64,000 bases of DNA, taken from Yarrowia lipolytica (Eukaryota > Ascomycota > Dipodascomycetes > Dipodascales). The stretch spans positions 1,116,001 through 1,180,000 of the forward strand of contig NC_090772.1 in NCBI RefSeq assembly GCF_001761485.1, written 5' to 3'. Position 1 is the first letter of the stretch, and every line of letters starts with the position of its first letter. A model generated the notes under the pieces. The model made no database searches and had not been told where the DNA came from. It was given only the letters and a program-made list of their open reading frames with translations. The translations under genes and the position numbers were made by a program. Positions 1-64,000 of this stretch are shown here, piece by piece.

Positions 1-828
1 ACTGTCTCAGCTTTTATTCGCCCACTATGTATATCTCAGGTCCCTTCCCACTGCTCCCTAACCAATAACACGACTGCTGGAACTGAACAGAGGCGATAAA
101 AGCATTACGGGTAACATGGAAAGAACACGTACAGTATTATGGACATTATTTCCCTGGTATTCCCAGGTTTGGCGACTTTGGCGGGGCATTTGACCCCTAT
201 TTCACCTTCCAACATTGCAGTTAGTCAGCAATATATCCTACTTCATATCACCACGAGCACGGTCAAGACACCGAGAATGATTTGGTTGCTCTTGTTTGTG
301 TATTAGTGGCCTCTTGTACATCATCCGTATTCACATCATCCGCGTTTACATCATCCGTGTTTACATCACCATGTGCTGAAGTAGACGTGGCGAGATGCTT
401 GAAAACTTCCAGTCAGAGTCCTGACGACGAAAAGGTCTTGCTCTATCCAGAGTCTAATAGTAATTGGCTAAGCACAGTGCGCTTTCCCGTAAAGCCCTGG
501 CCAGTTTCTTTCATTCTCCTCGTTCCAGTACGCCTTATATACCAATTATGTACATTCATCAGGTGCAATCAACAAGCCCAGGAAACAATACTAACCATCC
601 CAAGCACTCTCCAGCACTTTTCAGCACCCTTTAACACTCTTCAGCACTCTTTTGGGCTCAAAATTGGAGTTCAATTCTCGATCTAATCGCGCCTAAACTG
701 TACGTAGACGGTTTCCTGTCGTCCTCGTCACTACATTGAACGTCAACTCGATGTATTTATATCCAAGCTCAAACGATAATATTATTCCTCTGTGTTTCTG
801 CGGATCGTCAGCTCTTCCAATTTCTTGG
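1..828. other. Intergenic, no convincing gene
   Basis: No open frame here starts with ATG and looks coding. The one long plus-strand frame (282-686) has no ATG. It holds a short tandem repeat of a 15-base unit (ACATCATCCGTRTTT-like) at 318-370 and a loose run of CAGCACTCTT-like words near 602-655. Confidence 0.6.
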
Positions 829-939
829 TCATGTCAACCACCGTGGACACAACATCACCGGGCAGGTACACGCAAGATGGATATGCTTGTCCAGACTATA
901 GGAATGTGAAGCCAAGCCTGCAGTAACGCCCGGGAAGCA

Positions 940-1300
940 GGAAGAGGCTGTTGAGACTCGAATGAAAGCATTGGACGAACGGCTTGAGTCCATCGAGTCT
1001 TGCCTCAACACCATCATCAACCAGAGCGAGCCATGGCCCCTCCTCAAGTCACTCTACTACTGGCTCTGCAAGTTTGACAGAGTCCAGACTGTCGCACTAC
1101 GGTTGACCGCTTAGTTTACTGCTGGAATTGCGTGCATTACTGTTCCTTTCTCACTTACATAGGAGTAGCGGGATTCGTCCTATTCATCCTTGGCAACACC
1201 ACTTTCCGGTATCATCTTCTTGTACTGGATCTAAGTGGCCTTGCTCCACAGAAAGAAGGAGAATGCCAAGATTGAAGGCAGTGCTGAGGGATGCCATTTG
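940..1300 (+). pseudogene. Possible decayed relative of the coiled-coil/membrane gene at 2793
   Basis: A plus-strand frame from about 943 to 1113 encodes a helical stretch with the pattern ALDERLESIES followed by NTII. This matches DARLAAIETRLDTIV in the intact small protein at 2793-3020. About 50 bases after its stop, near 1165-1200, another frame encodes a short hydrophobic run, GVAGFVLFILG. That resembles the membrane segment LAGGILIFLG of the intact protein, and a lysine-rich stretch follows near 1250. The order coil, membrane segment, basic tail is therefore kept, but no single frame spans it and no GTGAGT-type intron joins the pieces. The similarity is short and could be coincidental, since coiled coils look alike. 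Confidence 0.3.
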
Positions 1301-1350
1301 GGTAGACCTTGAGGGACTTGTATGTTTTTACCAAATGCTGGTGATTTAAC

Positions 1351-2792
1351 TCGTCGTAGGTCCTCTCGCTTCTCAATTTCACTCTCAACCAAACTTCATA
1401 ACTAATTTAACCAGTATCAACAAACTTTGTGCCGTATTGTCTAATTAGTGAAAACAATAGTTTAAGAAATAGTTAGCATGTATATGCAGAATAATAGTTA
1501 GCTTCAACCTGGCTCCTTTCCGCGGCATTATCGTATTTGGACCCCGACCATAAGACAATGTCCAGACGCCAACTTGATACTGATTGTAGTTCGACCTTTG
1601 AGACATTTTTTCATCCATGTCCATCGCTTTCGTGGACTCCTTCTAGTTGCTGTCTATCTTGGTTATATAAATAGTAAATATTCGCTACAGAGTTTGGTGT
1701 GTTATAAAAACAAAATTAAAATTAAAATCAGAACCATTCGCTCGTCTTTAACTAATCAATTATCTCTGAAATTGAAGCCATGCCTAGATATCACGACTGG
1801 GCACGTGAATGGATACGTGACTGGACACGTGACTGGACACGTGACTGGGGTATTGTTTTCCCGCTTTTTTGATCGTAATACTGGTACCAACAACGCCCTC
1901 GCTGCTGGTAATGACGTCGCAGCACAATCCCTTCAGAAAGAAAAGCAGTAGATGCACCGAACACTGTTTCTGGGGTGTGATGCATTGATTAGGTGGATAA
2001 AAAAAATGTGCAAAAAATGTCAGAAAGTAAATATAACGGATTAATGACCGTTTGAAGTCGCAGTTAACACGTGGAGAATTATCGGCCAGTCGTGATATGT
2101 TCTTTCTTCGATCCGAAGGAAGTACAGTTCTCTTGGTACCCTTTTTTTTGTTGTTTTTTTTTTTTTGTTCCTAGAGAACTTTTTAATTTTGATTCTTTTA
2201 CTATCATCAAAGTTGGGGGGCTGTACACTGACTGAGACACCAACGGATGGTCAAATCCGCAGGGAGAGTGCAATACAGAAACCTGAGCTGACGAAATCGG
2301 TCACATGACGCGATAGCAGCATCAATCAGCATCGACAGCAGACATGGGTAGGGCAGGTGACCTCGTGATGACTGTCTCTACGGGTCTTATCTATGCTCTG
2401 TCTAGTGCCGCCTTTAAGTTAACATACGAGCTGGGCTGTGTACTGAGAGCTTAGGAGTGGAGAGACATGTGGCACTCGTGGTTGTTTGAGGGCCCTTTAT
2501 TGAAGTAAGTGGATAGATTAAGGAGTCGGAATGAGCGAGAAATAACTGCAGAGTGTTTTCCACCCCTCCACCCATTCAGCATCTTTCCTGCCCCCTTCTT
2601 TTCTCGGTTGGAGTAAGTTCGGTCGTGCCGTGCCCTGCTTCATAGTCGACAGTGTCTGAGACATCTCGGCTATTAATTGGGAGGTGTGTGTCTGTCAACG
2701 AGCAACCCACACGCGACAACTGAACTTGTCTTCCTTCTTTCCACTCCTCCAACTCACTCCCACTCAGTTCTGCACCTCTGCCATCTTCCGAC
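1351..2792. other. Intergenic with CACGTG mini-repeat and T-rich tract
   Basis: No convincing gene. It contains a 12-base tandem repeat carrying CACGTG (listed separately), a T-rich tract at about 2140-2170, and the upstream region of the small gene starting at 2793. Confidence 0.5.
1795..1848. repeat. 12-base tandem repeat containing CACGTG
   Basis: About four copies of the unit CTGGACACGTGA, imperfect at the left end. Three copies keep the CACGTG palindrome; the second has TACGTG. CACGTG is the classical E-box of bHLH factors such as Cbf1. Confidence 0.8.
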
Positions 2793-3020
2793 ATGGACAA
2801 AACCGACTTTGACGCCCGATTAGCAGCCATTGAAACTCGTCTGGACACCATTGTCCAGATTCTGGAGAAGTCACAGCACCCCAAGGAGCACTCGCTGCTG
2901 GAGCTTGCAGGCGGAATACTCATCTTCCTGGGCCTAGTGGCTCTGGTGGTCTATGGCATGGTCACTCTCGAACGGTACCAGAAGAAATGGGCTGAAAACC
3001 GTTCCAAGCTTCCGAACTGA
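2793..3020 (+). CDS. Small coiled-coil protein with one C-terminal membrane segment
   Basis: This is a 75-residue protein starting at an ATG in good context (CCGACATGG). Residues 5-30 form an amphipathic helix or coiled coil with repeated Leu/Ile spacing (ARLAAIETRLDTIVQILEK). Residues 39-58 are strongly hydrophobic (LELAGGILIFLGLVALVVYG), and a basic tail follows (RYQKKWAENRSK). The layout, a cytosolic coil with a single membrane span and a short basic tail, would suit a small organelle-membrane or tail-anchored protein. I do not recognise the family. A possible decayed copy lies upstream at 940-1300. The short length lowers certainty, but the clean hydrophobic segment supports a real gene. 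Confidence 0.6.
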   Translation: MDKTDFDARLAAIETRLDTIVQILEKSQHPKEHSLLELAGGILIFLGLVALVVYGMVTLERYQKKWAENRSKLPN

Positions 3021-3380
3021 AGAAGCAGCAGTCAAACACCCAGACTTTGGTTCTACATCTACTTCTAGCTGGAAGCAGATGTAAGACTTCTTTATTTAAT
3101 CACATAATGAACACATGCTAACCCCTGTGTGGAGCGAATCGTCTCATTAGTCATGATCAGACCACAACACGGCGTGGATATGACATGTAGGTAACAACTC
3201 CTTCACGAACCCCGTCTTCCTTCTCTGTACAGCGTTAGTACATCTCATTTTTCAGCGGTCTGGGCATGTTGTGCTGTCGAACAAACTACCGTAAGGCTCG
3301 TGATTGACATGTAGTCAATAAATGTCAGAGATTTCACAGGTGACCAGTAACAGTGTTGGTATAACAATTGCCATAGGGAA

Positions 3381-3435
3381 GGTAGATGCCGGGTAGATGA
3401 CGGGTAGATGCCGGGTAGATGACGGGTAGATAACA
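3381..3435. repeat. 11-base minisatellite
   Basis: Five copies of the unit GGTAGATGMCG in tandem, alternating GCC and GAC versions; the last copy is degenerate. Confidence 0.85.
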
Positions 3436-3959
3436 GGTTAAAAGCTGTGAACTAACCCTTCTCTGTTTAACGTGGTGGAGAAGTCGTGGTTGAATGTGAC
3501 AGCACCCGATTCTCTTGTCTGGTTCGAGGCGGATTGCGCCGATTCTGGCTTCAGGAATGCCGTGCTCTGAGAAATCATTTTGTTGTCAAGTGCCAGTCGC
3601 GTAGATTTCGGAGGCTGAAGAAACTTGATCTCAAGCCACAGCGTGTTATGTTTGAACATTGAGGGTCATGGTGATACACCCATCGGGTTTTATTCCATCA
3701 CAAGCCCTGTATCGTATTTTCCAACACCATAGTGTTCGTGTCAGTGTTGGAAGAGGAAGTGTTGTGCGGATATGTCTGAGGATATGATCTGGTAATACTA
3801 ATTAGTTTCCAGGCTCTACTAGACTCTCAAATCAGTCCAAACTGGGACTTGATGGTACTCATAGTTGTACCTAATAGCAGCAACTTTTCGATAATTCCAA
3901 CCCGACTATTCGTATCCCAATTGCACCTTCACCCATCCCACCACGGTCTCTTTTCTGAT

Positions 3960-4110
3960 TACGAAATTTAAGAATGAAATTTCAGCTTAATTAAGGTAAA
4001 AAGTAAAAGAAAAATATTTTAAACTTAAAAATAAATTTAAAATAATTAAAATAAATAAATAAAATAAAAAATAAAATAAATAAAAATAAAAATAAATAAA
4101 AAAACAACAA
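3960..4110. other. A-rich low-complexity tract
   Basis: About 150 bases composed almost only of A and T, purine-biased on the plus strand, with many AAATAAA words. It sits upstream of the gene at 4318. Function unknown; such tracts can be nucleosome-depleted. Confidence 0.6.
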
Positions 4111-4317
4111 CCAAATCTATAATTGTAGCCATTGTTGGTGTAAACAGACATTGCTCCCTACTTCCAGCTCTCATTCAGTAGTTATTCCTGAAACAAGGAC
4201 ATACAAAAAACCCTTTCTCCATGCGGCGTAATGCACGAATTATTATACTTGTGATCACTACCACACGCGTTTCGAAGATACTGTACGTTCGGTGCGTGCT
4301 TTGTGCCGGTGACAATC

Positions 4318-5886
4318 ATGGAAGCAACCGAAATACGACTGCTGATACTGCAGGAAGAGCCTCTTGATACCCTTGTTGCATTGAATGAGACTTGTCGTAG
4401 CTGGCGGTCGTTCATGTTGGCCCATGACGAGTCTCTGGTGCGTCCAAAAGTCCTTCAACGTGTTCCCTGGATGGAGCTCGTGCCTGAAGTGGGTATGGGC
4501 TCTTGGATGGACTGTGCACGTTTGATAGTGGCTAGAAGGCGATCTCTAACCGAAGAACCTGACAAATGGTGGAGATTCAATGAAAGGCAAGCAACTGAAA
4601 ACTACTGTCTTCATGAGCTGATGAGGAACACAGATATTGGTTATTTGCCAGCGGAAAACATTGATGGAGGTACACTACCTGACACTTTTGAGCCTCTATT
4701 TGAGTCTGAGATGGCCCATGTCCAGGGCAAGTACTTTCTGAGTCCCAGGGGTAAAGTGCTGGATATGACAACGATAAAACTTGTTGGTGAGCCTATTGAG
4801 AGAAAAAGAGCCACTGTCTACAGTTCTCTTTTTGCAATGGACGCTGCTAAAACAGACGGGCTTTGGCGGACCAAGTGTCCCCGTTCGGGTGTCACTGTGG
4901 AGAGCAAGGTCCCTTTCAAAGTCAGACAACAGAAGGATGACATGTTGGTGATCTCCGATACTGAGAGTGGAAAGACGTACATTGTTAAAGATGCGTTTCT
5001 GGAGAGTTCCAATTTCGTGTTTGATCCTGAAAGCGCCAAATGTGTTCATTTCCCTCAGTATCAACCTACCTACGACCTTGCAATGACCCCAGGCTGGAGA
5101 GGAGTCATCTGTATAGAAGATTTTTTTTTTGAGAGAGGGCCTGGAGCTCAAGTCAAGTTGTACTATTGTGATTTGGCTGACAAAGACTCTGACAGGATTC
5201 TTCTCTGTAAGTTTCCGAGACCTAACAACGAGAATATTTCCACAGTTATCTTCTATGCAGGAATGATGTTTCTGAATGTCAATATTTCTGCTATGGTTCC
5301 GTTATGGATAGACCTAGAGCGGTTCCAGGATACAAGTCACGCGTTTCTCGGAAACAAATACTGTTGGAGAACTGTTTTGATGAGAACCGGGTCTCACATT
5401 CACTACTCATGCATGGACAAATGGTACGACATGGTTAGGTCGAGTGACGAAAGATGGGTGAGCAGCTGGTTCGGCAGACAAGTTGGCGACCTTTGGACGT
5501 TCAAAACTTACAGTGTTGGTGACCCGGGCTTGCACACTTGTGCTCCCTGTCCACATTTCCACCCCTTGGCCTCCACCATTTTCGTGGGACGAAGCGCTGC
5601 CAACCAACCAATCTTTTACACGGTCACAAAGCCACTGCTGGAGACTCTCGACTCGTTCTTGTACGGAAAGAGGTTCAACCAAAACGGCTTTCCGGGTGGA
5701 TCTGTTAAAACAGATCCCTCCAAGTTTTGGAAGAAGGTCATCCAAGAGTACGACAAGAATCCCTTTTTGGCCTTCACGCAGTTTGGGGATAAACGGAGGC
5801 ATTTTGTGAGCGACCAGAGCCTGACCAGCGAACGTTTGGAGGATCCTATTGGTCTTTCGTGGTTGGAGGAATGGGGTTGTCAGTGA
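4318..5886 (+). CDS. Protein with degenerate F-box-like N-terminus, function unknown
   Basis: This is a 522-residue protein. The in-frame GTG upstream at 4303 is not a plausible eukaryotic start, so the first ATG at 4318 is chosen. Residues 1-35 (EATEIRLLILQEEPLDTLVALNETCRSWRSF) follow the F-box pattern: an EI pair, a hydrophobic helix, then Leu..Leu..C..W. F-boxes bind Skp1 in SCF ubiquitin ligases. The rest is rich in Trp, Phe and charged residues and shows no WD40, LRR or Kelch repeat that I can identify, so the substrate-binding part is unassigned. No membrane segment or signal peptide is seen. The next gene, the protease at 6291-7415, is convergent. An F-box role is inferred from one short motif. 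Confidence 0.75.
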   Translation: MEATEIRLLILQEEPLDTLVALNETCRSWRSFMLAHDESLVRPKVLQRVPWMELVPEVGMGSWMDCARLIVARRRSLTEEPDKWWRFNERQATENYCLHELMRNTDIGYLPAENIDGGTLPDTFEPLFESEMAHVQGKYFLSPRGKVLDMTTIKLVGEPIERKRATVYSSLFAMDAAKTDGLWRTKCPRSGVTVESKVPFKVRQQKDDMLVISDTESGKTYIVKDAFLESSNFVFDPESAKCVHFPQYQPTYDLAMTPGWRGVICIEDFFFERGPGAQVKLYYCDLADKDSDRILLCKFPRPNNENISTVIFYAGMMFLNVNISAMVPLWIDLERFQDTSHAFLGNKYCWRTVLMRTGSHIHYSCMDKWYDMVRSSDERWVSSWFGRQVGDLWTFKTYSVGDPGLHTCAPCPHFHPLASTIFVGRSAANQPIFYTVTKPLLETLDSFLYGKRFNQNGFPGGSVKTDPSKFWKKVIQEYDKNPFLAFTQFGDKRRHFVSDQSLTSERLEDPIGLSWLEEWGCQ

Positions 5887-6290
5887 GAGACTACATTTGG
5901 CTGTTGAGCAAGTACATATATTACTGTACTGAGCTTGAGAGCGGGGTGTATTTTTGTCATTTCTTTGCTTCTGATTGTTTCCTTCTTATTAACAAATTCA
6001 GAAAGAGAGGACAATATAGAGGGGGAGGTGTAGAATGTACTGGTTAAGCCGATCAGACATCTAGTAACTCTTTGGCAACCAAACATGTATTTACAAGGAC
6101 CTTGATCTCTTGATGGAAAGCTCAGTACAGTACATACTATCGTCAGACAATACTGCTACTGGGGGGGTGTCTGATCTATACCTATCAAGAATCTGTTGAA
6201 CTGCCCTCATCTTCTCTCGGGCTTCTGGATTCTTCTAACCTTGTGATGTTGATAAGAACAGTGTGGCCCCTGTTCCGCACTCCAAACCTG
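5887..6290. other. Convergent intergenic spacer
   Basis: 3' flanks of the F-box-like gene and of the aspartyl protease. Nothing else supported. Confidence 0.5.
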
Positions 6291-7415
6291 TTACAGAGGA
6301 CCCTGAACAGGTTGAATATCACTCTTATCAGTATAGAGAGCCTGAGCAAAGCCTAGCTTGTAGTCCTCCAAGTCGAACACTGCGTATGCGTTTCGGAGAA
6401 ACGAGTCGCCCAGAATACTGATGCCGTCATAGGTTTCGCTGGAAACCAAACCAAAGTAGCAGCCGGTATCACTTTGGTTGCCTGACAGGCGCGAAATGGG
6501 AACCACCATGGTCTCTGGGTGTGCATGGATAGTTCCGTTGGGCAGGTTGAAACTGATGGACGGCTCGGCGTTGCAATCGATGGTGTACACCCCCAGATCA
6601 GGTATCCAGGAGCCCACCTGGACCGTGCGAGTAAGATGCTGGAACACGTCGTCGGGGATCAGGGTAGCTACCGACCCAGTGTCTACGGCAAATGAGCTGT
6701 AGAGAGAAAAGTTGACGCCATTAACAGAAAAGTCGTCGACAAGAATGGAGGCCCCTCTAGAGGGGTCAGGAACTTTGTTCCATGCGAGGTCTCCGGAGAA
6801 CTTGGCGTGGTCGATTCCTCCTAGCAGAAAGGTGACTTCACTCGAGCTTGCAGAAGGGGAGAAGATTGAGAAAACTGCTCTGTCAATGTATCCCTGCTGC
6901 TTAGAAGCGAACACAAAGTTGGGATAGGTCTCTCCATCGTCGGCGGAGCTTTCCTGCTCTTCGAAGGAGACTCCAAAGATGCCTCCATCTTCGGTTTGCA
7001 CGGTTCCAAATGAAAACTGGGGCAGGGTAACAGACCCCACAGTGAGGGTATCAGAGACCCAGTTTCCTCTATTGTTGGGATCACCAATGTAACCAACATC
7101 AAAGTTGTTGTTTAGCAAGCTGTAGGTGGAAGAGGCGTCGGCGTCGAAAGCTCCCGCAGTAGCTGGACATTGGCCACTGCACTGTTGGTCTGGGGCAGTT
7201 GGGACCCACAGATCCGCTGATCCAGTGTCGAAGGTGACTTCAAACTTCTGTGGGGGGGTCCCCAGAGTGATGTTGGTGTACAAGTACCGATCGGTCTTTC
7301 CATCAGCAGCCCTGATGGTTTCGTACTTCGAGGCCAGTGAGTAAGACACAACCTTGGGGGAAGTTGGAGCAGCTACTGCTAGAGCAGACAGCAAAAGAAG
7401 GGAATAGGTCAACAT
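6291..7415 (-). CDS. Secreted aspartyl (pepsin-like) protease
   Basis: This is a 374-residue pepsin-family (A1) endopeptidase. The open frame extends 72 codons further upstream, but a TATA-like element lies only about 42 bases before the ATG at 7415. That ATG begins a clean signal peptide (MLTYSLLLLSALAVAAP), so it is taken as the start. The two catalytic motifs are present: DTGS at residues 63-66 (FDTGSADLW) and DTGS at 245-248 (AVDTGSVATLI). The conserved C-terminal ILGDSFLRNAYAVFDLE is also present. The propeptide is very short. There is no Ser/Thr-rich tail or GPI signal, so the enzyme should be soluble and secreted rather than a yapsin anchored in the wall. It ends in SDIQPVQGPL, closely like the SNIQPVTGPLGN tail of the protease at 58480, so the two are paralogues. 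The substrate is unknown. Confidence 0.93.
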   Translation of the reverse strand: MLTYSLLLLSALAVAAPTSPKVVSYSLASKYETIRAADGKTDRYLYTNITLGTPPQKFEVTFDTGSADLWVPTAPDQQCSGQCPATAGAFDADASSTYSLLNNNFDVGYIGDPNNRGNWVSDTLTVGSVTLPQFSFGTVQTEDGGIFGVSFEEQESSADDGETYPNFVFASKQQGYIDRAVFSIFSPSASSSEVTFLLGGIDHAKFSGDLAWNKVPDPSRGASILVDDFSVNGVNFSLYSSFAVDTGSVATLIPDDVFQHLTRTVQVGSWIPDLGVYTIDCNAEPSISFNLPNGTIHAHPETMVVPISRLSGNQSDTGCYFGLVSSETYDGISILGDSFLRNAYAVFDLEDYKLGFAQALYTDKSDIQPVQGPL

Positions 7416-7456
7416 CGTTGATTGGAAACTTCTCCATTTTTGCGCGAATGGAGCAT

Positions 7457-7464
7457 TATTTATA
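7457..7464 (-). promoter_or_regulatory. TATA box of the aspartyl protease
   Basis: TATAAATA on the minus strand, 42-49 bases before the chosen ATG. It also argues against the longer N-terminal extension, because it would lie inside that coding sequence. Confidence 0.6.
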
Positions 7465-10400
7465 ACGCTGAAGCGAACGGCATCAACTCTATCCACGATG
7501 GTGAAGCTATGGTCGAACTGTATCCACCCATATCGTGAACTTTCAGCGTAGCACTCAGAGTAGTGCGATAACAGTGTGAGTTGAGTGCGAGATAGCTGGA
7601 CGTTTCCGGTGCCGCGGTTGATTTTTATCACCTGGTAGATACCCCACCGATTTTTTGAGTAGTTTGGCTAAGACTTAACAAACTTGGTTACAGATTGACG
7701 GACTATTACTTAGACATATATCTGATTCTTATCTAAAATAGTCAAAATGAGCTGACTACAGTTAAGACCTTCAGTATCGAATGTACTACTGTATTTGACA
7801 AGACATGTCAACACGTTCTAAGGAATGCAAGATGTAAATTACATTGTTCATTGCAACCAATTCTTCTCACAATCTCCCACAGAATCATGGGCTACTTATA
7901 TCTACAGTATACGCCGTTATTATCGTCCAACTCTCTACACTCTTTCTCCTTACAGTGTGATACAGAACGACTACCGTGACAGTCGTGCACAGATGAGTCG
8001 AGCAAGGCTACAGGTATATTATTTGTACAACAGTTTCTCCTGACTGGTTACTCTTCTACAAAGATGTTTCTGATTGGTTACTCTTGTTCACATCCGTTCA
8101 ACCCCCAAAGAAGTCCAGCTGTACCCGTTTGCGTAGTACCTGGCTGATTCCTCACATAATGATAAGTCATTACATAGTGATTAGAGGAACCTGCTTGGTC
8201 GTAGACGAGATGTCGATCCTATAGATAGTTTTATCCACTGATCTAGATTCTCTCCTCTGGTGAATGAGCACTGTGCTACTATCGGAACGTGGTGTCCCTA
8301 GAAGTGGGTTGTAAGTTGTTACATTAACTATATCTAATCAATAATACTTATGATCTTCAATAAGAACAGTATGCTGCTGAGCTTGCATTCGATACAAAGA
8401 TTGTTCTCGTAAATGAAGTAATAGTTCTTCGAATGTATGAGAAAAATGTTTAACGGAGCACAAATCACTTTGTACTAGATTGCTTAGATGCTTCGTATCT
8501 TTTATAATTGCTGAGGGTGGGTGATCAACCGAGCTTTCTTTTATTTTTTTATTTTTTATTTTTTTATTTTTTTTTCAATACTTTTTTTCCTTTTCTTTTT
8601 CTTTTTTATTTTTTTTTTGAAAAATCAAATCTTACTTCTGTATACGGTATTCCAAGATCGCCGTGCTGAACTCGTTGTGCGTATGTAAAAACAAACAAAG
8701 CTCCTGGAAAGAACAATTTTGCGATCTCCCTTGCAGGAGCGAGCTTTTATCTTTGAAAAAGTACATTCATCTCAACTTTTTCCATTTTTCTCATGTATGT
8801 TAACCGCGCTTTGTTACTGGAAACTGTCGAGAAGAGGGATGAAAGATCTTATCTAATATCCGCCAAATCATCTTACATAAACATTGGCCATTTTCTGCCC
8901 GTTCTACGCTTATTCGACCACTAAAAAGCCACAGAGAGACATGTCGATCAATATATAAATACCAAGAACACCGCTGGAAGCAATTCGATTGTCGACACAC
9001 GAACGGCACAGCTCACGTGACCGATTTTTGTCAGAAAGATCTGCACTCTCCCAGCTCTTCCGGTGAAAACTGCAAAAACAAAAGTGAAAACTTGGCACCC
9101 GAATGAAAGCTTCAAAATCTAGAGAATTTCGACGAAAGTGAAGAAAGAAAAAAAAAAACTAACTAATAGCCTGATCCTCCTCTTCTTTCTCTCTGTTTTT
9201 ATACCATACACGAACCATTTCGTCTCGGAAGATCCCCTCTGCCTTCCGAAGAAAGTTCGGCGATCAAATTGATAATCATTGCATCAACTCTAATCAGATG
9301 CACTTGTAGAAATACGACACATAATGGAAGAAAAGTTTTCATATTTGCATGAAGCGGATTAAATGCAGTTAGCAGTACAAGTACAATACCCAGAAGAGAG
9401 ATTTGTCCAGTTTAAATATCTCTCATATGCACCTTCGGTAGCCGTAGAGCTATGTACATGACACCAAACTCTTAGTAACATGTACCGTTGGACTCCTGAG
9501 ACTCTGCTGATCCTTTTGGTACCATACATGACCTACTTTTATGAACGTGGAACCAGAGGGAACTACACAGCTCACATCTATCTTGCATCCAATAAACTTA
9601 CCCTACCTCAGCTAAAGTTGCACTAACAACCGAGGGTGGAAACATGAGAAGCTGTGAACAATGCGACGGTAACCGGAATAGGCAGCAATTAGACCTAGAA
9701 CTAGCGCGTCTCACATGGTTCTCATGTTCCTAGATTCGCGTCTGCTCCATTTGGTGAAGTTACATGGTGGGCAGATTCCCTAAACGAGATGCTAAGATGC
9801 TACGTTGGCTACAAAGACAGTGAACATCATATGATGGTATTAAATTGTTTCCCCGAATCAATCTCTTTCTTCTTATTATGCCCTTGTCTTTGTAGGTCTT
9901 GATCGCACCATTCTATGTTCATTCTAAGAGTCCCACTAAAGACGTACTTAACCACCCTCCCAGACTAACTAGAGCGTCGTGAGTGGTGCCAGTACTCTCT
10001 TGACCTGGTCTAAGACTCCCGTCAACTTCCTTTTTCATCTCTAGCCCCCTCTCAAACCCCCGAGACAACTACCAGTGGCTACAGGGGTAGTGCGTTGTCT
10101 CCGCTTTCGACTAGCTTGGTCAATTATAGGCCAAATCGAAGACTGTTTTTTTCAAGAACAATTCCCACACCTCAGAGAGTCCATTTCTATATCTTTCGTG
10201 TAACTACAATCTCTTTCCTCATCCAAATTACTCAGTTTCCGCAAATTTCTCGATTTTCTTGGACTCAAAAGTCAGGTTCGTCATACCAGCCGAGTCCCGC
10301 CATTATAATGAGCCAACCAAATCAACCCTGCATACCCCTTGCCTTGAACTGGCAGCTCCAAACCCCGTTTTGGACCGTCTATTCCCCTCCTGGCTGCATG

Positions 10401-11164
10401 TCGCTTAGATAAGCGGAAGTTTAATGTTTCTCATAATCTCATTCATGCGAGATAACGACAGCGGTTGGAGAGCGCAATTCAGACATAATTGGAGAGAAAA
10501 ACGTACTTCCAAACTCCTAACTACTCCAAAAAAACCATGCCGCAACTTGTAAATCAATTGCACCAACAAATGTCGATTAAAATACAAAAAGATACCCTAA
10601 CTCGACAAATACTGAAGCCACCGAAATTTCAAACCCATTATTGAGACCACCCGATCGCCATCAACTCTATGATACCAAATACGCTCCCGTCCATTAGTCA
10701 TCAGCCATCATTATGTTTTTTCTTTCTTGATTCCGCTTACATAAGCATCGACATATATTAAGGTTTCGGCTGTGAGATGGAGGGTAATGCCTCATTAGCG
10801 CCGCTGCAGCGAGCCTCACAAGAGACAGAGAGACAGGGGCAGCGCTCGGATGTCGTCACGTGACTGTTTGGTATGTAAGCCGGCCAAGTCCGGGTTGATT
10901 TCTGGCATGTGTCGATCTCCAGCGGCGGCTGGGTCTTGCTGGCCTGTTCCCCCTCAAAATACCCTAACCCTTGGAATTAACCTCTGCAGCAGTGGGACAC
11001 GCCAGCGCACGATACGTTAGCACGGTGACGATATTGTTTTAGTGACGGGCATTGCAACAGCTACAGACCGATTTTTTTGACATTTGAATTTGAGAGACGA
11101 ACGTGACACCGCCTCTTGGACGATACGCGACAGTTTACACAAAGGACTTTTCTACACACCACCT
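7465..11164. other. Long intergenic region between protease and kinase genes
   Basis: About 3.7 kb with no convincing gene; frames are short, mostly without ATG. It contains a T-rich tract at about 8537-8627, and one CACGTG at about 10857, roughly 300 bases upstream of the kinase ATG. The region probably includes regulatory DNA for both flanking divergent genes. Confidence 0.5.
8537..8627. other. T-rich low-complexity tract
   Basis: About 90 bases that are almost pure T with occasional A and C (TTTTATTTTTT words). No gene. Confidence 0.6.
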
Positions 11165-12157
11165 ATGGCATCTCTACCTAACAGAAGCACGGTTTCCAAG
11201 GGCAAGTACTCGTTGACGGACTTCTCCATCCAGCGAACGCTTGGAACGGGTTCGTTCGGCCGGGTGCATCTGGTTCGGTCGGTGCACAACAACCGGTACT
11301 ACGCCATCAAGGTGCTGAAAAAGGCGCAGATTGTGAAGATGAAGCAGGTGGAGCACACCAACGACGAGCGGCGGATGCTCAAGCTGGTGGAGCACCCATT
11401 TCTGATCAGAATGTGGGGGACGTTCCAGGACTCCAAAAACCTGTTCATGGTGATGGACTACGTGGAGGGAGGCGAGCTGTTCTCGCTGCTGCGAAAGAGC
11501 CAGCGGTTCCCCAACCCCGTGGCCAAGTTTTATGCGGCAGAAGTCACCCTCGCCCTCGAGTACCTGCACTCCCACAACATCATCTACCGAGACCTCAAGC
11601 CCGAAAACATTTTGCTAGACAAGAACGGTCACATCAAAATCACGGACTTTGGGTTCGCCAAAGAGGTCCGCGACGTGACCTGGACGCTGTGTGGCACGCC
11701 AGATTACATTGCGCCCGAGGTGGTCACCACAAAGGCGTACAACAAGTCTGTGGACTGGTGGTCGCTCGGAATCCTCATTTATGAAATGCTCACCGGCTAC
11801 ACGCCCTTCTACGACCACACGCCCATGAAGACGTATGAGAACATTCTCATGGGTCATGTGCGGTACCCTTCGTACCTGCATCCGGATGTGACTGATTTGC
11901 TGACCAAACTCATCACCAAGGACCTCACCCGACGATATGGTAACCTGCAGGGCGGCCCACAGGACGTGAAGAACCACCCGTGGTTCTCCGAGGTCATTTG
12001 GGAGAAGTTGTTGTCCAAGGATATCGAGACTCCGTATGAGCCTCCCATTCAGAGTGGAGTGGGCGACACGTCGTTGTTTGACAGTTACCCGGAGGAGGAG
12101 CTGGACTATGGAATTGTATGTCCGGACCCGTATGGAAAGTTGTTTGGCGATTTCTAG
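11165..12157 (+). CDS. TPK1: cAMP-dependent protein kinase (PKA) catalytic subunit
   Basis: This is a 330-residue AGC-family Ser/Thr kinase. It phosphorylates substrates in the cAMP pathway when released from the Bcy1 regulatory subunit, in cytosol and nucleus. All kinase landmarks are present: Gly loop GTGSFGRV at residues 27-34, Lys49 in YYAIK, catalytic YRDLKPEN at 141-148, DFG at 161-163, and the PKA activation segment [14 protein letters not shown]. Thr174 there corresponds to the phosphorylated Thr197 of mammalian PKA. The protein ends in LFGDF, close to the PKA C-terminal FxxF hydrophobic motif. The N-terminus is short, without the long Gln-rich extension of some yeast Tpks. The frame is open 27 codons further up but only from a TTG, so ATG 11165 is used. 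In Yarrowia and other yeasts PKA affects dimorphism. Confidence 0.96.
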
Positions 12158-15100
12158 ACGACCAACAGCCGACGAACGGGAGATTGAATCTGAAGAATGC
12201 AGGTTTACTGTTGATCGACTGTTTGTCGCAGTGGGTCCCACCAGTTGTTGTTAACTCGATGACTGTCTTCCAGGAACTGTATGGAACACGAAGCCGTGAC
12301 TGGTCAGTCTCAACAGCTGGAGCAAAGGTTATGTAAGGAATGTATGTATAGAAGTATTAGGGAGAGGGGGGGGAGTGTTTGGGTCTGATTGCGGTTGTTG
12401 GAAATAGATGTTGGATAGATTCAATTGGGGGAGTATTGTGAGTCAATTGCAACTGTTCGTCCCTTGAGACCGATTCCGAACACATTGATGATGGGCGGGA
12501 TCTGTGACACGACTCCATGGTGTAGTCTGTGACAGTCTGTTGAAGCAACCGTTGTTGTAATGGATACGGGACCGCATGTGTAAGGATCCAGTGTCTGCAA
12601 CCTTCTGGGGAGGAGATCTCCACTTGTCGGACGTGGTTCTGTCCTCATAGAAGGATCCAACCAGGGTTTTCATCGTCGGTTCACGCTCCATTCTCTGGTT
12701 CCTTACTCTGTGGGGACACATCTGTGTATATAAGCGTATCGAGAATCTCACCGGCCACTCCTGGAGATCGAGAGCTCCAGACTCAGTCATATTGTGTCGC
12801 CTAAACTGCACATGTATGCCTGGATAACAAGACCACCAACAGGAATCAGAGCCATCGAAAAAGCGCCGGGAAGAAGTCACTGAACGCAGCAAATCAACAA
12901 TCACGCCATTAATCAGGTTGCACTTGCGAGGACTAAGGTCTTCATAAGGCCACACACACAAGCACACAAGCCAGCGGAGGTCTGGATTGAAACAAGTATG
13001 TTTGTAGCGGTGAATTGGGACGGCCAGTCATCTCATGGACGCTAAATTTATAATAAATATAATGTAGGCACCAGGCTGGTTCTATATTTGTGCCTACAAC
13101 TGCTTCAGTACGTGAGTTAGATTGATATACTCAGTTGGATCAAAATTACTTGAAGATTACTTGAAGAAAAGTTTCCGGGAGAGCAGGGCAGGAGATAATG
13201 GGAAGTCAGAGACGGGCGAAGAGAAATTTACGAATCGAAACATATTCTCCATAATTCCCATCATGACATGATAATTTTTCAATGTCAATGTCGATTTACT
13301 GGAACTTACTCTGAGGTTTTTTTCTTTTTCGTTTTTCATTCTGAAATGTGTAAAATTACTTAGACTTTGTTAAAACTGAACGACAACGTGCGTACAGGGC
13401 CTACCGTGATTGGCGCAGTGGAAGGTCCTGTCTGGTCCGGGTGTTCAATGAGCGTCCTCGTCTTTCCCGTCCTTCGAGGTCCAAATTCTGGTCACATCAG
13501 ACCGAGATGTACGATGTTTGGACCACCAGTTTCTTTCCTCGCTTAAATGATGATAACGATGTATTTTAATCGAATGTATTGAAAAAAAATAGAACAAAAA
13601 AGAAAAAAAATAGAACAAAAAAAAAAAAGAAAAAAAGACTCCGATCGGAGAATCACTCAATTCGTCAAATATGGGTCTGGTTTGAGCAATAAAAATTGGT
13701 CTTATGTATTCATTATCTCATGACTCGAATAACTCGCAATAATCCGCACAAAACCAACTCGATGAATATGAGCCAGAATCACATCATAATTTATCGAGCC
13801 GAATATAATGGGTCCAAAAATCAAATGTCTCTGTATAAATCACCTGGAAGATCTCAACCTGAAACAATAACCAAAGCTTCAAAGAGAAATTTGTCTCATA
13901 GAAACTAGTCTCCACCCCTCTACAAGTAGGAACACTCCAAAATGAGGAACCCTTCCACAGCTCTAGCTCTGGATCACACTGGAACTGACCCTACTCAGGT
14001 TCGGGTCACATGAAGTTCAATCCCTCCAAGCGACATTCACTGACCGCTACCACCACTCTCCCTCTAGTTTCTTACTGACTTGCTCTGAATCTCTTCTGAC
14101 AGGGCTCCTTCCTCACGTGACAAATGCGGTCTGCTGTCATTCCATCGCATATCCTTTCCGTGGCATCGCATCCGACGGTTACATCGTTTCCGGACCCTCT
14201 AATTTAGTGTCTTTTAGCGGTTTTACTAGGGCTATGGGTGAGGGTTTTATGGGAATTTGAAACTGAGCTAAGAGGTGGAGTATTGGGGATATCGACTAAA
14301 TTTTTCTTGACAATACGAAGATACCACTGTGATGAAACGGGAGTCGAAAATACAACCTCATATCTTCATTACTGAACACTCTATAGCTCTCTCAAGTTGA
14401 ACAAAAGCCGGCCATTGGCTTATGAGCTAAACGGCAGCTAAAAAGCGGATTTAAACTGTCTCTATAAACATCAGGCTAGGTTAAACTTGGACTAAAAAGA
14501 TTCTGGGTTGCAGTTGTATGTTTTGAGAAAATTCTGACATTGCTACTTGTAGATGGTGGACAGGGGAGGCGCTAATAGAGGGGTATTTGCGGAGAAGAAG
14601 AAGGTGAGCAAGGGAATAGGCTGGGGACAAACGGAAATACGCCCTGATAGACTTTCAAACCCTCTTCCCCTCAGTTCGAGGAGTTTTTGGTGACATCTGA
14701 CTTCATTTTCAGGCTCCCCATAGCAACTGATTAGCGTCCCTTGGCACATGTCGACAATACGGCAGAGTGGAGAAATCGATTATTTTTAGCCCAGAAAAAT
14801 AGAGAAGCAAGAACACAGCAGGGATGGACGGAATGAGAAAAAATGATGAGATAGGTTTATGTATCTCGAGGATTTCGTACATTATTGTATTTTTACCTGT
14901 ACTATGACGTGAAGTTCATGGTACAGACTGTACTCGTGCTCGTTCTCGTACTCGTACTTACAACCAGTAGAAAGGGAACCTTCAACTTAATCAATAGAAA
15001 TCGAATGGGACCTATAATGTATCCGTTCTCTTCCCCTACCTCACATGACTCACCACACGGAATGTCTTCTCTCCACGTCCAGTATTTGTAACACAAAATC

Positions 15101-16816
15101 AGATTTCAAGAACACTGACCACTTCTTCCACAAATTACTCACCCTCCTCAACTAGTATTAATTAATCTCAACTAACTTCACTAATGCCTCCTCTTTATTA
15201 TTCCTGAGAAATTAAACTTTCCTTATGCAGCGCTTTTTTTTCGCTTAAAAGTCTAATTTTTTTGGTGCTTTGTTTCTCTGCCAAGATTTCGGAACAGCAA
15301 CATGGAGGGCCTGCTGAAAATGGAAATGCCTCTTTTAGACGCACGCATAATGTGGGGACAAACCTTATTTGAGAATAAATAGAGTTTGATAAAATGCTTT
15401 TTCAATTGAGCGCACCACAGACAGAGGATTAATAAAAAAAGGATATATATGAATAAATACGCTTTGCAAAAAAAAAAAAGAAAAGATAAAAAAAAGGTTC
15501 CCAGTAGGATACTTGCTCGGTCACATGATGAGCCGTTCCACCGCCAACGCTCTTACGTGGACACTGAGTGTACGTCGTTTTCCTGTTCCACGTGACACCT
15601 TGGAGGCCCGAGTTTATTTTTTCGAACATAAAATGGAAACGTTATTTGATGCCGTTCATAAACGATGAAACCCTGTGATTTGAGGAGGCACGGTCGTTTT
15701 TAGCATTTTGACCTCAGCATACGGTGCTCCTGGACTCAAGGAGTGTGCTGGGCTTATCCGAATTCTCGTATCGTGCGATATGCGCGAGTTGTGTGCGTTT
15801 TTGCCGGCGGCAAAGTCCCTCTTCAGAACATTTACACACGAACATGACCATTGGGCATCATGAAAGTCTGTCAGAAAAGAATGTACATTTGACTGGAAAC
15901 ATGACAGGCTGTTTTTCGACTGAAACCGGGTCAGACTGGACTGAGACAAGATGGGGCAAAATATATTACGGGAATGTGTTTAGGAGCACTATGCGACCTA
16001 AATGATATATTATACGCCCATTTTGGACCTTGAGAAAGCCGCCATACATTGCACTTTTGGGACAAGTACAATTCAACTAAGCGACAAAGTTGGTTGGACT
16101 TTACAAGCTCCGACACTGCCCATGATGGCCCACTGGCATCGTGTCCGTCCTGACCTCATGTCGGTGTCAATAAGTGGACAAGCCTTAGAATACGTTGCAA
16201 TGTGCGGAAGGGGCCAGCGGGGGGCAAAAGTGGCATCATTCGAGTCGTCGGCGTCTCAGGAGGGCGATTGTATCACGAAAAAGTATGTTCCGTGCATCTG
16301 TCGCCGTTGCGGTGCGAGAAACAGATCCAGAGCGACTCGTCTGCTCTCCCCAGTGTCAGATGACGTTACTGTCAAATGATTTAGTCGATTTTTGCGAATC
16401 TTCTCGATAAGAGTTGTTTGCGAGACATGTCTCGAATGGCGCCTTGATGGAGGGGTTTATTGCAGCACGCGGAGAAACTCTACGAGCTAGATGAAAACAT
16501 ATTGTTGATAAACTAGGCCATTTCGAGACGAATGCACTATTCGGATTTCAGATTCCGTTTCCGTAGCGCGTTCTATAGCCGGTATTCCAGGCCCACATAA
16601 ACGCAAAAATTAGCTCCATTTGTTGGGGTTTCTTAATTAGACTTGTTCAAGGTTACAGTTGAGGAGACGGCGTGGGTTTGGACCTGGATATCGAACACCC
16701 GGAGGCGGCTAGTGAGTCTGAAACCCTCTGGGCGGTTAACGGGCGACATTTGGGGGGAGGTGACGGACAAGTCCAGTTTGTGCAATTGTCGTAGTAACCC
16801 AGATATCTGACGAGTG

Positions 16817-16889
16817 GTTGAAAAAACGAGTAGCTGAAAAAACGAGAAGCTGAAAAAACGAGAAGCTGAAAAAACGAGTAGCTGAAAAG
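16817..16889. repeat. 16-base tandem repeat
   Basis: Four full copies of GCTGAAAAAACGAGWA plus a partial fifth. The first copy has GTTG. It lies inside the gene-poor block. Confidence 0.85.
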
Positions 16890-19800
16890 AATCCAACTGA
16901 TGCGAATAGCATAGGACTCCTCCTGTAATTAGATGCGTTAGACTGGCGCATGTCTGTTATCGTAGTTTGTGTATATGTAAATTGGTTTAATTCACCACAA
17001 GCCCGAAACAACACTATTACTCATGTTCACTGATGATGTATAACATGTATAAATGGTCGTTCATTTTTGCCAGAAACTGTGACCTGCATTGGAGAGCTGC
17101 ACGGGAGTTGGAAAGGCGGGCCAGAAGAGGAATTACTGGTTTCAGAAGGTATAAAATGTTTCTATATGTATGAAACAAGATACCCCCACACCGAACCATA
17201 AGAACAGACATAACTGGGGAAGCTGAGAATGAATTGTGACAGATTTACAACAGGAGAAGTCGTCTCGTCACGCCGATTAAAATGACACCATAATGGCCTG
17301 TGTCGAACAATGGAATCATCCACCAAATATCCCTCCCCCACCTCTCTGTCCTCGTATAACGCACATTTATGGCCCTTACGAGATGACAGCGCGTTAGAAA
17401 TGCTTGCTAATCGTCTAGCCCGGCAAAATGTCCACAACCGGCGTCGTCCCGGACACTATTCGCACGCGTCACGTGACTCTGACAGAAAGAATCAGCCCAT
17501 GGTGTGGAAGTTCGATTAGGACATGGGGGGATGCCAGTAGTCGGGCTTGTGTTGTCGGAAAAGAACGGCCCGTGTCTTCTGAGAGCACGTACTGGTCAGT
17601 CACAGGAGGGTCACGTGATTGTACGAATGAAGTGCTGCGATGCCGATATCGTGTTGGTCACTGTTCGCCAACTCGTTTGCCAATCTCCCACCAACATCTG
17701 TTTCATGTCCATGTACTTGGCATGCCAACCAATTAGTTACACCTAAAACGCATGCATAGGTTGACGGAGTCCGAGCCCGAGAGTTTGGAGGTCGCGATAT
17801 CTCGGGTTTTTGAATGGCACCAAACCGAGTCCAGGAGACCCGGGTCTTTGCAGGACAAAGAGCTCCAAATCCCAGACCCTTTTTCTCAGCCCTACGGTTG
17901 GCTTTCCGCTGCCAGGGGATGATCCTCCAAGCAGTGTTGTAACGTTTTCCGTTAGACTTTTTTCATGTCTGGGAGTGTTACAAAACCTGACATATTCTTA
18001 CCCACTGGAACTTTGAGGTTTGGGTTGCATCATCCTGAGAGTTTAATGTAAGCCGCTTGATGTAAGTTACAGTAACGAACCATAAAAAAGTGTGTTTCCA
18101 GGGAGACATGAAAAATAAGGAGAAAAAGTGGAAGTGCATTTATGGAAGCAATCCACAATTAATGATGTTGGTCTGGTCTGGAAAGGGAACATTATGGGCA
18201 TGGCCGAACACGGCACCAGCGGATTAGACAAACCATCCCAAAGTCTGAGCAACCTGAAGTTTCAGTCTCTGACGTCGCCAGCTGAAATGCCGCAAGCTGA
18301 AGCCACTTCCTTTATCTCCCTCATCCCATCACTCCTCCCATCACTCATCCCACCACTCCCTCAATCATTGTCTCCGGGCCGTAATTGCTCGTGCGTTTCT
18401 GTCGATGCCTCCTTTTTGTGCTTCTATTTTGGGTCGAGATAAACTGCCGAGTTTAAGTAACCTTGTTGACAGTTCAACTGCAAAGGTGCATGCCCCCCTC
18501 AATGCTCCGCCCACCATACGAGCCCTTACCCTGGCACCAGATGCGTTGTCTGACAGCTGTTAGGTCCAGGTGCTCATTTAGCGTGCTCTCTGTTGAGCAA
18601 ACTCTAAATAAGCACTCACCCAAACACTTGACAAAGACACGTTGCAGTAGCTTGTTGTGACGTAAAGTGACGTTGGTGGCCCACAGGAGGTGGCAAAATC
18701 GCCCGGCGCACTAACCACAGTCCCCTCAACCAAATAAAATGGGCAGCTGGATTTGCGATGACCGATCGTGTGCTGTGTACGCCATAGGCCTGCTCCAGCC
18801 GGCCGGCGTCGTGTCGGCCGGCTCGGCTCTCGACCTCCCCGTTCCGCACCGCAGCAAAATAAAAGAAGGGCTGCCATCAGCTGCAAAAGAACGGTTGCAG
18901 CTGCAGTCTTCTGCAGCAGACGCTGCAGCGTCGGAAATAAGTCTTGTCTCACGTGATTGAAACTCTGATTGTGCCGTGGGGGACATGCATAATGAAGGTG
19001 GTGACAGTGGTGATGTAATGGGTGAGTGACTTGAGGCTGACAAGAGAGTGACTTAATGAGACTAGCGGAAATGCCGACTTTGGACAGAGGAGCGGGCTTA
19101 GGTCGATTTGACGTGTGGCGTGCATTATCGCAGTTTGGCGTGGCACATATTTGACAGGTGGTGGTATATAACCGAGGAGGTGAAGGTGCGGGGACCATAA
19201 CCATAAGTCATCAGTGCGATAGGCCCTGTCGACAACAGAGCCGCTGTGCTAAGAATGGGGTTTTCAATGGTGGTTGGAAGTCAAAGTGCAGTGACTGGCA
19301 ATCGAAGTGTAACGACTGAGATCACAGTGTTCTGAAGACATTTGTGCGAATAGGTTTTTGAGAACACTGAGGTTGCTGACGGTAAATATGACAATATGCT
19401 GGCTGCTCTCGAAGGTCAGGACGAGTTGCTCGATCTAGAACACGATCTTTGTGGTGGTTGCTGGGGTGAACTCGGTAGTCTTCAGGGGTGAATACAGATA
19501 GGTGACGGAAGAGATTTGACAAGGTGGGTTTGTGGGCTGGAAGGTATCGTTTCTGTGGCTCTGTTTTAGTATCATACTGCGTCGTGGCAGGAAGTTGAGG
19601 CTGTAGCTCGCTACTCTTACTCACGGGCTGTACCAAGAGTGGTGTCAGTGGGTGATAGGACAACGTGGTGATATCAGGAGTGATGATGGTGTTACTTAGT
19701 GGTATCAGTTTGTTAGTGGGGGAATTACATGACGGAATTTAGAGGTGTTGACGACAGGAAGAGTGAGAACGATAGGAAGGACGAGGGTGACAGGAAGAGT

Positions 19801-20016
19801 AGGTATGAACGGAACGATCGTGGAGGTTCCAGATGGTCAATCTGGTCAGGGCATGTTAGTGGGAGGTCGAGAATCGTTTTTTTTGGTCAATCGGGTCGGA
19901 TGGCCTCATGGAGAGTACGGTATTATGGTACATGGTGGAACATTGTCGAAAGGTATGTACAGGAGTTGCAGTTTAAGACTGAGATGGTGATATATTAAGA
20001 AGATGGAGATGAAAAG

Positions 20017-20018
<2 letters not shown>

Positions 20019-20051
<33 letters not shown>
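20019..20051. repeat. Run of 33 adenines
   Basis: An uninterrupted A run followed by CCAAAACCAAAAC words. It could be a simple homopolymer or the tail of an old retroposed sequence, but no coding body or target-site duplication was seen. Confidence 0.8.
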
Positions 20052-20053
<2 letters not shown>

Positions 20054-21636
20054 AAAACCAAAACAAAACACATTTAAAAGGCGATGAATGGAGATGGATC
20101 TAAACCCTCGAGGAGAAGAAATGGAGACAATTGAAGAGGGTGGTATGTTGGAATGAAAGTGGAGAGGATTGAAACAAGTTGGATCGGTTGCGATAAGAAA
20201 CATGGATAGTACGTTATTGAGCCTTTCTAGGGTCAGACAGCAGCGTGAGAAGTATCAAGTCTTCATCTTCATCACTGCTGAATCCGCACAGGCGAAGCCT
20301 CAGACAAGTCTCTGATCAATCAGAAGGTCATCTCAAGTCGTCGAAGTTTTGTGTCAAGTAGTCATCTCATCCAGCCACTGCGATGATACAAGCTGAAAAC
20401 ATGACTCTTCTAGTCACTCATTCGCCAACTAACTTGACAACAGACCACACAACGTCCTTTGCCTCCCTCCGTGTCTCCCCCTTCAACAGCCGTCAAGCAC
20501 TTGTCCGTGATATCCAGAGATCAATACATGGTCTTGGCTACATGTCATAAATCCGATCTATGTCCAGTCCACGTTTCCGGCTGGACCTCCACCTTCCATC
20601 TGCTCTTGGCACCGCTGCGACCTACCCGGTCCATCATGTACGATCCTGTCGTTTCTTTTTTTCTGTCCCATGACATCACATCGCTCTCTCTCTCCCTCAC
20701 TCTCGGTACAACCGCCCGTAAAAATATGCCCACCTTGCCCCCACGAGATTTCCATTACATGATGCAGGTGCAGCAGCGACGGTGAGCTTTGTGGTCCAAG
20801 CGAGGTTGGCTTTGGGGTCCGCTTCTCTGCAAATGCTCATTTTTCCGCCGCATGCGAAACCCGAACCCACCCGCTTGGACGCCAACCCCTAGAGGTCCCA
20901 TCTCTCAGATATCTTTTATCTCGCCTGATGTGTCCCATCTCTCATTTGGCCTTTTTGTCCCCTTTTTTTACATTTTTTTTACACTTGCTTTACAGTTTGA
21001 CCCCAACAATCATGGTTGAACTCTAACTGTACGTTAACCATGAGACGAAAAGAAGGAGAAATGAACCAAAAATAAAATAGACAAAATGTGGACGGAGTGT
21101 GCAATTTGAAATAAAAAGGGGCATTTTCCGGACCTAACAATATTGTAAGACATGTAGAATTCCCCAGACCATCCCTCTCCCCAGACTCCCCTCCCAGTTC
21201 ACAGATAGATAGATAAACAATGCAACACCGCAGTGCAAGTTCACGCAAGTACAGCAGTCTGATCCACAGCGGGAAAATTGTCAGTCCTCTCTCCGGACAT
21301 ATTGTCAGTCCTCTCCTTGTCATAACCTGACTATCATCAAGACCCACAAGATCCACAAGTTCATGTCCACATCCACATGGTTTATTTTTTGATTCATCAT
21401 CTACAGTTACCCTAACCACCGCATTGCATACACTGTGAATATTCCGCAAACTTAACCTAAACACTAAATGGAACTCTGTTAAAAACAAAGACAATTTAAG
21501 ATTATACTCATATTGGGAATGCTAGTTTAAATTGTCTGCATCAAGACATTGGCCGATATTTATACTCTGGCACCTCCCGCCCAAATCCCACTCTCTCACC
21601 CAACACTACAACTACGCTTTTTCTTCAAGCAACGCT

Positions 21637-22173
21637 CACGTGGCCCCCCTGCAGTCACGTGCCCTACAATCTTTCAGTGATTTAATCGCTAAACCCCGGT
21701 GGAGTCTGTCAACAAATTTTTCGTCAAATCGGCCCGTGCTAGATTTGGCTAATCATTACAACAACCGCTAGTCACGTGAGAGTTTTTTTTAAGTAACTAT
21801 CACGTGAGCGGATCTCGAGAGTAACTGTCTGTCAACCCCTTAAAACGACATTACTCTTGCCTTCTGACCAGTTGCATTTGCCAACTTACCCAAGAGCATT
21901 TCAACTGACTGTCAACCCGATCAGCAAATACTTTTAACTGCCTGTCTGATTACACACAACACTTTAGAGCACGTTCCAGTGTCACACTTTGGTGCCTCAT
22001 TTCATCAGTGACACAACGCCCCAGTGTCCACGCTCTTCTGTGTTACATTCGGTTCTAATCTTGCGCCTCGATCTAACACATCGTCAGTTCGATTCTCGTA
22101 AGGGATTTATCCAAACCCTCAAAAAATCAGTTTAGTCACGTGTTGCCAACTCGCCCGAGTGCTCCTTCACGTG
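21637..22173. promoter_or_regulatory. Cluster of six CACGTG sites upstream of the WOPR gene
   Basis: CACGTG occurs at 21637, 21656, 21773, 21801, 22137 and 22168, all within 650 bases of the ATG at 22287; chance expectation for this length is about 0.13. CACGTG is the E-box bound by bHLH factors such as Cbf1. Binding here is inferred only from the motif. Confidence 0.55.
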
Positions 22174-22286
22174 TCATATCGGTATTTCTATTTTCAACCG
22201 CTTTTCTTTCGTCTAGCAACCAATTTTCATTTTCGTATTCTAAAGGAAGTGATTCATTAGTTCCCAAGACACAAATCAAGCTCGTC

Positions 22287-24188
22287 ATGTCTATGGAAAC
22301 ATACCACGGCCATGTCAAGTCCGCCATGGACGCCATCATCCTGTTCGAAGCCTGTCGGCTCGGAACGCTTCCCAGAGTGCAACGACGTCTCACAGAGAAA
22401 GAACGTCTCTCAATTCGTTCTGGATCTGTGTTTGTATGGGACGAACGGGAGGCCGGAATGCGCCGATGGACAGACGGAAAGAGCTGGAGCGCCTCACGCG
22501 TCTCTGGCTCGTTTCTGACCTACAGAGAGATGGAGGGAAGACGAGAAGGAGGAGAGGTGTATCACGTGAGTGCAGGTCCAGTTGAGAATGCCAACTCCGG
22601 TTCTGTTGAATCGACTGGCGACTCAGCTAATTCACCCTCATCTCGTGACCCGTCACCTGACTCGATCCAGCTCATCACCACGCCAGAAGGATACAGATAC
22701 AAGCCAGATGGACTTATGAAACAGTCCTTCAGTATCACCACTTCTACAGACCTTCGTCTGCATCTCATTTCATACTTCAACCGGTCAGCTACAGAAGACG
22801 GTTTATTGCAGCCTTGTGAGGATGAGAAACTGAAGAAGATCAAGATTCCCCCTGGCTTGTATCCCGATGCAAGTGCCTTGATTGACCTCTACAACAACCC
22901 GAAAGGGAAGGGTGTGGGAATGGGTATGGCTGGAAGCGTGGCCGGAAATCACGTGACCGGTCCATCTCCTGGTAATCCCAACACTGGACATCCTATTCAG
23001 GGTGGTCCTAACCCTGCTTTGGGTCATCCTCAGCCCCATCCTGGCCAGCCTCATCCTGGTCAACCTCATCCTGGTCAGCCACATCCTGGTAATGGTCACG
23101 GTCACTCGCACCCCGGCCATGGTCCCAATTCTGGACATCCCGTTCAGGTAAACCATGCTAACCCTGTTCACCCCTCCCATCCCCACGGTGTCCATAACAA
23201 TCCCCACGTGTATGGACCGCCCCAGCACCAGCCCCAGCCCCAGCAGTACCAGCAGCACCAGGGTCACTTGGTTCAGCCCCATTACTACCCTTCGCCTGGC
23301 CCTCACCCTGGTCCCCACCCTGGCCCACATCCTGGAGCTCACCATGGGCAGCCCCATCCCGGCGTGCACTACTACCACCCTAATTCTATGGCTCCTCCTG
23401 GGTACTATCCCAGCCCAGATCCAAACGGGTATGCACCAGGTGGTCATATGCCCCAGCAGCCTAGTCACGTGCCTCCTCACATGCAGCAACACCCTCCTCA
23501 CGTGCAGCCACCTCAGCAACCGCATGTGTCCCATTCTCCTCGAATTAGTGGACACGGACACGTTAATGGTCACGTAAACGGCCATGTGAACGACCATATG
23601 AAACAGGCCAGGTCTCCCCATCCTAGCCACGTGACCCCCGGTCACCCTACCCCGCCCTCGTCTCACGTGACCATCAAACAGGAGCATGCGATTTCCTCGC
23701 CCCGAGTTGTGTCTGCACACGTGAGCCACAACCCCAGTCCCGTGACCACGCCTCAGTTGAGTGCAACCCCGAAGATGTCGCGTGTTTCGCCCAAGAGAGA
23801 GCAGCACAGTCCTGCGCTCAGTCCTCCTCACGTGACTGATCGTGTGAGAAAGAACTCTACCAGCTCTGGACACGTGCGCAAACCAGCTCACACGAGAGCT
23901 GCTTCCAACGGGTCTGGCCATATGAGAACCTCATCTAATGGGTCTGGCTACACGAGCCCTATTACTCACTCGCCTCACATGACCAAGGTGTCTCCCCATC
24001 TGAGCCAAGTGCCTCGGTCGTCACTTAAACGGTCAGGTTCGCCTGCCCTGCCTCCCTCCGCCAAAGAAGTCAAGCTGGAATTGCCGTCTGTGGCGTCCCT
24101 ATTAAAAGCTCACGACATTCCCTACGAGAAGGTTCAGTGGGGAGAGGACACTAGGGCGATTCAGGCGTTGGATAAGGGCTTCATGTGA
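22287..24188 (+). CDS. WOPR-domain (Wor1/Mit1/Ryp1, Gti1-Pac2 family) transcription regulator
   Basis: This is a 633-residue DNA-binding regulator. ATG 22287 is chosen because the first WOPR motif begins four residues later; the open frame upstream starts only from GTG. The first WOPR half spans residues 5-85: TYHGHV, then DAIILFEACRLGTLPRVQRRL, then RSGSVFVWDE and RRWTDGKSWSASRVSGSF. The second half is at 135-165 (YRYKPDGLMKQSFSI..HLISYF). The LPRVQRRL and WSASRVSG forms fit the Wor1/Mit1/Ryp1 branch rather than Pac2. Residues about 240-500 are rich in Pro, His, Gly and Gln with HPGQP and HPGPHPG repeats, a disordered, prion-like region. Family members control white-opaque switching, filamentation and adhesion in other fungi. 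Ten CACGTG hexamers lie inside the coding sequence, mostly encoding His-Val. Confidence 0.93.
   Translation: MSMETYHGHVKSAMDAIILFEACRLGTLPRVQRRLTEKERLSIRSGSVFVWDEREAGMRRWTDGKSWSASRVSGSFLTYREMEGRREGGEVYHVSAGPVENANSGSVESTGDSANSPSSRDPSPDSIQLITTPEGYRYKPDGLMKQSFSITTSTDLRLHLISYFNRSATEDGLLQPCEDEKLKKIKIPPGLYPDASALIDLYNNPKGKGVGMGMAGSVAGNHVTGPSPGNPNTGHPIQGGPNPALGHPQPHPGQPHPGQPHPGQPHPGNGHGHSHPGHGPNSGHPVQVNHANPVHPSHPHGVHNNPHVYGPPQHQPQPQQYQQHQGHLVQPHYYPSPGPHPGPHPGPHPGAHHGQPHPGVHYYHPNSMAPPGYYPSPDPNGYAPGGHMPQQPSHVPPHMQQHPPHVQPPQQPHVSHSPRISGHGHVNGHVNGHVNDHMKQARSPHPSHVTPGHPTPPSSHVTIKQEHAISSPRVVSAHVSHNPSPVTTPQLSATPKMSRVSPKREQHSPALSPPHVTDRVRKNSTSSGHVRKPAHTRAASNGSGHMRTSSNGSGYTSPITHSPHMTKVSPHLSQVPRSSLKRSGSPALPPSAKEVKLELPSVASLLKAHDIPYEKVQWGEDTRAIQALDKGFM
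23030..23390 (+). repeat. His/Pro/Gly coding repeat in the WOPR gene
   Basis: Imperfect tandem units encode QPHPG (about 23029-23100) and PHPGPHPG (about 23300-23340), separated by a Gln-rich stretch. They form the centre of the disordered C-terminal half of the regulator. Confidence 0.75.
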
Positions 24189-26137
24189 TTTATTTTGTTG
24201 GAATGATAAGAATCCTTGATTCTGTTATATAAAAAGTGATTGTTTATTTGTGGCATGGTGTGTATGTAGGGGCGATTTCTCGTAAGTATTTCGCGATGTA
24301 CTTGTAGTCCTATTCTCTGAGGTAGTCGATTGATTCCCAGCACATGGCCAACAACTGGCATGATTGCTGTCTGAATGTGACCTGCTTGTAGTTTTGTAGG
24401 AGTTGAACAACAGAGGCTACAGTATTTAAGGAGACTAGTTAGGTTGTTAAATAGGCAAACTTGGTCCATAGGTGACATGGAACAGATTTCTAATGAGTTC
24501 CGAGAGGATTTTGAACAGCGTTAGTTGAGATCAGAAAATGTGGTTGTTCGTACGAAACCTCAGAAGAATGATACCGACGTCGAACGCAGCAATAGAGGTA
24601 AATAAGTCACATGTTTGGAAATGTTTGGAAATACCAACTGGCGTGTTTGTATTCATTCTTGATAAATTTTTTCTTAGCGCAGCTCGTGTTCGGAAGTTTA
24701 CCTAATCTTGCATGGATAATGTGTGTCCAAGTAATACCATGTTGACTGATCATGTCTTCGCCAGCGTGCAGAAAGATAAGTGGGGAAAGTGTGATAAAAT
24801 AGTCCGTGTGTATCCAGTGACTGTATTCATTTTGTTGTTCCATTATCACAGGAATATATATCGAATATCCACCAGTTGTGTATTTGAAAAGGCGAACATC
24901 CGAGAAGAGAAAGGCCACCTCCTCATTGATGTCAAAATGAGACGGCCTCATCGTGGCAGGTGACCAGAGAGAGAGGGTGTGTATGTGTGTATGTTCATGT
25001 GAGTTTGAATACCGTTGTCGAACTGTTTGCTGCTCTCCCTCTTCATCTTCAAATTGTGCGTGCACCTCATTTTCAAAAAATATCAGGACGTTCTGAACCA
25101 GTATTGAGACTGTTCTAAGCGATAGGTGAAATCAATCGAGTGACGAAGGAGCCGGTGGTGGCAAAAACGTTGGTTGCAACAGATCTGTTTTCCCTACCTG
25201 ACAATTGATCTTCTGAGCAATGAATGATTGTCTCATCTCTCTTTTATAAGTGTATATGGCCGACCCTGTCTGTAAAGTGGCCAGAATGTATATAATCGAA
25301 ATTCAGTGTCATTAATCAGTCATTAATTCCAATATGGTCTAGTATTGCTACCACTACAAGAGTCCAATCTTCTCAACATACGTTTATTGCCTGAATAGGA
25401 GTCTACGAGATCCCACCCCCGACATTAGAAGGACGAATAGTTACACGTGTGGCCCTCTATGCTCCATCTATGGCGACAAAGCTGTAAGGGTCATTTTCGA
25501 ACGAATTGGGTCTATATCTCTGTCTATGAAAGCCCAGACATGATTACATAGGAGTACATACCTGATCAACATGATTGACCCCAAGGCCTCATTGTACAAG
25601 TACAAACTAATTTGATACTTTATGTTGGCTGATTGATTGATGTAATGGAATCAACAAGACAACGTTGCAGTCTGAACGTCTGAATTGAGGAGGTTGTTAG
25701 TCATCTGTCCCATGTCCTCCTCAAGGCCATGCTGACAATTGCGCAAAAAAACGCACTACAGTAGTTGTTTTTACTTGAAAATGTAGAGAAGAGTGTAGTG
25801 CTCAACTTGAAATGGTCCAAAGATATCTTGTAATCCACGATTAAAAAATAACATCAATACTTCGTCATTCTACTTGCACCAGTTTCAGTTGGAAAAACCT
25901 GTTTGATAGAAACGTAAATGGGCCGGAAATAATTGACAAACTGTTTCGCCATGGAGATCTTCTCATAATCCGCCATAAATTTGGGTGTTTGAATCATATC
26001 TGCTCCGAAGTGTATGCCTTTCCTGATACTCCGAAGTGTATGCTCGTCTGGTATGTAGATACTATAGCCTGATGATCTATATCTACAAATATCGATATCG
26101 AGAATCCCGAGAAATATCATCCATCTACTCTATCAAC
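24189..26137. other. Intergenic, no convincing gene
   Basis: Short frames only. A minus-strand ATG frame at 25854-26120 (88 residues) looks moderately protein-like but overlaps nothing supporting. It is head-to-head with the small frame at 26138, only 17 bases away, so at most one is likely real. A minus frame at 24607-25065 begins with GTG, not ATG, and shares the phrase GYSIYIP with it. Confidence 0.45.
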
Positions 26138-26350
26138 ATGTTGCAGTTGTTCAGAAACCTCAAATTGCGCAAACATAGAGAAAGAAGACGAAAACAAGCC
26201 CTTCGAGAAGCCCACCCCGGAACCATATCTCTTCTACCCTCAAGTCCCCCTTCATATACGATACAAGACCCACCAGCTGACGTCTTTGACACACTAGCTC
26301 AAGAAGAGGCCAAAAGAAGACAAAATCACAAGTTGCTCCTGTCTTCATAG
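26138..26350 (+). CDS. Possible small basic protein with a PPxY motif
   Basis: A 70-residue frame from an ATG in good context (CAACATG). The N-terminal third is strongly basic and helical (RKHRERRRKQALRE). The middle has PPSY, a PPxY motif of the kind bound by WW domains of Rsp5/Nedd4 ubiquitin ligases. The C-terminus is charged. No family recognised. The length is within what chance can give, so this remains tentative. Confidence 0.35.
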   Translation: MLQLFRNLKLRKHRERRRKQALREAHPGTISLLPSSPPSYTIQDPPADVFDTLAQEEAKRRQNHKLLLSS

Positions 26351-26633
26351 TTTGTCACCTCTGCTGCGTACATTGTTGCCATCAGCGCTTCGATACTACA
26401 GTGCTTGCAACTGCTTTACCATTGTAATGTGAATAAAACATTTGCGAAAGAGTTAGAAATGTGTCAGAAGATATACAACGAGCAATTCAGTTTCTCTATG
26501 GCAATATCTCTCTCTATAGTACTGTAGCCCATCTATATTTCTCGTCAAGTATCTTACTTGTATCTAGTAAAGTTTAGTGGACGACAGTACAAATGAGTAG
26601 TTAAATTCCAACAAATATTCACACTATTCTGAC

Positions 26634-26927
26634 ATGTTACTTACAAGATTAACATCCCTTGTACTGTACAAGTACAGACCTACAACATTGATCCGAGGAA
26701 CAGCATCATCAAGATACTTTCCGACGCCAGTGTCCACACGCAGAAACACTCGAGAAAAGCCTCTTACTACTTCGCGACAAGAAACTGGCCAGTATCCTGT
26801 TCAAGTGAAACCCCAGACTAGCGTGTTCAACATGTCAGCGACAATTTCCGGCAGGAAGACACGTGACTCTGAAAGCGGCATGCTAGACCCTCTGCACGAC
26901 TTGAAGAGCCAAGGAGAAGACTTTTGA
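26634..26927 (+). CDS. Possible small mitochondrial-targeted protein
   Basis: A 97-residue frame from an ATG. The first 45 residues are rich in Arg, Lys, Ser, Thr and Leu and lack acidic residues (MLLTRLTSLVLYKYRPTTL...), which is typical of a mitochondrial presequence. The second half is mixed and ends SQGEDF. After its TGA stop the same frame stays open to 27125 and encodes a charged DPIERDSESIRRDSEP repeat, so one stop splits what looks like a single longer frame of about 164 codons. I do not recognise a family. Confidence 0.4.
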   Translation: MLLTRLTSLVLYKYRPTTLIRGTASSRYFPTPVSTRRNTREKPLTTSRQETGQYPVQVKPQTSVFNMSATISGRKTRDSESGMLDPLHDLKSQGEDF

Positions 26928-27280
26928 ACACACTCAAACGATGTGAGAGTCAATCTGACGACACTTGGATCCAATCGGACGATATGGGATCCCATCGAAC
27001 GAGATTCGGAGTCAATCAGACGAGATTCTGAGCCAGTCAGGCAACCTTCTCCGTACCATCTTCTCACAGTCATGCGAAACATAGCAGAGAGGTTGATAAA
27101 ACTGGAAAGCCATATCAACATTTGATGGCCAATGGTGAAGACAGATTCACTCAGCCAACCGTGAGAGAGGAGTCGAACTACAATACTATGGCTCTATCAC
27201 TACAAATAGTGTACTGTTCTCTAGTGTATTGTACGATACCAGTAATGTCACAGATACCTCAAGAGTTATTGTACTTTCTT

Positions 27281-30200
27281 TTACATGAGGAAAACAATCA
27301 CAGGGATCAGGGCAAGACGAGAGAATTCCAAAGTTCCAGCTTTGGAACTCGGCTTTCGGGTGTGGAAGGGTCTGGGGATTGTCGTGTTGCCAGAAATGGC
27401 AGGAGAAGATGCAACAGGAGAGTTGGATGTGATTTCAGAGGTACCAGGAATGATGGGAGACTGGGGAATGCCTATGACGCTTCCCGGGGTCTCGGTCTTA
27501 GGATTCTCTGGAGACACAGTCAAGACAGACTTGATAGGAGTGCTTGGGAGGCTGGTGGGAGTCTTGTAAACGACAGTAGTGAGTGCCAGTGTCTTGTTGT
27601 CGACGACAGTAGTGACTGTGTTGACCTCAGTCTCGTGAGTAGGCACAGTCAAGGTGATGGTCTTGCGATTGATGACGGTGGTAAGAGTAGGCTCGGTTTG
27701 GGTAAGGGTCACACATTTGGTCTTGTCACATACAGTCTTGGTCATAGTGACGGGTTTGGTCTGGGTGGTGATAATGTGGTCGTCGCACACTGTCACGGTG
27801 AAAGTCTTATCATCAATAACAGTGACGATCTCCATGGCGTGAGTAGGAGGCGCGGAGAGAGTGACGGGAATGGCTGTGCAGGACTCGTTGTCGCAATGAG
27901 TAATGGTCTTGGTGATAGGGGCAAGGACAGTGACGGTGGATGTGACGTTGCATTCCTCCTTGTTGACAATGGAGACCTTGCCAGACACGGTGATGGTTTC
28001 GACACAGGCGGCGGGGGTGGAGCTGCTGGGAACCAGAGAGACTGGAGCAGAAAAACAGTTGTCTTTGAATACGGTGAATTCAACTCCAGAGACAGCGGCA
28101 ACTTCGGTTTCGATGCAGGGATTGGAAACTGTAGTCAGGCTCAAGTCGGTAGTGAGAACAGAAGGAGTTCCAGACACTGTGACAGGGTGTTCCACCATAA
28201 AGGGGTCGGAGGAGATGGGGTCGGAGGAGATGGGGGCGGAGGAGATGGGGAGCGGAGGATGGGAGCGGTGGAGACAGAGTCTGAGGACTCCTGACAAAAG
28301 TCAGAAGTGACGATTGTAGGGGTTCCAGAGATGGTGGCTGACTCAACAACATTGCAGGGATTTGGAGTAGTGGGAGCTGTGTTAGAAGAGGAAGTGGGAT
28401 CAAAGGCTGAGTCGCCGTGCTTACCAGATGTGGGTTCCATAGAAGATAACAGCTCTGTGAAAAGAGAAACTGTCTCTGTGGTTGGCTCGGAAGAGGGGAC
28501 AATTGAGGAGTCAGTGGTAGCCTTGATTGTTGAAGACAGAGCTGTGTTGTGTTAGTATGAAACGGAGGTTTGCGAAGCTGATCTATATACTCACTAGTAG
28601 AGGACTTGGAAGACGGGGTCGGGAAATCGGAAGAGGGGGTCGAAGAGGAAGTGGAGGTGGAAGACTCTGTTGTCGACTCAAGAGCAGAACTAGACCCAAC
28701 TGAGGAGCTAGATTCAACCGAGACTGACTCAGTGGTCTCCGTGACAGTAGTAGATTCAGATCCAGTAATGTGAACAGGTTCAGAACTAGAAAACAGTATA
28801 GTCACCGGAGCACTGGTAGATTCGGGGACTGGGGTCGTGGAGTTCACAAATGAGAATGCAGAGGGGGCGGTTGAGGTCAGGGGAGTGCTAGACACAACAG
28901 AAGAGCTGGGCTTGACAGAAGACGAAGACTCGGCAGAAGAGCTGGGCTCAAAAGAAGAGCTGGGCTTGACAGAAGACGAATACTCGACAGAAGACGAATA
29001 CTCAACCGAAGACAAAAGAACAACAGATGATTCAGTGGAAATCTCAGCAGAACTGGATGATTCCGGAATCGAAGAGCTAGGCTCGACAATGGAAGACAGG
29101 TCAGCGCTGGAAACTTCGCTAGACGAGATCTCAACAGCACTAGAGAGCTTTTTGGAAGTCGCGGGGATTGTAGTCTCGGAAGCACTGGAATACACAGGGA
29201 CGCTGGAGGTCCTGAGAATGCTAGATGAAGCCTCAGCAGTCTCCAGGAGAGAAGAAGAAGAGGGCTCACCAGTACTTGATGAGGGTCCCTCTGTAGATGA
29301 GATCATTACAGTAGTTGACCCAGCGGGAGTAAACTCATCAGTGGTACTAGCCTCAGTGGACGAGTGCAACTCAGTGGTGGATTCCACTAAGGAAGAGGGT
29401 TCAGAAAAGAGCTCAGAGTTAGGTTCCAACATAGTGGACTCAACAGTGGAAAAAGGCTCCGATATGGGCTCCTCAGTCTTGGGAGCTTCAGATTTTTCTA
29501 CTGAGGTAGTAGGGACAGGAGTGGGCTCGTAGGAAGACTCCATAGACGACTCAGTGGAAGACACCTCTGTGGTGGTTGCCTCCGTAGAAGTCGACGCTGG
29601 AGTAGGAGTAGGGGCAATAGTAGGTTCAGCACTGGAAGTTGGCTCCTCGCCTTCTCTGTAGGGAGGCAGAATAACTGAAGACTTTCTTCCCTCTCCATCA
29701 CCCTGACCTCCAGCATTAAGATCATTATCGGAATAGGGCGATTCCCAAAGTGCACCACCCTTAGCTGTTCCAGACCGGGACCAGGCTCCTCCAGTGTGCG
29801 TCCCAATCTCTCCACTAGCAGAAGAGCCCGCAGAAGAAGGATCAGAAGGAAATGGACCTCCATGTCCTTCCTCCCACAGCACCCAGTCCATGGCATTGGT
29901 GTATCTGTCTTGTCGGTACTGTAGATCCGACCAGAAAACAATCTGGACAGTCACATCGTCCTGGGGCACGTTCTCGAGGTACAGAGTGAACCCATCAGAA
30001 GCAAAGGAAGTCACCTTGACGTAAGGAGAGACATCCTTGACAATGTCAACCGTGTCGTAATCAAAAGTCTCCGTCAGACCCTTGAACATCTTGAGCTCCA
30101 TCTCGGCAATAAGTTTCTCTTGGCTCTGGTACACAGTTCCATCGTCATCCAGCTTGTCAACCACCTTGATGCGATCATAAGGCGACGCAGGAACTTGAAT

Positions 30201-30737
30201 GGTCCATCTGATTCGGTTTCCTTCTCTCTCGGCAATCTTGTAAACATTGTCTTTTTGAACCACAGACTTGATGATGATTTCGTCCGAAAAGTCGCCCTTG
30301 TTGGTGTATGTGGTTATCGTGGTGGGTCCGGTTTCTCGCACAATTTCGTTGTTGAGAGAAGCCTGCAAAAAGAAGTCGCCGGTTATCTGGTAGTTCTTGT
30401 CTGAAACATAGTCGGTGTAAGTTGCGGTGAAATGGTGGCCGTCGTTGGTGATTCTCATTATGTCAACTCCTTGGGGATCCTTCACCAGGAAGTCGTAGGA
30501 ATCAACATCTGCAACATTCAGTTTTTCGTCCAAATCAAAGGTGAAAAAGTCGCCGGGATCGACGTGATCCTGCTCGGGAGACAGGGCAAAGGTGTAGTCC
30601 AGCTCCCATTTGCTTCGGGCAACGCCTTCCTTGTTGGAAACATCGTCGGCTTGTCCGATCGCAAACGACGTGATTGGAGACGCAACCTGTTTGGCCGCTA
30701 CAAGCGCAATCAAAAACGTGAGAGTTGTGAAACGCAT
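27281..30737 (-). CDS. GPI-anchored adhesin 1 (Als/MSCRAMM-like N-domain), frame broken in a repeat
   Basis: This cell-surface adhesin candidate has exon 1 at 30737-28595 and exon 2 at 28541-27281. It has a signal peptide (residues 1-16) and a cysteine-free globular N-domain to about residue 330. That domain carries DPGDFFTF at 60-67 and ATYTDYV at 105-111. KGL...DYDT...GFTLYLENVP and QYRQDRYTNAMDWVLWE recall Als N-domains. A long Ser-rich stalk follows (SSS, VEYSSS and KPSSS units). Exon 2 holds Cys-containing NPC...SGTP...DFC repeats and Thr-rich VTVCDDH-type repeats, then a C-terminal GPI signal (SRLALIPVIVFLM). Around 28240-28275, in a tandem CCCATCTCCTCCG tract, the frame changes by one base. 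This could be a sequencing or assembly error in the repeat, or a real break. Its paralogue is at 50053. Confidence 0.85.
28542..28594 (-). other. Intron of adhesin 1
   Basis: 53 bases: 5' GTGAGT, branch-like ACTAAC, 3' CACAG. Removing it joins the Ser-rich stalk to the Cys-repeat part in frame (ACT A / CT CTG). The adhesin 2 intron sits at the same boundary. Confidence 0.8.
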
Positions 30738-30768
30738 GGTATACTGGACCAGAACAGCAGATCTCTGG

Positions 30769-30775
30769 TTTATAT
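30769..30775 (-). promoter_or_regulatory. TATA box of adhesin 1
   Basis: ATATAAA on the minus strand, about 32 bases before the ATG at 30737. Confidence 0.5.
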
Positions 30776-32956
30776 TCACCGGCTGCTTGTACTTCTATTG
30801 CTTAGGCCATATGTGCAGAAGACGCAGTACACGGTGCATTTAAATCGTAAAACGGTGTACTGAGATACCCCAGAATATATTGCACAGTACCGTAAGAGCA
30901 CTTGAGTTATGATGCTGTTCGAAAAGTACTAAGCATGTTACTCCAGAACTTTTGTAAGATTGGATCTGAGACGATACAAGACTTCCACTGTCAATTGTAC
31001 CGTCCTGTGAGAATATACGACATTTAGGGCGCCGGAACTGGACCCGGTCGTAAAAAAGACCTAGAATTGCAGGAACAATGCCCTTTGTCAATAAATTACA
31101 GAGTTGAACCTTTGTATGGTGCATAACGGCGAAAGAGCGAGCCGAGATATACATACATCTACTTCACAGTACCCTAGACAGTATTATGGGTCTAAGGAAC
31201 ACCAAAAGAGGATTCAGAAGTTTCAATTCGTATTAGATATTTTATGACGAAGCCGTTAATCACCTTTGAAAAGCCCAGGACTATCTGCTTCTGTTCCCAC
31301 CAAGTTCGTTGGCCTCTCCAAGTGCATACTGCATACAATGAGGTATCGTACATTAGAGAAGTACTGTATAGAAGAAGGTAGGGTGGAAGAAAGACATTGT
31401 GGTAGGTCTCAGATGCGTCTACAACGCAGGTTTATAGGTATTTGTGGGTAGGTCTCAGTTAGGAGACAGGTATGCCTTGTTTCGGCTTCTGTCTCGGGAG
31501 AAGAAATGGTATGGTACGATTCAAAGCGAGATTTGGTCATCTATGCAGTGATATTGTAGATCAGAGGAAGAAATTGCCGCCGACATTGAACACTTCCCCT
31601 ATTGGACAAGTGCATTGATCTCTTTTGGACCTTTAAAAAGGAAGACCAGTGTAGATGGCAGTAGTTATCTAAGTGTAGATGGCACTAACTATCCACTCAA
31701 TGCCGTTTATAGTCTTGCTGACTTCTGCTTTTATTGTACTGTCGATGAGATCATCGCTGATCTTCTCCATCGTTTGTAGTCTACAGCTCGTGCAACATCT
31801 CATAGCTCGTCTACTCCGCCGCCTCTGACCTGCCAAGACACAAGACGCGGTAATGTAGTAGAGTACGAATACAGTAAGAGACAGTTTGCAATTGTAGGGA
31901 AAGGAGTCCAACCTTTGTAAGCAGTATGTACAGTACATACTTGTACATCGTAGTTGTATTATTGAAGTGTTACGTTTCATCTCCTGGCAACGGTCAATGC
32001 GAACAATGACCTCATGGCCATGACTGAAACCTCCAATTGCGCCTTCGGCGGAGTTCCAGCTTATTTCTGTGGCAAATATTTCCTCCAGGACTTGGCCTGC
32101 TGCACACCGGCTTGATGGTTTGTTTTTTATCAATATCTGCATTCGTGTGCATGATGGGAGATTTTGAGATGGACAAAAGGGAGAAGAATCTCAAGATCAC
32201 GTAATCAGAAAACACGTTAATCGGAACACACAGTCTGGGAGAGTTGATTTCCCCAAACATATTTCCAATTCCGTCTCTCCGACCTCAACTTTTCAGCTTC
32301 TGAAAATGTAAACTCAACCTGTCTCGGCCTTTTTCAGCTGCTTGAAAGTGACCAAAAATATGCAGCTCCTTCCTTTGGGGTAAAAGGGCCAGACAAGATC
32401 TCAAAAGGCGCTGTAGATCTGTCAGATCCCTCTCGTATCGAGAAGAGTGACAGAATATTATTTGCGAAAAGTGTACGGCTGAGTGGTAAGATTGAGATCT
32501 GGTTAGAGAAATCGACTGAACAGACCACCGATACCTTTTCTCAGGGCCCAGAAAACGCACAAGGAGCCTCTGAACTGCAGGCAGTCCCGGTTTTCAATAC
32601 AGATGCTAACGCCAAGTTGGGACCGGAAGAACCGCGGGTAGGAAGAGTTGCGTTGGAAAGATATCAGCTGATACTGCCGCTCGCTAGGGGCTTTGAGAGA
32701 TGCTGTGGCTTGACCATGCACCAGGCGTCTTTGGGTGGTGGGCTAAGGAAAGTGGCTTGGGTTATTTGAAGCCATCAATCTGTCATAAATGCAGCTTTCA
32801 ATACCCACTGGAGACTGGTCTTTTCCTCTTCCAGTCGGTCACCAACGTCCAGCATCCCATGTCTACGCAACACTGCAGTTTTAAAAATTGTCTTTATTCT
32901 ACATACGGCTTAGTAAAAGCCCGTTGTATCCATTGTCTTTTTCCATCTCTCGCTTT
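30776..32956. other. Intergenic between adhesin 1 and the Erd1-like gene
   Basis: About 2.2 kb upstream of adhesin 1. The longest ATG frame, minus 31669-32142 (157 residues, several Cys), has no recognisable domain and is not annotated as a gene. Confidence 0.45.
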
Positions 32957-34102
32957 CTAATCCTCGTGCTCTCCCCGCATCTGGATACCTCCCTCGAGGA
33001 CCCTCACATCTCCACTATCCACGGCCTTAACCCACTCATTCTCAACCCGAAAAAAAATCCACATCCACCGACGCGAAATTTCTAGAAGCTGGAATACAAA
33101 AATTCCGGCCTCGTAGTCATGCACGTGACTCCAGGACGATGTGAATTTGAGTGTCCATGTGAATCGCAGCACGAGATCCACGACCATGGCTGTATAGTAC
33201 CACCACTTGGGGTACACAAGCGTCTTTCGTAGCCCCCCATTGTTGAGCTCACCGTCCCAGAGGTCCTGTAGAATTGAAAGGTTCCAATCGCACTTAATGT
33301 CCCAGATGAAGGAGAAGGACGAGTTGATCAGTGCTGCCACGAGCCAAACGTTATGCACGGGATGAGTCTTCATCAGAGTACCGAGAACCAACACAGGGAG
33401 TGTAGAGCAGTACTTGAGAGCGTTGACAAGATGGAAGTGACGTCCGTCACGCGAGTAGTCAATCAGACACTGTCTCAATCGAATCAGATAGGGAACAGCA
33501 GTGACACAAGGCACAAACCAGCTGCCTCCAATTCCTCGATCAGGTCGCTTGATAGACGTAATACCGTACCACAGGCCCAAAACACAGACAGCCAGATCAG
33601 CAACTACACGCGAATAACTCGTTAGAGCGTCCGACAGAATGATATCCGTGACTCTGTGTTGCTGGCTGAGACCTCCAAGCGACACTCGGAAGAGCGACTT
33701 GAGGAAGAAGAAGCGCCCCGAGTCGTGCGTTCGCCATCCGACACCAATGATCGTCATAAACACAAACAGACCCACCCACGGGAACACATCTAGAACCGTC
33801 AGACTAGTGGCCTTGGAAACGTCAAACGGTGCGATAGCCACTGACACCCAAAAGAGCAGAATCCAAAACACCAGCATGATCGACACAAACAGAGCAAGTC
33901 GATAGACGGGTCTGAAAGCCGGGCGGGCGTATTTGAGACCCAGGATCGTCTCCACATCAATGCCATACATGCCCATGATCTGCAGGTTGAGGGCCCAGCC
34001 CCAGATGCCGAGGGTCAGGGCCACGAGAATACGCAGAATCACGTTGATGTGCACGTCAAATGAGTCTGTGTTATTTTCTGGCGCCGTCGAAAAGTCCACC
34101 AT
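32957..34102 (-). CDS. ERD1: Erd1-like EXS-domain membrane protein
   Basis: This is a 381-residue polytopic membrane protein of the EXS family (Erd1/Xpr1/Syg1). S. cerevisiae Erd1 is a Golgi protein needed for retention of ER residents and normal glycosylation, and has been linked to phosphate recycling from the Golgi lumen. About eight hydrophobic segments are visible. Near the end are features typical of EXS domains: SFSFIWDIKCDWNLSILQD, WWYYTAMVVDLVLRFTW, and LLEISRRWMWIFFRVENEW. Another ATG lies 24 codons upstream at 34174, in poor context (TCTATG). The ATG at 34102 (CAACATGG) fits yeast start context and is chosen, but the longer form cannot be excluded. Confidence 0.88.
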   Translation of the reverse strand: MVDFSTAPENNTDSFDVHINVILRILVALTLGIWGWALNLQIMGMYGIDVETILGLKYARPAFRPVYRLALFVSIMLVFWILLFWVSVAIAPFDVSKATSLTVLDVFPWVGLFVFMTIIGVGWRTHDSGRFFFLKSLFRVSLGGLSQQHRVTDIILSDALTSYSRVVADLAVCVLGLWYGITSIKRPDRGIGGSWFVPCVTAVPYLIRLRQCLIDYSRDGRHFHLVNALKYCSTLPVLVLGTLMKTHPVHNVWLVAALINSSFSFIWDIKCDWNLSILQDLWDGELNNGGLRKTLVYPKWWYYTAMVVDLVLRFTWTLKFTSSWSHVHDYEAGIFVFQLLEISRRWMWIFFRVENEWVKAVDSGDVRVLEGGIQMRGEHED

Positions 34103-34174
34103 GTTGAGTGACAGATAACGAGTGGTTTCAATTGTAGGGGTGATTCGGATAAGGTGTGTTATCGAGCAATGCAT

Positions 34175-36143
34175 AGAGTTTAGTATCCTGCATGTGAACT
34201 GGGGGGATAGCGTCTATAATACGCGTTTGAGTATATTTCAATTGAACATAGACGTTTGATTGAGGTATATTGCGTGTTAGTAGCTACGAGGTGAATTCTG
34301 AGCCCCTTGTGCTGACGAATGAGGCAGTTGGAGAGTGCTGGTATGATGTGGACGCGTTTAGTTGGCATTAGTTGGTATGTATATTGATTTAGTTGGGACT
34401 TTAGTAGAGAGGTTTGGACGATGTCGCGGTTCGATTTCTATGAAGGCATCTTTATTAGTATTAATTTATAACACCAACATATTATACTACTATTCACCCT
34501 TGGTATGCCTGGATAGGTTGGTTTGCTCGTCTAATTACATTTTATACGTTGAATGGTGCTCTATTCAGTCTCTTTTGTTCTTAGAGTATCTCCTTCCAAG
34601 TAGGGTATCTGGTTCCTCCAAAAACAATCCATTCTCGTTCGTCGAAAGCAGATTCAGTCGGGAAACTTCTCCAAGCCGACAAGTGCCTTTATAAGTTGAT
34701 CCGCAAACAACATGTGTCTCATATACCGCCCTCAAAGTTACGATAACCGGTGGGGTTCTCGCCACTATAGTAGGTGTATATAATGCGAGAGATAGCAGCA
34801 ATAGCGCGCGAGATAATCTGGACACATTTTTGATTTTGAAACGACCGTGAAATCAGACAAAACGACCAACAGGACTCAATGGGCAGGCATGACATTGATA
34901 CATCCTTTCTTCTTCTTCTCCTACAACACGCCAAACTACGATATCTGCCCTAACCAAAGATACATCCCCCAAATACCACCTTTCAAGATACCAAAATGGA
35001 GCTCTCAATTGGCAGAATCTCGCCAGAGGCTCTATTATACCGACACACCTCTTCCTGCAACTCCACATCTATCTACTACCTCACCCCGCACTCTATGGTG
35101 GCCCAACTCTGTATGAACGATACAACCTCTTCCAGCGACTCCATGGCCCATTCTGGTCTATACTTTTCAGCCCAAAGGGGCACGTGCGGTCTAAAATGAA
35201 CCATTCCAAAGATACACAGCAATTGGCAACTTGATTGATGCCGATAGCGGGAAAAGAAGCATGTTAACATCACCTTTTGTCCCTATATCCTGACTCAAAG
35301 CACTGGTCTATCAGTCTATCACGTGAAGCGTCCGTCAATCCCACCCCCGTCTTGTCTGAAACACTCACTTAAACTCTACGCTAACTCTTTCATAGTCTAC
35401 TGTTTCGCAGGTCCACAAAAGTATGGACTTGCGTTGATTGAGTTGGTGGGATTTCGGCGCCTTGAATCGAAACTCGTGGAGCACGTGTTGTGGTCACGTG
35501 ATGTAAAAGAAGAAGTGGTTAACACATCACTCGAGTGCTTAGGAGTCGATTCCGACCAAGAAATACGCATGTTTGTGCACTGGAACGGCATCAACAGTTG
35601 CCCCAATTTCTTTATCTTTTCGTCGCCGCTTGTCTTAAGCTTTTATCATAGGGAGATCGTCAAAACATGTCTGTCAGAACGGGTTGGAATGTGGATCAAA
35701 ATCAGCAGCAAAACGTTGAATTCGGAAACGACAACCTCTTCCTTGAATTCATCTAATTTGTTTGTCACCATTCTTTCATCAACAGCTGGATTTTCTCCGG
35801 CATTGGACACTTGATAGATCCACCTGTCTGTCAAATTAACTTGGCTTATGCAGCTCGTGCATTGGGACATTGAACTTAGTTAGCGAGATGGAATTATTTG
35901 GGAAGGGGGAAAGGGGGTGAAGGAGTTGTCGGGGAGATATTTTGAGCTTTGATCTTGACTCAGCGGCTTTGGGGCTTCAGATTGATATGTTTATTGTCTG
36001 GAAATGACCCCCATAATACCCCCCATTAGTCACACTCTCGTATCGCGCGGCACGTGCCTGATCTACTCGATGAGACTGATTGAGGAACGTTATTGAGCAG
36101 TATATAACCCACTGATGGCCGTCGAATCCGTTCGACAACCACC
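34175..36143. other. Intergenic between divergent Erd1-like and phosphodiesterase genes
   Basis: About 2 kb. A 67-codon frame at 34996-35199 begins with AAAATGG but has no recognisable features. The longer plus frame at 35323-35814 starts only with GTG. Two CACGTG sites lie near 35482 and 35494. Nothing else is supported. Confidence 0.45.
36101..36107 (+). promoter_or_regulatory. TATA box of the secreted phosphodiesterase gene
   Basis: TATATAA 37-43 bases upstream of the ATG at 36144. Confidence 0.6.
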
Positions 36144-38171
36144 ATGAAGCTCTCACTCATTCTTGCGGCTCTTGCCACGTCCGCTTCGTCCTTGAAGACG
36201 GTCACTTTCAAGGATGCGACTGGCAACAATGTCTCGTATGTTGAGAAGCCGACTTTTGACCAAAAGAAGGTCGATGCCTACGTTCTTCAGACCGAACAGA
36301 TTGTCAATTCCACCCACATGGACAAGTGTGGCAAGTGCCTGACCGCCATTGCTCTCGGCAAGCAGGCTGCGTTGAACGGAGATGTGCAGCTCATTCCTGC
36401 AGTGCTTACCAAGCTGTGCAAAATGTACAAGTTCTCCAAGACATGTGACACCGACTATGGAGCCGAAACTACTGGCTACGACACCGATGGAACCCATGCA
36501 GCCCAGACTCTCACTCTCATTGACGACCCTTACGGCACTGACGGCCAGTATCTCTGCTACTACAAGGTGAACCAGGCGTGTCCTCTTCCTGAGTTGCCCA
36601 AGTTTGATCTCAAGGCCCTGGGGTGGTGGGGCGACAAGCCTGACAATGTTACTGTTCCCAAATCCGAAAACAAGACCTTCAACGTGGCGCATCTTAGTGA
36701 CCTTCATATTGATCTGCGGTACGAGATGGGTGCCGAGGCCAACTGCACAGAAGGAGGAAAGATGTGTTGTACCCCGGATCAGTTCAACAAGGGCGCTCGA
36801 GCTGCGGGTCTACAAGAGGTCGTTGTTCCCGCTCAGAAATACGGCATGTACACTTGTGACGTGCCTCCTCCTATGATTGACTTGACTCTTCAGACAGTCG
36901 GACAGTTTGCCAAGGAGAAGGAGTTCGAGTTTGCCATTTTCACGGGCGACATGGTTTCCCACGATGTGGCGTCACAAACCAACCTGGCCAATACAGCTCT
37001 GTCTGAAGAAGCCATTTACCACGCCTTCAAAAAGTACATGGGGGATGTGCCTGTCTTTATGACCTATGGTAACCACGATACTTTCCCCTACGGCCAACTG
37101 GCTCAGCACAAGAGTGGCTACGGAGGCTACTTTGTGTGGAATGACCAGCTGTCTGCTCAGCTATGGAAAGACTATGGCTGGATTGATGCCGAAGCCGAGC
37201 AGCAGGCTATTCATACCTATGGATCTTTTGCCACCACTACCAAGAGAGGTCTCCGGGTCATTTCTCTGGACTCCAACCTCTGGTACAAGAAGAACTTTTA
37301 CAACTTCTGGAACACCTCCACCGACCCTGACCCCTCTGGACTGTTCCGATTCCTGTCAGATGAGCTGCTGGAGTGCGAGAAGACCGGTCAGCGAGCTTGG
37401 CTCATGGCACATATTCCTCCTGGCGGAAACATGGACAACTCTTTGGCTCACTCTACTGAAATCATCCGCCAGATCGTCAGCCGATTCTCCAACACCATTG
37501 CCGGCCTCTTCTTCGGTCACGTGCACGAGGATCAGTTCAACGTCTGGTACGCAGGAAACGGATCCACCAACACTGTTGACAACGCTCTTCAAATTGCCTT
37601 CCTTGGGCCCTCCGTCACTCCTCTCACTTACTACAACCCTGCCTGGAGATACTACGAGGTGGACACCAAGACTTTTGAAGTCATGAACAGTCACACCTAC
37701 TACGCCAAGCTCAACGAAAGCTTTGCTTTCGACTTTGAGCACCCTGTTGAGAAGACTATCGGCAACTTCTCGTACCTCGGCTATCCTCAGATTACCAACA
37801 TCTCTTCTGAGGACGTTAACGGAACCGCTCCTGTATATCATTACGAGTACAATGCTCGAGAAGCCTATGATCCCGATCACGAGTGGCCTGCTAATGCTCC
37901 CCTTAATGCCACCTTCTGGCATAAGGCTGTCGATTATATCGTCAACCGAAACGAAACTCGAGACTTGTTCCTCAAGTATGAGTACCGACAATCGCCGTAC
38001 GTCCCCAAGTGTGCCGACGATAACTGTCTCGCAAACGTCTATTGCTTCCTGTCTTCAGGAACCGTCCCCCAGGTGGTGGAGTGCCAGAAGAACCACAAGG
38101 GCTTTAAGAAACAGATCTACATCAAGAGAGATGGTACCTATGGAGATGAGCCGGAGCATCATCATCACTAA
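36144..38171 (+). CDS. Secreted acid-sphingomyelinase-like phosphodiesterase
   Basis: This is a 675-residue secreted metallophosphoesterase of the acid sphingomyelinase family, which hydrolyses sphingomyelin-type lipids or, in fungal relatives, other phosphodiester or phosphate substrates. It has a signal peptide at 1-16. A saposin-B-like region with paired Cys lies at about 59-120 (DKCGKCLTAI ... LTKLCKMYKFSKTC). The calcineurin-like metal sites are complete and in order: SDLHID, FTGDMVSHD, YGNHDTFP, AHIPPGG and GHVHEDQF. Many N-x-S/T sites agree with secretion. The last six residues are PEHHHH, a natural His run. ATG 36144 follows a good TATA box and CACC context. Substrate not determinable from sequence. 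Confidence 0.92.
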   Translation: MKLSLILAALATSASSLKTVTFKDATGNNVSYVEKPTFDQKKVDAYVLQTEQIVNSTHMDKCGKCLTAIALGKQAALNGDVQLIPAVLTKLCKMYKFSKTCDTDYGAETTGYDTDGTHAAQTLTLIDDPYGTDGQYLCYYKVNQACPLPELPKFDLKALGWWGDKPDNVTVPKSENKTFNVAHLSDLHIDLRYEMGAEANCTEGGKMCCTPDQFNKGARAAGLQEVVVPAQKYGMYTCDVPPPMIDLTLQTVGQFAKEKEFEFAIFTGDMVSHDVASQTNLANTALSEEAIYHAFKKYMGDVPVFMTYGNHDTFPYGQLAQHKSGYGGYFVWNDQLSAQLWKDYGWIDAEAEQQAIHTYGSFATTTKRGLRVISLDSNLWYKKNFYNFWNTSTDPDPSGLFRFLSDELLECEKTGQRAWLMAHIPPGGNMDNSLAHSTEIIRQIVSRFSNTIAGLFFGHVHEDQFNVWYAGNGSTNTVDNALQIAFLGPSVTPLTYYNPAWRYYEVDTKTFEVMNSHTYYAKLNESFAFDFEHPVEKTIGNFSYLGYPQITNISSEDVNGTAPVYHYEYNAREAYDPDHEWPANAPLNATFWHKAVDYIVNRNETRDLFLKYEYRQSPYVPKCADDNCLANVYCFLSSGTVPQVVECQKNHKGFKKQIYIKRDGTYGDEPEHHHH

Positions 38172-38380
38172 CCGACCAGTTAAGATTCATTCGATTCCCT
38201 ATATTAATCAAAAAATTGTTCCAAAAATTAATAGAGAGTTGTAATGCAAACGTCGTGAATGCGACCTGCGTGTTTTGAAGTGTAGTCACCAGTAAGAAAC
38301 GTGTACAGATTAGAATAAGAGACGCAGTTCTGGTTTTGCTGGGTTTCTTTCGCATTTATATATCACAACTCCCCTCTTCT

Positions 38381-39220
38381 TTAACTATCGACGCCTAACC
38401 AAAACAAATTCTTCTGAGAGTTGTAACTGACCGTATGCAAAGCCAGATCACTCAGATCGTGGCCCCAAACACCATAGTTTCCGTCAGTAGTGACCCGGTT
38501 CATCATACCGGGAATATTTCCGACCGGAACCGTGCTGGTCTCCTCCTCTTCAGCATAGACTCTGTCGTAGTGACGCTTGATTTCTCGAATCAGGTGGCCT
38601 CGTGTAAACCCCCGTTTATCGTCAGGATAGATTTTGAACTCATAGTCGTCGTCCAGAGGATAATCCAAAATAAGAGTGACGTATTTAGGCTTGTTCTGTT
38701 CGGATTCGTCCATGATAATCTCCTCATTAGTTAGCACAATCTCCTCTTTGTCCATGCACATATCGTGGGTTCTTTGGAACGAGCCTCCGAGTTCAATGTA
38801 GGGGCTCATTTCATCGTTATCATCACTGTCGTTCTCAGGAAGTACATTGAAATTAATTTCAAGAAGCTCAGTATGACAGAGCTGGGAGGGAGAGGGTGTT
38901 GAGAACGATGAATCAGAGTCATTGTCGGAGTGCGAGGGTGTAGAGATAGCCACGGTAGCAATAGGTTCTGTAAGATTGTGAGAGATGGCTTCTGTGTCCT
39001 TGGTTTCCGCTGAAGAGCCAGATTTTGTGCCACAGACAAGAAGATCAGGAACTACCGCTTGTGGAGGTGTGATTGAGTCGCATGTAGTGTGGGAAAGTGA
39101 TGAGTCCAGTGTAGCCCTGGTTAATTCAGTCTTGGTGGTAGACTCACAATCTGTGGACTCTGGTTTTTCTACCGTCTCCGTGACACAAAGCTTCTGAACA
39201 GCTTCAATCACTTTATCCAT
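38381..39220 (-). CDS. Unassigned protein with a conserved-looking C-terminal domain
   Basis: A 279-residue protein from ATG 39220. Residues 1-150 are Ser/Thr/Glu/Asp-rich and probably disordered, with an acidic patch (PENDSDDNDEM). The last 105 residues look folded: KYVTLILDYPLDDDYEF, then RGHLIREIKRHYDRVY, and a Gly/Trp motif NYGVWGHDLSDLAL. That last motif resembles fungal proteins of unknown function, but I cannot name the family. There is no signal peptide or membrane segment. It is convergent with the phosphodiesterase gene (209-base gap) and divergent from the small coiled-coil gene at 39754. Confidence 0.75.
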   Translation of the reverse strand: MDKVIEAVQKLCVTETVEKPESTDCESTTKTELTRATLDSSLSHTTCDSITPPQAVVPDLLVCGTKSGSSAETKDTEAISHNLTEPIATVAISTPSHSDNDSDSSFSTPSPSQLCHTELLEINFNVLPENDSDDNDEMSPYIELGGSFQRTHDMCMDKEEIVLTNEEIIMDESEQNKPKYVTLILDYPLDDDYEFKIYPDDKRGFTRGHLIREIKRHYDRVYAEEEETSTVPVGNIPGMMNRVTTDGNYGVWGHDLSDLALHTVSYNSQKNLFWLGVDS

Positions 39221-39753
39221 GTTGTTGTATCAATGTTGGTGCAAGTAGTGTTGAGTCACGATATCAATTCAAGGTGGTTCAGCCGCATGATGCACTGTTA
39301 ATCTGGGGTAGAACTCAAATTGTCACAAAAAATATAGAGAAGGTAGCGTTCAGAAGCTCGGTGAGATTTTCAATTGAGCGGTCTTCCGATAGGAGATTCG
39401 AGCCTGGTTGATATCTAGGGGGTATACAGAGTCGAGAAAAAAGCCACAGGTGTGTTCTTTTTGTGTGAGAAGACCATTACCGCTACCAAGTTCACTCCGA
39501 CTCCAAGTACAGACTGTACAAGATGTATTTGCGATAAATATATATACTGTATTTTATGCAGTTATGCAGCACTTGTACGTGAATAATTACAGTATGTATA
39601 GTAATTATATATAACAGTATATAATAATATATATAGTATAACCATATATAAAATGTAGCTTTTTCGTCTTCCATTTTTCATGTAGTTATGATAAGGCACA
39701 GTTACGATAAGGCACATCTGACTTGTTCTCAACTACTGTACCGACCACATAAG
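39221..39753. other. Divergent intergenic spacer with AT-rich tract
   Basis: Shared upstream region of the genes at 39220 (minus) and 39754 (plus). A TATATA-rich stretch lies at 39535-39660. Confidence 0.5.
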
Positions 39754-39987
39754 ATGATCATTGAATCGACACCAGAACCGGAAATCAATGAAGATACTCC
39801 TTTGGAGGAGGTGAGACGACAGATAACCGAGACCAGGGCAGATAATAAGAGGCTGAAGCGCCAGATTGCGCGTCTCCAAGAGGATAATAGGGAAAGAATT
39901 ATTGCGCTGGAAGAGAGCTTTCAGTATATCATGCAGTTGGCTGTTGGTCTGGGTGAGAAGGTGGAGCAATTCGATTCCTTACAATAA
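39754..39987 (+). CDS. Small coiled-coil protein
   Basis: A 77-residue frame from ATG 39754, with a further ATG 22 codons upstream in the same frame. Residues 18-60 form a strong charged coiled coil with heptad-like spacing (LEEVRRQITETRADNKRLKRQIARLQEDNRERI). A short hydrophobic helix follows (YIMQLAVGLGEKV). The composition is clearly protein-like. Such proteins are often small subunits or adaptors, but the family is not recognised. Confidence 0.5.
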   Translation: MIIESTPEPEINEDTPLEEVRRQITETRADNKRLKRQIARLQEDNRERIIALEESFQYIMQLAVGLGEKVEQFDSLQ

Positions 39988-40404
39988 TTGATTGGCTGAT
40001 AGTTGGGCTCAGTGAACATGTTGGCTGGACCCCACACATGTCCTGCTCGTGATCAGAGGAGTTTTGCTGTCTCCCCTTTCTTACTAGGCACACAGACACA
40101 TGCACTCCACAACAGCTGTGATTATGGTCCCGTGCTCGACTCAGTGGGCCAGACAGGAGACACAACTCCTCTCCGTCGTCCCTGAAGATCAAACATTGAC
40201 TGATCAAACCACCCTTCAATCACACGCTCTCGCTTTTAATTTGTTGATGATTATTTACCATTGCCTGACTACATGATCTCTCGGAGACCACCAAGCTACT
40301 GTACATACTGTACTGGCTATTTTTCTTCATTATTCTCCCTTCTCATTCGTGATTAATCTATGTACAATAATGCAACCTCCTTATCTCTCTACCTCTAGAA
40401 CTTC
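39988..40404. other. Convergent intergenic spacer
   Basis: 3' flanks of the small coiled-coil frame and the 594-residue gene; nothing else supported. Confidence 0.45.
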
Positions 40405-42189
40405 TTACCCTTGCGCGGCCTCTTTTTCGTGGACTTTGACTCCTTTCGCTTCTTGGGTTTCTCTTTCTAGGAAAAAGTCCATGTCAAGGAGTGTCTTCCA
40501 CAGCGGCGATGTAGACTTATTAGAAAGGCTTGCTAAGAGGCTTGTCTGTCTTTGCTGACTGTTTGCTGACTGTTTGCTGACTGTCTTGCTGACTGTCTTT
40601 TTCGCTGTCTTGCTGGCTGTCTTGCTGGCTGTCTTGTTGGATTTCTTGTTGGATTTCTTGCCGGAAGGTTCGACGAGGTCTTCAATGGTAAGAAACTCAT
40701 CAACCTCTCTCTTGGTGTCGCTAGTCTGAGTCTTGATCTCCTGGACACCTCTAGAACCTCTAGTGTTCGAGTCGTTGGAAGCCTTCATTTCCCTAGTGTT
40801 GGAACCCTTTCCATTCGACGCACTTCCATCTCTAGAACCCCTGGTATCACCTTTTTCTGTCTCTTTAGGCGCCCTACTAGGGGTATCCCTCTTGGCACCT
40901 CCATTGACAACCTTCACAGCGTCTTTCTTGACCTTGCCCTTGGGTTGAGGATCAAGCAGAGCAATATCCCTGATGAGTTCCTCCTCAAGTGACCTCTTCT
41001 CTCCTGCGTCAAACATGCGCTCATTGATGACGTTTCTCTTGGATTTGCCGTTGTTGTAGTCGATAATGGCCTGTTTTCGAGCCTGGATCCGCTGCAGAGC
41101 ATCAGAACTCATCTCTCCAACCCCTCTAACTCGAAGAGAGTGTCGGAACAGTTCCCACATGAGCTTGTTGATAGACTCACTCATAGGAACCGACACGTTT
41201 CCTGCCAGTCCAAATTCAGAAGCACCCATGCCACAGACAGAGAAGTAGATCCTTCTCACAGCTCCATTTTCATACTGGAATGGTTCGAACGAGTTGGAGT
41301 CAAAGTCGAAGACAATAGCGCCTTTCTCTGCCACACTCTTGCTGTCCAGATCCTTATACCCAGCTTTCAAAACCTCATCCACCTTCTCGACTAGTCTTTG
41401 TCTTTCAGCTAGAGCTATCTCCAACAAAGTCTCTAGTTCGAAGATCCGGTTTCGGCCCTGTTGCTGCATCACACGCACAGATGTTCCATGCAAGCGACGA
41501 TCATCTGTGCCAAAAGCAGCCTGGAATCGAAGAAGACATGCTCTCTGGTACCATTTGGAAGAAATTGCTAGGTCTGAAACGCCCTCCATCTCCTTGGGGA
41601 TCACAGGCTTGCCTTCAATGATCGGAACCACGTGTGCCACAGTCGGTTCGCCGTCTCTGTCCACCCCAGAATCACTCTTAATGGAGGCAAACTGATCCAG
41701 CATCCCTCGAGGAAGTAGAATGTCACCCAAAACGCCCTTTCTGGGGGGAGTCGCAAGCATCTGAGCATAAAAGTTGTTTCGTGTCGCTTCAAACGCCTCG
41801 TAATCTGAACTTCCAACCTCTGGGGCCGCGGGTCGACGCAGAAAGGACAAACGTCGTCCCTCCCGCGAAAAATCGACTCGAGCAGCCAACCCGCTCACAA
41901 CCTCATCGATACTGCGCTGGTAGTCACAAGACTTGGTAGGCAGACGGTACCGCACCGTCTGATTGTCCGCTTTGAACCGATCTGCCTCCCGCTGCTTCTT
42001 TCCTTCTCTAACTCGAACGCAGTCCGCCGCCGAGGGACCCTGATGATCTCGGCCCATAACCTGCCGCATCTCCTTCAGAAAGTCCATTTCTTGCCGTTGC
42101 CGTTTCCGCGCGGCCAATACGGCGCCGCTCTGAGCGTTTCCCAGCTTCCGCGGCGCCTTGATGCCCTGCCTGGCAGTAAATCGAGTCAT
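40405..42189 (-). CDS. Unassigned protein with basic ends and a Lys/Ser/Thr repeat tail
   Basis: A 594-residue protein from ATG 42189. The N-terminus is basic and helical (KAPRKLGNAQSGAVLAARKRQRQEMDFLKEMRQ), suggesting nucleic-acid or nuclear association. The central 150-410 region looks folded, with hydrophobic and Phe-rich segments (GAIVFDFDSNSFEPFQYENGAVRR, SINKLMWELFRHSLRVRG). Residues about 430-560 are low-complexity, including NKTASKTASKTAKKTVSKTVS-type repeats similar to histone-H1-like tails. It ends with SPLWKTLLDMDFFLERE, which could be a short interaction motif. No enzyme motif seen. It is divergent from the flavin-reductase gene. A chromatin or nuclear role is only a guess from composition. 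Confidence 0.78.
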   Translation of the reverse strand: MTRFTARQGIKAPRKLGNAQSGAVLAARKRQRQEMDFLKEMRQVMGRDHQGPSAADCVRVREGKKQREADRFKADNQTVRYRLPTKSCDYQRSIDEVVSGLAARVDFSREGRRLSFLRRPAAPEVGSSDYEAFEATRNNFYAQMLATPPRKGVLGDILLPRGMLDQFASIKSDSGVDRDGEPTVAHVVPIIEGKPVIPKEMEGVSDLAISSKWYQRACLLRFQAAFGTDDRRLHGTSVRVMQQQGRNRIFELETLLEIALAERQRLVEKVDEVLKAGYKDLDSKSVAEKGAIVFDFDSNSFEPFQYENGAVRRIYFSVCGMGASEFGLAGNVSVPMSESINKLMWELFRHSLRVRGVGEMSSDALQRIQARKQAIIDYNNGKSKRNVINERMFDAGEKRSLEEELIRDIALLDPQPKGKVKKDAVKVVNGGAKRDTPSRAPKETEKGDTRGSRDGSASNGKGSNTREMKASNDSNTRGSRGVQEIKTQTSDTKREVDEFLTIEDLVEPSGKKSNKKSNKTASKTASKTAKKTVSKTVSKQSANSQQRQTSLLASLSNKSTSPLWKTLLDMDFFLERETQEAKGVKVHEKEAAQG

Positions 42190-42951
42190 AATCGTGTGAC
42201 CGAAATATCTTTCATGAGAAACCTTCTGCGAGATAGTGGGTTAGGGCACCGACTCGGAGTAAAGCAGGCTCTGAAGCTGAAAACATCGGTCAGTCCAAGT
42301 GCTGTAGTTTTCCAGAGTGGTATTATCCCCCTTTCCTTCGTGAAGGATGTTTACTGTCTAACTGAGCTTTTCCTCGTATGACGAGAGTACTTCCAGAATT
42401 TGATTTCAGGTGATGCTATATGTTTCCCTAGGACCAATAAAATATAAAAAAACAAAAAAATATTTAGAACAAAAAACAAAAAAATATATAAATATATTAA
42501 ACAAGCTGATCCGGCAAGCTGAAAATAGAACCATTAGGGATAATTGTGACGAATAAAAGATTGGAAAAAAAACACCAGTGCTAAATTATGTTATTGTTGT
42601 TTTTTACTCTTTTTGGCGTGCTTTTACTGATCTTGGAAAACTTTTAACTTATTTTTAATTCTTTTTCTCTTTTAAGGCTGCTGATTTCATTAGTTACGGA
42701 ACTTTAACTTCATGCACTGATTACTTATCGCAATCTAGCGGAATGTGGTGTTTGTTGGAGAGTAGTGATTTTGAAAAGCTGAAAAACTGCCAGTATAGAT
42801 AGCTTGTTGAATAAAGTTGTCCCCATTCGTCTAAATTCAACAATTGTCGATATTTCGTCCGCCTGACGCATCCGTATATTTTCCGCTACTGCATGAAATT
42901 TTACGTGAGTTAAATTCCAGATGCTCCAACCCCGCTTGAGCAACGACACAA
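42190..42951. other. Divergent promoter region, AT-rich
   Basis: Lies between genes at 42189 (minus) and 42952 (plus). It contains an AT-rich stretch at about 42430-42670. No gene seen. Confidence 0.5.
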
Positions 42952-43647
42952 ATGATTTCCCGGGCATTGAGAGCGCAATTAGCCCTCGGGGCTATGTCGA
43001 CACGGCTCGCCGGCGTGCGATTCAACAGCAGTGCGGGCCCATCGACACTCTCAAAAGACACAAAAGACGTGACAGCAACCTACAGAGACGTGATGGGTCT
43101 GCACTCGCAGCCGGTGATGATTCTGACGACTAACTGCAACTCCGAGGGCCACGAGCCCCGTGGTCTTACACTTTCATCTGTCACTTCGCTCTCACTCAAA
43201 CCCGAGCCGCTACTGTGCTTCAATCTGCAGGTGCCTTCACGAACTTCACAGGTGCTCCATGACCGAGAGGTGTTTGCTTTGAACATGTTGCCTGGTACCA
43301 AGGACTCTGTGCGTGCGTGTCGGTTTTTCTCGGGCGCCTACGGCAACAACGTGAACCCGTTTGCGGCCGAGCTTGACATTTTCACCAAGTCTGAGGACTT
43401 CCACAACTTGCCCGTCATTCTCGACTCCATGGCGATCCTCTACTGCCAAAAGCACCAGGTGATGCGTGTACACGACCACGAGATATGGGTGGCCAAGGTG
43501 GTGGGTGTGGACAACAGATCGCTTGTGCATGGGGCTGATGAGGCCATGTTGTACCAGAAGAGGCATTTCAAGCAAGTTGGAAAGGAGATCAACGAGCCGA
43601 CTAAAGAGGAGGTCGCAGATGATGTCAGAAGAGGCACTTGTACATAG
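42952..43647 (+). CDS. Mitochondrial flavin-reductase-like (FMN-binding split-barrel) protein
   Basis: A 231-residue protein of the flavin reductase-like family. The first 30 residues (MISRALRAQLALGAMSTRLAGVRFNSS) are basic, hydroxylated and free of acidic residues, which fits a mitochondrial presequence. The domain shows the usual signatures: PVMILTTNC, then GLTLSSVTSLSLKPEPLLCFNL (flavin-binding strand and turn), FALNMLPG, and the C-terminal HEIWVAKVVGV strand. Family members bind FMN or FAD and reduce free flavin or partner oxygenases using NAD(P)H. Which partner is used here is unknown. A second ATG at residue 15 is possible, but the longer form gives the better targeting peptide. Confidence 0.88.
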   Translation: MISRALRAQLALGAMSTRLAGVRFNSSAGPSTLSKDTKDVTATYRDVMGLHSQPVMILTTNCNSEGHEPRGLTLSSVTSLSLKPEPLLCFNLQVPSRTSQVLHDREVFALNMLPGTKDSVRACRFFSGAYGNNVNPFAAELDIFTKSEDFHNLPVILDSMAILYCQKHQVMRVHDHEIWVAKVVGVDNRSLVHGADEAMLYQKRHFKQVGKEINEPTKEEVADDVRRGTCT

Positions 43648-46600
43648 AGCGGAAGGATATGAAGAGGGTGGTTAACTTGTATAGATGATAGATCAAGATG
43701 ATATTGAAAGGTGGTCAACGGTTGCTGATGATAGCAGTGGAGTACTTTTACAGAGTCGAAACCCGCACTCTGAGAGTGGAAATGGACCTTCTGTAGGAGA
43801 TTCAGAAAGAATTGGCGCTTATGCGGTGAGTTTAGTGGTGTGTAGACAGAAGTACGGAGCTATATAAGACAAGACACCATGTGTTGATTGCAGTTGGTGT
43901 TAGTTTCTGACCAAAGATACGATACTAGTTCAATGACTCTAGGATGTTTAGTCTCGAAAAATGTGACTATCACTGTAGCTACGGAAGTTTGCTTAGTTCG
44001 CTGGGCTAGAGTATATTCGGCCTGTTCAGGGCATGGAGGGTCGTGTAGAATGGGCTGCGGAAGAGCTATTGCGAATCAGAAGAGTGAAATTGCTCGAGAT
44101 TGCCCATTAGATCCGATAAATCTCCTCTTTTATCTGGAGCGTGACTTTTTTGTGATATTGGTGAGTGGACCCACCGGGTATTACCATCAACACAACTCAG
44201 ATATTGCTTCTGTAAGTTGAATGGAATCGGTATATCAAAAAAACCAAACGACACGGGATATAAAATGTGAGAGTGAAACCAGAATCATCAAAAGACCTTT
44301 ATATTAGAAGTACATTAGAAGCACAAGCAAGTCGCTCTGTTTTTCACTGATGTCTTCTTTTACTTGTACTTGTACAGTACCTATACTACATACTGTACTA
44401 CTTTGGCTCTGATAACTTCTTCTCTATGTAAGTCCATTCTCCATGCTCATAGGAGCCAATCAAGTCCAAGAAATCTGGATTAAAGAAACAGATCATGAAG
44501 CATTCTGTTTGATTATGTCACCATCTACCGGAAAACAGCATCTTGCACCCCCCTTTCTGCTTCGTTGCACCGTTCATGTACCTGTACATCTAAAAGCACA
44601 GTTCCGCAGCTACTGTGCCGGGAAAACACAGTGGTAATGCACTGGATGATCCGGTCGAGGGAAATGGCGAACCGGAGAGAGGTCTCTCAGTCAAGGTGCC
44701 TTCATTGCGCAGATCCCGAGGAAATACGACAGAAGGTTCCTGCGCTACATTGCTTGGTGTCAGAGAAGCGCAAACGCATGAAAAGTGGAGCAGGGAGAGT
44801 TGAGAGGTTTGAAAAAGAATGGCAGAGTGTGAGTCATTCTAAAATAATTCCAAATTAGAAGTGGGCTTGGGGGGGCTGCGGGAGGAGGAGTGAGAGAGAA
44901 GGGGTTGAGGTTCTGTTTGGCACATACGGAGTAGATAGAAAAACAAGTTTATTGTACAGTATAGTACTTCAATTGGTCTAGCGATTGCGCTACTGTACTG
45001 CCATTGAAGCTCTCCAGATACGAACCGTCTACCTTTTTTTCCAATAATTCCCATATCTCAAATGCTTTTGCTCTAGAACTGCACTACAATACATTCTACA
45101 AGTCCATAGCTACAGAATGCACATCTTCTACGTGTACTGTACCGTATATAGATGAAAATAAAGAGTGAACTTGCATTTTGGACGTAGAGGTAGGTAATAT
45201 ATTCTCCAACCATATGGAACATTGGTTTTGTAGGACCATCATATCATCCAATCCTGAACCCAGCATTCTACCTGCGTGCGAGCAAAATTTCACGACTGGA
45301 AACACGCGAGAGTGTGAGAAACAAAGAGTACAAAGAGTTGACGATCAGATGACAGTCTTGAAGGCGGTTGAGAATATTCCGATTGTTGTTAAGTCACTTA
45401 ATGACCATGATGTCTAAAGCTCTGCCCAGCGTCATGAAAACAGGAAGTACAGTATGTACCTTGGTATAATCATAATATCACTGTAATGAAGACAGTGAGG
45501 AGTATGAGTAGTTGCAAAGTCGATTGATGCATTGAAGAAAAAATTGTTGATAAAGCATAGAAGTCCATTAGCGACGCTACCATCATTATGTTCTTGATAT
45601 TACGTCCTGGCAAAACGCATGATCGCAGAACACAACAAAGACATATGACTCTACAAAACGCACGAGTGATATTAAGAAACCGCAAATACCCCAATAACAG
45701 CAACTTCCAGCCATACGGTCTTATAATCAACTTGCTCAATTAATCGCAAAGGCTTCAGCTCTGCTACGCTACTATTTCAGTGTCCAACATGATGCACCAT
45801 GCAGAAAGTGCATGAAGATATTTTGAAAGAGCAAGGATGACATATAGTGCACATTCCTGAATAGCAGCGAATCGGAACCAATTACTTTGAGTGACTGTAC
45901 TTCTCTAATAACGTCTGTTATTCTCAATCTTCATGTTGTATCATATCTCCTTACTGTCAGACATAGAACCAGATCTAAGGTATCGTATTAGTGCAAGGCT
46001 ATCAATCAGTGGGCTTGGCATAATAACCAATACCGAAGTAGACACGTCAGCTCATCATGCAATATTCAGCCCAAGCCTCTGTGCTTAACCGCCCTGACCA
46101 CTTTGTATACTGTGAAATACTTGTTGGAGAGGTGCAGTGGTGCATTCTACCAGCTGTTGAGCAGAATGCTAGATATATTTGGGCACTGACTATTGATTCG
46201 ACAGCTGGACAAGTCGTCCAGACCAATCTTCATCGGCTCAAAACTATGCCGGTATATTTACCGACACTATGGACATCCTGTAGTGTGCTGCACTACCGAT
46301 ACAGCGACGCACACGAGTCACTGGAGCAATCATTGACGAGATGGAAGAGATAAGCAGAAGCTAACGAAACAACTTTGGAAGCAACTTGTTTTTCCTGTAA
46401 ACACTTGAGCAAGTGACTTCTGTACCAGCCCATTTCCAATAATATGTGCCCGTGTATACGTTGTTACTGTCAAATGGGAGCACTTGCTGGACTTGTCATA
46501 TATATCTCAATTGGGCTGTATGGCCTTTGGATCCTGTCTCCGTCAGTTACAATCATTTTCATCATGGTGCTCGGACATATCTCTTGTAGATCGCGGTTGG

Positions 46601-47112
46601 TTCTCATCACAGTAGTCAACTCCGCGGTTCGTTGGAAAGTGTTCATCTGTACATTATCCGAACTTTCATCTCGCCAGAAACTTCCTCCGGAGCCGTCTTT
46701 GGGCTCTTGCATCCGACATGAAGCCTTTGTCTTTCTACTCGAACCTCTTCATCCAACCGTTTTCCAAACCCTGTCCTCGCAGCCATGCAGGGTTAAATAG
46801 GGAAAATTAGTCTAACTATGCCGTATCAGAGGTGTTTTTCTTTTTCTTTCAGAATATATAAAAATAAAAATACAATCGTTAATTATAACTTCACTTGTCT
46901 GACTTGGCAAACTACAAGTAGCAGAAATAGCGCTTTTGGTAAAGCATTCAGTCATAAGTGGATATTGCAAACTGAGAACAACTGAACGGTGCTAAATGGT
47001 CACAGAACATTCCAGACACACGGCGCTCTAGTTACCACAGAACCAAGCCTCATCAAGTACCAGTACAAGTACTCTGATCGGCATTTTTAGGGTCGGGCGA
47101 TATTCCTGCACC

Positions 47113-47139
47113 TTTTTTTTTTTTTTTTTTTTTTTTTTT
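47113..47139. repeat. Run of 27 thymines
   Basis: Uninterrupted T run in gene-poor DNA. On the minus strand it would be an A tail, but no retroposed body was recognised next to it. Confidence 0.75.
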
Positions 47140-49989
47140 ATTCCAGAGAAAAATACATTTCGCACACAATTGCTGCTAATACTGCTATGCGGCTCAACGT
47201 CGGCCGAGGCTCGCAAAGTTCAAACTATATTCAGGGACAAAATGACAGACAAAACGAAAATGACGTATACGATGCAGGGAATTATTGACGGGTCAGAGAA
47301 TAATAACTAGACGAATACGCCATTGGCTGATCGTGGTGTTTTATTGATTGAATCTCTAGAGTTGTGTTAGCAAGAGTTGTTTGAGAGTACATTTGCCTGA
47401 TTTTTTCCAACAGTTTTTAATTCTAAAATTGCCTTTTTTTTTTGCTCCGACAAGAACTCCGACCAATACCAATGCATGTAAAGTCTCCGAGAACCACAAT
47501 GGGAGAACAATAGGTCAGCGGGGGTATTGTTCTGGGTTGAGGTGCATCATAAATGCAGTAAAAAGCCCTGGAATGACTTGGGGAACCGTATGGAGCCGCT
47601 GTGTTGGTTTGGGGTATAACGTCTTTCTGTCGGTGTTTTTCCGGACCAGAACGACACAAGGGATATCTTCATAGAAGTGACCTACTGTACCTCACAGAAG
47701 AGGCTGTGGTGACATGGACGCATAATGGGTCACTACTTATCACTACTTGTAGTGCTCTACTCCCAGCCGTCGCGCCCCTGGAAGCTGTTGTGACCCCTAT
47801 TTTCCAACCGGTTGTATTGTCCGTTTTAGTCGCGTCATTCATACGCGGCATGTTGCCAAGAATAACTGTTTTAATACTGTTCGGCTTGGCTGTCAGGCGT
47901 ATAGAAGAGTATGGGATGTGCAAGAGGACCTCGGAGTGTATGGAACCTTTCGTTGCGCCCAAAGTGTCGGCGTACTTTCGTCCGTCGTATTGCTATTGTG
48001 AGTGCTGCAGACCCTGGAGTGGTTTTGAGGTGAAGCGCAGAAGGTCGGAGGGAGAAATGAGTTTCTGTGGCAAGGTGCAGTGGTGCATTGAGTCAGCGTT
48101 TCATGTCGAAAATGCCGAGGGGTGTTTTCTGCAGGAGGCTTACTAAGAGGGGTTGAATAGGGGTACTTGGTAGGGAGTCACGAAATTGAGGGGGATTGAT
48201 TGGAATCACAAGGAGTGTAGAGGACGAAGGAGTTGAATGAAATCACTTTGAATCGGAATGATTGCTCGCCCATGAAGTGGTGGTATCGTCGCACTTGCCA
48301 CACAGTTAGCCACAGTTAGCCACAGTCTTTAGTCAAGCCACCTTTCTCAGAGAGTCCCGACAAAGCCAGATTGAATGTGCTCATCCCATTCGGGAAATAT
48401 CAGACCTTGTGGCGACGTAATACAAAAAATGGGCGTGAGAATGTCGGCTTTGGAGTCGAGGTAAGGTCTGAAGTCGTGTACATTTTCTGTCGATCGTCTA
48501 TAGTATTGGAACGACACACTCTGGTTATATATCCCCTCCTACCCCTTAAAGCACCTTGGATGACCGACATAATTTTCTGTAGGACTGTTTCAGATGTTCC
48601 TGGGGCGGCATTCTGTATAATGTTTTGTTCCACAGTGCACTTCTCAAGCCACGGCACTCGGTCTTTTACCCTCTCTTTTGATGCACAGGTCCAAGAAGCA
48701 ATGGGATGGTCGGTGCCAGATGAGGGAGAGAAAGGAGTAGAGTGAAAGAGTTGATGATATCGGAACTGACTAGCTACAAGTACATGGTCTCGAACGCGTC
48801 TCCTACGGATCCTACGGCTCCTACGGCTACGCCATTCTCCAATCCGTGTTTACCGGGATATCACCCACAACCTGGCTCAGAATAATAAGCAAAAGTCATG
48901 CACTTTGGCATGGGTCAGGACTCAGTCGAAATATTTTTTTGCATTATTTCTCATATCGCGTATCCAGTCTTCTACAAGTGGTTTCTTTGTTTGCATTGTT
49001 TTTTATTGTTCATGCACCAACCTCCGACTGCGTAATGTGGTGATAATAGAAGAGGTCGTTATTGGGTTGTTATAGAAACAGAGACAGTCCAGAAAACCAT
49101 TAAATAGAAAGTTGTCATAACAAACACTCCAATTACCGCTAGCCATTTCAATGTCGAACAAGTTATTACCACTGAGGGCTTCTCATTTCTACCTCACAGT
49201 TCGTATGCACACCCCGCAGAGTGCAGAACAATAAAAGCCGACATCTCCGTGTCCAATTCCTGAAGAAAGAAAAAATGATCGCTCCACAAATTTCCTAGTT
49301 ATCGTGCCGTGGTTTTCAGACGGGTTATTTGAGTTTTATTTCAGGTCAATGTGGAGCCGACCGAGAGTAAGGAGAACCCGATCCTCCGGCTCTTCAAGGA
49401 ACCTCTTCTACAACTTCACTTCACTCAGCCAATAACCGAAAAGAAACAATACCATTGATACGCTGCAGAGCGACCAGTGAGAGGTCGGGCCGACTCGAAA
49501 ACAAAAAACTAATCTTCCAAGCTGGCGCGCACTACATGTACATCTCCACAGGTTGGCAAGCATAGCCCATGCGTAGATGGACATTGAGAAGGGGGGAGTC
49601 ATTGCGGGAGACAAGAGGGATTAATAAAACGGAGTTGAATTAAAAAGTGAGGCACAGTTCAGGGGCTAGATGAAGATAATAATGGAAAAGTGGCCTTTGG
49701 AGTGAAGGAAATGATGCAACCGCAGTAGAAGGACACGAAATGTCGCGTTCAAGTAAGTAAGCCGGAAGACAAAACAGCAATCTCCGCTTAGAATAGCTGA
49801 AAAGAAACAGATGGCCAGTTTTGCTCACGTAGACCTGCTCCCTGACGCACAGCTCTTCCATGCGTTACGTTTCTCTGCTCTACATTCTTTGTCGGTTTGT
49901 CCAGAAGGGCACAATGTCTTTGTCCGAAGCGACACCACCTTTGCTGTATTGTTTTTGGAGGAAGACGTCCCAGACTATGTTCAAGTTGA

Positions 49990-49997
49990 TATAAATA
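49990..49997 (+). promoter_or_regulatory. TATA box of adhesin 2
   Basis: TATAAATA 56-63 bases upstream of the ATG at 50053. Confidence 0.6.
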
Positions 49998-50052
49998 CTG
50001 GGTCATTCACCCCCTGAAAATATCTATCATCACACAACAGTTCACCATCACA

Positions 50053-53000
50053 ATGAAGATCACTCTAGCGTTTCTGCTTTCAGTGGTAGCTGCCAAACAG
50101 GTGGCGTCTCCTATCACCTCCTTTGCTATGGGTCAGGCCAATGACGTCAGCAACAAGGAGGGCTATGCCGGCAGCAAATGGGAGCTTGATTACACCTTTT
50201 CTCTCCGTCCCGAGCAGGATGGTGTTGTTCCCGGCGACTTCTTCACCTTTGACGTTGATAACAAGCTCAGTCTTGAAGCAGGCAACTATGACTTTATGGT
50301 GAAGGATCCCAGCGGCAACGACATTATGCGAATTGCCAATGAGGGTCACACCTTCACAGCTACCTACACCGACTATGTGGAGGATAAGAACCACCAGATC
50401 TCTGGCGACTTTTTCATGCAGGCCACTCTCTCTTCTTCTCAAATCTCTGGACCCGGCGCTTACACCGTCACCACCTACTCCGAGGGCAAGTCTTTCTCCG
50501 ATACAATCTATATCAAGGCTGCGGTTGAGACTTCCGGCGCCTACAAGTTTGCCCAGCGTGAAAATAACCGAATCAAGTGGACCATCCAGCTTCCTGCTTC
50601 TCCTTATGATCGAATGAAGGTTGTCGACAAGCTCGACGGTGATGGCTCTTACTACGGTTCTCCCGACGAGCTTCTCCAGGACATGTCTCTGCAGTTCTAC
50701 AAGGGTCTTACCCCCACCTGGGACTACGAGTCTGTCGAGAAGATTGACAATGTTGACCAGTACATCCAGCTTACCGACTTTGACAACTATGGCTTCACTC
50801 TGTACGTCAACAACGTTCCTCAGGATGACATCACTGTCCAGATCACCTTCTACTCCGACATCATGTACCGACAGGAACAGTACACCAACGCCATGGACTG
50901 GGTTTTGTGGGAGTACGGCTGGGGCCATCTTCCTGAGGGCACCGGTTCTGGAGAAGGTGAAGGTTCCGGTGGAAACATCAACAATGGTTACTTCCGAACT
51001 GGCCACACTACCGGTGGGGCTCCCTGGGAGTCCCAGGAGGGCGATTGGGACTTGGATGCTGGTGGAAACGGTGACGGTGAGGGTGGAAGAAGCTCCAAGC
51101 CTGTTCCCCCCTACCGATCCACCACTGCTGTCTCCAGCACCCCCGAGTCTTCCTCTATGCCCATCACTTCAGAGTCTTCTTCCTCTGAGCCCTCTTCCAC
51201 TATGGAGCCTTCTTCGTCTATTCCCGAGTCCAGCTCTGAGCCCACCTCTTCTGCTCCTGTGACCTCTTCTGAGGAGCCCTCATCCAGCATCCCCGAGACT
51301 TCTTCGGGCACCTGAGACTTCTTGGCACCTGAGACTTCTTCGGCCCCGGAGACTTCTTCGGCACCTGAGACTTCTCGGCACCTGAGATTTTCGACACCCG
51401 AGGCTTCTTCGGCCCCCCGAGACTTCTTCGGCACCCTGAGACTCTTCTTTCTGAGGAGCCCTCTAGCACTCCCGAGCCTACTCCTGAGCCTACTCCCGAG
51501 CCTTCCTCTACCATTGTGCCCTCCACTTTCTCGTTCTTCAACTCCAGCACTGTTCCTGAGACCACTTCTGCCCCCGTGACCGTAATTGAGTTCTCTTCCT
51601 CTGAGCCCATCCCCGAGTCATCCACAGTCGAGTCCTCCAGTGAGTCCTCCAGTGTCCCTATCACTTCCTCTGAGCCCTCTTCTAGCGCCCCCATCACCAC
51701 CATGGAGCCTTCTTGTGAGTATCACCCAACCTGCGTCCTAGATGCACATATGCATGCACCTGCACCACACCAAACTCAACTTTAACTAACCCAGCTTCTC
51801 CCTCTCCCACTCCCTCATCCACAGACCCTTGTCTCGAGACTGTGACGGTGACCGAGTCTGGAATCGAGTCGGTTATTGTCAACGACATCTGCTCCACTCC
51901 CGTGCCCACTTCCTCCGACCCCTGCGTTGTTGTCGAGTCCACCACCATCTCCGGCACTCCTACAGTCGTCACCTCTGACATCTGCCAGACCTCGTCCGCT
52001 CCTGTCAGCTCCACCGACCCCTGTCTTGAGACCGAGATTGTAACTGTGTCTGGAACTCCTACCACCGTTACCAATGACATCTGCTCTACTGCCCCCGTCA
52101 CCTCCGCTGATCCTTGTCTCGAGACTGAGGTGGTTACCGTCTCTGGTACTCCCACCACCGTGATTAACGACATCTGCGCCACGTCTTCGACCCCCGTTGA
52201 CGAGTGTCTCACTACCTCTGTTGTCACTGTCTCTGGAACTCCTACAACCGTCACCGAGGACATCTGCAAGACCACATCTGCACCTGTTACCTCTGTTGAT
52301 CCCTGCCTGGAGACCTCCGTCGTGACCATCTCCGGCACCCCCGTCACCGTGTCCAAGGATATTTGCTCCTCTACCATGTCGGACCCCTGTCTCGAGATTG
52401 CTACCGTCACCGTCTCCGGTATCGAGTCCACTGTCACCGATAACATTTGTTCCACAACCCTGTCTGTCACCGACCCCTGTCTCGAAACCGCTGTTGTGAC
52501 TGTCTCTGGTGTCGAGTCCACCGTCACCAACGACGTCTGCGAATCCCCCGCACCCACCTCGTCTAACCCCATCACATCTGCTGACCCCTGTCTCGAAACC
52601 GTTGTCGCATCCATCTCTGGCACCCCCACTACCGTGATTAACAACATCTGCACCACCTCTGCTCCCGTTGACCCTTGTCTTGAGACCGTCACTGCCTCGG
52701 TTTCTGGCTCCACTACCATTGTGACCAACGACATTTGTAAGACCGTTGATCCTTGCATCACGACCGAGGTTGTCACTGTTTCGGGCACTCCCGCCACTAT
52801 GACCAAGGACGTGTGCCAGACCACCGCTGACCCTTGCCTTGAGACTGCCATTGTGACTCTCTCGGGCACCCCTGCTACCGTCACCAAGGACATCTGCACT
52901 TCTGCCGACCCTTGTGTTGAGACCGAGGTTGTGACAGTTTCCGGAACCGAGTCCACCGTCACCAAGAACATCTGCATCACTTCTACCCCCGTTGCTGATC

Positions 53001-54138
53001 CTTGTGTTGTCACTGAGACCATCTCTTCCGGTACTATCACCGAGGTTATCACTCGGGACATTTGCACTCCTGCCCCTACTCCCGTTGTCACCTCCACTGT
53101 CACTGTGCCTGCCACCATCACCAAGACTATCACTGTCTGCGAAGAGGAGGTTTGCACTACCATTCCCGTTACTTTGACCACTGCCCCCGTTCTCTCCACC
53201 ACCGAGATTGTTACTGTGGTTGACAAGAAGACCGTGACCATCACTGTGTGCGACGAGGACTTTGAGACTGTCACCCCTACCCCCGAGGTGACCACCAAGA
53301 CTGTGGTTGTTACCAAGCCCGTCACCCTCACCGAGACTGTCTGTGACGAGATTGACTGCACCACTATCCCCGTGACTGTTACTCCTACTGAGCCCACCCA
53401 AACTCTGACCACTATCATCGAGAACAAGACCATTACTCTGACTCTCGAGACTCCCGTCGTCGAGGTTGAGACCGAGACTGTAGTTGTTGACGTCCCTGCT
53501 TCCAAGGTCACCCCCGTGCCCGAGGCTCCTGCTTCCAAGCCTATTACTCAGACTATCACTACTGTGATCGAGGACAAGACCCTGACTATTACTCAGGAGA
53601 CCATTGTGCCTATTATTCCTGTCGCCACTCGACCCGTTCAGTCTGTTGTTCCTCAGGTTCCTGTTGAGCCCGCCCAGCCCGCTAAGTCCGACTCTCCTGT
53701 TATGCCTACTCCCGAGCAACCTACTCCCGAGACTCACATTCAGCCTGAGACTCCCGTCCACCCAGAGCTTGTTACTCCGAGACTCCCGTCAACCCTGTGT
53801 CCCTGTGCAGCCCTGTTCCTGTTCCTGAGACTCCCGAGAGATCCCGTCAACCCTGATTCCCTGTGCAGCCTGTTTCCTGTTCCTTAACTCCCGAGACTCC
53901 CCATCAACCCTGATGTCCTGTGCCAGCCTGTTCCTGTTCCTGAACTCCCCATTACCCCGAATCTCCTGAGTCTCCCAAGTCTCCTGTTGAGCCCGTCCCC
54001 GAGACTCCTCAGGCCCCCATTAACCCCGTGCAGCCTCAGACTCCCGGCCCTAGCCCCGAGACTCCCCAGGCTAACTCTGGTTCTCGTCTGGCCGTCTCCG
54101 GTCTTGCCCTGATGCCTTTCGTGGCTCTGCTTCTTTAA
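50053..54138 (+). CDS. GPI-anchored adhesin 2 (Als/MSCRAMM-like N-domain, 14 Cys repeats), frame broken in repeats
   Basis: Paralogue of adhesin 1, with exon 1 at 50053-51714 and exon 2 at 51795-54138. The parts in order are: signal peptide (1-14); cysteine-free N-domain to about residue 310 with PGDFFTF at 60-66, TYTDYV at 104-109 and QYTNAMDWVLWE; a Gly-rich linker; and a Ser/Pro/Glu-rich stalk. Then come 14 repeats that begin DPC(L/V)ET and end with ND-IC, two Cys each (about 51830-53070). Thr-rich TITVC repeats, a Pro-rich PETPVNP region, and a GPI signal (GLALMPFVALLL) complete it. The frame shifts in the PETSSA repeat (about 51300-51500) and again in the PETPVNP repeat (about 53770-53990). 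The downstream exon 1 frame fits the intron phase. Either the tracts carry sequencing errors or the allele is broken. A role in cell-cell or surface adhesion is inferred. Confidence 0.85.
51300..51470 (+). repeat. PETSSAPETSSA coding repeat with frame disturbance
   Basis: Imperfect tandem copies of GAGACTTCTTCGGCACCT (18 bases, encoding ETSSAP). Missing bases in several copies put the two ends of exon 1 in different frames. Confidence 0.8.
51715..51794 (+). other. Intron of adhesin 2
   Basis: 80 bases: 5' GTGAGT, branch site CTAAC four bases before the 3' AG (ACTAACCCAG). It joins TCT T to CT TCT in frame and lies at the same stalk/Cys-repeat boundary as in adhesin 1. The very short branch-to-AG distance is typical of Yarrowia introns. 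Confidence 0.88.
51826..53080 (+). repeat. Fourteen Cys-pair coding repeats in adhesin 2
   Basis: Fourteen units starting DPC(L/V)ET (one is DECLTT), a central SGT or SGIES turn, and an IC or VC end, with variable Ser/Thr/Pro spacers. Adhesin 1 has only about four related units, so the array has expanded or contracted since duplication. Confidence 0.88.
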
Positions 54139-54313
54139 AATTTCTAACCAAATAATTAATTCTTGTATATTTGTGTGTGTTGTAGTTGCGAAGTACTGTA
54201 GCAGCTCAAGTATTTTCTGGGAAACAAAACTTCTGATAACTATATGTAAAGTACCTTTGTTCAGTATTCACTTGGGATTTTTATATAATAAATAGGTAAG
54301 CAAGATTGCTTGT

Positions 54314-54724
54314 TCATTTGAGCTGAGTCAGCGCTTCCTGGCCACATCTGACGATATGTCTGAATCGGGCTCCTCCAATAGAAACTCCTCCGTACCATCG
54401 GGTAACCAGCACCAGCACTCCATCGTCCCGCTTACTAAGTAACTCCATGAGTTTGCTTCCTCCTGGGGCTTCTCCTCCGTTATCGAATCCGCTCTCATTG
54501 CCGCTTTTCCAAGCGTAGATCTGGTGGGTAGCTTTCTTCATGGATTTGTCTGCCCACAATTGCTGGAGTTTTTCTTTGGCATCTGACTCGGATGAGATGT
54601 GGATCGCTCGGCCCACGAAGACCGATTTTTTGTCTGTGATAGTTTGTGAAACTGTCCAGGTGTTGGTAGACGAACTATATGCTCTCTGAAGGGTTTTCGC
54701 GCCTGTTTTCGTGTGTTTGAGCAT
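54314..54724 (-). CDS. IMPACT / UPF0029 family protein
   Basis: A 136-residue protein made of one IMPACT N-terminal (UPF0029) domain, as in bacterial YigZ and yeast Yih1/YDL177C. Signature motifs: KKSVFVGRAIHI, KKATHQIYAW, the glycine-rich DNGGEAPGGSKLMELL, and LVTRWYGGVSIGGARFRHI. No RWD domain precedes it, so it resembles the short YDL177C type rather than Yih1, which inhibits Gcn2 activation. The frame is open 19 codons further up, but only from TTG, so ATG 54724 is used. An out-of-frame upstream ORF encoding an SDSDSD run precedes it. Exact function unknown. Confidence 0.88.
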   Translation of the reverse strand: MLKHTKTGAKTLQRAYSSSTNTWTVSQTITDKKSVFVGRAIHISSESDAKEKLQQLWADKSMKKATHQIYAWKSGNESGFDNGGEAPGGSKLMELLSKRDDGVLVLVTRWYGGVSIGGARFRHIVRCGQEALTQLK

Positions 54725-55518
54725 CTCTTGAAGGTTGTATGGAAGATTCAAGTGAGGAGAAACATGTCGAATCAGAACCAAAATCAGAATCAGAATCAGA
54801 ATCAGAGTTCATACAGGACAGATGCAGGGAGCTGTGAGTGGTGGTTGAGAGGTGGTTGAGAGGTGGTGAGGAGGTTGAGAGGTCGTAGAGAGAGATTTTA
54901 GAGGTCGTAGAGATGGCAGAGAGGTGGTTGAGAGTCCAATAATTTCTCTGCTGATCCAATTGGTGTTCCTATGTTGCTTGATTCCACGAATGCTATAAAT
55001 AGCACAGCAAATTTCAGCCGCTTAGTTTTAACTAAACTCCCAACAAATGTACGTGATATTTGGCTCGCTCAAGTAATAGAGCAGATGGAAATGTCATGTC
55101 TTTATGGCTTTGGGATAATCGGAGTACGGAAAAAACAATCGCATTATATGTTGTATCGAAATTGGTACCTCCAGTATTAATGACCTATCCACTGGTGCAG
55201 ATTAACACGTAAAAACACGTTCTTATAAGAACACCTTCTTTGTCTGCCCTGCGCCTCCTGACACTTTTGCTGCTGACTTTGACTTGTCTCTGGCGGGGGC
55301 TACAACGAGAGAATCACGAAGAAAAAAAGGATCAATCCTTCTAGAACAACTCAAGGAGTCGAATGGTGCTGCCCAGGTTTCTGTAACATATCCCCTCTGC
55401 CCGCTGTTCCTACCGCCTCAGGAATTAGACTCTGATATCGTGCATTGTATGCAGGCCAATCCTCTCCATCATCAGAAGACACCTCACTCTCACAACCACA
55501 CACCAGAGCATACATAAG
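54725..55518. other. Divergent intergenic with purine-rich repeats
   Basis: Contains AATCAG repeats (about 54770-54805, coding Ser-Asp on the other strand) and GAGAGGTGGTT repeats at about 54835-54930. No convincing gene. Confidence 0.5.
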
Positions 55519-56928
55519 ATGCCAGAACTCCAGTATCGTGGTCACAAGCCGGAAGAAGAGCCCGAAGCGCCGTTCACACCGCGGTCGCCACAGGGAGGAC
55601 TCACGCGGCTGTTCCACTACATGACTGGAACGCCCCGAAACAGATTCAAGTTTGCGTACATGGGTGGATTGATCTTTTTGTGGTGGTTCACAGCGTTCGT
55701 GATGGAACGAGCTTATCCTTCATACAAGGTGTCGCAATGTGACTGGTCAAACTGGGAACAGTGGGAAGACAACAAAGCCCACAGAGTGGCACTGGTGGCC
55801 GACCCCCAGCTGGTGGACGATCACACCTACCCTGGAAGACCCGCCAGCATGATGCGTCTCACGGAGTTTGTGGTCGACAACTACCTGCGTCGCAACTGGG
55901 TGTACATCCAGAAGAACCTGGTTCCTGATACGACCATATTTCTGGGTGACCTATTCGACGGAGGCAGAGCATGGAAGGATGACAAGTGGTACCCTGAGTT
56001 TGACCGATGGAACCGCATTTTCTCTCTGGATCCTGGCCAGGACGTTATCTGGTCGCTTCCAGGTAATCACGACATTGGATACGGTAACGAGATTGTTCCT
56101 CTTGCTCTAAAGCGGTTTGAGAAACACTTTGGACCTCTGTCTCGAGAGTTTGACAGAGGAAACCACACCTTTGTGCAGATCGACACAATCTCCATGGAGA
56201 ACAAGAACGACTCGCGCATCTACGAGCCTCCAAAGGAGTTTGTGGACGAATTCCGCGCCAGTCAGCCCCGCGACAAGCCTGCCATTGTGCTCACCCATGT
56301 TCCTTTCTACAGAAGCGAAGCCAACAGTAACTGCGGAAGACAACGAGAGAAAGGTCACAAGCTCAGCTACACCGTGGGACACCAATACCAGACCCAGTTG
56401 GAGCCTGACGTGACCAACGGACTACTAACTGCTCTTAACCCTGTGCTCGTGTACTCTGGGGATGACCACGACGCCTGTCACGTGACCCATCCCTTTGTGT
56501 TCAACGGCAAGAATCAGGTTGCTCATGAGTACACTGTCAAGAGTATCTCTATGGCCATGGGTATCAACAAGCCCGGTATTCAGCTCTTGTCCCTTAACAC
56601 CAACGGAGATGGACAGTCGTACAAGACGACCATTTGTCTGATGCCCAACCCTTTTGCTCCCTTCATTGCCTATGCTGTTCTTGGTATTTCTTCTCTGGTC
56701 TTCCTGGTTCTCGTCCATTACTTCCCCGCCAGGCTCACCAGTCTGACTCAGAAATTCAAATACCATCCTTTAGACGAGAACATTCTGCCTGTTTCTTCCA
56801 AGCCCACCGTGTTCAACCGGTTCAGCAAGCATATTACCAAGGCATTCTTCAAGGACATTGGAGTGGTGTTTCTTGCTATGATTGTTATCTTCTGGTACTT
56901 TTTCACTTCCATTTATTGGCACACTTGA
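55519..56928 (+). CDS. Cdc1/Ted1-family GPI-anchor-remodelling metallophosphoesterase
   Basis: A 469-residue ER/Golgi membrane phosphoesterase related to yeast Cdc1 and Ted1 and to mammalian PGAP5. These remove ethanolamine phosphate from mannose residues of GPI anchors so that GPI proteins leave the ER properly. A membrane segment lies at about 46-62 (GGLIFLWWFTAFVM). The lumenal catalytic domain has DPQLVDDHTYPGRP, GDLFDGGR, LPGNHDIGYG, LTHVPFYR and GDDHDACHV, so the metal ligands are complete. Two C-terminal membrane segments follow (AYAVLGISSLVFLVLVHYF and VVFLAMIVIFWYFF). Cdc1 versus Ted1 cannot be settled by eye. It lies 1.4 kb from adhesin 2, whose GPI anchor is the type of substrate affected; the proximity may be chance. 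Confidence 0.9.
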   Translation: MPELQYRGHKPEEEPEAPFTPRSPQGGLTRLFHYMTGTPRNRFKFAYMGGLIFLWWFTAFVMERAYPSYKVSQCDWSNWEQWEDNKAHRVALVADPQLVDDHTYPGRPASMMRLTEFVVDNYLRRNWVYIQKNLVPDTTIFLGDLFDGGRAWKDDKWYPEFDRWNRIFSLDPGQDVIWSLPGNHDIGYGNEIVPLALKRFEKHFGPLSREFDRGNHTFVQIDTISMENKNDSRIYEPPKEFVDEFRASQPRDKPAIVLTHVPFYRSEANSNCGRQREKGHKLSYTVGHQYQTQLEPDVTNGLLTALNPVLVYSGDDHDACHVTHPFVFNGKNQVAHEYTVKSISMAMGINKPGIQLLSLNTNGDGQSYKTTICLMPNPFAPFIAYAVLGISSLVFLVLVHYFPARLTSLTQKFKYHPLDENILPVSSKPTVFNRFSKHITKAFFKDIGVVFLAMIVIFWYFFTSIYWHT

Positions 56929-57299
56929 AGAGAGCAGTGGTAAGACACGGCTCTGGGGCTTGGTAGGCACCAGGGGACGATAGAACATTGACATATAGAT
57001 AAGAACATTACATTCCGAGGTAATGGAATGGGGTCCTTGTAACGATGAGAGAAGATACTGTAACATCACAGCCGGTATTGAAATTATGCATGTGAGTTTA
57101 TACGAGTGTAGTTTAGATACCATCATATGAATGACAACCTCAAACTAATATTACTCGAACCAGAGTCGAATCATTATTTTCAGAAGACTATAGCTGTCCT
57201 TCACTTCCCTTTTGACCGTCTCTCCTGGACCTTTTGTGCCTCATTAGTCATTAAATTCTCCAACTAGTAGTTTGGATGGCCCCTCGATTCCACCATCAG
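56929..57299. other. Intergenic upstream of tRNA-Asp
   Basis: 3' flank of the phosphoesterase gene and 5' flank of the tRNA gene; nothing else seen. Confidence 0.5.
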
Positions 57300-57387
57300 T
57301 CCGCAATAGTTTAGTGGCTAGAATTTCCGCCTGTCAGAACGTTTGATCAGCTCGCGGGGGACCGGAGTTCAATTCTCCGTTGCGGAG
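57300..57387 (+). tRNA. tRNA-Asp (GTC) with a 16-base intron
   Basis: Cloverleaf read by hand: acceptor TCCGCAA pairs with TTGCGGA (57380-57386), and the discriminator is G. D arm at 57309-57324. Anticodon stem TCCGC pairs with GCGGG, with loop C-T-GTC-A-C giving anticodon GTC. Four-base variable region. T arm CGGAG-TTCAATT-CTCCG. The intron (57337-57352) lies one base after the anticodon, between positions 37 and 38, the standard eukaryotic place. S. cerevisiae tRNA-Asp genes have no intron; Yarrowia is known to have many introns in its tRNA genes. No 5S rRNA gene is fused downstream, unlike some Yarrowia tRNA loci. Confidence 0.93.
57337..57352 (+). other. tRNA-Asp intron
   Basis: Sixteen bases, GAACGTTTGATCAGCT, directly after the purine following anticodon GTC. 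Removing it restores a normal 7-base anticodon loop. Confidence 0.88.
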
Positions 57388-57390
57388 TTG

Positions 57391-57396
57391 TTTTTT
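57391..57396 (+). terminator. RNA polymerase III terminator of tRNA-Asp
   Basis: Run of six T starting three bases after the tRNA 3' end. Confidence 0.8.
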
Positions 57397-58479
57397 GGTG
57401 TCTGCGTGAATGATTTTTTGGTGGAATCTCAGACATTTGAGATGCGTTAGTCAGCAGAATGTACATTGTGTTGAAAGCGACAGAGAACGGAGCAATGAGG
57501 AAGTACTGTGGAAAAGGAAAGTGCACGGACGGCTAGTACGTGACTCTTGTCATATCTTTGATAAGAGAAATCCGTTGTTCACATAATTATTGGACGTGCC
57601 GTGGCCTCTGGGGAGAGTTTGAGTGGACGGGTGGATCATATTAGAAGCTAATTCTTATTGTTTCGGAGCCCGGGACCCCTGGAAGGAAGCTCTGTGGATA
57701 GGGGGTTCCTTAATCACATCTATTGTGTTCCTGGTCTTCTCTTTTGTGTGGTTTCTTCGAGTTCAGTATCATAGGGTGAGTTATATAGCTTCAAGGGCAG
57801 CAATTGGGCCAAGTACGAGACCATCTCTCCCACAGCATGACCATAATTCTGTGGCTGGCCGGACATTGTCCAGCGGTATATTTGTATCACAAAGAAACAT
57901 CCATTCCTCCACTCGACCATATATCTCTCCACTCTACTGCAGTGCCGTGCTACGGGTGGTGCCAGTCACAAGAGGGAGCATGAAAACTCCGGTAGGGGTG
58001 GAGCGATAGGAACGCTGGTTTATGATAGCACGTGAAGGAGTGGGTTGGAGAAACGGCGTGAGTCGATCAGGGTGGATATACTTTTTCACGCCGATAACGC
58101 GTGGGGGAGTTCGAAAACTTGATGGGAGATAGTTAGTGCCAGAGAGGGACAAAAGGAGAACCATGGAACGACAGGAACCGTTTTAGTGCCACATGACGAT
58201 CGATACTGCAAAACTACTTGTAAAGGCCGACATTTTACCCCCACAGCACGTTATCTCTGCGGCTTATATGAAACTCTCTGCCGGTCTAACTTTCGCTTAG
58301 TGGTTTCTTGGTCGTTTAGCTCTTGGCAACGGCTCTGAAATGTTGAACTTTCGTGCGTCTGGCGATATCAGCAATTTTGTCAAGATGTTGGTGCCGTGTG
58401 TGTAAAGTGCCGTGTGGGCTCCAGTAGTACTTAATCGGACTGCATTCGCTGTCTACTCGTCAGAATCATCCCCAGCACC
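57397..58479. other. Intergenic upstream of aspartyl protease 2
   Basis: A plus frame at 57623-58009 starts only with GTG and lacks recognisable features. A TATA-like TTATATGAA lies near 58264, about 215 bases before the protease ATG. No gene called. Confidence 0.5.
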
Positions 58480-59637
58480 ATGCTCTTCTCCACCACTCTT
58501 CTAGCTTCCATTGTGTCGCTTGCTCTGGCTGCTCCCAGCACCCCCAAGGTGGTCACTTTTCCAGTCACCAAGCACCACAGAGACTCCAAGTTTGCCCAGG
58601 CCCACCTGCATACCCGACAGACTCCTGTTTCCATCGCCAACCAGCAGGATTATTACTCCATTGCCCTGGGCCTGGGAACCCCTGTCCAGAACTTCAACGT
58701 TCTTCTGGACACAGGATCATCTGATCTGTGGGTCTACAATGTCACTGACACTAACGATTGCAAAAAAGGCGGCTGTGCTTTCACTGGTCAGTACAACGAC
58801 GCTTTGTCCAGTTCTTACGTCTTCCTCAACGACGACTACTCCATTCATTACGTGTCTGGAAGCGCCTACGGCAACTGGGGAACTGAGACGTTGACCGTCG
58901 GAGACATTACTCTCGAGGGCTTCCAGTTTGCTTGCGCCAACAATGCCGGAGGACAAGTTGGAGTCATGGGCATCTCTGTGGAGAATGATGAGTCGATCCA
59001 GCCTTATCAGAACACCTATCCCAACTTCCCTGTGGCTCTCCAGAATGCCGGCTACATTGATAGACTGGTATACTCATTGTACTTGGACTCTCAGACCGCT
59101 ACCAGCGGAACATTCCTACTAGGAGGTATTGATTATGCCAAGTTCAGCGGCTCTCTGGTCTACCTGCCTCTTGCGGATTCAGGTGGAATGGACCTCAACT
59201 ACAACAGTATCTCCTATAACGGCAAGGACTACGCAGGTTCGGGTACTGCCACTCTTGACTCAGGAACCTCCTACACTTATATTCCCGACCAGGCTTTCCA
59301 AGCCCTTGCTTCTGCTCTCAAGCTTGGAGCCCTTTCCACCGGAGGCACTGGTCTTAACTACATTGACTGCGACTCCGATGTGACTATCGAGTTTGGTTTT
59401 GAGGGTGTCACTATTGTCGCCCAATCTTCTCAGCTAGTTATCCCCGAAAGTGACGGCAAGTGTGTCTTTGGTATCCAGTCCGACAGCCAGTCTGAAGGAT
59501 ACGATCTTTTCGGAGACACTTTCCTGCGAAATGCTTATGTCGTCTACGACCTGCAGGATTCTGTTATCGGTCTTGCCCAGGCCGAGTACACCACCAGTTC
59601 CAACATTCAGCCGGTCACCGGACCTCTTGGTAACTGA
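58480..59637 (+). CDS. Secreted aspartyl (pepsin-like) protease, second copy
   Basis: A 385-residue A1-family endopeptidase. It has a signal peptide MLFSTTLLASIVSLALAAP and a propeptide to about residue 48 without a dibasic Kex2 site. Catalytic DTGS is at 77-80 (LLDTGSSDLWVYN) and DSGT at 260-263 (ATLDSGTSYTYI). The A1 strand DLFGDTFLRNAYVVYDLQ is near the C-terminus. It shares APSTPKVV after the signal peptide, GYIDR..YS, FLLGGIDYAKFSG and the NIQPVTGPL tail with the protease at 6291. There is no GPI signal, so it should be soluble and extracellular. Y. lipolytica secretes an acid protease of this type (Axp1), but I cannot say that this is it. Confidence 0.94.
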   Translation: MLFSTTLLASIVSLALAAPSTPKVVTFPVTKHHRDSKFAQAHLHTRQTPVSIANQQDYYSIALGLGTPVQNFNVLLDTGSSDLWVYNVTDTNDCKKGGCAFTGQYNDALSSSYVFLNDDYSIHYVSGSAYGNWGTETLTVGDITLEGFQFACANNAGGQVGVMGISVENDESIQPYQNTYPNFPVALQNAGYIDRLVYSLYLDSQTATSGTFLLGGIDYAKFSGSLVYLPLADSGGMDLNYNSISYNGKDYAGSGTATLDSGTSYTYIPDQAFQALASALKLGALSTGGTGLNYIDCDSDVTIEFGFEGVTIVAQSSQLVIPESDGKCVFGIQSDSQSEGYDLFGDTFLRNAYVVYDLQDSVIGLAQAEYTTSSNIQPVTGPLGN

Positions 59638-59857
59638 TTGATTCAGTCTTTCTTTCTTCTGTCCTTCTTTGAGTAATAAATTCCCTTCCTCGTTATTCTT
59701 TGCATTCCACTTTCACAACGTAGACTCCGGCTTACGTTTTTCCGGGGGTCACTAATACTGATGTCTCCTCATAGCACTTGGATTACAATCAATAAACTAT
59801 TAGTATTACAAGATATGTTGCATGGTAGCATCTTTCTCGGGTTCCACCCTTGTTGAC

Positions 59858-61378
59858 TCATGTTCTGTAAATAAAAAAAGGCGACCGATCTCCCATACGA
59901 GCCAGCTCTGCACCGGTTAGATGGTCGTACTTGCCACTAAGCATATTCTTGGTCTTTCTTCTGTTGACAAATCCGTAGCCCAGATACATGCCAATGACTA
60001 TAGCCATGCCGGCAGCCACCATAGACATGGCGATGGTGTGACCCTGCTTGAAGGCAGGAGCGTCCGGTGCTCTGTAGACATTTGAAGCAATGGCCCCGCC
60101 CATATTACCCAGTCCAATGACAATAGCCATGGCAATTGCTCGTTTGTATGGGCCACTGACATTCACAGAGATCCAAGAGATGAAACAAATGAAGCACGGC
60201 TGCATACCCAGATTGACGATACAACAGCCAGCGTAAGTGATCCAGATTCGTTTCACTCCGTAGGCGATACAGAGAGAGTATCCAACAAGTCCTAGGGAGA
60301 AGTTGGCCATTAGAAAGGGGAATCGTTTGCCAGTCTTGTCACTGAAATAAGCCTGGAACACGTTAGCGATAGCTCCAACTAATGCTGGGGGTGCAGACAG
60401 TAGCTGCGACTTTGCCACGCTGTGTCCCATGCTGTTGACAATAATGGGGGTGAAGAAGTAGAGAGAGTAGAGAGGAACAACAATGAGAATCATAGCCAGA
60501 GCTCCAAGCCAGGACTGGACGTCTTTAAAAGCCTGCCAGACAAATTCTTTATCATTTGAATTGTCTCTTCCGACCGGTTGATTGCTTGAGGCTCCCTTGG
60601 CAGCCAAATCTCGATCATAGCCATCGTATTCCAGCGAGTACTGGAGGAACTCTCGTTCATCTTGGGTCAGAAACTTTGCGTTCTCTGGAAAGTCGTACAG
60701 AGCCCAGTAAGCAAAGACCGCCACTACAACAGTAGCAATGCCTTCGAGGATGAAGATCCACTGCCAACCGTTGAGACCTGCAGTTCCTCTCATTTTGCCG
60801 ATTCCAAACGCCAGCAGTCCAGAGAAGGCTCCAGCCAGACCAGCTGCGGTAAAAAACATGGCCTGTCGGTACTGCATGTCTGATCGACAGTACCACATGG
60901 TGAGGTAGTAGGTGACTCCAGGAAAGAGACCAGCTTCAAATACTCCCAGAAGCACTCTGCAGGCAATCAGACCGGCGTAGTTGTTGACAATACCCATGAG
61001 CGTCATGACAATACCCCACAGGACCATAATAGAAGGTAGGTAGATGGATGGTCTGATGTGTTTGAGAAGCATGTTGGAGGGTACTTCAAACACACAGTAG
61101 GTGAAGAAGAAGACTGTGATTGACCAGTTGAACTGGGTGCCGGTAAGATTGAGATCTTCGATGATTCCCTCGATTCGTGCGTTTCCAATGTTTCCTCTGT
61201 CAAGAAACGACATGAGGTAGAGCACAGCCAGCATGGGAATGATGTGGAGGTCGCATTTCCGCAGCAGCTTGCTTCTGTTGATGTGGGGGAACTTTTCCTC
61301 GGCCGTGAGAAACCGGTCGGGAGACTCGAGAGGAGTAATTTCACCTTCGTGGTGAGACAATTCTGTTTTGAGGGACAT
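59858..61378 (-). CDS. MFS transporter, allantoate permease (Dal5/Tna1-like) family
   Basis: A 506-residue plasma-membrane transporter of the anion:cation symporter (Dal5/Tna1/Vht1-type) branch of the major facilitator superfamily. It has twelve hydrophobic segments. The family signature FLDRGNIGNARIEG is near residue 60 in the loop after membrane segment 1, and RVLLGVFEAGLFPGVTYYL marks segment 4. A cytosolic linker with charged residues precedes the second half (DRDLAAKG...SNDKEFVWQAFKD). The C-terminus holds NRRKTKNMLSGKYDHLTGAELA. Substrates in this branch include allantoate, nicotinate, vitamins and carboxylates; the one here is not predictable. The open frame has six more codons upstream from TTG, so ATG 61378 is used. 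Convergent with the protease, with a 220-base gap. Confidence 0.92.
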   Translation of the reverse strand: MSLKTELSHHEGEITPLESPDRFLTAEEKFPHINRSKLLRKCDLHIIPMLAVLYLMSFLDRGNIGNARIEGIIEDLNLTGTQFNWSITVFFFTYCVFEVPSNMLLKHIRPSIYLPSIMVLWGIVMTLMGIVNNYAGLIACRVLLGVFEAGLFPGVTYYLTMWYCRSDMQYRQAMFFTAAGLAGAFSGLLAFGIGKMRGTAGLNGWQWIFILEGIATVVVAVFAYWALYDFPENAKFLTQDEREFLQYSLEYDGYDRDLAAKGASSNQPVGRDNSNDKEFVWQAFKDVQSWLGALAMILIVVPLYSLYFFTPIIVNSMGHSVAKSQLLSAPPALVGAIANVFQAYFSDKTGKRFPFLMANFSLGLVGYSLCIAYGVKRIWITYAGCCIVNLGMQPCFICFISWISVNVSGPYKRAIAMAIVIGLGNMGGAIASNVYRAPDAPAFKQGHTIAMSMVAAGMAIVIGMYLGYGFVNRRKTKNMLSGKYDHLTGAELARMGDRSPFFIYRT

Positions 61379-61562
61379 GTTACTGGCAAAGTACAATTGT
61401 GGGACTGAGGGGGAGATAGAGGCGGACCATTAAGTACACCCGTATCGATCTACCGACCGCCAAGAATATGCATGGGCGGCTCTTGGAGGTTGGCCGCCAA
61501 GGAGGTGTGGATATCTTTGTTTGACAGGGTCGGAGGAGGTAGGCATGTTGTAAAATCGGATA

Positions 61563-61638
61563 CCATAGAGCAAGTTAGAGACGACAAAGCAAATCAGAGA
61601 CCATAAAGCAAATCAGAGATCATAGAGCAAGTTGAGGG
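61563..61638. repeat. 19-base tandem repeat
   Basis: Four copies of CCATARAGCAARTYAGAGA, about 185 bases upstream of the transporter ATG. Confidence 0.8.
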
Positions 61639-62350
61639 AAAAATACACACAGAGGTAAGATTTCCAGGGCCACAAAAACATTAGTCGGACAAGGTCCGGT
61701 TTGGTTTAGTTTTCTCTCGACCCTCCTGACTCTTTTCTCCATAATTTTGTCTGTCTGCTTGGCAATATTTTTTTTGTTTTCTGATGCCGACAGTTTAGAC
61801 TCCAACCCCACACTCAGCCGCACCTGATACGAGTTGATAGCATGCAATGTTTAGGCGAGAAAGTTTGGGGCGTGGTGATTCGTCTTTTATTCGGTGGGAT
61901 TGAACTGTGTTTTTTTATTGAACTGTGTGTTTTTTCATTTTTTATTCTGTGGAGTCAAGGGAATAGCGGGGTACAAGAGATACCGGGTTCAACACAGACA
62001 ATGTGTGTGGTGCACTGCCGGAAGACGGTAATGGTTCTATTATCGACGGTCAGCGCTAACCCGGGCAGCTCGAAATGACACTCTGGGGACATGATTGCAT
62101 TAGACCAGGCTAGTGGACTAGTTTGAGAGACGATATTAACAAGAAGGGCCCGGAAACGCTGCCCATTATCGCGGGGAATGTGGGGGAATTGTGGATGACG
62201 TGGGAGTGGGGTGATACAACCAGTGGATCCAGGTTTTGCGAGCGCATAGAACTGTTGACCGCTATAGTGTCCCTTACAAGTACGATGTACTGTTCATGGT
62301 GTTGTGTGGATTTTCTGTGGGGATGTCTCCGTTCACCATATCTTTGGGCT

Positions 62351-62419
62351 ATGTACTATATGTACTATATGTACTATATGTACTATATGTACTATATGTA
62401 CTGTACTGGATGTACTATA
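62351..62419. repeat. 9-base tandem repeat
   Basis: ATGTACTAT repeated about six times, then an interrupted copy. Confidence 0.88.
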
Positions 62420-62920
62420 GAGCACCCTACTAAATATGCCCCCTTTCTCCCATGGACAGTAAGACAGAGCAACCATCCCGTGACCACTCAGGGTACTCCT
62501 AGTACTGGTAAAAGTACCGTCTCCACAACACCTCTTGGCAAATCACCTGACAAATGAAACCTCCGCTCGAGGCTTGGCTGGCAGGGACTAGACGGTTGGC
62601 ATGGTACCTATGAGTTGTCACGGCTTTTGCCGGCCTTTCGGGCTTTGTCGGAAAGTTACTCCTAGTCCGTAGCTACTACTGTACTTGTAGTCAAGTTCTT
62701 GTCGCGTGGTCAATCTCCTCTCCTTCAAGTACGATACTATGGGTTGATTGATTGATTGTATAGGCTGTCCGCGGGCCAGAGTGAGCACATGTATCTTTAG
62801 GGCTTCGACACTGTCTGACCCACAGTGTACAGGACAACTCAGGCCAACCAGTTCACCCTGGGTTCAACCAATAACCAACATTCTGAGAATGCTCCTGTCT
62901 GCGACGAGTACATCATGGTC

Positions 62921-63016
62921 GATACAACACCCCATGGACACAGCACTCCATTGATACAACACCCCATTGATACAACACCCCATTGATACAGCACTCCTTG
63001 GATACAGCACCCCATG
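62921..63016. repeat. 16-base tandem repeat
   Basis: Six head-to-tail copies of GATACARCACYCCATT, regular in length with a few base changes. Confidence 0.9.
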
Positions 63017-63869
63017 AAAAAACCTATCTCGTTTCTGGCATGTAATTAGGGCCTTGAAACCACCGGGTCGAAGAGATAGGGCTGGACCTTGTCCCCTTGC
63101 CACTCAACGTAATTGTTGAGGTGTGTGAACCATAGGAACAACAGGCTGGCCAAGCCTATATTTAGTGGTGAAGATACCATCGTTATTGTAGCTGTTGTTC
63201 TTACAAATACTCCTTTCGATTGCTATGTTCTCTTCGCCCTATAATTACTATGGCCGCTTGACCTTACTCCCCTACGGTAAGACATCGCATGTATCCTAAC
63301 ACTAAAGATTGAATATAATGCTGCTGGGTGGAACATTGCGCGTAAAAACATAAACCGGTGTGATTTTTACCCTGGCTTAACTGTCTTTTGCTCCACTCAT
63401 GTATATGACTCTCCTTTTACCCTGAAGCTCCTACTCCATCTTCAGACTCACCCTTTAATGGACCCTTTCACTAATCCCACCTTCGCCCCGGACCAATTAA
63501 CATACAATCAAATACATTATATCCATGACACCTAAAGTGTTTAATTAGTAATATTCGTGTAAGCGTACATTCATTTCAAAGGTTATTTCTTTCACGGGCA
63601 AAGTTTATAATTAAAATGAATGTATATGCAAAAAAAAAAAAAAAATACATAGTTTACATACAAGCAAGCAAAAAAACAAAACGTTCCTGACCCTCCTTTC
63701 AATCACCCCCGGAACATGGGCAAAGAAACAGAGGAAGAGAATAAGTAGACGGGAATTAACCTCCATGTTGGGATGGGAGGTGGAGTGGTTGAGTGAAGGA
63801 GCCGATCCAGACATCATCTGCTGGGATGATGGACGCCTCCTGACGCGGTTTTCCACTCCCTTGGCCATC

Positions 63870-64000
63870 TTATTGATGTTGGGACGAAAACTCATTCTCC
63901 ATAGCCTGACGCTTGGCTTGTCGTTTTTCCCTCGCCTCAGCCAGAGTCGCTGCAGACAGTTGTCGAGCCCCGCGGATCTCCCGTTCAACTCTAGACACGT
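63870..64000 (-). CDS. C-terminal end of an unassigned gene, cut by the window edge
   Basis: A minus-strand frame runs in from the window edge and stops at 63870-63872. The last 43 residues are helical and highly charged (VEREIRGARQLSAATLAEAR, then EKRQAKRQAMENEF), like the end of a coiled-coil or basic nuclear protein. A different frame over the same DNA would start only at a TTG at 63988 and looks less protein-like. The gene body lies outside the window, so the family cannot be named. Confidence 0.5.
   Translation of the reverse strand, partial: VSRVEREIRGARQLSAATLAEAREKRQAKRQAMENEFSSQHQ

What the first reader, a model, noticed from the sequence alone, without database searches (positions are those of the whole stretch)
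50053..50985. Cysteine-free adhesin domain with a staphylococcal-latch-like TYTDYV motif in a yeast GPI protein
Seen: both adhesins have an N-domain of about 300 residues without cysteine, containing PGDFFTF and, about 40 residues later, FTATYTDYV followed by a charged turn and GDFF. Known: Als adhesins have NPGDTFTL-type motifs and an Ig-like fold held by disulfides. Staphylococcal MSCRAMMs (ClfA, SdrG) carry a TYTFTDYV motif in the latching cleft of their N2 domain and lack cysteines. A second region, KGL..WDY..GFTLYVNNVP..QYTNAMDWVLWE, recalls Als. Inference: a domain intermediate between Als and bacterial MSCRAMM adhesins, arising by convergence, deep homology or transfer.
Basis: partly seen in the sequence, partly recalled or inferred. 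Interest (0 to 1): 0.75.

Follow-up and report, generated by a model that had tools for sequence, protein, structure and literature searches.

The report
Yeast adhesin with bacterial-type gripping head
Two yeast cell-surface proteins carry a cysteine-free gripping head whose first half is related by sequence, and not only in shape, to heads that staphylococci and related bacteria use to hold on to their targets, which bears on whether yeast and bacterial adhesins share ancestry.

Summary
Two yeast adhesin heads (A: 50053.. on +; B: 30737.. on -) are 60% identical, cysteine-free, and carry TYTDYV at residues 104 (A) and 106 (B). The first half scores as Pfam Big_8, the MSCRAMM N2 domain (4.5e-12 and 1.6e-12; 46.5 and 47.9 bits, cut-off 22.9); shuffles, other window ORFs and profile-profile tests agree. 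TYTDYV aligns with the bacterial trench motif. An AlphaFold model with 25 bacterial rows (pLDDT 82.7) matches CNA, SdrG, SdrE, a Komagataella zonadhesin and Als in the PDB; a low-confidence model without bacterial rows matched staphylococcal MSCRAMMs and Als. Sequence searches of the PDB with yeast rows alone found neither. The second domain is not significant by sequence. It keeps the Lys/Asp/Asn columns that form an isopeptide bond in bacterial Collagen_bind domains (3 of 400 shuffles do as well); a candidate latch follows. The Als Pfam profile hits some bacterial Big_8 proteins over the same stretch, a bridge between the groups. Pure convergence is unlikely for the first domain; transfer versus old common ancestry is unresolved. 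Function (peptide gripping in the cleft between the domains) is inferred.

The parts
50053..51315 (+). gene A, first open stretch: start of the protein (signal-like hydrophobic start), two-domain head, Gly-rich linker, start of the Ser/Thr stalk
50173..50448 (+). A: first Ig-like domain (N2-type), residues 41-132, Pfam Big_8
   Evidence: 4.5e-12, 46.5 bits, cut-off 22.9
50230..50250 (+). A: PGDFFTF, residues 60-66, at the conserved GD of Big_8 proteins
50362..50379 (+). A: TYTDYV, residues 104-109, at the position of the bacterial trench motif
50500..50922 (+). A: second Ig-like domain (N3-type), about residues 150-290; fold from model, not significant by sequence alone
50545..50547 (+). A: Lys165, my choice for the first residue of a candidate isopeptide triad (MAFFT puts Lys155 in the column instead)
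50626..50628 (+). A: Asp192, candidate catalytic residue of the triad
50887..50889 (+). A: Asn279, candidate second bond residue of the triad
51058..51084 (+). A: AGGNGDGEG, residues 336-344, candidate latch
51715..51794 (+). A: intron-like stretch GTGAGT...CTAACCCAG before the first PC repeat
54073..54138 (+). A: hydrophobic C-terminal tail with stop, GPI-signal-like by inspection
29691..30737 (-). gene B, two-domain head and linker
30330..30608 (-). B: first Ig-like domain, residues 44-136, Pfam Big_8
   Evidence: 1.6e-12, 47.9 bits
30405..30422 (-). B: TYTDYV, residues 106-111
30237..30239 (-). B: Lys167, counterpart of Lys165 of A
30156..30158 (-). B: Asp194 of the candidate triad
29895..29897 (-). 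B: Asn281 of the candidate triad
29688..29714 (-). B: AGGQGDGEG, residues 342-350, candidate latch
28377..28594 (-). B: intron-like stretch GTGAGT...CTAACACAG, same relative place as in A
27281..27346 (-). B: hydrophobic C-terminal tail with stop, GPI-signal-like by inspection

Best explanation
The two genes encode native yeast cell-wall adhesins of the usual fungal layout (secretion signal, head, Ser/Thr stalk, cysteine repeats, GPI-type tail). The head is a pair of Ig-like domains of the MSCRAMM kind. The first domain is a member of the bacterial Big_8 (N2) family by sequence (shown). The second is an N3/collagen-binding-type partner by predicted fold and alignment (supported, not proven). 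The likely mode of action is that a peptide or chain of the partner surface docks in the cleft between the domains, and the Gly-rich segment after the second domain folds back along the TYTDYV strand of the first domain (dock-lock-latch or collagen-hug like; inferred). The head has no cysteines, so it is not held by disulfides. A Lys-Asn isopeptide bond in the second domain would do that job (inferred from three conserved columns).
For: Big_8 well over cut-off in both paralogs. hhalign of the yeast head against 7 bacterial heads: 97.4%, E 9.7e-12, 209 columns. First domain alone scores 63.1, best of 200 column shuffles 22.5. Bacterial profile on 414 window ORFs: 30.4 and 29.0 bits, next 2.2. 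Yeast profile against 8 bacterial genomes known to hold such genes: 6 of 8 match at E<=10, 5 of 8 at 2.3e-4 or better, and those five places are Big_8 adhesins. Both models find MSCRAMM and Als structures. Lys/Asp/Asn columns are 25 of 25 in the bacterial rows and kept in both yeast proteins, while the six other near-invariant second-domain columns are not; 3 of 400 shuffles do as well. Latch-like site in both. Intron-like stretches at the same place and GPI-like tails point to native yeast genes.
Against: The second domain alone gives no significant match: the bacterial N3 profile does not list the yeast ORFs among its best five, hhalign 1.66% with 8 of 200 shuffles as good, no Collagen_bind or SdrG_C_C hit. 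PDB searches with yeast rows alone found no MSCRAMM, and tblastn of the heads against plasmids gave nothing better than E 0.6, that best hit being unrelated. TMq is only 0.34-0.43 with rmsd of 11 to 16 A over the pair, so the mutual placing of the domains is uncertain. Model 2 used bacterial rows; model 1, without them, had pLDDT 47.6. In the triad shuffles the Asp alone is matched in 157 of 400. The linker is Gly-rich, and in A another stretch scores above AGGNGDGEG. No ligand or binding data exist.
Confidence: 0.72

Rival explanations
1. It is a diverged branch of the fungal Als/alpha-agglutinin family that lost its cysteines; its likeness to MSCRAMMs is the general fold likeness already known for Als.
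For: Als9-2 and Als3 are among the listed PDB hits (8 of 50, 8 of 50). The Candida_ALS_N profile hits some bacterial Big_8 proteins, up to 1.7e-9, so Als and Big_8 are related.
Against: No Candida_ALS_N hit at E<=10, no Als chain at E<=10, no cysteines. Big_8 scores 46.5 and 47.9 bits directly.
Confidence: 0.3
2. Old horizontal transfer of an MSCRAMM head from a Gram-positive bacterium into this yeast line, fused to a fungal stalk.
For: Direct sequence match to Big_8 but not to Als; candidate isopeptide triad and latch as in the bacterial proteins.
Against: Yeast pair on a branch of length 3.26 between two staphylococcal rows and the other bacterial rows, not nested; long branches meet there. 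GC3 (0.64, 0.58 against 0.59 in 11 window ORFs) and codon use are broadly host-like. No eukaryote collection could be searched, so presence in other yeasts is unknown.
Confidence: 0.3
3. Convergence: an unrelated beta-sandwich that acquired a TYTDYV motif.
For: The second domain has no significant sequence match.
Against: The first domain is significant over about 92 residues in both paralogs, far more than the motif.
Confidence: 0.07
4. Bacterial contamination or assembly chimera.
For: Pfam names the domain bacterial; both genes have frame breaks in repeats as assembled.
Against: Two 60%-identical paralogs about 20 kb apart, intron-like stretches at matching places, fungal-type stalk, host-like codon use, eukaryotic neighbours.
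Confidence: 0.01

Closest known systems
Gram-positive MSCRAMM heads with Big_8 + Collagen_bind (CNA, Cnm, lactic-acid-bacteria Cna-type adhesins; here the 25 bacterial rows of A9)
   Same: Big_8 by sequence, trench motif TYTDYV, two-domain fold, Lys/Asp/Asn columns, Gly-rich latch-like extension
   Different: Yeast second domain gives no Collagen_bind hit; about 34 more residues between the Asn and the latch-like site than in L004; GPI-type tail and Ser/Thr stalk where bacterial relatives scanned here have Cna_B or SpaA domains and, in some, an LPXTG anchor
Staphylococcal Sdr/Clf family (SdrG, ClfA, SdrE)
   Same: Fold and trench motif
   Different: Their N3 model (SdrG_C_C) does not hit the yeast heads; anchoring differs
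Candida Als adhesins (Als9-2, Als3)
   Same: Two-domain head on a GPI-anchored fungal stalk, same overall fold (layout of Als from PMC6308950 and PMC10144551, passages)
   Different: No direct sequence match; no cysteines in the yeast head
Komagataella pastoris zonadhesin in PDB 5fx8 (title seen only)
   Same: Yeast protein, rank 5, highest listed TMq (0.43)
   Different: Relation by sequence not tested; no paper on it is held

Membership tests
Pfam Big_8 (PF17961) | whole-protein score over the curated cut-off of 22.9 bits | tested here: met
   46.5 and 47.9 bits
MSCRAMM | two tandem IgG-like domains (definition from PMC4850167, passage) | tested here: met
   by predicted fold only: model 2 and its PDB hits; second domain not confirmed by sequence
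MSCRAMM | TYTFTDYVD-like motif in the first domain | tested here: met
   TYTDYV aligned with bacterial TYTDYV/TYTDFV and SdrE TFTDYV; the bacterial loci of A9 were fetched with patterns one of which holds this motif, so its invariance there is biased
MSCRAMM | latch extension after the second domain | tested here: inconclusive
   AGGNGDGEG / AGGQGDGEG; shuffled linkers reach B's best score in 122 of 5000 and A's in 47 of 5000, but A's best is another site
MSCRAMM | LPXTG sortase anchor | tested here: not met
   no Gram_pos_anchor hit in the stretches scanned (parts of gene A's stalk were not scanned); the genes end in GPI-type hydrophobic tails
MSCRAMM | ligand binding by dock-lock-latch or collagen hug | not testable with these tools
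   needs binding assays
CnaA-type isopeptide domain (Collagen_bind) | Lys, Asp, Asn triad in the core | tested here: inconclusive
   columns kept in both paralogs, 3 of 400 shuffles as good; Lys155 or Lys165 ambiguous; no coordinates to measure distances; reference residues Lys177 Asp210 Asn291 from PMC12617251 (passage)
CnaA-type isopeptide domain (Collagen_bind) | Pfam Collagen_bind hit | tested here: not met
   none in either yeast head at E<=10; in A9 27 of 27 rows hit Big_8 and 25 of 27 Collagen_bind
Als (Candida_ALS_N) | Pfam PF11766 hit | tested here: not met
   none at E<=10
Als (Candida_ALS_N) | conserved cysteines forming disulfides | tested here: not met
   0 Cys in A's 347 residues; that Als has them is recalled
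Fungal GPI-anchored adhesin | C-terminal GPI signal after a Ser/Thr stalk | tested here: inconclusive
   hydrophobic tails at 54073-54138 and 27281-27346, but frames are broken upstream as assembled and no GPI predictor was on hand

The most novel reading that the evidence does not exclude
A eukaryotic adhesin head sharing descent with Gram-positive MSCRAMMs that has kept the whole working kit: docking cleft, latch, and a self-forming Lys-Asn isopeptide bond in place of disulfides. It would be the first such bond in a native eukaryotic protein that I know of. Together with bacterial proteins that hit both Big_8 and Candida_ALS_N, it would show that yeast Als and bacterial MSCRAMM adhesins are one family rather than look-alikes.
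Probability: 0.3. Interest if true: 0.85.

Novelty: new variant of a known kind. Interest (0 to 1): 0.6.

Why it matters
The likeness of Als and MSCRAMM heads is described as structural in the reviews seen (PMC10144551 section 10 and PMC6308950, passages). A yeast head that matches the bacterial family by sequence, and bacterial proteins that match the Als profile, turn 'look-alike or kin' into a question that trees and structures can answer. If the isopeptide bond is real it would be a counter-example to the 2025 survey, which judged its eukaryotic hits likely false positives or contamination (PMC12617251, passages), and would show a eukaryote using a bacterial mechanical lock at its surface.

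Tried and rejected
Direct sequence link to Als: not found. Direct link of yeast rows to MSCRAMM chains of the PDB: not found either at E<=10 (same); MSCRAMM chains appear only with profiles that hold bacterial rows, and Als chains not even then. Sequence link of the second domain alone to bacterial N3: tried by HMMER and hhalign, not significant. tblastn of the two heads against plasmids at E<=10: 1 of 2 and 9 of 10 records are Big_8-type or Ig-like adhesins, but E is 2 to 8 for them and the lowest E (0.6) is an unrelated Streptomyces protein; used only as a lead. Finding a donor: yeast profile at E<=0.001 over 398 genomes of the phylum of G004 (0), 396 of the phylum of G003 (2) and 398 of the phylum of G008 (1, G008 itself; this draw overlaps the first), and at E<=0.01 over 197 of the order of G686 (3, two of them the same as before); no donor group stands out, and the first look loses weak matches: G004 matched at 3.6e-7 but not, and G686 did not ring for Candida_ALS_N although its protein does at 6e-5. 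First genome scan: 107 pattern matches, none confirmed. Structure model 1 had low confidence. NCBIfam gave nothing. Other Pfam matches of A were below cut-off: DUF2436 7e-4, BsuPI 0.043. Tree of 28 rows: yeast place unsure, long branches. The end of the head aligned badly when the linker was included, so model 2 used the head without the linker and the latch could not be tested in a model.

Full report
Setting. The window looks like a budding yeast, probably of the Yarrowia clade: the intron-like pattern GTGAGT...CTAAC...AG occurs at two places, one in each adhesin gene (that this is a Yarrowia habit is recalled), and scanned neighbours include a eukaryotic aspartyl protease, a protein kinase and two metallophosphoesterases. 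No whole genome is held and no eukaryote collection could be searched, so the organism is an inference.

Observation. Gene A begins at 50053 and is open to 51315. Gene B runs on the minus strand from 30737; its open frame as listed is 28080-30737. Their N-domains are 60% identical.

First domain. Pfam gives Big_8 (PF17961) at 4.5e-12 for A (residues 41-132) and 1.6e-12 for B (44-136), about twice the curated cut-off in bits; DUF2436, BsuPI and START matches were weaker and below their cut-offs. Big_8 is described as the domain of FnBPA, ClfA and ClfB (PMC9210967, passages). Candida_ALS_N, Collagen_bind and SdrG_C_C do not appear at E<=10. A profile-profile comparison of the yeast pair with seven lactic-acid-bacteria heads gives 97.4% and E 9.7e-12 over 209 columns. 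With 25 other bacterial rows the first domain alone scores 63.1, against 22.5 for the best of 200 column shuffles. The bacterial profile finds the two yeast ORFs among 414 window ORFs at 30.4 and 29.0 bits; the next ORF has 2.2 and the best of 4000 shuffled heads 10.4. In the other direction the yeast profile, run over 8 bacterial genomes known to hold such genes, matches in 6 of 8 at E<=10 and in 5 of 8 at 2.3e-4 or better. Those five places (L049-L053) are Big_8 + Collagen_bind proteins; the sixth (L054, E 0.0108) is an unrelated enzyme. Against this, PDB sequence searches with yeast rows alone found neither MSCRAMMs nor Als at E<=10, and tblastn against plasmids gave only E of 0.6 and worse.

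Second domain. By sequence alone it is not significant: the yeast ORFs are not among the five best of the bacterial N3 profile (best E 1.1), and hhalign gives 1.66% with 8 of 200 shuffles as good. The case rests on the fold and on three columns. Among columns identical in at least 24 of 25 bacterial rows, the yeast pair keeps the Lys, the Asp and the Asn of the second domain and not the six others there (alignment columns 194, 250, 251, 273, 286, 306). Lys-Asp-Asn is the isopeptide triad of Collagen_bind (Lys177, Asp210, Asn291 in 7LGR; PMC12617251, Table 1 passage). When the second domain is shuffled and realigned, both rows show K in 54, D in 157, N in 40, D and N in 17, and all three in 3 of 400 shuffles. 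MAFFT places Lys155 in the Lys column; Lys165, in the strand of model residues 148-155 just before the RIKWTIQL strand, fits the bacterial spacing better. That choice is my reading. Distances could not be measured, because no coordinates are given out.

Fold. Model 1, from the two yeast rows only, has pLDDT 47.6 and pTM 0.42. The 50 listed PDB hits are staphylococcal MSCRAMMs (42) and Als (8), best SdrG 4.3e-10. A model of such low confidence is weak evidence. Model 2, with 25 bacterial rows, has pLDDT 82.7 and pTM 0.62. Its 50 listed hits are led by CNA (4.8e-13), SdrG and SdrE, with a Komagataella zonadhesin at rank 5, Als9-2 from rank 18 (8 Als in all), and Gram-positive adhesins for the rest. 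TMq over the pair is 0.34-0.43, so the placing of the two domains relative to each other is uncertain. The structural aligner for a second look was not available.

Trench and latch. [quoted passage not shown] In the PDB search with the joint profile, TYTDYV aligns with TFTDYV of SdrE. The bacterial loci of A9 were fetched with patterns one of which holds the motif, so its invariance there is partly by selection; plasmid loci not so selected have TYTDFV, SYTDYV, TYTDYV, TLTDAV, TLADAV and TFTDYA in A4. From Asn279 it is 57 residues to AGGNGDGEG in A; B has AGGQGDGEG; bacteria have AGGxAxGY and the like. In B it is the best-scoring site of the whole 885-residue frame; in A it is second to another Gly-rich stretch. 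Shuffled linkers reach the best score in 122 of 5000 (B) and 47 of 5000 (A). It is a candidate, no more.

Bridge to Als. Of nine places found with the yeast profile and scanned with Pfam (L049-L056, L061), eight are Big_8 proteins, and two of these (L055, L056) also show Candida_ALS_N, at 6e-5 and 5.2e-5, just below its cut-off, over the same residues as Big_8 (at E<=0.001; 112 and 122 at E<=0.1). The Candida_ALS_N profile run over bacteria rings at E<=0.01 in 4 of 197 genomes of one order and in 3 of 199 genomes of a phylum, each with one match over the cut-off, and in 0 of 14 control genomes. Of those seven places six were scanned and all six are Big_8 proteins. Five show the Als hit again at E<=0.1: four over about profile positions 1-84 and one over 5-220; the best is L062, 1.7e-9 and 37.7 bits, and the other four are below the cut-off in this scan. 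L063 shows Big_8 without the Als hit; L064 was not scanned. Among the 27 rows of A9 three hit Candida_ALS_N at E<=10, best 0.0059. In 2018 Candida_ALS_N was described as confined to Saccharomycetales (PMC6308950, passage). The bridge is thus real but carried by few proteins.

Origin. The genes look native: intron-like stretches stand at the same place before the first PC repeat in both, the tails are GPI-like by inspection, and codon use is broadly like that of 11 other window ORFs. The 28-row tree puts the yeast pair on a branch of 3.26 between the two staphylococcal rows and the other 24, with a warning on long branches. Neither transfer nor old common ancestry can be chosen.

As assembled, the reading frame of A stops at 51313-51315 and changes again in the C-terminal repeats, and that of B changes in its repeat region. 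Whether these are assembly faults or real is unknown.

Literature. In ten searches no listed title or abstract opening reports Big_8 or an isopeptide bond in a fungal adhesin. Only open-licence PubMed Central papers are held and several listings were cut, so this is weak evidence of novelty. Adhesin-like genes of Yarrowia lipolytica were likened there to Flo11, Hyr1 and Aga1 (PMC8265631, passages). The fold likeness of Als and MSCRAMMs is well known (PMC10144551 and PMC6308950, passages).

Verdict. A real and somewhat surprising find: a new variant of a known kind of adhesin, with a first domain shown by sequence, a likely second domain, and a testable hint of an isopeptide bond in a eukaryote.

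Noticed in passing
51313-51460, about 53780-53960 (+) and about 28200 (-): Both adhesin genes change reading frame inside repeats as assembled; assembly faults in low-complexity DNA or decay. Not mended.
   Followed up: partly
about 51820-53100 (+) and 28376-27700 (-): Stalk of repeated units of the form PCxETxxVTVSGTxxTVTxDIC; no Pfam hit at E<=0.01 for the stretches scanned.
   Followed up: partly
6291-7415 (-) and 58480-59637 (+): Two aspartyl-protease-like secreted proteins lie on either side of the adhesin pair; only the second was scanned.
   Followed up: no
36144-38171 (+): A metallophosphoesterase with a signal-like start ends in a natural run of histidines (GDEPEHHHH).
   Followed up: no
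L062 1-1953 (-): A bacterial protein scores over the cut-off on both Big_8 and the fungal Candida_ALS_N profile over the same residues.
   Followed up: partly
PDB 5fx8 chain U: A Komagataella zonadhesin solved together with a lipoxygenase is among the best fold matches; its sequence was not compared here.
   Followed up: partly
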